In this document: piece after piece, positions 1-35,893 of the stretch
How positions within the stretch are numbered: the first letter of the stretch is position 1
Layout: the number at the start of each line of letters is the position of its first letter
From: an uncultured Acidipila sp.
GTDB taxonomy: Bacteria; Acidobacteriota; Terriglobia; Terriglobales; Acidobacteriaceae
Assembly (NCBI GenBank): GCA_937859835.1
Contig: CALMAN010000091.1
Location: forward strand, 4,277-40,169
DNA: 35,893 nucleotides
Reading direction: 5' to 3'
Translations under genes and position numbers: made by a program
Notes under the pieces: model-generated
Told to the model about the DNA's origin: nothing
The model's database searches: none
The model's input: the letters and a program-made list of their open reading frames with translations, nothing else

Positions 1-415
1 AACCGGCGTACCCACCAGCCTCGACACCTTCCACGGCAAGTGGGTGGTGCTGTACTTCTACCCCAAGGACATGACCAGCGGCTGCACGCTGGAAGCGCAC
101 AACTTTCAGCAGGACGCGGCGAAGTACCAGCAGATGAACGCTGTTGTCGTGGGCGTCAGCGTGGATTCGATCGACAGCCACAAGGCCTTTTGCGCGAAGG
201 AAGGGCTGAACTTCCACCTGCTGAGCGATGCGGACAAGAAGGTGGTCGCCGAGTACGGATCGCTCGGCAACTACATGGGCATCAAGATTGCAAAGCGGAA
301 TACGTTTTTGATCGATCCGCACGGCAAGATCGCCAAGGTTTGGACCGGCGTTGATCCTTCGCACCACAGCACGGAAGTGCTGGCCGAGCTCGAGCGCGAC
401 GAACACAAAGGGTAG
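1..415 (+). CDS. bcp: Thioredoxin-dependent peroxiredoxin, PrxQ/Bcp family (5' truncated by window edge)
   Basis: Reading frame is open from base 2 (TGVPTSLDTFHGKWVVLYFYPKDMTSGCTLEAHNF...); YPKDxTxGCTxEA peroxidatic Cys motif and conserved tail KIAKRNTFLIDPHGKIAKVW. Confidence 0.93.
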   Translation, partial: TGVPTSLDTFHGKWVVLYFYPKDMTSGCTLEAHNFQQDAAKYQQMNAVVVGVSVDSIDSHKAFCAKEGLNFHLLSDADKKVVAEYGSLGNYMGIKIAKRNTFLIDPHGKIAKVWTGVDPSHHSTEVLAELERDEHKG

Positions 416-518
416 CTGCGCGCGCTTTCCTTCTCGGCTCGCAACCCGCGGGCGGGATCGGCATCGGGGGCGCTCTTCATCGCGCTCTCCCCCGGCGTGG
501 AACAGAAAACCTAAGGAC

Positions 519-552
519 GCAAAAAAGCCCGGCCAGTGCCGGGCTTTTTTGC
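519..552. terminator. Bidirectional rho-independent terminator between convergent genes
   Basis: GCAAAAAAGCCCGGCcagtGCCGGGCTTTTTTGC: strong GC stem flanked by A6 and T6 tracts, between the convergent peroxiredoxin and histone-like genes. Confidence 0.92.
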
Positions 553-585
553 TTGCCTCACGTTCAGGAATCACCGTGCCGGCCG

Positions 586-1350
586 CTACTTTGCGGATTT
601 CTTCGCTGCCGTCTTCCTGGTTGCCGTTTTCTTCACTGCTGTTTTCTTGGTTGCTGCTTTTTTCACCGCAGGGGTTTTCTTGGCTGCTGTTTTCTTTGCC
701 GGAGCGTTTGCCGGCGCTGCTTTCTTTGCAGCCGTTGTTTTCTTCGCAGGCGCCCTCGTAGCCTTCTTTGCCGCGGTTTTCGTGCCGGTGGCTTTCTTGG
801 CCGCAGTTTTCTTTGCCGGGGTTTTCGCTGCGGTCTTCTTCGCTGTTGCCTTTGCTGCTGTTTTCTTCACTGCCAAGGGCTTACCTCGCTCGGTGGATTT
901 GGTGCGGGACGCGCTCGTCTTGCCGGCCTTTGCCGTGGCTTTGGCCCCTCCGCCGTTACGGGCGCTTGTGCTTGCGGCGGTCTGCTTCGCAGCTGCTTTT
1001 CCGGGTGTCTTGCGGCTTGCCGGCGCAGCAGATTTTTTGCGGCCGGCAGCGCTGCTCCCTTTTGCACCGGCCTTTGGTTCCCCTTCATCGTCGAGCTCGT
1101 CGACGGCCGGGATCAACTCCACCTCATCCTCATCGTCCTCGTCGAGAGTGTCGGCGTCTTCTGCCGCTTCTGCATCCTCCTCGTCTTCGTCCTCGTCTTC
1201 GTCGTCATCCGAGGAAGTCGCGATGCTGCTTTCTTCCTCCTCTTCATCATCGTCAAACGCATCTTCCTGTTCTTCTTCATCCTCGTTGTGGCGCTCCGCC
1301 GGCTCTTTGTCGTCGTAAGCGCTTGCGTACAGCTTGGGTTCGTCCTGCAT
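586..1350 (-). CDS. Histone H1-like protein: highly acidic N-terminal half and AAKK-rich basic C-terminal half
   Basis: 254-aa ORF; residues ~20-95 are Asp/Glu-rich (EDEEEQEDAFDDDEEEEE...DEDEDEDEED), residues ~95-254 are tandem AAKKT/PAKKTAAKK. Opposite-strand ORFs over the same span are low-complexity mirror images. Confidence 0.85.
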   Translation of the reverse strand: MQDEPKLYASAYDDKEPAERHNEDEEEQEDAFDDDEEEEESSIATSSDDDEDEDEDEEDAEAAEDADTLDEDDEDEVELIPAVDELDDEGEPKAGAKGSSAAGRKKSAAPASRKTPGKAAAKQTAASTSARNGGGAKATAKAGKTSASRTKSTERGKPLAVKKTAAKATAKKTAAKTPAKKTAAKKATGTKTAAKKATRAPAKKTTAAKKAAPANAPAKKTAAKKTPAVKKAATKKTAVKKTATRKTAAKKSAK

Positions 1351-1608
1351 GCGATGGCTCCTTCAGCTCGACCTGGTGTGTGGTGTGCGCCTGGCGCGGA
1401 GAGTACGCGGGATGCGCCGCGCAATTCTAGCAACAGCATGCATCGTGTTGCCAATTGCTGCAAGTAACTAATCGGGCTCGATCGATATTTCGCGCGCAGC
1501 CGCGCAGCGCCGGAGGGAAACACGCTTGCGCAAACGCTGAAGCGAACGCGCGGTGTGTGCAATGTGCTTGGGCCTTAGGCTGTGCGCGCGGGAGCAAGCT
1601 GCGTCGAC

Positions 1609-3354
1609 TTAGCGGCGGCGGGCGCGCGGCCGGGCAGCAGCAGCAAGGTGGGTCCGCACCGGCGGGGCAGCGCGCCTGCTGCCTTTGCGCGAAACAGCGG
1701 CCACCTGCCGAAGCGACGCGCCGCCGCGGCCTGCACCCCTGCTGCGCGTGGCGCGTGCGCCGCCGGTGATGCGCGCCGGTTCGGAAACATACAGCGCGCG
1801 GCCGGCAGCAACGGTGCGGCCGCGCAGATGATTCCACCGCTCAAGCGATTGCACCGACACGCCGAACTGGTCAGCTACATTGACCAGCGTATCGCCGCGG
1901 CGCGTGCGGTACACAGCCGTGCGCACGCTGCCCGTCGAAGCCGCGGAAGCAACAGGAGGCGGCGCCGCGGGAATCACAAGCGCGGTGACCCCGGCAAGGC
2001 TGCTGTCGGCGGGCAGCTGATTGGTAAAGGCAAGCTCGGCAGGGGTGGAATGAAACTCACGCGCGACCTCGTCCAGCGTTTCGCCGGGCGTCAGCACGTG
2101 GAAGCGCCAGCTTGCGCGCTTGTCTTCCGGGATCTCGGCGATGCGCTGATTGAAGAGCGCGGCGGTGCCGGTAGGGAGGTTCAACTGGTACGGCTCATCG
2201 GGCGGCGTCCGTCCGCGCAGCAGGCTTGGGTTCAACTCTTCCACAGCCGAAACAGACGCGCCGGTAAGATCCGCGACCAGGGGCAGCGAGACCGAATAGT
2301 TGGTGGTCACGGTATCGGGCTCGACCGCGGCATCCGGCACAATGCCTTCCAGGCCGTACTGCTTGGGGTTCTTTGCCATGATGGCCACGGCAAGAATGAT
2401 GGGGACGTAGTTCTTGGTTTCCTGCGGCAGGTTGTTGCGCCGGTACAGCTCCCAAAAGTCAACATAGCCGGTGCGCTGCACGGCACGCTGGATGTTGCCG
2501 GTGCCCCAGTCGTAGGCGGCCATGGCCAGGTACCAGTCGCCAAGCTGCGCGTAGGTTTTCTTGATGTCGCGAGCATAAGCGCGCGTGGCCTTTTCAGGAT
2601 CAAAGCGCTCGTCATACCAGCCTGTCTTTTCCAGGCCGTAGGTGCCGTAGGGCATGAACTGCCACATGCCGGCGGCGCCGGACTTAGGATTGACGGCCTG
2701 GGTGCGGAAGCCCGACTCGGCGACCGCCTGGTAAAGCAGATCCTGCGGCACGCCTTCTTCCTTGAGCACGCGCTGAATCATGGTCTTGTACTTGCCGGCG
2801 CGCTGGAGCGAGGCCACGATGGTGCCGCGGCCGCGGCCGGTGGTTGAAAAGAAATTGATGTAGCTGGCGACGTAGTCGTTGATCACGAGCGGCAGGTCGG
2901 ACTGAGTGGTGCTGAGCTCGGCGATGGCCTGCGCCTTGACTTTGGGGTCAACCGGAAAGGTGACATCGTTGGCCACATCGACGGGCGCGTCTTCCTTCGG
3001 GGTTTGCGGTGCGTCTTCGCGCAGGGCGTCGAGCTGGAGCGTGTTGATGGAGTCGACGACGCGGTCGAGCTCGGCTGCAAGCGCGGCGTTGTTCTTCAGG
3101 TCGGCGCCGCTTGCCAGCAGCAGGTCTACAGCGTGGTCAAAATCGCGGCGCGCTTCGTCGCCGCGACCGGCCTGGTAAGCCGCCACGCCGGCTGCGTAGC
3201 TTTGCTCCACCGAGGTAATCAGAAGCGCATCGTGCGCGTTGCCGGCCTGCGGCACGGGCGCGGCCGCCTGGGGTACCGGCAGGCTGGCCGCCAGCGAGCT
3301 CGCCGTCAGGGCGGAGGCAAGAAGTGCGCTGATCGAGCTTTGAAGAAAAGGCAT
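1609..3354 (-). CDS. mltD: Membrane-bound lytic murein transglycosylase D-like: SLT domain plus LysM repeats
   Basis: Start placed at internal Met MPFLQSSISALLASALTASSLAAS (signal peptide-like); SLT motif DLLYQAVAESGFRTQAVNPKSGAAGMWQFMPYGTYGL, followed by LysM-like YRTRRGDTLVNVADQFGVSVQSLERWN. The longer ORF to 4005 would overlap lepA. Confidence 0.9.
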   Translation of the reverse strand: MPFLQSSISALLASALTASSLAASLPVPQAAAPVPQAGNAHDALLITSVEQSYAAGVAAYQAGRGDEARRDFDHAVDLLLASGADLKNNAALAAELDRVVDSINTLQLDALREDAPQTPKEDAPVDVANDVTFPVDPKVKAQAIAELSTTQSDLPLVINDYVASYINFFSTTGRGRGTIVASLQRAGKYKTMIQRVLKEEGVPQDLLYQAVAESGFRTQAVNPKSGAAGMWQFMPYGTYGLEKTGWYDERFDPEKATRAYARDIKKTYAQLGDWYLAMAAYDWGTGNIQRAVQRTGYVDFWELYRRNNLPQETKNYVPIILAVAIMAKNPKQYGLEGIVPDAAVEPDTVTTNYSVSLPLVADLTGASVSAVEELNPSLLRGRTPPDEPYQLNLPTGTAALFNQRIAEIPEDKRASWRFHVLTPGETLDEVAREFHSTPAELAFTNQLPADSSLAGVTALVIPAAPPPVASAASTGSVRTAVYRTRRGDTLVNVADQFGVSVQSLERWNHLRGRTVAAGRALYVSEPARITGGARATRSRGAGRGGASLRQVAAVSRKGSRRAAPPVRTHLAAAARPRARRR

Positions 3355-3465
3355 GCTTCCGTTTCGACGATCGAAGTCGAGTCTTCGTATTGTAGAGGGT
3401 CGCCGGCGGGCTTTGACCGCACCCCCTCCCCCGGAAAAGCCCGGTGCTAAACTTGGGGTGCTTCC

Positions 3466-5277
<1,812 letters not shown>

Positions 5278-5477
5278 CCTATTGGTAACCGAAGTGGAGG
5301 CAGGGCATTACCACAGGCAACCCTTGTTTGTGGGAAACTTTTGCTCGCCGGCAGGGTCGCTTCCGCCGGGCTGTGGCGTCGGCTCACGGGAGCGAACATG
5401 CGGCCGATCGTTGCAATTTCAACAACTTACGTACCATTTCATACACCACCCGGCGTGCCAGGCATACATGCAAGCCC

Positions 5478-5505
5478 TTGACAACGGAGGCAGTTCGGGT
5501 ATGAA
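5478..5505 (+). promoter_or_regulatory. Candidate sigma70-like promoter in a convergent intergenic region
   Basis: TTGACA (5478-5483), 16-nt spacer, TATGAA (5500-5505). Sequence match only. Confidence 0.3.
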
Positions 5506-5575
5506 GGTAAAGATTCCCACAGAATCTTCCACAGACGGGGTAATCTCTTTTTCTGGATAACAGAAAATGGGCAGC

Positions 5576-5607
5576 AAAATTGCCCTGGCGCCGGGGCACC
5601 AGGGCAA
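5576..5607 (-). terminator. Probable rho-independent terminator of the OmpH-like gene
   Basis: Perfect 9-bp stem TTGCCCTGG(5580-5588)/CCAGGGCAA(5599-5607); on the minus strand followed by a short TTTT, ~28 nt past the stop of the minus-strand gene ending at 5635. Confidence 0.55.
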
Positions 5608-5634
5608 GCTGTGGTGGAACAGACTGGTTGAGGG

Positions 5635-6321
5635 CTAGTGTGCAGCCGGGACAGCGCGGCGGGTGGCCGGCGTGGCGCTGCTGCTCCCGCTGCCGCTCGG
5701 CGTGGGCGCAGAGGGCGGCGGCGCGGCGATACCCGACTTGGCGTTGTACGCTGCGATCACCGCTCCAGTAATGTCGTTGCCCTGCGTGGCGTAGAGCACC
5801 GGGCTTTGCTGGGCCCCGGCATCCAGAACCACGGTATACCCCTGCTGCTGGGCATAGCTTTGCAGGGTGCCATAGAACTTTTGCGCTACCTGCGCATAGG
5901 TTTGCTGGATCTCCTGCTGAAAGTCATTCTGGGCATCTTCGCCCTGGCGCTGCAGGGTTTTTTCCTTGTCGTCAATGGTCTTCAAGCGCTGTGCCCGGTC
6001 CGCGTCGTTCAGCGTAGCGCTTTGCGTTTGCAGCTGCTTTTTGAGCGTGTCGATCTCGTCGCTTTGCTGTTTCAGCTGCGTTTGCTTGGGCTGGTACTTC
6101 TTTTCAACCTCTTCCAGGTCGCGCTTGCCTTCGTTGGTTTGCGCCACGGCGGCCTGAAACATGATGATGGCTACCTTGGAGGGACCAGCCGGCGCTGCGG
6201 AGGAGGCGGCCGATGCGGCCGAGGGCGCGGTGGCGGCGGTCGAGGCCGCGCTCTGCGCAAAGGCGGCAGAACTGATGAGCCCGGTGGCAACCAGGCCTGC
6301 GAGTGACAGCGAAAGCTTCAT
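5635..6321 (-). CDS. OmpH/Skp family periplasmic chaperone-like protein
   Basis: Start at MKLSLSLAGLVATGLISSAAFAQS (signal peptide); coiled-coil core KVAIIMFQAAVAQTNEGKRDLEEVEKKYQPKQTQLKQQSDEIDTLKKQLQ...GYTVVLDAG matches OmpH/Skp layout. Confidence 0.85.
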   Translation of the reverse strand: MKLSLSLAGLVATGLISSAAFAQSAASTAATAPSAASAASSAAPAGPSKVAIIMFQAAVAQTNEGKRDLEEVEKKYQPKQTQLKQQSDEIDTLKKQLQTQSATLNDADRAQRLKTIDDKEKTLQRQGEDAQNDFQQEIQQTYAQVAQKFYGTLQSYAQQQGYTVVLDAGAQQSPVLYATQGNDITGAVIAAYNAKSGIAAPPPSAPTPSGSGSSSATPATRRAVPAAH

Positions 6322-6470
6322 GGGAAAGGTGGAACTCCTTGGGATTCGTGAGCCGCTCTGTGCCGCGTGAGCTCGGGCTGTATACGCGGCGCGAAAGAGG
6401 ACGCAACCGGGCGTAGTCGTGCGCGCTGCCATGATTTTAGGGCTCGCGGTCGCCGGGCGTCAAACCACGC

Positions 6471-8666
6471 CTAGAAAACTTCGGGTGCGGAGGCTGCCTC
6501 TCCGGCCGGGCAGGGCTCGACCAGCACCAGAGTGGAGTAAAAGGTAGGGCCGCCGCCGAGGTCGGTCAGCCGCTGGGAGGTGAGCTGGTTGACGCCCCCA
6601 AAGCCGGAAGGCCCTCGGCTGTTCCAGCCCATGACGGCAGCGCATACCCCGGGCTGTACGCGTGCGGTGAGCAGCGCGGTGAGCCGGAGCGAACCGCGCT
6701 CGTTCCGGACCAGCACCGGGTCGCCTTCCCCGATGCCGCGCGCCCCGGCGTCCAGGGGGTGCATTTCGAGCCGGTCGAGGGTTTCCCGCTGCATGTGCTG
6801 GTGCGCGGGGTGGTTTGCGAGCGTTGAGTTCATGAAGTGGCCGCCCTTGCGGGGCAGGAACTCGAGCGGCCCGGGCGCGGCGTCCGCCGGCGCCTGCGCC
6901 GCGTGGAAGCGCGACTCGGCCGGGGGGTGAAAGGTGGGCATGGGATCGAGACCGCGTGCCGCCATCGCTGGGGAAAAGAACTCGGCCTTGCCCGAGGAGG
7001 TAGGGAACACGCCGTCGCTGAAGGGGCGAAAGCGCTCACCGCCGTGCTCCTCGGAAGGGAAGTGGAGCCGCTCGCTGCCGCCGCGGGCGCGCAGGCTGGC
7101 GCGGGTGATGCCGCGCATGGAGGGAGCCTGCTGCCCGGCGGGAAGGGCTTCGCCCAGGGCCTGCGCGATCAGGGCTTCGTCGCTGTCCTCGAAGCACGGC
7201 TCAGGGAAGCCGATGCGCGCGGCCAGCGCACGAAAAAGGGCTGTGTTCGAGCGCGCTTCGCCGGGCGGCGCGATGGCCTGCTCGGAAAGCTGGACGTAGT
7301 GGTGGCCATAGGCGCCCTGAACATCCGCGTGCTCAAGAAAGGTGGTGGCGGGCAGCACGATGTCGGCGTAGGCCGCGGTGTCGGTAAAGCTTTGCTCGTG
7401 CACCACGGTAAACAGGTCCTCGCGCGCCAGGCCGGCGAGTACCCGGCCCTGGTCGGGCGCAATCACGGCCGGGTTGGAGTTGTACACAAACAGCGCGTGT
7501 ACCGCGGGGTTGCCGAGCGTGGTGAGCGCGTCGCCAAGCAGGGTCATGTTGACGACGCGCGCCGGGCGGCCAAGCGGGCTGCGGCGCATCAGCTCGGGCA
7601 TTTCAAGCGCTTTTTTGTCGAAGGAAAAGGCTCCGGAGGTCGACAGCTGGAGCCCGCCGCCCAGCTCGGCCCAGGCGCCGGTAAGCGCGGGCAGCATGGC
7701 GATGGCGCGCACCGCGGCTGCCCCGTTTTCCGACCGCTGGACGCCGTAGTTGAGGCGGATGACGGCCGGGCGCGTGGTGGCATACGCGTGGGCCAGCGCT
7801 TCAATGGTCGCGGCGTCAATCCCGGTCGCTGCCGCGGCGTGCGCAGGGGTGCAGCCGGCCACGTGGGCACGCAGGTGGGCGAGGCCGGAGGTATGTTGCT
7901 CGACCCACGCGCGGTGCTCCAGCCCGTCGCGCAGGATCACATGCATCAGCGCCAGCGCCAGCGCGGTATCGGTGCCGGGGTGAGGCGCAAGGTGCTGGTC
8001 GGCGAGCCGGGCGGTGCGTGTCTGGTAGGGATCGATGACGACCAGGCGCGCGCCCTGCCGGCGTGCCTGCTCAATCTGCGGCCACAGATGGATGTTGTTG
8101 CTGTGGATGTTGGCGCCCCAGGCCAGGATCAGGCGCGCGCGATGGAAGTCTTCCGGATCGGTCCCAAGCTTGCGGCCGTAGACCGAAAGCAGCGCTTCCC
8201 CTCCGGCCGTCGCGCAGATGGTGCGGTCGAGCTGCGAAGCGCCGAGCCGGTGAAAAAAGCGGCGGTCCATGGAGCCGTAGCCGAGGGCGCCGATGGTGCC
8301 CGCATACGAGTAAGGCAGGATGGACTCGGGACCGTGTTCGCGTGCGATCCCGGTGAGCCGCGTGGCGATCCGGTCGAGCGCCTCGTCCCAGCCGATGCGC
8401 TCAAAAGCGTGCTCGAGGCAGCCGGGCGTGCGCGGGCCCTTGGGGACGCCGGCGCGGCGGCGCAAGGGGTACAGCAGGCGGTCGGGCGCGTACACGTGGT
8501 CCAGGTACCGGGCCACCTTGCCGCAAAGAAAGCCGCGCGTGACCGGGTGTTGCGGGTCGCCGGCCAGCGACACAGCCCGGCCCGACGCCGAGTCGACCGT
8601 GACCAGAACGCCGCAGGAGTCGGGGCAGTCGAGCGAACAAACAGCGCGCGTGGTGTGCGTCCCCAT
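6471..8666 (-). CDS. Molybdopterin-dependent oxidoreductase (bis-MGD, DMSO reductase superfamily)
   Basis: 731 aa; N-terminal 4Fe-4S motif CSLDCPDSCGVLVTV...TRGFLCGKV; LILAWGANIHSNNIHLWP; C-terminal MopDinuc-like domain NHPAHQHMQRETLDRLEMHPLDAGARGIGEGDPVLVRNERG. Confidence 0.92.
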   Translation of the reverse strand: MGTHTTRAVCSLDCPDSCGVLVTVDSASGRAVSLAGDPQHPVTRGFLCGKVARYLDHVYAPDRLLYPLRRRAGVPKGPRTPGCLEHAFERIGWDEALDRIATRLTGIAREHGPESILPYSYAGTIGALGYGSMDRRFFHRLGASQLDRTICATAGGEALLSVYGRKLGTDPEDFHRARLILAWGANIHSNNIHLWPQIEQARRQGARLVVIDPYQTRTARLADQHLAPHPGTDTALALALMHVILRDGLEHRAWVEQHTSGLAHLRAHVAGCTPAHAAAATGIDAATIEALAHAYATTRPAVIRLNYGVQRSENGAAAVRAIAMLPALTGAWAELGGGLQLSTSGAFSFDKKALEMPELMRRSPLGRPARVVNMTLLGDALTTLGNPAVHALFVYNSNPAVIAPDQGRVLAGLAREDLFTVVHEQSFTDTAAYADIVLPATTFLEHADVQGAYGHHYVQLSEQAIAPPGEARSNTALFRALAARIGFPEPCFEDSDEALIAQALGEALPAGQQAPSMRGITRASLRARGGSERLHFPSEEHGGERFRPFSDGVFPTSSGKAEFFSPAMAARGLDPMPTFHPPAESRFHAAQAPADAAPGPLEFLPRKGGHFMNSTLANHPAHQHMQRETLDRLEMHPLDAGARGIGEGDPVLVRNERGSLRLTALLTARVQPGVCAAVMGWNSRGPSGFGGVNQLTSQRLTDLGGGPTFYSTLVLVEPCPAGEAASAPEVF

Positions 8667-8738
8667 GGAACCGATTCTAGCCTCGGGAGCGCGACTCTGG
8701 GCAGGGGAGATCGCATCCCAAGGAGGGAGGCAGACGCG

Positions 8739-9362
8739 ATGGCCAAGCAGGCAAGCCAGTCAGACCCGGACAAGTACAGCGATCCCGCCCTGCGCGACCG
8801 GATCAAGGAAAAGGTCATGGCGGGCGACAAAGGCGGCAAGCCCGGGCAGTGGAGCGCGCGCAAGGCACAGATGGTTGCGCACGAGTATGAGGCCGAGGGC
8901 GGCAGCTACAAGCACGGTCCGGACGAGCAACAGCAAAGCCTGCGCAAGTGGGGCGATGAACAGTGGCACACCGCGGACGGAGCAAAGGCGGTCCATGAGG
9001 ATGGGTCGACCTCGCGCTACCTCCCGGACGCGGCCTGGAAAGAGCTAAGCCCGGAGGAAAAGGCCGCCACCGAGCGCAAAAAGCGGGACGGCTCGCGGGC
9101 GGGCAAGCAGTTTGTCGCCAACACCGGGGAAGCCGCGGAGGCGCGCAAGCATGCAACCGGGGGTCCGGAGCCGGCTCAAAAGAAAGGTGCCCCAGCGAAA
9201 GCTGGCACAAAGCGCGCGCAACCGGCCGGGGCGAAGAGTGCCCCGCGAAAGGCAAGCGCAAAGAAAGCAGCAGCCGGGGGAAAGCGTTCCCCGGCAAAGG
9301 CGAGCGCGAAGAAACCGAAACCAGCCGCCCGCCAGAGCCCGGCAAAGAAGTCCTCAGGCTGA
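8739..9362 (+). CDS. DUF5872-type protein with Lys/Ala/Pro-rich histone H1-like C-terminal tail
   Basis: ATG at 8739 preceded by AGGAGGGAGG; 207 aa: YSDPALRDRIKEKVMAGDKGGKPGQWSARKAQMVAHEYEAEGG...RYLPDAAWKELSPEEKAATERKKR then AAGGKRSPAKASAKKPKPAARQSPAKK. The upstream ORF extension from 6837 is antisense to the molybdoenzyme and rejected. Confidence 0.85.
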   Translation: MAKQASQSDPDKYSDPALRDRIKEKVMAGDKGGKPGQWSARKAQMVAHEYEAEGGSYKHGPDEQQQSLRKWGDEQWHTADGAKAVHEDGSTSRYLPDAAWKELSPEEKAATERKKRDGSRAGKQFVANTGEAAEARKHATGGPEPAQKKGAPAKAGTKRAQPAGAKSAPRKASAKKAAAGGKRSPAKASAKKPKPAARQSPAKKSSG

Positions 9363-9440
9363 GCCACGCGGCATGGCTCGGCGCGTGTGTGCGTGTGCGG
9401 TTCACAAGGTAGCAATCAGGGGTTTGAAGGAGACAGGGCA

Positions 9441-10586
9441 ATGGGCTTGTTGGAAGTGGTAGGACTTGGACGTAAGGTGCGGTACGGGATCGTGGCGCTG
9501 GGCTCGATCTCGCAGGAAGCGATGATGCCGGGCGTGGAGCACACCGGCAACTCAAAGATCACGGCGCTTGTTACCGACGACCCGGAAAAAGCGAAGCAGC
9601 TCGCAAAGATGTATGACGTGGAGCACACCTTTAGCTACGCGGAGTACCCGCAGATGCTTTACTCGGGCGAGATCGATGCGATCTATCTGGCAACGCCCAA
9701 CTGGAGGCATGCAGAGTTTGCCGTTCCCGCGCTTGAAGCAGGCATCCATGTGCTGGTCGAAAAGCCGCTGGAAGTGTCTTCGGAGCAGTGCGAGCGCATC
9801 CTCGAGGCTGAAAAGCGATCGAGCGCCAAGCTGATGGTCGCCTACCGGCTGCACTTCGAGCCGGGCACTGTGGACACGATCGAGCGGGTGCGCTCGGGTG
9901 AACTGGGCGACCTGGTTTACTTCAACTCATCGTTTTCGCAGATGGTGGACCCGGCGAACCATCGCGCCCAGTCGGGCGTGCTGGCCGGCCCGGTGCTGGA
10001 CATGGGTCCCTACCCGATCAACGCCGTACGCAACATCTTTGAGGACGAGCCTACCGAAGCGCTTGCTGTCGGCGTACGCCACCCGGACTCGGGCTTCGGT
10101 GACCTCGATGACACGGTAAGCGTGACGCTGCGGTTCCCAAAGAACCGGCTGGCGCAGTTCACCATTTCCTACTACGGCAACAAGCTGGATGCGTACACGG
10201 TGGTGGGCACCAAGGGCTCCATCGAGATGAACCCGGCCTATATGTACGGCAAGCCGCTCCAAAGCTACTCGGTGATCGGGCAAAAGGAGCAGGAAGAAAG
10301 CTACAAGGACACCGATCACTTCGGCGGCGAGATGAAGTACTTTTCCGATTGCATCCTCCACGGCAAGGATCCGGAGCCGGACGCGCTGGAAGGCCTGGCG
10401 GACGTGCGCGTCATCGAAGCGATCCATCGCTCGCTCACCAGCGCGCAGTGGGAACGGGTTGACCGGGTGGAGATCACGCGACGCATCCGAAAGAACCAGG
10501 TGGAAACGCTGAGCGCGCAAAAAAGCCCCGAAATGATCAAAACGAGCTCGCCCGCGCGCGGGCAGGAGAAGACGCCGAAGAACTAA
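9441..10586 (+). CDS. Gfo/Idh/MocA family oxidoreductase (glucose-fructose oxidoreductase-like)
   Basis: VRYGIVALGSISQEAMMPGV Rossmann start; YLATPNWRHAEFAVPALEAGIHVLVEKPLEVSSEQCERI; RBS GAAGGAGA before ATG at 9441. Confidence 0.92.
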   Translation: MGLLEVVGLGRKVRYGIVALGSISQEAMMPGVEHTGNSKITALVTDDPEKAKQLAKMYDVEHTFSYAEYPQMLYSGEIDAIYLATPNWRHAEFAVPALEAGIHVLVEKPLEVSSEQCERILEAEKRSSAKLMVAYRLHFEPGTVDTIERVRSGELGDLVYFNSSFSQMVDPANHRAQSGVLAGPVLDMGPYPINAVRNIFEDEPTEALAVGVRHPDSGFGDLDDTVSVTLRFPKNRLAQFTISYYGNKLDAYTVVGTKGSIEMNPAYMYGKPLQSYSVIGQKEQEESYKDTDHFGGEMKYFSDCILHGKDPEPDALEGLADVRVIEAIHRSLTSAQWERVDRVEITRRIRKNQVETLSAQKSPEMIKTSSPARGQEKTPKN

Positions 10587-10748
10587 GAGCCCTCCTGCGT
10601 GTTCGGACCTGCTCGGGACGTACTCGGCGCGGACTCGGGGCGTCTTTCGCATGCGGGCAGCTCGGCCCCACAGTCCCGGCAGCGAGACCCGGGGATCGCT
10701 CCCGAGGGAGAAGGTCACCCGCAAGTGTGGAGCTCGCCCGCGCCGCGC

Positions 10749-11912
10749 CTATGCCAGGCACATCGCGGCAAGAAGCGCAGTGCGGGGCAGGAGGTGACGG
10801 CGCAGGATGTGCTCGTGAGCGGCGTGCGCGCCCGCACCCACGGCGCCCATGCCGTCAAGCGTGGGGATGCCGAGAGCCGCGGTGAAGTTCCCGTCCGAGC
10901 CGCCGCCGGTTGCTGCTTCCCCAAGCGCAAACCCGAGCGTGTGGGCGTGCGCCTGCGCCCGGGCAAAGAGGGCGGCAATCTCCGGGGTGCGCTCCATGGG
11001 CGGCCGGTTTACCCCGCCCGCAAGGGTGAGCGTGCAGGCAGGGTCCCGCGGGCGCAGCGCCCCGAAGCGCCGTTCGATCTCCGCAGCGTCCCCGGCGCGT
11101 GGGATGCGCACGTCGATCTCCGCCCAGGCCTCGGCAGCAACCACGTTTGCCAGCGTGCCGCCGCCGATAACGCCGGGGTTGACGGTGAGCCCGCCCTGGA
11201 GGTCGGTAAAGCTGGCCACCACGGTCAGCTGGTGCGCCAGCTCGAGCACGGCCGAGTGGCCGGCCGGGAAGTCGACCCCGCTGTGCGCGGCGACGCCCCG
11301 GACAGCGAGCCGGTACTGGCCCACTCCCTTGCGGGCCGTTTTGTATGCGCCCTCGTGCCCTTGCGCCGGCTCGAGCACATACACGGCCTCGGCGGCGCGG
11401 GCAACGCGTTCGGTAAGGACGCGCGTGCCGGGGCTGCCAATCTCCTCATCGCCGTGGAGCAGCAGCGTGATGGGCCGGGCCGGCGCACCCGCTGCCCGCA
11501 GGATGCGCAGGGCGGCAAAAGCCATCGCGACCCCGGCCTTCATGTCGAGCACGCCGGGGCCGCTGATCCGGTCGCGCGTGACCCGGTACGGCATGGCTGC
11601 GAGCGTGCCGGGGGGCCACACCGTGTCGAGATGGCCCAGCAACAGGAGCGGGTTTCGGCCCCGGCGCGCGCCGAAGCGGGCTTCAAGCGAGTCTGCGCCG
11701 GAGCCCGCGGGGTGCAAGCGGACGTCGCCGCCCAGCGCACGCGCCCACCCGGCGGCCAGGCTAAGCGCCCGGGCGCAGGCGGCTTTGTCGTGGGACGGCG
11801 ATTCGATCTCAACAAGCTCGCGGAGCTGCGCGAGCAGCAGGGGCAGCTCGGCCCGGGCGCGCCTGAGCAGCAGCCGTACGGTTTGGGTTGACGCCGGGGA
11901 CGGCAGAGTCAT
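10749..11912 (-). CDS. M20 family metallopeptidase (carboxypeptidase G2/glutamate carboxypeptidase-like)
   Basis: 387 aa; LLLLGHLDTVWPPGT, GPGVLDMKAGVAMAF, LLLHGDEEIGSPGTR, GGGSDGNFTAALGIPTLDGMGAVGAGAHAAHE. Confidence 0.93.
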   Translation of the reverse strand: MTLPSPASTQTVRLLLRRARAELPLLLAQLRELVEIESPSHDKAACARALSLAAGWARALGGDVRLHPAGSGADSLEARFGARRGRNPLLLLGHLDTVWPPGTLAAMPYRVTRDRISGPGVLDMKAGVAMAFAALRILRAAGAPARPITLLLHGDEEIGSPGTRVLTERVARAAEAVYVLEPAQGHEGAYKTARKGVGQYRLAVRGVAAHSGVDFPAGHSAVLELAHQLTVVASFTDLQGGLTVNPGVIGGGTLANVVAAEAWAEIDVRIPRAGDAAEIERRFGALRPRDPACTLTLAGGVNRPPMERTPEIAALFARAQAHAHTLGFALGEAATGGGSDGNFTAALGIPTLDGMGAVGAGAHAAHEHILRRHLLPRTALLAAMCLA

Positions 11913-11935
11913 ATCGAGCGCCCTCCTTCAGTATG

Positions 11936-11953
11936 AGCGTGTAAGAACACGCT
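11936..11953. repeat. Inverted repeat (candidate operator) in the divergent M20/hemE promoter region
   Basis: AGCGTGT-aaga-ACACGCT, perfect 7-bp arms, 23 nt upstream of the M20 start codon. Confidence 0.4.
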
Positions 11954-12075
11954 GTGTGAATGGCCGCGCAGAGACTGTGGGGCGTTCGCCTTTCCCGGCG
12001 AGCGACGCGCCTCCGGTGCGTTGTTGAGGGATCAAAGTAAAGACGCTCCGCCGCCCCCACGCGCTGCTCGTCCGG

Positions 12076-13260
12076 ATGCATGGATGCTACCCTCCTGATG
12101 GGACCGACCGCGTGACCGCAACCCCCACATCGAGTGCCATCAGCCCGGACCTCCAGGCGCGCTCCGGCTTTGGCGAAGCGGGAGGGGAGCCCTCGCGCTC
12201 GTCGCGTTTTGTGCGCGCCTGCCTCCGGCAGCCGGTCGATCGCACGCCGGTGTGGTTTTTGCGCCAGGCCGGCCGGTACATGGCCGAGTACCAGGCGGTG
12301 CGCAGACACCACTCCTTGATCGACATCTGCAAACGGCCGGAGCTTGCCGCCGAAGTCACGATCACGGCGGCCGAAAAGCTGGGAGTTGATGCGGCCATCA
12401 TCTTTGCCGACCTCCTGCTGCCGTTTGAATGCATGGGGCTGCCGTTTGAGTTTCAAGCCGGCGAAGGACCGGTGGTCGCTAGCCCGGTGCGCTCGCGCGA
12501 AGCGGTTGAAGCCCTCAGGACCGATCGCGCCGGCGAGCTGGGCTACGTCGCCGAAGCCATCCGCCGGGTCGCCGCGTACTTTGCCGATCGCACCCATGAC
12601 GACACCGACGACGCCCTGGGCATCATCGGTTTTTGCGGCGCACCGTTTACCCTGGCCAGCTACATGATTGAGGGGCGGGGCTCCCGGCAGTACATCCACA
12701 CCAAGACGCTGATGTACCGCGAGCCTGCGGCCTGGCAGCTGCTGCTGGAAAAGCTTGCGGCCGTGCTGCGCGCGTATGCGCAACAGCAGGTGGATGCGGG
12801 CGCGGACGTGATCCAGATCTTTGACAGCTGGGCCGGGGCTTTGGCGCCTGCGGATTACCGCGAGTTTGTGCTGCCCGTGACTCGCGAACTGGTGCGCGGC
12901 GTGCAGGCGATGGGCGTGCCGGTGATCTACTTTGGCGTGGACACGGCTTCCCTGCTGCCCGCGATGCGCGAAACCGGGGCCGATGTGCTTGGCCTCGACT
13001 GGCGCACCCCGCTCGCCAAGGCGTGGCGCGAACTGGAATACAGCTGCGCCGTGCAAGGCAATCTCGACCCGATTACGCTGTTTGCCGAGCCGGCGCTGCT
13101 GGAGCGGCGCGTGGGGGCCATCCTGGCCGAAGCCGGTGGCCGCGCGGGCCACATTTTCAACCTGGGCCACGGCATCGTGCCGGGGACGCCGGTCGAGCAT
13201 GTGCAGCAGGTAGTGCGGACGGTGCGCGCGCTGTCACAAAAGGAGGCGGTGCATGGCTGA
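12076..13260 (+). CDS. hemE: Uroporphyrinogen decarboxylase
   Basis: RTPVWFLRQAGRYMAEYQAVR, IIFADLLLPFECMGL, GFCGAPFTLASYMIEGRGS, FDSWAGALAP, HIFNLGHGIVPGTPVEHV. Exact start uncertain; GTG at 12112 also possible. Confidence 0.97.
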   Translation: MHGCYPPDGTDRVTATPTSSAISPDLQARSGFGEAGGEPSRSSRFVRACLRQPVDRTPVWFLRQAGRYMAEYQAVRRHHSLIDICKRPELAAEVTITAAEKLGVDAAIIFADLLLPFECMGLPFEFQAGEGPVVASPVRSREAVEALRTDRAGELGYVAEAIRRVAAYFADRTHDDTDDALGIIGFCGAPFTLASYMIEGRGSRQYIHTKTLMYREPAAWQLLLEKLAAVLRAYAQQQVDAGADVIQIFDSWAGALAPADYREFVLPVTRELVRGVQAMGVPVIYFGVDTASLLPAMRETGADVLGLDWRTPLAKAWRELEYSCAVQGNLDPITLFAEPALLERRVGAILAEAGGRAGHIFNLGHGIVPGTPVEHVQQVVRTVRALSQKEAVHG

Positions 13261-14428
13261 AGAAAAACGCGCGGTGCTGCTGCTGGCCCACGGAACCCCC
13301 GATGAGCTGGCAGATATCCCGAAGTACCTGAGCAACGTGGTCAGCGGCCGGCCGATGCCGCAAACGGTGGTTGACGAGATCACGCATCGCTACGGGCTGA
13401 TCGGCAAAAGCCCGCTGACGGCGCTTACGCTGGAGCAGGGCCGCCTGCTTGGGGAAGCGCTGGGCCTGCCCGTGTATGTGGGCATGCGCAACTGGAAGCC
13501 GTACATCGCCGACACGGTCCGGCAGATGCGCGCCGACGGCATCACAGAAGCCGCGGCGATCTGCCTGGCGCCGCAGAACTCGCGCACCAGCGTGGGGCTG
13601 TACCGCCGGGCGGTGTTTGCCGAGGCCGGGGACGCTCTCCGCATCGACTTCACCGAAGGCTGGGCCGACCACCCCTTGCTGGTGCAGGCCTTTGCCGAAC
13701 GGTTGCGGCCGGCGCTGGCCGAGGCCGGCGAAGGAGGCCAGACGCCCTACGTGCTGTTTACGGCCCACTCCGTCCCCTGCCGGACCATCCAAACGCCTGC
13801 CGCCGGTGCGCCCGCCGGGCGGCCGGGGGCCAGCCTGCTGCCGGCAGCGGCCGCGGCGGTCAGCGTGCCGGGCGAGAGCGCGTCGCCTGCACCTGGCACG
13901 GAAATAGGCTCCGTCGCCGGGATCGCGCCGCCGGCGCCCGCGCACGAGCCTGACGCGTGGGTGCGCTCCTCCGCCGAGGTCGCGCAGCAGGGTGGCCGGC
14001 CCATACCGGCGCCGGACCCGTACCCGGTTGAAGCCAAGCGCACCGCGGCCCTGGTGGCCGAGCAAAGCGGGCTGGGCGCCGATCGCTGGTGCTTTGCCTT
14101 TCAAAGCCAGGGGATGGCGGGCGGCCCGTGGATTGGCCCGACCGTCGAAGATACCCTTGCGGCCATGCACGCCGGCGGCGCGGCGGTGGTGGTCCTCCAA
14201 ACCATCGGCTTTTTGTGCGACCACGTGGAAATCCTGTACGACATCGACATTGCTTTCCACGAATATGCTGAAGAGCTTGGGTTGCAGCTGAGCCGGCCTG
14301 CATCGCTGAACAACTCGCCGCTGCTGACCGAAGCACTGGTGGACCTGGCACAGCGCGGGTTGGGGCGGCTGCGTGCCGCTGTCGGGGCGGCTGCGCCCGA
14401 GCGGGAAGGCAGCCTGGCCGCGCAATGA
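13253..14428 (+). CDS. hemH: Ferrochelatase (HemH/CpfC type) carrying a low-complexity insertion
   Basis: AVLLLAHGTPDELADIPKYL, YVGMRNWKPYIADTV, FTAHSVP, DPYPVEAKRTAALVA, WCFAFQSQGMAGGPWIGPTVEDTL, IGFLCDHVEILYDIDI. Overlaps hemE by 8 nt. Confidence 0.94.
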   Translation: MAEEKRAVLLLAHGTPDELADIPKYLSNVVSGRPMPQTVVDEITHRYGLIGKSPLTALTLEQGRLLGEALGLPVYVGMRNWKPYIADTVRQMRADGITEAAAICLAPQNSRTSVGLYRRAVFAEAGDALRIDFTEGWADHPLLVQAFAERLRPALAEAGEGGQTPYVLFTAHSVPCRTIQTPAAGAPAGRPGASLLPAAAAAVSVPGESASPAPGTEIGSVAGIAPPAPAHEPDAWVRSSAEVAQQGGRPIPAPDPYPVEAKRTAALVAEQSGLGADRWCFAFQSQGMAGGPWIGPTVEDTLAAMHAGGAAVVVLQTIGFLCDHVEILYDIDIAFHEYAEELGLQLSRPASLNNSPLLTEALVDLAQRGLGRLRAAVGAAAPEREGSLAAQ

Positions 14429-15879
14429 CGAGCGATCGAAAACGTGTCGCGGTGGTTGGCGCCGGCATGGCCGGCATGGTCGCGGCGTACGAGTTGAGCA
14501 AGCGCCCGGACCTGGACCCGGTGCTGCTGGAAGCGAGCGGGCGCCTGGGCGGCACGGTTGAAACCATGCACGCGGACGGCTTCACGGTGGAGACCGGGCC
14601 CGACTCCTGGGTTTCTGACAAAAGTGCCGCGCGCGAACTGGCCGAGGCGCTGGGCCTGGGCAGCGAGCTGATCTACTCAAACGACGCCGTGCGGCGCAAC
14701 TACCTGGTCCGGGGCGACCAGCTGGTGCCCATGCCCGACGGCATGCGCATGATGGTGCCGACGCGCTGGCTGCCGATCCTCGAAAGCCCGCTGTTCAGCC
14801 ACGAAGCGCGCATGGCCTACCTGCTCGAGCCGGGCCGGGCGGCCGAGCTCAAGGCCGAAGCCCAGGCTCAGATCCAGGCCCGGGGAGAAGATTTTGACGA
14901 GCCGGTCCGCTCCTTTATCACGCGGCACTTCGGCCCCGAAGCCACGGAAACCGTTGCCGGACCTTTGCTGGCCGGGGTCTTTGGCGGTGACATCGACACC
15001 CTGAGCGCCGGCGCGGTGCTGGCCCCGTTTGTCCGCCAGGAGCGCGAGCATGGCAGCCTGATTGCCCCGGCGATGGCGCAGCTGGAACGGGATCGCGCCG
15101 AGGGCCGCGCCCCGGAGCCCGTCTTCACCACGCTGCGCAGCGGACTCTCCACCCTGATCGAACGCCTGGCGGCAGCCCTGCCGGCGGGAAGCATTCGCCG
15201 CGGTACGGAGGTTGCGAGCCTCCGGCGATGCGGAACGGGCTGGGCCTTGGCGCTGGCGGCTGCTGGCACCGGCAAGCCCGAGCGGTTTGATGCCGTGGTG
15301 CTGGCGACCCCGGCCCACGTCACGCGCGCCTTGCTCACCCCCGTCCACCCGGAAGCCGCCGCGCTGCTGGCCATGGAAGCGACCTCGGCCATTGTGGTGG
15401 CCCTGTGCTTTGCCGGCGAAGCGGCGGCGCAGCTGCGTGTGCCTCGCGGCTTCGGCTTTCTGGTCCCGCCGGGACGCGCGCTGAGCGAAGAGCCGGAGCT
15501 GCTGGCCGGCACCTTTATGGACCAGAAGTTTCCCCACCGCGCCCCACCCGGCGGCGTGTTTCTGCGCGGCTTCTTTGGCGGCCACGCCGCGCCCCGGATG
15601 ATGGGGTGGGAGGATGGACGCATCGCCGAAGCGGCGCGGCTGCAGTTCGCGAAGTTACTGGGCCCGGTGCCTCGCCCGGACCACGCGGTGGTGCGCCGCT
15701 GGCCGCGCTCGCTGCCGCAGTACGCCGTGGGGCATCCTGCCCGCATGCGAGTACTAAGTGGTTACTTGCGTGAGTTACCAGGTCTCGCGCTAACTGGCAA
15801 TGCGTATCACGGCGTAGGGTTACCGGCGCTTGTACACGGCGCACAAAAAGCAGTAAGCGCGCTGCTGCCGGCGACGTAA
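14425..15879 (+). CDS. hemG: Protoporphyrinogen/coproporphyrinogen oxidase (HemG/HemY/CgoX family)
   Basis: VAVVGAGMAGMVAAYELSKR FAD motif; GGTVETMHADGFTVETGPDSW; C-term LTGNAYHGVGLPALVHGAQKAV. ATGA overlap with hemH. Confidence 0.93.
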   Translation: MTSDRKRVAVVGAGMAGMVAAYELSKRPDLDPVLLEASGRLGGTVETMHADGFTVETGPDSWVSDKSAARELAEALGLGSELIYSNDAVRRNYLVRGDQLVPMPDGMRMMVPTRWLPILESPLFSHEARMAYLLEPGRAAELKAEAQAQIQARGEDFDEPVRSFITRHFGPEATETVAGPLLAGVFGGDIDTLSAGAVLAPFVRQEREHGSLIAPAMAQLERDRAEGRAPEPVFTTLRSGLSTLIERLAAALPAGSIRRGTEVASLRRCGTGWALALAAAGTGKPERFDAVVLATPAHVTRALLTPVHPEAAALLAMEATSAIVVALCFAGEAAAQLRVPRGFGFLVPPGRALSEEPELLAGTFMDQKFPHRAPPGGVFLRGFFGGHAAPRMMGWEDGRIAEAARLQFAKLLGPVPRPDHAVVRRWPRSLPQYAVGHPARMRVLSGYLRELPGLALTGNAYHGVGLPALVHGAQKAVSALLPAT

Positions 15880-16020
15880 GTGCACGCAGCAAAGACGCGC
15901 CAGGATGCTGATTTGTGGGCGTTTGTCCGCATGGTCGCGGAGTTTGTTGTTTTTCAGATAAGTTTGCCACGATGCGAAAGTACATAGCTGGCCGCGGGCG
16001 TTCCGTTCTATCCAACGTGC

Positions 16021-16042
16021 ACTCAATCTGTTTAGATTGGGT
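16021..16042. repeat. Inverted repeat (candidate operator) upstream of the carotenoid cluster
   Basis: ACtCAATCT-gttt-AGATTGgGT; perfect 6-bp inner arms, extended outward with one mismatch, ~50 nt upstream of the ATG at 16091. Confidence 0.4.
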
Positions 16043-16090
16043 GACACCTGGCGCGCCCCTGCGCAGGTAATCCGTACAAGGGTAGGTCGA

Positions 16091-17641
16091 ATGAGGAAGG
16101 TAGCCGTTGTGGGAGCTGGGCCCGGCGGCCTGGCGGCAGCGATTTTGCTGGCGCGTTCTGGCGTGGATGTCACGGTGATTGAAAAGCGTTCGCAGGTGGG
16201 TGGGCGAACCTCAACGATTGAGCGCGATGGGTTTCGCTTTGACACCGGGCCGACCTTTTTTCTGTATCCGCGGGTACTGCGGGAGATTTTTCTGGCTGCC
16301 GGCTTTGATCTGGAAGCAGAGATTCCCATGGTGCGGCTCGACCCGCAGTACCGCCTGGTGTACGGCTCGGGCGGCGAACTGCTGGCCACCCCCGATGTAG
16401 AGCGGATGACGCGGGAGATTGCCAAGCTGAGCCCGCACGATGCCCAGGGGTTCCATCGCTTTCTGGCGGAGAATCGCCAAAAGCTCGAAAAGTTTGTGCC
16501 GTTTCTGGAAACCCCATTTGAGTCGTGGCGCGACCTGGTGCACCCGGACATGCTGCGGCTGCTGCCGCTGCTCAGGCCTTGGCGCTCCCTCGACTCGGAC
16601 CTCCACTCCTACTTTGATGACGAGCGCATCCGGCTTTCGTTTTCGTTTCAGTCCAAGTACCTGGGCATGAGCCCGTTTTCCTGCCCGTCGCTGTTTTCCA
16701 TTCTTTCGTTTCTTGAGTACGAGCACGGGGTGTTTCACCCGATCGGCGGCTGCGGTTCGGTCACCGAGGCGATGGCCCGGGTGGCGCGCTCGCTCGGCGT
16801 GCGCATCCTGCTCGATGAGCCGGTCGAAGAGCTGCTCTTCCAAGGGCGCAAGGCAACCGGCGTGCGCACCGCGGAGCGCACCATCGCGGCGGATTCAGTG
16901 GTCGTGAACGCAGACTTCGCCGATGCCATGCGCCGCATGGTGCCGAACCACCTGCGCCGCAAGTGGACCGACAAGAAGATTGAAAAGAAGCGCTTTTCCT
17001 GTTCGACCTTCATGATGTATCTCGGGATCGAGGGCACCTACGACGAGGTATCGCACCACACCATTTACCTGGCCAAGGACTATCGCCAGGGCTTGCGCGA
17101 CATAGAAGAGAATCACGTCCTTTCTGACGACCCATCGTTTTATGTGCAGAACGCCTGCGTCACCGACCCGACGCTCGCGCCGCCCGGCATGAGCACCCTG
17201 TACACTCTGCTGCCGGTAACGCACGACACCGGCTCGGTGGACTGGCCGAAAGAGCAAAAGCGTTTTCGCGCGCTGGCCATTGAGCAGATGGAGAAGATCG
17301 GCATCACCGACGTGGAGCGGCGCATCCGGACCGAAAAGATCCTCACGCCGCAAGCCTGGGGTGAGGAGTACGGGCTCTACCGCGGCGCCACCTTTGCCAT
17401 GTCCCACTCGCTGCGGCAGATGCTGCACATGCGGCCGCACAATCGCTTCGAGGATCTCGAAAGCGTGTACCTGGTGGGGGGCGGAACCCACCCGGGCAGC
17501 GGACTGCCGGTGATCTTTGAGTCGGCGCGCATTACCTCGCGGCTGCTGCTCGAAGACCTGAAGCTGGAGCCGCAGTGGAACACCGACCCGGTGATGCCGG
17601 GCACCCCGCCTGCGGACTCCGTGTACGAAACGGTAAGCTGA
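16091..17641 (+). CDS. crtN: Phytoene/diapophytoene desaturase-like FAD oxidoreductase (CrtI/CrtN family)
   Basis: MRKVAVVGAGPGGLAAAILLARSGVDVTVIEKRSQVGGRTSTIERDGFRFDTGPTFF; C-term LVGGGTHPGSGLPVIFESARITSRLLLED; GMSPFSCPSLFSILSFLEYEHGVFHPIGG. Confidence 0.85.
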   Translation: MRKVAVVGAGPGGLAAAILLARSGVDVTVIEKRSQVGGRTSTIERDGFRFDTGPTFFLYPRVLREIFLAAGFDLEAEIPMVRLDPQYRLVYGSGGELLATPDVERMTREIAKLSPHDAQGFHRFLAENRQKLEKFVPFLETPFESWRDLVHPDMLRLLPLLRPWRSLDSDLHSYFDDERIRLSFSFQSKYLGMSPFSCPSLFSILSFLEYEHGVFHPIGGCGSVTEAMARVARSLGVRILLDEPVEELLFQGRKATGVRTAERTIAADSVVVNADFADAMRRMVPNHLRRKWTDKKIEKKRFSCSTFMMYLGIEGTYDEVSHHTIYLAKDYRQGLRDIEENHVLSDDPSFYVQNACVTDPTLAPPGMSTLYTLLPVTHDTGSVDWPKEQKRFRALAIEQMEKIGITDVERRIRTEKILTPQAWGEEYGLYRGATFAMSHSLRQMLHMRPHNRFEDLESVYLVGGGTHPGSGLPVIFESARITSRLLLEDLKLEPQWNTDPVMPGTPPADSVYETVS

Positions 17642-17646
17642 AAGCC

Positions 17647-19125
17647 ATGACGACCCTTCCGCGCACGCCGGCTCCCGCACCCTCTGGCGCCCCCGCGCTT
17701 GAAGAGGTGCGGCTGGCGCAGCGGGCCTGGGCGCGGACGCCGATCGCTGCGCGCCTGCGCATCCTGCGCCGCTTTCGCGCGGAGCTGGCCACGGGCGCGC
17801 GCGAGCTCGCGGCCACGGTGGGAACGCACGCCGTGGGCAGCCTGGAGCGCAGCGAAGCGGACACGCTGGTGGCCGAAGTGCTGCCTCTGGCCGAGGCGTG
17901 CCGGTTTTTGGAGCGGGAAGCGGAGTGGGTGCTGCGCACGCGTCGCGAGGGCACGGGCGCGCGGCCCTTTTGGCTGCGCGGGGTAGACGTTGAAATCGAG
18001 CGGGCGCCGCTGGGTGTGGTGCTGCTGATCGGGCCCGGCAACTACCCGCTGTTTTTGCCCGGGGCGCAGGCGCTGCAAGCGCTCGCCGCGGGCAATGCCG
18101 TGCTGTGGAAGCCCGCGCCGGCCGGCGTCGCGTGCGCGCATGCGATCCGGGTGATGTTGATTGCAAGCGGGATGCCGCCCGAGCTGCTGCAGGTGCTGGA
18201 GCCGGCAACGCAGGCGGCGACCGGGGCCATCCGGGCGGGCGTAGACAAGGTGTTTTTGACCGGCTCGGCGACCACCGGCGAAACGGTGCTGCATGAGCTC
18301 GCCGCCGCAACGACGCCCTCCGTGATGGAGCTGTCCGGCTGCGATGCCGTGTTTGTGCTGGAAGGCGCGGATCTGCCCCGGGTAGTGGATGCGCTTGCCT
18401 TTGGGCTGCGCCTGAATGGTTCGGCGACCTGCATGGCGCCCCGCCGCGTGTTTGCCGCGCGCGCGCTGGCGCGGGAGCTGGCCGTGCGCCTCCACGTAGC
18501 GTTGGGCGCGCTGCGCCCGGTGCCCGTGCCCCCGCACACGGCCGCGCTGCTGGGCGAGTGCCTGGATGACGCCCGCTTTTGCGGGGCGCAGGTGCTGCTC
18601 GACGGCGTTGCCGGAGAGCACGGTACGGTGTCGCCGACGTTGCTCGCCGAGGTCAGCCCCGAGATGCGCATTGCGCAGACAGATGTGTTTGCCCCGGTGC
18701 TTTCGCTGCTGCCGTTTCGCTCGCCCGAGGAAGCAGCGCGCATGCATGAGCGGTGCCGCTATGCGTTGACGGCAGCCATCTTTGGACCGGAGCGCCCGGC
18801 CCGGTTGCTCGCCGCGAGCATCACCGCGGGAACGATCTTGCTGAACGACGTGATTGTGGCCACGGCCGATCCGCGGGTGCCCTTCAGCGGGCGCAAGCGC
18901 TCCGGCTTCGGCGTGACCCGCGGGCGCGACGGGCTGCTCGAAATGACGGTGCCGCGGGCAGTGGTTCGCCAGCGCAGCCGGAGCCGCGTGCCCTACCAGC
19001 CGACCACCGAGGCCCATGGAGCCTTGTTTGCCGGGTACCTGCGGGCCGTGCATGCCGGGGGCTGGCGGGAGCGTTTGGCGGGGCTGCGCGCGATGGGGCA
19101 GGCCATGCGCGGCATCAAGCGCTAG
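17647..19125 (+). CDS. Aldehyde dehydrogenase, likely carotenoid-aldehyde (diaponeurosporenal/diapolycopenal) dehydrogenase
   Basis: PLGVVLLIGPGNYPLFLPGAQALQALAAGNAVLWKPAP; VFLTGSATTGETVL; VMELSGCDAVFVL (Glu); NGSATCMAPRRVF (Cys); VPFSGRKRSGFGVTRG. Specific role inferred from position. Confidence 0.85.
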   Translation: MTTLPRTPAPAPSGAPALEEVRLAQRAWARTPIAARLRILRRFRAELATGARELAATVGTHAVGSLERSEADTLVAEVLPLAEACRFLEREAEWVLRTRREGTGARPFWLRGVDVEIERAPLGVVLLIGPGNYPLFLPGAQALQALAAGNAVLWKPAPAGVACAHAIRVMLIASGMPPELLQVLEPATQAATGAIRAGVDKVFLTGSATTGETVLHELAAATTPSVMELSGCDAVFVLEGADLPRVVDALAFGLRLNGSATCMAPRRVFAARALARELAVRLHVALGALRPVPVPPHTAALLGECLDDARFCGAQVLLDGVAGEHGTVSPTLLAEVSPEMRIAQTDVFAPVLSLLPFRSPEEAARMHERCRYALTAAIFGPERPARLLAASITAGTILLNDVIVATADPRVPFSGRKRSGFGVTRGRDGLLEMTVPRAVVRQRSRSRVPYQPTTEAHGALFAGYLRAVHAGGWRERLAGLRAMGQAMRGIKR

Positions 19126-19195
19126 CCGTAAAGGTTAGAGTCGGGCACCAGGAAAACCAGAGGCGGAGATGAGAGTGGAAGCGGAGACACAAGGG

Positions 19196-20761
19196 ATGCG
19201 CATTGCGGTGATTGGTTCCGGGCTGGGCGGCCTGTCAGCGGCTTGTACGCTGGCGGCGCGCGGCTACCAGGTTTCGGTGTTTGAGAAAAATCCCTGGCTG
19301 GGCGGCAAGGCAGCCGTGCTCAAGGAGGGGGGCTTCCGCTTTGACATGGGGCCCACGATCTTGATTCAGCCTTCGGTGCTGCGCCGCGTGTTTTGCGAGG
19401 CCGGGCGCAATCTTGATGATTACGTGTCCATGGTGCGGCTGGACCCGCAGTGGCGCTGCTTTTTCGACAACGGCTCGATGCTGGACCTGAAAGACGATGT
19501 CGGCGCCATGGCGACCGCGCTCAACGCGCGCCGGCCGGGCATGGGCGACCGCTACGTGCAGTTCATGCAGTACTCGCAGGAGCTGCACGGCATCTCCGAC
19601 CGGTTCTTCTTTTGGAAGTCGGTCGGTTCGATCAAGGACACCTTCGACATCAATGGCGCCTTTGACAAGCGGGTGTTGCGCGACCTGCTGCAGATGCGCA
19701 TCGGCACCACGGTCGCCGGAACCATCCGCAAGTACATCGACGATCCGGACGTTGCGCAGATGCTGGACCACTATGTGCAGTACGTCGGCTCTTCGCCCGA
19801 TGCGTCGCCCGCCATCCTTTGCTCCATCGGCAACATGCAGGCTGAGGAGGGGATCTGGTACCCGATGGGCGGGACGCGCGCTGTGCCCGAGGCCCTGGTG
19901 AAGCTGGGCCGCGAGCTCGGGGTCGAGTACCACACCTCCACCGAGATCGAGCGCCTGCTGACCAGAAAGAACGGCAAGCAGGATACGATCCAGGGTTTGC
20001 TGACGACCGGCGGCGAGCGGTTCGAGTTCGACGCGGTGGTTTCAAACGAGGACGCGGTGCGCACCTATCGCGAGCTGGTGGGCGGCGCCCCGGCCAAGCG
20101 CTTCAACCGCGAAAGGGACTGGGAGCCGGCCTGCTCGGGGGTGGTGCTGTACCTGGGGCTCAACAAGCGCTACGAGCACATTGCGCACCATGATTTCGTG
20201 TTTTCCCGGGACCCGCACGAGGAGTTTCACCACATCTACGACCTGGGCGAGCCGGCGCCGGACCCGACCTGCTATCTTGCGTCGACCAGCGGCACCGAAC
20301 CGGCCACCGCGCCCCCGGGCGGCGATGCGCTGTACGTGCTGGTGCACACCCCGTTTCTGCGACCCAATCACGACTGGTCGCAGATGTTTCCGCGGTACCG
20401 GCAGGTGATTCTGGACAAGCTCAAGCGCACCGCGGGGATGACCGATATAGAAGACCGCATCGTTTTTGAGCGGTCGCTGACCCCGGTGGACATCCACAAC
20501 CGCTACAAGGTGCTCAACGGGGCCATTTATGGCTTGTCGAGCCATGGCCGCTTCAACGGCGCCTTTAAGCCTTCCAACACGTCCAGCGAGATTGATGGGC
20601 TCTTTCTCGCCGGCGGCGCCGCGCACCCGGGCCCGGGCATGCCGATGGTGATGATGTCGGGCTGGATCGCGGCCGATGCGGTGGATCAGCGCTTCCGCGG
20701 CGTCGCGCCGGCGCTCCATGCACGCAAGGAAGCCGCAGAGCTGCTGGCGCAAGCGCGATGA
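19196..20761 (+). CDS. Second CrtI/CrtN-family FAD oxidoreductase (desaturase or CrtP/CrtNb-like carotenoid oxidase)
   Basis: MRIAVIGSGLGGLSAACTLAARGYQVSVFEKNPWLGGKAAVLKEGGFRFDMGPTILIQPSVL; LFLAGGAAHPGPGMPMVMMSGWIAADAV. ORF opens at 19169; internal ATG at 19196 matches the FAD-motif start. Confidence 0.87.
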   Translation: MRIAVIGSGLGGLSAACTLAARGYQVSVFEKNPWLGGKAAVLKEGGFRFDMGPTILIQPSVLRRVFCEAGRNLDDYVSMVRLDPQWRCFFDNGSMLDLKDDVGAMATALNARRPGMGDRYVQFMQYSQELHGISDRFFFWKSVGSIKDTFDINGAFDKRVLRDLLQMRIGTTVAGTIRKYIDDPDVAQMLDHYVQYVGSSPDASPAILCSIGNMQAEEGIWYPMGGTRAVPEALVKLGRELGVEYHTSTEIERLLTRKNGKQDTIQGLLTTGGERFEFDAVVSNEDAVRTYRELVGGAPAKRFNRERDWEPACSGVVLYLGLNKRYEHIAHHDFVFSRDPHEEFHHIYDLGEPAPDPTCYLASTSGTEPATAPPGGDALYVLVHTPFLRPNHDWSQMFPRYRQVILDKLKRTAGMTDIEDRIVFERSLTPVDIHNRYKVLNGAIYGLSSHGRFNGAFKPSNTSSEIDGLFLAGGAAHPGPGMPMVMMSGWIAADAVDQRFRGVAPALHARKEAAELLAQAR

Positions 20762-21588
20762 CCGCTACGGCCGGCAGCCGGGGCGCGCCGGTGCGGCCTT
20801 CGCGCGCGCTGCTTCGCTTCTTTGACATCTACCTGCGGATCTTTTTCAGGCGGCACTTCCACGGGCTCCGGCTGGCGGGCGCGGAGCACTGGCAGCGCAC
20901 GCCGGGACCGCGGCTGGTGTGCTTGAATCACCCTTCCTGGTGGGACCCGCTCTTCTCGATTGCGCTGAGCCGCTACCTGCAGCCGGAGCTGGACCACTAC
21001 GCGCCCATGGATGAGATCGCCTTTGCGCGGTACGGGGTTCTGCGCAAACTGGGGCTGTTCCCCGTGGAACAAGGAACGGCGCGCGGAGCGGCGCAGTTTC
21101 TCCGGACGGCCACCTACGTCCTGGCCGATCCGGGCTCGGTGCTTTGGGTCACGCCGCAGGGAGGCTTTACCGATGTGCGCACCCGGCCGCTGATCTTCCG
21201 TGCCGGGCTGGACGCGCTGCTCCGTCGTTCGCCGCAGGTGACGGTGTTTCCGCTGGCCCTGGAGTACACCTTCTGGGATGAGCGGCTGCCCGAGGCTCTG
21301 GCCATGCTGGGGCAACCGCTCCTGTTCACGCGCGGGCAGCTTGCCGGCGCGACCGGGGAGGCGAGAGCCGGCGAGCAGGTGGCCGGGGCGCTGGCGGCCT
21401 CAGCCGACGCGCTGGCCGGCCTGGCGGCGCGGCGCGACCCTTCCCTGTTCCGCTCGGTGCTGGCAGGAGCGGCCGGCACCGGCGGCATCTACGGAGGCTG
21501 GCAAAGACTGCGTGCCCTGGCGCGCGGCCAACGATTCGACGCCGAGCACGGGAGCCTTCACGGCCCGGTAAGCCGCACCGATGCCTGA
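20758..21588 (+). CDS. PlsC-like 1-acyl-glycerol-phosphate-type acyltransferase
   Basis: RLVCLNHPSWWDPLFSIAL (HX4D motif), FPVEQGTARGAAQFLR, VLWVTPQGGFTDVRTRPLIFRAG; ATGA overlap with the preceding gene. Confidence 0.85.
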   Translation: MTATAGSRGAPVRPSRALLRFFDIYLRIFFRRHFHGLRLAGAEHWQRTPGPRLVCLNHPSWWDPLFSIALSRYLQPELDHYAPMDEIAFARYGVLRKLGLFPVEQGTARGAAQFLRTATYVLADPGSVLWVTPQGGFTDVRTRPLIFRAGLDALLRRSPQVTVFPLALEYTFWDERLPEALAMLGQPLLFTRGQLAGATGEARAGEQVAGALAASADALAGLAARRDPSLFRSVLAGAAGTGGIYGGWQRLRALARGQRFDAEHGSLHGPVSRTDA

Positions 21589-21630
21589 GGGAACTGGACG
21601 TCCGCAAACGCTGTCTCCACGGAGCAGGGG

Positions 21631-22767
21631 GTGACCGAGCTCCCGCAATCGCCGTGGCTGCTGCTGTCGCTCTCATGCGCGGTGGGCTCGATGCTCGCGT
21701 TTGTGCTGAACCTGCCGCTTTACCGCAGACCACGCGCGCGCGCAGATGTATCGGCCGGAGCGGTGTCCGTGCTGATCCCGGCGCGCAATGAAGAACATGG
21801 CATCGTGGCCGCGGTCGAAAGCGTGCTTGCCTCGACCGGCGTGGAGCTGGAAGTGCTGGTGCTCGACGATGCGTCGAGCGACCGGACGGCGGAGCTGGTC
21901 GAAGCCATTGGAGCGCGCGACGCCCGGGTCGCCCTCCATGGCGCGCCGCCCTTGCCAGGGGGCTGGAACGGCAAGCAGCATGCCTGCGCGGTGCTGGGCG
22001 GGCTGGCGCGGCACCCCGTGCTGTGCTTTCTGGACGCGGATGTGCGGCTGGCCCCGGGCGCGCTGCGGGTGCTGCTGGGCGAGCTTGCGGCGGGGCGCGC
22101 CGACCTGCTGAGCGGTTTTCCGCTGGAAGAAACAGGGACCTGGCTTGAAAAGATGCTGATCCCGCTGATCCACTTTGTGCTGCTGTGCTACCTGCCGCTG
22201 CCTGGGCTGCGGCTGCTGCCGCGCGTGCCCTCGCTGGCCGCGGGCTGCGGTCAGATCATGCTGGTGCGGCGCGACGCATACCACGCCAGCGGCGGCCATG
22301 GAGCCATCCGCACCACCATGCACGACGGCATCCTGCTGCCGCGGCTCCTGCGCGAACACGGCTTTGCCACGGACCTCTTTGACCTGACGGAGCTGGCGCG
22401 CTGCCGCATGTACGCGAGCCCCGGGGAAGTGTGGTACGGGTTGGGCAAGAACGCCACCGAGGGCATCGCGGCGCCGGCGCGCATTGTTCCCTTTACGGTC
22501 ATGCTCTTGTTTGGGCAGATTGTTCCGCCGGTGTGGCTGCTGGTTGCGGTGCTCGGGAAAGGGCCTCTGTTCTGGCCGCTGATTGCAACCGCGGCCGGCT
22601 ATCTGCCGCGCGCCCTGGCGGTGTGGCGCTTCCGCCAAAGCGTGTCCGGGGCAGCCGTCCACCCGCTCGGCGTCGCCGTGCTGCTGGTGCTGCAATGGTG
22701 GTCGCTGGGCCGCAAGCTCCTGCGGCGGCAGGCAATGTGGAAACAGCGGGCATACGACGCAGGCTAA
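21631..22767 (+). CDS. Glycosyltransferase family 2 (CrtQ/HpnB-like), membrane-associated
   Basis: VSVLIPARNEEHGIVAAVESVL, LEVLVLDDASSDRTAELV, VLCFLDADVRLAPGAL; hydrophobic N- and C-terminal segments. GTG start. Confidence 0.88.
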   Translation: MTELPQSPWLLLSLSCAVGSMLAFVLNLPLYRRPRARADVSAGAVSVLIPARNEEHGIVAAVESVLASTGVELEVLVLDDASSDRTAELVEAIGARDARVALHGAPPLPGGWNGKQHACAVLGGLARHPVLCFLDADVRLAPGALRVLLGELAAGRADLLSGFPLEETGTWLEKMLIPLIHFVLLCYLPLPGLRLLPRVPSLAAGCGQIMLVRRDAYHASGGHGAIRTTMHDGILLPRLLREHGFATDLFDLTELARCRMYASPGEVWYGLGKNATEGIAAPARIVPFTVMLLFGQIVPPVWLLVAVLGKGPLFWPLIATAAGYLPRALAVWRFRQSVSGAAVHPLGVAVLLVLQWWSLGRKLLRRQAMWKQRAYDAG

Positions 22768-22848
22768 AACTCCTCCCTGCAAATGAAGGTGAGCCGAACG
22801 GCCTGCCCGGGTGATGAGGGAGGCTCCGTATTGCTGGCGGCGAACCGG

Positions 22849-23847
22849 TCAGGGCAGCAACCGGGCGACGTTCTCCGCCGGGGGTGCCGTGCCCTTCCAG
22901 GAGTGCTCCGGGCTCGGGAAGGGTTCGCCCGCGCGGCGGACGCTGGCAATCACGACCAGTGGACGCTGCTTGACTTCGGTGTACACCCGGCCCAGGTACT
23001 CGCCCATGATGCCCAGCGAGATCATCTGCAATCCGCTTAGAAACAGCACGCCCACAAACAAGGTCGCCCACCCGGGCACCCAGTGCTGGGTAAGCACACG
23101 CACCCCCAGCGCGTACAGTATGCCCACGAGCGACAAAAACGCCGCGCCGAAGCCAACAAAGGTGAGCATGCGCAGGGGCACGGTCGAGAAGGACACGATG
23201 CCGTCGAGCGCCAGGTTGATCATTCTGCCCAGCGGGTAGCTGGTGGTGCCGGCGTAGCGGGCGGCGCGGCGGTAGGGCAAAGGCGTTTGCCGGAAACCGG
23301 CCCAGGCGCACATGCCGCGCAGCAGGCGGTGACGCTCCGGCATGTGGAGCAGGACCTCGACCACCCGGCGGTCCATCAACCGGAAATCTCCCGTGTCCAG
23401 CGGGATATCGATGTCGGAAAGCCGGTTGATGAGCCGGTAAAAGGCTTTGGCCGTCCAAAGCTTGAAGCGGCTTTCCCCGGTGCGGTGGATGCGGACGCCG
23501 TAGACGACGTGGCTGCCCGCTTTCCAGAGTGCCACCATGTCGAGAACCGCCTCGGGCGGGTCTTGGAGGTCGGCATCGATGATGACGACGGCGTTTCCCC
23601 GCGCGACCTCCAGGCCGGCAGACACGGCCGCCTGGTGCCCGAAGTTGCGTGAAAGCCGCACCACAACCGCGTGGGCGTCCACCTCGGCGAGGGCAAGCAG
23701 CAGCGCATGGGTCCGATCCCGCGATCCATCCTCGACGTAGACGAGCTCGTACGGATCTCCGGTCTGCGCAAGCACGGCGGAAAGCCGGCGGTGACACTCG
23801 GAGATGCCGGCTTCTTCGTTGTAGCAAGGCACCACTACGCTCAGCAT
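22849..23847 (-). CDS. GT2 polyprenyl-phosphate glycosyltransferase (GtrB/ArnC/DPM1-like)
   Basis: MLSVVVPCYNEEAGISECHRRLSAVLAQTGDPYELVYVEDGSRDRT, IIDADLQDPPEAVLDMV, FRLMDRRVVEVL; two hydrophobic C-terminal segments; GEYLGRVYTEVKQRPLVVI. Confidence 0.92.
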   Translation of the reverse strand: MLSVVVPCYNEEAGISECHRRLSAVLAQTGDPYELVYVEDGSRDRTHALLLALAEVDAHAVVVRLSRNFGHQAAVSAGLEVARGNAVVIIDADLQDPPEAVLDMVALWKAGSHVVYGVRIHRTGESRFKLWTAKAFYRLINRLSDIDIPLDTGDFRLMDRRVVEVLLHMPERHRLLRGMCAWAGFRQTPLPYRRAARYAGTTSYPLGRMINLALDGIVSFSTVPLRMLTFVGFGAAFLSLVGILYALGVRVLTQHWVPGWATLFVGVLFLSGLQMISLGIMGEYLGRVYTEVKQRPLVVIASVRRAGEPFPSPEHSWKGTAPPAENVARLLP

Positions 23848-23896
23848 GCTTCCCTCCTTGCGTCCCCCTCCCCCGGCAACGGCCGTTCCGCTTTCC

Positions 23897-25585
23897 TCAG
23901 TTCCGCGTACAAACTGCGTAGAAGTCGTGCGCGGTGCAGCGCCACCCGGGTGCAAGCGGCCCCAGAAAGGTCCGGGCCAACGCCAGCGGGTCGGGCGGGG
24001 TGCCGTTTGGGTCCGCGAGGAGCAGGAAGTCGGCGAGCGCGAGCGCGGGCCCTTTTTGCTCCGGGTGCGCGTGGAAGTCGTTGATCAGGTAGCTCGGACT
24101 TTCCGAGTACAGGTTGGGAGTTCGATCACGCAACAGGCCGGCGCGGCCGTTTTCCTGGACGGGTACGATGGTCAGCTGCATCCACGGCGTGTTCACGAGA
24201 ACATCGTCCCTGGCCACAAAGGCGCGGACGCCGTCCCAAAACGCAAGGGACCACCAGGTGTGTGTTTGCACGCCGCTGACGCCACTCAGCGGCTGAAAAA
24301 AGAGTCCGCGCGCATGGGCGGGGATGGGCGCCTGTTCAAGCTCGGCCTGCTGCCGCGCGACAGGCCGGATGTACAGGAACCCAAAAAAAAGCGACACGAG
24401 GCCAAGCACGGCGCCGAAGCCGGCGATCGCCGCCCCAAAACGCCGGTCTCCCACGACCGGAGCCAGGGAAACGGCCGCCAACAGCCAAACGATGTACCAC
24501 ATTCGCACGGCAAAGTAGGCCGAGCCGTTCATGGCGTCTGGGAAGAAAAAGGTGGCGCCGTAAAAGAGGAGGCTCGCAAGCAGAAGACGGTCGGCCGCGC
24601 CCAGGGTTCCGCGCCGCAGCCGTTCGCGAATGCCCCCTGAAAGAAAGATGAGCACACTGAGCGGCAGCATGGCCACGATGAGCGCCTGGTAAAGCCAGCC
24701 CAGCGGGTTGGCGACGTGGAAGCAGCTGACAAAGTAGCCCAGAACCATGGGCAGCAGCAGATCGAGGTGCGGATACAGGCTATGGATGGAGCTGGCAACC
24801 GCGGCCTTGTCGGCGATCAGCACCGGAAACACAAACGCGACCGCCGCCAGGCCCAGCGCTGCCGCCTGCCAGGGAGGCAGCGCAAAGCGCCGCGTTCGCT
24901 GCCAGCCGCTAAGCAGGAGGAGCAGCAGGTCCAGGCCCACGAGGCAGATCAAAACCATGAGCGGGATGGGGTGGGCCAGCACCAGCAGCACCAGGGTGAG
25001 AAGAAACGCGAGCAGGTTGGGGGTCGCCGGACCAGGCGCGCCCAGCCGGGTGTAAAAGGCGAGCGCAAACAGAAGCAGCCCGGTGCCGAAAGAAAAGTTG
25101 AAAAAGCCAGCCGAAATGGGCCAGCTGAACAGCAGGGGAAATACCAGAAGCGAAACCGGCGACAGGCCGGGGTTTAGGGCGCCCGGAAGCGAGGTGAGCG
25201 CTTGCACGCGGACCAGCGTTTGGGCGAGGGTGCGAAAGCCGATCGCGAGCGTCGCCCAAATCAGGCCAACGAACACCTTCTCGGCCATGTCCGCCGGCAT
25301 CCCGTGTTCCAGCAGGATCAGCAGGTAGTAGTGAAACGAGTAGGGCTGCTCCAGATGCCGGATAGCGTAGAAGTGCTCATACAAGGGGGAGCTGTGGGTG
25401 GCAAGCTTCCAAAAAACCGAGGACAGGTACAGGTGGACAGGGCCGTCGCCGTTTGGAAACAGCGGCAGGGTGAAGAGGAAAAGCTCGAAGGCACCCAGCA
25501 CGAGCCAGAATGCTCCGTTGTACAGGGGCTGGGCACAGGCCCGACGCGCGGGAGCGCTGGTACCGGCAGACGTCGCGGCAGACAT
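23897..25585 (-). CDS. Polytopic integral membrane protein of unknown function (GT-C-like candidate)
   Basis: 562 aa from MSAATSAGTSAPARRACAQPLYNGAFW; many hydrophobic helices; acidic loop after first helix FPNGDGPVHLYLSS; 49 nt before the GT2 gene on the same strand. Confidence 0.8.
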   Translation of the reverse strand: MSAATSAGTSAPARRACAQPLYNGAFWLVLGAFELFLFTLPLFPNGDGPVHLYLSSVFWKLATHSSPLYEHFYAIRHLEQPYSFHYYLLILLEHGMPADMAEKVFVGLIWATLAIGFRTLAQTLVRVQALTSLPGALNPGLSPVSLLVFPLLFSWPISAGFFNFSFGTGLLLFALAFYTRLGAPGPATPNLLAFLLTLVLLVLAHPIPLMVLICLVGLDLLLLLLSGWQRTRRFALPPWQAAALGLAAVAFVFPVLIADKAAVASSIHSLYPHLDLLLPMVLGYFVSCFHVANPLGWLYQALIVAMLPLSVLIFLSGGIRERLRRGTLGAADRLLLASLLFYGATFFFPDAMNGSAYFAVRMWYIVWLLAAVSLAPVVGDRRFGAAIAGFGAVLGLVSLFFGFLYIRPVARQQAELEQAPIPAHARGLFFQPLSGVSGVQTHTWWSLAFWDGVRAFVARDDVLVNTPWMQLTIVPVQENGRAGLLRDRTPNLYSESPSYLINDFHAHPEQKGPALALADFLLLADPNGTPPDPLALARTFLGPLAPGWRCTAHDFYAVCTRN

Positions 25586-25634
25586 GGCTGTTCCCTCCCG
25601 TGTGCGCCGACGCGGCCTGGGCGCTACTGCGCAC

Positions 25635-27839
25635 TTAAAGCTTGAGCGGCTTGCGCGCAAAATACCAGAGAGAGAAAGCCAGCAGGGCAAACATCAGGAC
25701 CGAAATGGAACCGTGGTACAGGAACGTATGGGGCATCCCGGGCAGGGCGGTACGCCCGGTAGCCGCCTCGTACAACTTTAGAACCACACCCAGCAGACCG
25801 ATAATACCCCCGGCGGCGATCAGCCCGCTGGCATACAGCGAGCCCGGGCTGATTTCTTCGTTTCCGGCTTCTTCGCTGTGTTTGGAGGCGGCCCGGTCAA
25901 CCATCCAGCGGACCACCCCGCCGGTAAAAATGGCCAGCGTCGTTGCGATCGAAAGGTAAGCGCCGACCGCAAAGGAAAGCGAGCGGACGCCAAGCAGCTC
26001 GACCGTGGCGACCAGAAAGACCCCAAGCAGCACCAGGCCCCAGGGCAGCTGCCGGGTAAGGATGCCGTTGATGACGGTGGCCATGAGCCGGGCCGGGGGT
26101 GCGGCCGCATGTTCGCTGCCGATGCCCTGGATCCACTGCACCTCAATGCGGTGCGTGGCGGGATTGTAAAGGTACTTGCCGTCGGCAAGCTCATGCGAGC
26201 CGAGCGCGTTGAGCAGGATGTAGCCGGTCCCGGAGCGCTCCTCGCTTTTGCCCTCCCCGAGCAGGACGCGGATGTGCGCGCGGGCAAACTGCCCCTGGTC
26301 CTGCACCCCTTGCTGCGGAACGGCAAGGTTCCAGGGCCGGTCGGCGGTGCGAAACTCTTCCAGGCCGCGATTCATCGCGTTCAGGGTCGCGCCGATGGCG
26401 ACCGTGGACACGCAAACCCCGATCATCAGCGCAAGCTGCTGCTTCCAGGGGGTCGCGCCGATGAGGAAGCCGGTTTTCAGGTCCTGCGACGTGTCGCCCG
26501 CGTTCGCGGCGGCAATGCACACCACGCTGCCGATGGTGAGCGCGAGCGCGGCAAAGGCGGGCGCGGTCCATCCCTTCACAAGAAAGATGGCCGAGGTGGC
26601 CATCAGGGTCGCGATGGTCATGCCGGAAAGCGGGTTCGCGGAAGACCCGATAAGCCCTACGATCCGCGAAGACACGGTAACAAACAGAAAGCCGAAGACC
26701 ACGATCAGGACTGAGGCGGCGAGGTTGGCGAGCAGCCCGGTCTGCGCGCCCGGGACAGGCTTAAAGGTAAGAAAGACGAAGATGCAGAGCGCCAGCAGCA
26801 CCGAGCCGCCCCAAACGACGGCAGGGGGCAGATCGCGGTTGGTCCGGCCCACGGCAGCGGCTTCCGCGGCACGGTTGCGGGTGTGGATGTTTGCGAGGCC
26901 AGAGCGCAGGGCGCTGTAGATGGTGGGCAGCGTGCGCAGCAGGGTGAGCAGCCCGGCGGCGGCCACCGCCCCGGCACCCATGGGCCGCACATAGGTGGCC
27001 CACAGGTCCGAGGGGCTCATCTGCGCGATGGGCCGGGTGGCCGGGTACAGGGCAGTAGGCAGGTGCGAGCCAAAGAAGTAGATGGCCGGCATCAGCACCA
27101 GCCAGGAAAACACGCCGCCGGCAAAGATGGTTCCGGCTACGCGCGGGCCAATGATGTAGCCGACCCCGAGATACTCCGGGGTGGCGTCGCAGCGGATCGC
27201 CGCGCCGCGCATGAGGTGGCCGGCGCCCAGGTCGGGTTCGTAGTTGGGCGTGCCCGGCCATGCGCCCAGCAGATTTTCATTCTGGAACAAGGTGTAGACC
27301 GCGCCGAGGCCCAGGCCCAGAAACACCCGGCTCGCAAAGGAGCCCCCGCGCTCCCCGGCGAGCAGCACATCGGCGCAGGCCGTTCCTTCCGGGTAGCGCA
27401 GCGTGCCGTGCTCCTCGACGATGAGCTGACGCCGCAGCGGGATCATGAACAAGACGCCGAGCCAGCCGCCGAGCAGCGCCAAAACAAAGATGCGGGAGTA
27501 CTCGAGATCAAAGCCCAGAAAGATAAGCGCCGGCAGCGTGAAGATCACACCTGCCGCGATGGACTGGCCGGCATTGCCCGTGGTTTGGACGATGTTGTTT
27601 TCAAGGATGGAGGCCCGGCCCAGAGCGCGAAGCACCGAGATCGACAGCACCGCGATGGGGATGGAGGCGGCCACGGTGAGCCCGGCGCGCAAACCCACAT
27701 ACACGGTGACCGCCCCGAAGAGCAGGCCGAAAAAAGATCCGAGCAGAAGGGCGCGGGCCGTGAGCTCGGGGCGATGCTCGCCCGTCGCGACATACGGTTT
27801 GACCGTGGCAGGGTGGGGAGGCGCTTCGATCTCAGGCAT
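25635..27839 (-). CDS. OPT family oligopeptide/metal-chelate transporter
   Basis: 734 aa from MPEIEAPPHPATVKPYV; LTARALLLGSFFGLLFGAVTVYVGLRAGLTVAASIPIAVLSI, ENNIVQTTGNAGQSIAAGVIFTLPALIFLG, RYPEGTACADVLLAGE. Confidence 0.93.
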   Translation of the reverse strand: MPEIEAPPHPATVKPYVATGEHRPELTARALLLGSFFGLLFGAVTVYVGLRAGLTVAASIPIAVLSISVLRALGRASILENNIVQTTGNAGQSIAAGVIFTLPALIFLGFDLEYSRIFVLALLGGWLGVLFMIPLRRQLIVEEHGTLRYPEGTACADVLLAGERGGSFASRVFLGLGLGAVYTLFQNENLLGAWPGTPNYEPDLGAGHLMRGAAIRCDATPEYLGVGYIIGPRVAGTIFAGGVFSWLVLMPAIYFFGSHLPTALYPATRPIAQMSPSDLWATYVRPMGAGAVAAAGLLTLLRTLPTIYSALRSGLANIHTRNRAAEAAAVGRTNRDLPPAVVWGGSVLLALCIFVFLTFKPVPGAQTGLLANLAASVLIVVFGFLFVTVSSRIVGLIGSSANPLSGMTIATLMATSAIFLVKGWTAPAFAALALTIGSVVCIAAANAGDTSQDLKTGFLIGATPWKQQLALMIGVCVSTVAIGATLNAMNRGLEEFRTADRPWNLAVPQQGVQDQGQFARAHIRVLLGEGKSEERSGTGYILLNALGSHELADGKYLYNPATHRIEVQWIQGIGSEHAAAPPARLMATVINGILTRQLPWGLVLLGVFLVATVELLGVRSLSFAVGAYLSIATTLAIFTGGVVRWMVDRAASKHSEEAGNEEISPGSLYASGLIAAGGIIGLLGVVLKLYEAATGRTALPGMPHTFLYHGSISVLMFALLAFSLWYFARKPLKL

Positions 27840-28274
27840 GGGTGAGGGGTTCGCTCCGGAACTGAAAGACGGGTGAAAGCGTGAGTGTACCAATCCCGCG
27901 AACCACTTTTCTGTGGTCCCGGGCTCTGCTTAGCGGGAACGCCGGCCGCTCGGGCAACCGGCTTTTTGAGGCGCAGGGCAGGCAGCTCGACCCGAGCGGC
28001 GCACCGCACTCCAGGACAGGACAAAGGGTGGGGAAGCGCAAGGGCGCAAGCAGGGCACGGCGCGGGTGCGCGGCACAGCCGATGGAGCCGGCGGCCGGCA
28101 CGTACACTCCGGGAAGGAGAGCGGCGCAGATGCCACTGCCTCCGGTTGAAGAAGGTTCGCCAGGTACACCAAGGAGCGTGACGTTTACGCGACGGAGGCG
28201 GCGGTAGCTGCGAGCGGCCTGCCGAACGGCAACAGAGTACACACCCAGGAACTGGTCGCGGGCCCCCGACCTGA

Positions 28275-29732
28275 TCAGCCAGGAAGCGGCAGGGCACGCG
28301 CGCCCGGGGACTGGGGTGCGGTTTTTGCTTCGGGCTCGGGGTGGTTGTCCCGGAAGCGGCCAACACGGCGCCACCACGTGGTCACAATCATCGCGAACAA
28401 GGGGAGCACGGAGATGAGCCTGCCGAGCCACACCCCGACCAGCTGCATATGCCAGTGGAGTACCATCAGCGCGCTGAGGGGCACGCCCACCAGCCAGTAG
28501 CAGGCAAACGAAGCAAGAAAGGGGATGCGGGTCTCGCCCAGGCCACGCAGCGCGCCCTGGAGCACGGTCTGGGCGCCATCGAGCACACTGCCCGCCGCGC
28601 AGATCACAAAGATCGGCACGGTCGCCAGGATCACGGCGGGATCCTTGGTGTAAATGCGGGCCCACAGGTGCGGCGCGGCAAGAAAAGAGCCGCCAAACGC
28701 GGCCATGCACAGGCTGGTTACGGCCACGCTGGCCAGGCCGGCGCGGCGCACCTGGGCCGAGTCGCCACGCCCGGCGCCCTGGCCCGTGCGCACCGCCGAC
28801 GCCGCCTGGATGCCGAGCGGGATCATGGCGCTAAACGCGTTCAGGTCGAGCACAACCTGGTGCGCTGCCAGCAGCACCGCGCCCAGCGTACTGGTAAGCA
28901 CGGTAGAAAAGCTGGCGAGCGAAAACTCTTCAAGGTTCTGCAGCCCGACCGGCCAGCCCAGCTGCGCCAGCTGCCGGAGCCTGGGCAGATGAGGCCGCCA
29001 CGCGTTTGGCCGCAGCTGGACCGGGCTTTTCCGCAAAGACAGCGTGAGTGAAACGAGCAGCAGGCCAAGCATGTAGAAGCGGACCACGCAGGTCGCCCAG
29101 CCGGAGCCGGCGATGCCGTAGGAGTGAAACGGGCCATGCCCGTAGATGAGCAGCCAGTCAAAAAGCCAGTTCACCAGGTTTGCGGTCAACAGCGACATCA
29201 TCACCCAAAAGGTACGGTCGATGGCCTGGAGGTAGTGGCGTACGGCCATGTACAGCAGCAGGGGGGCGGTCGACCAGCGCAGGGCGTCCATGTAGCGGAT
29301 GGTTTCGCTCACAATGGCTTCATCGACATGGATCCACCGCAGCCCGTAGGGAGCCAGGGTGGCAAGCACCATCACGACCGGGGTGCAAAGCGCAACGATA
29401 AAGAGCGATTGAACCAGCGAAAACAGTCCATCCTCGGGTTCGCCGCGGCCGAAAGCCTGCGAAACCAGCGCGTCGAGCCCGTAAAGCAAACCCACGCCGC
29501 AGAAAACGATGGCATAAAACAGGCTGTTGCCGAGCGAGGAGGCCGAGATGGCCAGCGCCGAGTTCGGCATGTTGCCGACCAGGATCGCGTCCACGATGTA
29601 GGTGGACATCCAGCCAAGCTCACCAAGCGCCAGCGGCGCGCCGAGGCGGGTGGTAAGCCGCACCTCGGAGCCAAACGAGTGAGAAGGAGTGGCGCGGGTG
29701 AGCCGGGTCGATTGCCGAGTTCCTACGGCCAT
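28275..29732 (-). CDS. MATE family efflux transporter (NorM-like)
   Basis: APLALGELGWMSTYIVDAILVGNMPNSALAISASSLGNSLFYAI, GLDALVSQAFGRGEPED, AVRTGQGAGRGDSAQVRRAG. Start at ATG 29732 or GTG 29750. Confidence 0.92.
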   Translation of the reverse strand: MAVGTRQSTRLTRATPSHSFGSEVRLTTRLGAPLALGELGWMSTYIVDAILVGNMPNSALAISASSLGNSLFYAIVFCGVGLLYGLDALVSQAFGRGEPEDGLFSLVQSLFIVALCTPVVMVLATLAPYGLRWIHVDEAIVSETIRYMDALRWSTAPLLLYMAVRHYLQAIDRTFWVMMSLLTANLVNWLFDWLLIYGHGPFHSYGIAGSGWATCVVRFYMLGLLLVSLTLSLRKSPVQLRPNAWRPHLPRLRQLAQLGWPVGLQNLEEFSLASFSTVLTSTLGAVLLAAHQVVLDLNAFSAMIPLGIQAASAVRTGQGAGRGDSAQVRRAGLASVAVTSLCMAAFGGSFLAAPHLWARIYTKDPAVILATVPIFVICAAGSVLDGAQTVLQGALRGLGETRIPFLASFACYWLVGVPLSALMVLHWHMQLVGVWLGRLISVLPLFAMIVTTWWRRVGRFRDNHPEPEAKTAPQSPGARALPLPG

Positions 29733-29754
29733 GAAGCCTTTCCCGTCCACTGAT

Positions 29755-29776
29755 GGAAGTGCGACTTCCCGTTATA
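29755..29776 (-). promoter_or_regulatory. Candidate operator/promoter of the MATE gene
   Basis: Perfect inverted repeat GGAAGT-gcg-ACTTCC (29755-29769) directly downstream (minus strand) of TATAAC (29776-29771). Confidence 0.35.
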
Positions 29777-30074
29777 ACAAAGGAGGCGAAACGCGGTGAG
29801 GGCCCCGCGGCCGATCCGCGTTGGTCGCATCGCAACGTCCCGCCACCGTGCTTGGATGAGGCAAGGCGGTTTCTGGCATAAATAAAAGCAGCCTCGTATA
29901 CTAGGCGCACCTGGGCGCACCGGACCAGGAGCGAGGTGTGTCTTCACGAGCAAGCCGCTGGGCAGCGAGCAGTTCGGGACTTCAGGCGCGACGGGGACTT
30001 CGGGCGCCGGCGCTCCGTGGCGGGCTGTAGCCCGGGTGCTCGGCAGAACTGCCCGCGCGTGTGGGCTCGGCCTC

Positions 30075-30902
30075 ATGGACCCGCTTGCCGTGGCTGTGTT
30101 TCCCGCCTCCTGCGCTTTGTGCGATGCGTCGCTCGAAGGGTTGAGCCGCGCCCCGGTGTGCGCCTCCTGCTGGGCCGAGGTGCTTCCGCAAGCAGGAACG
30201 CTGTGCCTCCACTGCGGCGAAGCCCTGGGCGCGCACGCATTTGCAACCGAAGACCGGGCCCCCGGGGACTGGCTGTGCCGCCCCTGCCGGATGGTGCCGC
30301 CGGCCTTTGATCGCGCGGTCGCCTTTGGGCTGTACCGCGGCGCCATGCGAGGCTTGCTGCACCTGCTCAAGTACGAGGGCATGGAGCCTCTCGCCGGTCC
30401 CCTGGGGGCGCACATGGCGGCACAGGTGGCCGGGCTTCCGGGTGTTCCTCCGGCCATGACGGTGGTGCCGGTTCCTTTGTTTGCCGGCAAGCGCCGGGAG
30501 CGCGGCTTTAACCAGGCAGAACTGCTGGCGCAGGCGGTGGCGCGCGCCGGCCGGCGGCATGGCCTGGCGCTCGAAGTGGACACGGGCCTGTTGAAGCGCC
30601 GGCGGGCCACCGCATCGCAGGCGGGGCTTTCGCCGATTGGGCGGCGGCGCAACGTGCAAGGCGCCTTTGCCGTACCCGGTGCCGAAGGCGGGGCAAGACC
30701 GCTCGCCGGGCGCGCCCTGCTGCTGGTGGACGACATTTATACGACGGGCGCTACAGCGCGCGCGGCATCGCTGGCGCTGCAGAGGGCAGGGGCCGACCAG
30801 GTGTGGGTCGCGACAGCTGCCCGGGCCCAGCGCGAGGAGCTGGTCGAAGCGGTGCACGCGGTGGAAGCACCCATGGCGGAGGATGTGGCTTTTTGGGGTT
30901 AG
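30075..30902 (+). CDS. comF: ComF family protein (phosphoribosyltransferase-like, Zn-ribbon N-terminus)
   Basis: Paired CxxC motifs CALC, CASC, CLHC, CRPC; LLHLLKYEGM; VVPVPLFAGKRRERGFNQAELLA; PRTase LLVDDIYTTGATARAAS. Start at ATG 30075; an earlier alternative start at 30036 is in frame. Confidence 0.92.
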   Translation: MDPLAVAVFPASCALCDASLEGLSRAPVCASCWAEVLPQAGTLCLHCGEALGAHAFATEDRAPGDWLCRPCRMVPPAFDRAVAFGLYRGAMRGLLHLLKYEGMEPLAGPLGAHMAAQVAGLPGVPPAMTVVPVPLFAGKRRERGFNQAELLAQAVARAGRRHGLALEVDTGLLKRRRATASQAGLSPIGRRRNVQGAFAVPGAEGGARPLAGRALLLVDDIYTTGATARAASLALQRAGADQVWVATAARAQREELVEAVHAVEAPMAEDVAFWG

Positions 30903-30952
30903 TGGAAGGGAACGCAGGCGAGCCTGGCGCACCCAGGCAATGAGGAAACAGC

Positions 30953-31588
30953 ATGTCGCTCGGGAAAAGTTCGGTCCACACCCGCAAGGGAAAGCTGCTC
31001 ACCAAAACGCATGCAGGCCGAGACTACGGAGCTGCTCCGGTCGCCGATGAGCGCACGCTGCCTTTTCAGCAGCCCATGCAAACGCCGGTCCTGGTCCTGA
31101 ACGCCTCCTATGAGCCGATCAACATCTGCGGCGCCCGCCGGGCCCTGGTGCTGGTGCTGAAGGGCATCGCGAAAACCGAGGAAGAGCAGGGAGCGACGCT
31201 CCATGCCGCGCGCATCCGCATGCCGCTTCCGTCGGTCATCCGCCTGCTCGAATACCGGCGGATTCCGCACCAGACGCGCGCGCTGTCGCGCAAAAACATC
31301 CTGCTGCGCGACCGCAACACCTGCCAGTACTGCGCGGTGGTTTTGACGGCAGCCGAGCTGACCCTCGACCATGTGCTGCCGCGCTCGCGCGGCGGGCAAA
31401 GCACGTGGGAAAACCTGGTCGCCTGCTGCCACCCCTGCAACCGGCGCAAGGGCAACCAGCTCCTCCACGAGCTGGAAAGCATGAAGCTGCTCCGGGAGCC
31501 GCGTCCTTTCTCGCTCCACACCTCGCGCCACATCATGCGCATGATCGGCAACTCCGACCAGAAGTGGCGCAAGTACCTGTACTACTGA
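30953..31588 (+). CDS. HNH endonuclease
   Basis: [53 protein letters not shown]: classic HNH with CxxC pairs. Confidence 0.93.
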
Positions 31589-31593
31589 CCCCT

Positions 31594-32313
31594 ATGCCAG
31601 CAGAGCAGCTCGTTCCGGGATTGCACGCCATCTCGCTCGGCTTTGTGAATGCCTTCTACATCGACCACCCGGACGGCGGGGTGTTGATTGACACGGGGCT
31701 TCCGAAGAACGCGAGCAAAATCCTGGCTGCACTCGCGGCTCTGGGCAGGAAGCCCGGGGATGGGCGCCACCTCCTGCTGACCCACGCCCACGCCGACCAT
31801 ATTGGCAGCGCCGCCGCGCTCGCCAAGGCGACCGGCGCCCGCACCTATATGCATCCCCTGGACGTGCCGGTCGCCGAAGCAGGCGGCGGCTTCCGTCCCA
31901 TGCGGGCCGCGCCGGGGGTGACGAACCACCTGGTCGCCGCGCTGATCCGTTTCCGGACCAACACCCTGAAAATGACGGTGGATCCCTGCCCGATTGATCA
32001 GCGCGTCGAGGATGGGGCAAGGCTGCCGCTGGCGGGCGGCATCACTGCCGTGCATGCGCCAGGGCACTGCCTGGGGCAACTGGCCTTCCTGTGGCCGCGG
32101 CACGGAGGGGTTCTGTTCGCTGCGGACAGCGCTGCCCACACCGGGAAGCTCGACTGGAACATCGCCTACGAGGACATCCTGGAGGGCGAGCGAAGCCTCC
32201 GCAAGCTGGCGGAGCTCCCCTTTTCAGTGGCGTGTTTCGGGCATGGCAAACCGATTCTGCGAGACGCCGCCGGCCGGTTCCGGGAGCGCTGGCCGGGGCG
32301 CCTGGTTGGCTGA
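31594..32313 (+). CDS. MBL-fold metallo-hydrolase
   Basis: VNAFYIDHPDGGVLIDTGLPKN, LLLTHAHADHIGSAAALA, HAPGHCLGQLAFL, VLFAADSA. Only 5 nt after the HNH stop. Confidence 0.92.
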   Translation: MPAEQLVPGLHAISLGFVNAFYIDHPDGGVLIDTGLPKNASKILAALAALGRKPGDGRHLLLTHAHADHIGSAAALAKATGARTYMHPLDVPVAEAGGGFRPMRAAPGVTNHLVAALIRFRTNTLKMTVDPCPIDQRVEDGARLPLAGGITAVHAPGHCLGQLAFLWPRHGGVLFAADSAAHTGKLDWNIAYEDILEGERSLRKLAELPFSVACFGHGKPILRDAAGRFRERWPGRLVG

Positions 32314-32337
32314 CCTCTTCTGGCCAGCCCCCGCGCC

Positions 32338-33684
32338 CTAGCCCGCGACCAGCTCCAAACGCCGCCCCAGGTCGGAGGTGAAGGTGCTGTTCGGGTTGTA
32401 CTTTGCCCTGGTCTCGAGCCAGCGATCGGTTTGCGGGTACATGGAGCGAAAGGTCGCTGCCTGGAGGTAGGAGTCCTTGCCGAGGTAGATGCGGCCGCCT
32501 GCGTCGAGCACCATGGCGTCGAGCCGCTCCAGCAGGGTCCGGGTCTTGCTCCGCATCGGGAAGTCGATCGCAAAGGTGTAGCCCTCGCGCGGAAACGAGA
32601 GCACCCCTCCGCTTTCCTTGCCAAGGCGCTTGAGCACGTTCAGGAAAGGCAGCTCGCCGGCGGAAAGAATGGTTTCCAGGATCGCGCGCATGCGCCGGAG
32701 GCCGTCTGCGAACGGGATCACAAACTGGTACTGGGTAAAGCCGCGCCGGCCGTAGCCACGGTTCCAGTGCGCCAGCTTGTCCAGGGGATAGAAGAAGTTT
32801 TCGTAGTGGCCGATGGGGGTTGCGGCAGCCTGGATGCGCTGGATGACGGCGTTGACGGCGCGGATGCTGACCGGGTTCAAGGTCAGCTCGGGGAGCTCAA
32901 ACGGCACGGCCAGGCGCGACGGGCGCGCGATCCGGAGCGGCTGAGCGGCAAGCTTGGGGGGCAGATCGGCAAGCGTGGCATGGTCGCCGACCGTCAACAC
33001 ACCGCGGCCAATCGCCGCGCCGCGCGCCAGCACATCGAGGGTAGCCACCGAGTAGGGGTAAAGGTGGTCCTGCTCGTCCAGGGCCGCCAGCATTTCTTCG
33101 AGATTGCGGGCCCGGATCGATTTCTGGCGGAAGTAAGTGGTTTCGATCTTGCGCATCTGCAGAGTCGCGGTCAGCACCATGCCGAGCAGCCCCATGCCGC
33201 CGAAGGTCGCCCAGAACAGGTCGGCGTTCTCTTCGCGGCTGCTCCGGACCACTTCGCCGCTGGCCAGCAGCACGGTCATCGAGGCGACACACTCCACAAA
33301 GGAGCCCTGCGCGTGGTGGGCCTTGCCGTGCACGTCGTTGGCGATGCATCCGCCCACCGTGACGAACTTGGTGCCGGGCGTGATCATGGGAAACCAGCCC
33401 CCGGGCGCAAACAGCTCGATCATGCGTTCGAGGCTCAGCCCTGCCTCGCAGGTCAGCACGCCGGTTTGCTCGTCAAAGGCAAGGATCCGGTCGAGCCGGC
33501 GCGTGCCGAGCACCTGCCTTCCGGCGTTGATCGCCGCATCGCCATAGCTGCGGCCCAGCCCGCGGGCGATGGTGCCGCCGGGATCGATCGCCGCCGCGAG
33601 CGCCGCGGAGCTTTCCGGTTCATCAAACAAGCAGCTGGCGCGGGTGTTCGCGCCCCAGCCAGACAGCTCCTTGGTAGCCGGCAT
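32338..33684 (-). CDS. FAD-binding oxidase, DprE1-like (VAO/PCMH family)
   Basis: RGLGRSYGDAAINAGRQVL, GWFPMITPGTKFVTVGGCIANDVHGKAHHAQGSF; C-term YLGKDSYLQAATFRSMYPQTDRWLETRAKYNPNSTFTSDLGRRLEL matches the DprE1 AKDS...FHAMYP...ASDMARRLEL pattern. Confidence 0.85.
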   Translation of the reverse strand: MPATKELSGWGANTRASCLFDEPESSAALAAAIDPGGTIARGLGRSYGDAAINAGRQVLGTRRLDRILAFDEQTGVLTCEAGLSLERMIELFAPGGWFPMITPGTKFVTVGGCIANDVHGKAHHAQGSFVECVASMTVLLASGEVVRSSREENADLFWATFGGMGLLGMVLTATLQMRKIETTYFRQKSIRARNLEEMLAALDEQDHLYPYSVATLDVLARGAAIGRGVLTVGDHATLADLPPKLAAQPLRIARPSRLAVPFELPELTLNPVSIRAVNAVIQRIQAAATPIGHYENFFYPLDKLAHWNRGYGRRGFTQYQFVIPFADGLRRMRAILETILSAGELPFLNVLKRLGKESGGVLSFPREGYTFAIDFPMRSKTRTLLERLDAMVLDAGGRIYLGKDSYLQAATFRSMYPQTDRWLETRAKYNPNSTFTSDLGRRLELVAG

Positions 33685-33698
33685 CGCTTTCTCCTGGT

Positions 33699-34601
33699 TT
33701 AGTGCGGGTTACTGGCCGGCGGGGTGGGTGCCGGCTTCTGGTTCGCGTCCGGCGTGTCTTTTTCAACTTCCTGGCCGTCGTAGGTGATCTTGACGGAAGA
33801 GCCGAAGCGCTTGTACTTCGAGTACTTCACGGTTTCGCGCATGTGCACGTCCTGGCTCAGGTAGCCGTTGCCGCCTGAAAAATGCAGCACCCCGTCGCCC
33901 TTGGTGTAAACCGGGAACCAGTACTTGCCGTCGATCTGCTGGCGAAAGGTCATAAAGGGCGGAGACAGGTCCTCGTGGCCCTTGCGCGTGTCGTCGGGAA
34001 CGTTTTTCCCGTTGGTGACCACAATCTGGTAGTCCTTGGCGTCGACCCAGATGCGGCCCTGGAAGTAGCGCTGGTTCTTCTCAATCACCTTGGGCTTCAC
34101 GTCGAAGACAAAGGTGTCGACGTCATCGATCGGCTGCTTGCCAACATAGGTGATGTTGTAGAGGCCAGCGTCCTCCTTGGTCAGCACGAACGGCAGCCGG
34201 TGCTCGATGTCCTGGAAGTCGGCCGGGCTCATCATGACCCGCTCCAGGGAGCTGGCCGGGGCCTCCACAACGTGCTCGTACAGCTTGCCGTCGGGGTCCG
34301 CACTGATGTCGGTCACCTGGTAGTACTCGCCATCCACCTTGCGGGTGTCGTCGTCAATGGTGTCGACCCGCACGCTGCGCTCATAGGTGTAATTGGCCAT
34401 GGCGATGCGGAACTCGGATTCCTTGTCCGTGAAGCGTTCGATGATCTGCTGCGGAGGGATCGAGGGCTGGCTCAGGTCGAGCTTGCCGAAGCCCGAGTCG
34501 AGCGGCATGGGGGTGTAGGACACCTGCGCGATGGCCGGCGCGGCGAGGGCAGCCGCAAGCAGGGCGGCGGACAAAACATGGCGCGACAAGAAAAGGGTCA
34601 C
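33699..34601 (-). CDS. Secreted protein of unknown function, LolA/outer-membrane lipoprotein-sorting-like fold
   Basis: Signal peptide MTLFLSRHVLSAALLAAALAAPAIAQ; beta-rich FVFDVKPKVIEKNQRYFQGRIWVDAKDYQIVVTNGK resembles LolA-like proteins. Confidence 0.75.
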   Translation of the reverse strand: MTLFLSRHVLSAALLAAALAAPAIAQVSYTPMPLDSGFGKLDLSQPSIPPQQIIERFTDKESEFRIAMANYTYERSVRVDTIDDDTRKVDGEYYQVTDISADPDGKLYEHVVEAPASSLERVMMSPADFQDIEHRLPFVLTKEDAGLYNITYVGKQPIDDVDTFVFDVKPKVIEKNQRYFQGRIWVDAKDYQIVVTNGKNVPDDTRKGHEDLSPPFMTFRQQIDGKYWFPVYTKGDGVLHFSGGNGYLSQDVHMRETVKYSKYKRFGSSVKITYDGQEVEKDTPDANQKPAPTPPASNPH

Positions 34602-34654
34602 TGAGGACGCTCCCTCTTTATTAAACGCGCCTCCGCCCGGAAAGACTCAGCGTT

Positions 34655-35893
34655 TCAGCGCTCCTTTTCCCAGCTCAACAGCAGGGCCGTGACGGCAGCT
34701 CCGGCGGCCGGCGGAATGTGCGGGCGCGCGTAGGGGAGCGTTGAGCTGACGCCGGGTGGATGAAACAGGGGGTCCTGGCTGGCCACGGCGCCGACGTCCA
34801 CCGCGGGCACCGAAGTGCCGAGCGTGGCGTTGTTGCTGAGGATGAACCGGTTCGCGAGCAGGGCGTAGCCGGTGTTGGAGGGGTGGATGCCGTCCAGGCC
34901 GAACAGTCCGCCGAGGTAGCTGGCGGACGCGTTGTAACCGTTGATGGTGATCCCGTTCGCGCTAAGCGCGTCGATAAAGCTGTGCACGTCCACAAGCGTG
35001 GCCCCGGCCGCGGCTGCATCCTGGGCGATGACCTGGTTGTAGGCAGCGATGGCCGCCTGCACCTGCGCGATCTCGGCCGCGGTCAGCACGTCGCCGGGCG
35101 GGAGCGGAACAGGCAGCTGGAAGTTTGCCATGCGCGTCAGATTAGCGGCAAGGTCTTCCAGGCCGTGCGGGTTCAGCTCGTCGCCGGGGTAGATCTCCAG
35201 CAGCGGGCTGGTCACGGCGGCTGGAAGATGGGTGAGGGTTTCCACGTCGCTCAGGAGCTCCGCAACCGGCGTCATGTAGGGAACTTCAGTACAGTCCGGG
35301 ACGTTGGCAACAAAGATCTGCGCGGTCGTGTTTGCCTTGAGCGTGGTCAGCAGCTGCGCGAAGTCGCTTGAAAAACTGCTGAGCGGGGTCATGTAGCTGG
35401 GGTCGCCATGGGTGTCGGCGGTCAGGGCATCGTCGCCGCCGACCCACAGGTACACCACCGATGGTTGCTGCGCGATGGCCTGCTGCAGCTGGGTTCCCGT
35501 GGTTCCGGCCGGGTAGCCCAGCACCAGGCTGGTAATGATCTGATCGCTGGTGACGGGCTGCGCTACGGGCTGGGTGGTCAGCAGGTCGTGGAGCTTATGG
35601 CCGGGCACGGCAAAGTCTGTCGGCTGCTGGTTCGGGTTGTCGCGCCCGGTCGAGACCCCGGAGGCCTGGTGGATCACCGGCGGAAAGCCGGCAGACACGA
35701 GCTCCATGACGGCCGGGACGCCCGGGGGCGCGATCAGCGGGAGCGTCAAGGAAAAGCCGGCCTGCACGGCCAGGAGCGAGGCCCAGCCGTTCGGTTGCTG
35801 GGTGTCCAGCAGGGAGCCATTCTGAAAGCCCGCCGAAACGGAGTCGCCCAGGACCACCACCTGCCGGAAGGGGTTGGGCGCGGCAGCCGGAGG
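34655..35893 (-). CDS. SGNH/GDSL hydrolase (5' end lies beyond the right edge)
   Basis: Frame remains open to the window edge (..PPAAAPNPFRQVVVLGDSVSAGFQNG); GDS block I and LDGIHPSNTGYALLANRFI (DxxH block V). Confidence 0.85.
   Translation of the reverse strand, partial: PPAAAPNPFRQVVVLGDSVSAGFQNGSLLDTQQPNGWASLLAVQAGFSLTLPLIAPPGVPAVMELVSAGFPPVIHQASGVSTGRDNPNQQPTDFAVPGHKLHDLLTTQPVAQPVTSDQIITSLVLGYPAGTTGTQLQQAIAQQPSVVYLWVGGDDALTADTHGDPSYMTPLSSFSSDFAQLLTTLKANTTAQIFVANVPDCTEVPYMTPVAELLSDVETLTHLPAAVTSPLLEIYPGDELNPHGLEDLAANLTRMANFQLPVPLPPGDVLTAAEIAQVQAAIAAYNQVIAQDAAAAGATLVDVHSFIDALSANGITINGYNASASYLGGLFGLDGIHPSNTGYALLANRFILSNNATLGTSVPAVDVGAVASQDPLFHPPGVSSTLPYARPHIPPAAGAAVTALLLSWEKER

Follow-up and report, generated by a model that had tools for sequence, protein, structure and literature searches.

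The hemE-hemH-hemY locus and its ferrochelatase

The window analysed here, a stretch of 35,893 nucleotides from an uncultured Acidipila sp., carries on its forward strand three haem genes that form an overlapping operon: hemE (12076 to 13260; TIGR01464, 393 bits); hemH (13253 to 14428); and hemY/cgoX, encoding an FAD porphyrinogen oxidase (14425 to 15879; TIGR00562, 221 bits). The end of hemE overlaps the start of hemH by 8 bases, and the stop codon of hemH is shared with the start of hemY in an ATGA overlap. Approximately 44 residues of HemE (12076 to 12207) lie ahead of its TIGR01464 match, and may represent either a wrongly placed start or an N-terminal extension.

The product of hemH (391 amino acids) is a coproporphyrin-type ferrochelatase (CpfC/HemH). 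It matches the whole of the PF00762 domain (221 bits, positions 1 to 315 of a 317-position profile) and scores 142 bits against TIGR00109 (cut-off 124.6), while the top Foldseek matches of its AlphaFold2 model (built from a 51-row alignment) are the CpfC enzymes of B. subtilis and Listeria (TMt 0.85 to 0.89; 0.86 for B. subtilis 1doz). The fold, the distal histidine and glutamate, and the order of domains are those of B. subtilis and L. monocytogenes CpfC (PDB 1doz and 8at8). The catalytic distal histidine is His172 (13766 to 13768), which aligns with B. subtilis His183, and its glutamate partner is Glu326 (14228 to 14230), which aligns with B. subtilis Glu264; both are invariant in the 51 aligned sequences, whose loops (at the site described below) span 3 to 86 residues. 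The same genome encodes a homologue of ChdC/HemQ (PF06778, E = 7.9e-58), for which the best model, HemQ_actino (E = 6e-35), is matched below its curated cut-off. Given that homologue, the HemH protein is best read as a CpfC, with coproporphyrin III as its predicted substrate.

The proximal position differs from that of the structurally characterized enzymes, being occupied by His13 (13289 to 13291) where B. subtilis has Tyr13 and Listeria has Tyr12. All of the sampled HemH proteins from the Acidobacteriaceae/Terriglobales group have this proximal histidine (in the motif LLLAHGTP), whatever their loop, and retain the distal His/Glu pair alongside it; elsewhere in the phylum, the position is filled by Phe, Leu, Val or Tyr. 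The corresponding residue is Tyr in Firmicutes, Phe in Actinobacteria and Met in the human enzyme (PMC10427985). Since the residue is known to vary by clade, the proximal Tyr (Firmicutes) or Phe (Actinobacteria), which His13 replaces in the window's enzyme, is not a strict criterion for assignment as a CpfC.

A probably disordered insertion beside the catalytic histidine

The initial annotation had described an in-frame insertion of 74 residues, rich in Ala, Pro, Gly and Ser, next to the histidine motif of this protein, and that description is exact to the base: the segment occupies positions 13793 to 14014 of the forward strand (residues 181 to 254). It is preceded by AHSVPCRTIQ, which contains the catalytic-histidine motif AHSVP, and followed by DPYPVEAKRTAA, so that the loop is anchored 8 residues after His172 and immediately ahead of the following helix. 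The same annotation's expectation that a B. subtilis-type enzyme would have few residues here is borne out by the alignment to B. subtilis HemH, in which the aligned blocks end at residue 188 and restart at 193; the 74-residue loop is thus a clear difference from the B. subtilis and L. monocytogenes CpfC enzymes. Ala, Pro, Gly and Ser together make up 68% of the loop, as compared with a maximum of 35 to 46% in any 74-residue segment of the hemE, hemY and crtI-like neighbouring products or of the HemH core. The GC content at the three codon positions (0.82/0.76/0.85 in the loop versus 0.72/0.48/0.81 in the rest of hemH) is a coding pattern, reflecting codons for Ala, Pro and Gly. The inserted DNA yields only short chance matches elsewhere in the 3.13-Mb genome, and is therefore single copy; no tandem repeat was found within it, and its inverted repeats are all short and imperfect. 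A mobile or palindromic in-frame element was rejected on these grounds.

The isolate Acidipila sp. EB88 (PMC6318370), a congener whose genome was sequenced independently, has 85 residues at the site where the window's protein has 74. The two proteins are 81% identical in the core and 47% identical in the loop, and the loop-to-loop alignment score (129.5) was not reached by any of 500 shuffles (63 +/- 8). Within the insertion, an N-terminal spacer (residues 181 to 235; 13793 to 13957, forward strand) varies in both length and sequence within the genus, as seen in the gapped alignment to EB88, and is followed by 19 C-terminal residues, WVRSSAEVAQQGGRPIPAP (13958 to 14014, forward strand), in which Trp236 lies 19 residues ahead of the conserved DPY; the corresponding part of the EB88 loop, WRRSSIDAALDQSKPIPTP, likewise has a Trp at -19, a correspondence between two genomes of the genus. 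Because EB88 carries its insertion at the same site on a 4.25-Mb contig, in a form that aligns with the window's loop far above shuffled sequences, and because the inserted DNA is single copy, the possibility raised at the outset of a mis-assembly (like that of two frameshifts that offset each other and yield a spurious Ala/Pro/Gly-rich segment) is practically negligible, even for a low-complexity segment in a draft genome of 193 contigs. At its N terminus, the HemH protein of EB88 (L052, 3896 to 4000) would also seem to be extended by a Pro/Ala/Ser-rich stretch ahead of its first strand, if an upstream ATG is used.

In the AlphaFold2 model (mean pLDDT 82.4), most of the core exceeds a pLDDT of 90 and residues 190 to 249 fall below 50. 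A second model, of a relative whose loop bears the motif RPTxxERSYAL, gives values below 50 for residues 190 to 201 and 205 to 226. Low pLDDT can also stem from a shallow alignment; with the core predicted confidently in both models and much of the loop below 50 in both, the loop is most likely disordered, in agreement with its original description as ‘flexible’.

Spread of the loop and its shared site with an iron-sulphur insertion

HemH proteins drawn from genome collections provided 84 distinct loops, which form a graded series of lengths from 2 to 86 residues (median 18). In a tree of HemH built without the loop, with length counted from the RTI motif to DPY, the basal rows from Terriglobia/Acidobacteriales have 3 residues each, and loops in the main Acidobacteriaceae clade are mostly 8 to 27 residues long. 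Loops of at least 40 residues occur in three separate clades, comprising the window's protein and EB88 (75 and 86 residues by this count), the clade with the RPTxxERSYAL motif (42 to 55 residues), and the pair L084 and L109 (42 and 50 residues), and require at least four changes of state on the tree. Other HemH proteins of the Acidobacteriaceae (for example from the genera g170, Occallatibacter and Silvibacterium) share the core, loop site and composition of the window's protein, and differ from it in having loops of 8 to 63 rather than 74 residues, with clade-specific motifs of their own. The suggestion of a ‘recent expansion’ is thus partly right: the very long form belongs to the genus rather than to this genome alone, and it lies on a trend that runs through the family, with long loops in three clades. 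The loop is also not common to all ferrochelatases of the phylum, as it might have been: a phylum-wide search found that most have a short turn at the site and that some have a [2Fe-2S] insertion instead. A search of plasmids for relatives returned distant HemH proteins only, and the two that were examined have the short turn.

Expansion driven by base composition was rejected, as loop length and GC3 are uncorrelated (Spearman -0.02), and so was the idea that low-complexity tracts have swollen throughout the haem operon: none of 74 HemE sequences from the same loci has an internal insert of at least 10 residues, and HemY has only scattered inserts of up to 21. The long loop is therefore a feature of this site in HemH. 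Elsewhere in the enzyme, two Acidobacteriota HemH proteins (L124 and L125) have a low-complexity insertion of approximately 65 to 80 residues, apparently derived from a DNA repeat, one loop further on, before WQSKVG; that of L124 contains TPHSS-type repeats. A contig labelled as a Rhodoferax MAG (L073) has the same HemH loop as L071 of the Acidobacteriaceae, and is probably mis-binned.

Ferrochelatases with an internal [2Fe-2S] insertion of 22 to 34 residues are known from Bacteroidetes and Myxococcus (PMC8529089). The phylum-wide search identified several ferrochelatases with approximately 20 extra residues, and in six Acidobacteriota (L117, L118, L120, L121, L122 and L123) the pattern S[YF]HG[VL]P...C...CC...C...C, or a similar one, corresponds to the known four-cysteine insertion (PMC8529089), which sits exactly at the position of the disordered loop. 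With six such inserts in other Acidobacteriota, the turn can be regarded as a proven insertion site. Carriers of the four-cysteine insertion come from several Acidobacteriota families; the main text of PMC8529089 makes no mention of the phylum.

The window's HemH has its insertion where the [2Fe-2S] type has it, between the strand of the histidine motif (H-S/G-x-P) and the following helix, and this identity of position is what would recommend a reading of the loop as a degenerate descendant of the iron-sulphur insert. However, the window's loop contains no cysteine at all, and hence no CX(1,11)CX(1,11)C motif; it is longer, of low complexity and hypervariable in length, and its core is of the AHS type rather than the YHG/FHG type of the [2Fe-2S] enzymes. 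Cysteine is present in only one of the 84 distinct loops of the family, a scarcity which indicates that the two kinds of insertion share a site and not an origin. The basal relatives have a bare 3-residue turn, the long loops are nested among short-loop enzymes, and the four-cysteine enzymes are far more distant (with weaker matches to the family profile), so that descent from the [2Fe-2S] insert is largely refuted by the tree and, in our estimation, very improbable.

Constraint on the loop and its possible roles

At the protein level, the loop evolves approximately three times faster than the core: the pooled Nei-Gojobori dN/dS, calculated from pairs of equal length, is 0.44 for the loop and 0.13 for the N-terminal core (the pooled C-terminal value was not used, owing to indels in some pairs). 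In most pairs, the dN/dS of the loop is nevertheless below 1. In the RPTxxERSYAL clade, a spacer that is free in length and only 31% identical precedes an 11-residue motif that is 80% identical (a value somewhat inflated by the selection of the set by its pattern), followed by a tail of constant length (7 residues), while the core is 77 to 81% identical. The tyrosine of that motif lies at -11 from DPY in all 13 of the RPTxxERSYAL loops (42 to 55 residues), and every loop of at least 40 residues has an aromatic residue at a distance from DPY that is fixed within its clade (Tyr at -11, Trp at -6 or, in the window's genus, Trp at -19); a clade with loops of 28 to 33 residues has a Tyr at -7. Such a fixed aromatic residue arose in 0, 10 and 0 of 20000 shuffles for the RPT, HWPG and QNYG loops, respectively, and more weakly, in 246 of 20000, for the two sequences of the window's genus, all of these counts ignoring common descent. 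The arrangement would most naturally be taken as a freely varying spacer that leads to a short motif for anchoring or docking.

On the basis of the sequences and models, the insertion is probably a tolerated, weakly constrained disordered loop that lies outside the chemistry of an otherwise ordinary coproporphyrin-type ferrochelatase. Insertion of iron would fall to the conserved two-domain core and its residues His172 and Glu326, and the surface turn behind the strand of the catalytic histidine would be a permissive site, at which the Acidobacteriaceae appear to have repeatedly grown a disordered Pro/Ala/Gly/Ser-rich loop of varied length, reaching 74 to 86 residues in this genus. Most of the loop would then be a weakly constrained spacer that does not close off the active site and has no part in catalysis, and its last 10 to 20 residues before DPY, which keep a lineage-specific aromatic motif, could act as an anchor or weak docking point and not as pure slack. 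The conservation of that motif points to something beyond tolerated slack, and so bears against the view of the loop as simply tolerated.

That the loop is pure slack, grown neutrally at a permissive turn, and that its motif owes its conservation to ancestry alone, is a possibility that we take seriously while doubting it somewhat: the raised dN/dS, strong length variation and low-complexity composition all fit, but a dN/dS below 1 in most pairs does not, nor does a motif that has kept core-like conservation while the adjoining spacer fell to 31% identity.

Rather less likely, though it would be the main refinement of the reading as a tolerated loop, is a function as a tethered arm for docking, or as a lid: the spacer would offer the aromatic motif to CgoX/HemY, ChdC or an iron donor as partner, or turn it back onto the porphyrin cleft, and might so aid the hand-off of coproporphyrin or coproheme beside the catalytic histidine. 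The core-like conservation of the RPTxxERSYAL motif (80%, against 81% and 77% for the core) between a divergent spacer and a constant 7-residue tail speaks for such an arm, as do the four clades that each have one aromatic residue at a fixed distance from DPY, and coproheme is known to be handed on from CpfC to ChdC (PMC10427985). However, the motif differs among clades and is absent from many Acidobacteriaceae with loops of 8 to 20 residues; its RPTxxER part is not docked on the protein's own core in the monomer model of the relative; and within the genus of the window's organism, comparison with EB88 shows no clear excess of conservation in the C-terminal part of the loop over the remainder. 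Nor do long loops track the adjacency of hemY, which is not beside hemH in some long-loop genomes (L057, L084 and L109): the median loop is 18 residues where hemY is not adjacent and 9 where it is (Mann-Whitney p 0.01, uncorrected for relatedness). The earlier proposal of a ‘docking linker’ for the adjacent oxidase consequently draws no support from gene order. Many loci of the Acidobacteriaceae (for example L056, L074 and L084) yielded no hemY beside hemE-hemH, which implies that the oxidase has been moved or replaced there.

The most specific version, in which a fast-evolving tethered arm presents an aromatic motif particular to each clade next to the catalytic histidine and mediates the hand-off of coproporphyrin or coproheme between the ferrochelatase and its pathway partners, is more speculative again and we think it unlikely. 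If it were true, disordered linkers for channelling would have evolved repeatedly in the Acidobacteriaceae at the place where other bacteria acquired an iron-sulphur cluster. The turn behind the catalytic histidine of ferrochelatase is in any case a repeated site of insertion, for a [2Fe-2S] module in some bacteria and, in the Acidobacteriaceae, for disordered arms as long as 86 residues. No description of the disordered loop series was found in the literature searched. How porphyrins are handed between the terminal haem enzymes is raised as an open question in a review of the CPD pathway (PMC10427985), and the graded natural series of loops, with aromatic residues at fixed distances, offers ready-made constructs for asking whether a tethered motif takes part.

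One further feature is found just ahead of the loop, at residue 176 (13778 to 13780), after AHSVP: this residue is a cysteine for 60 of the 73 loops of at least 5 residues, and for none of the 11 shorter ones.
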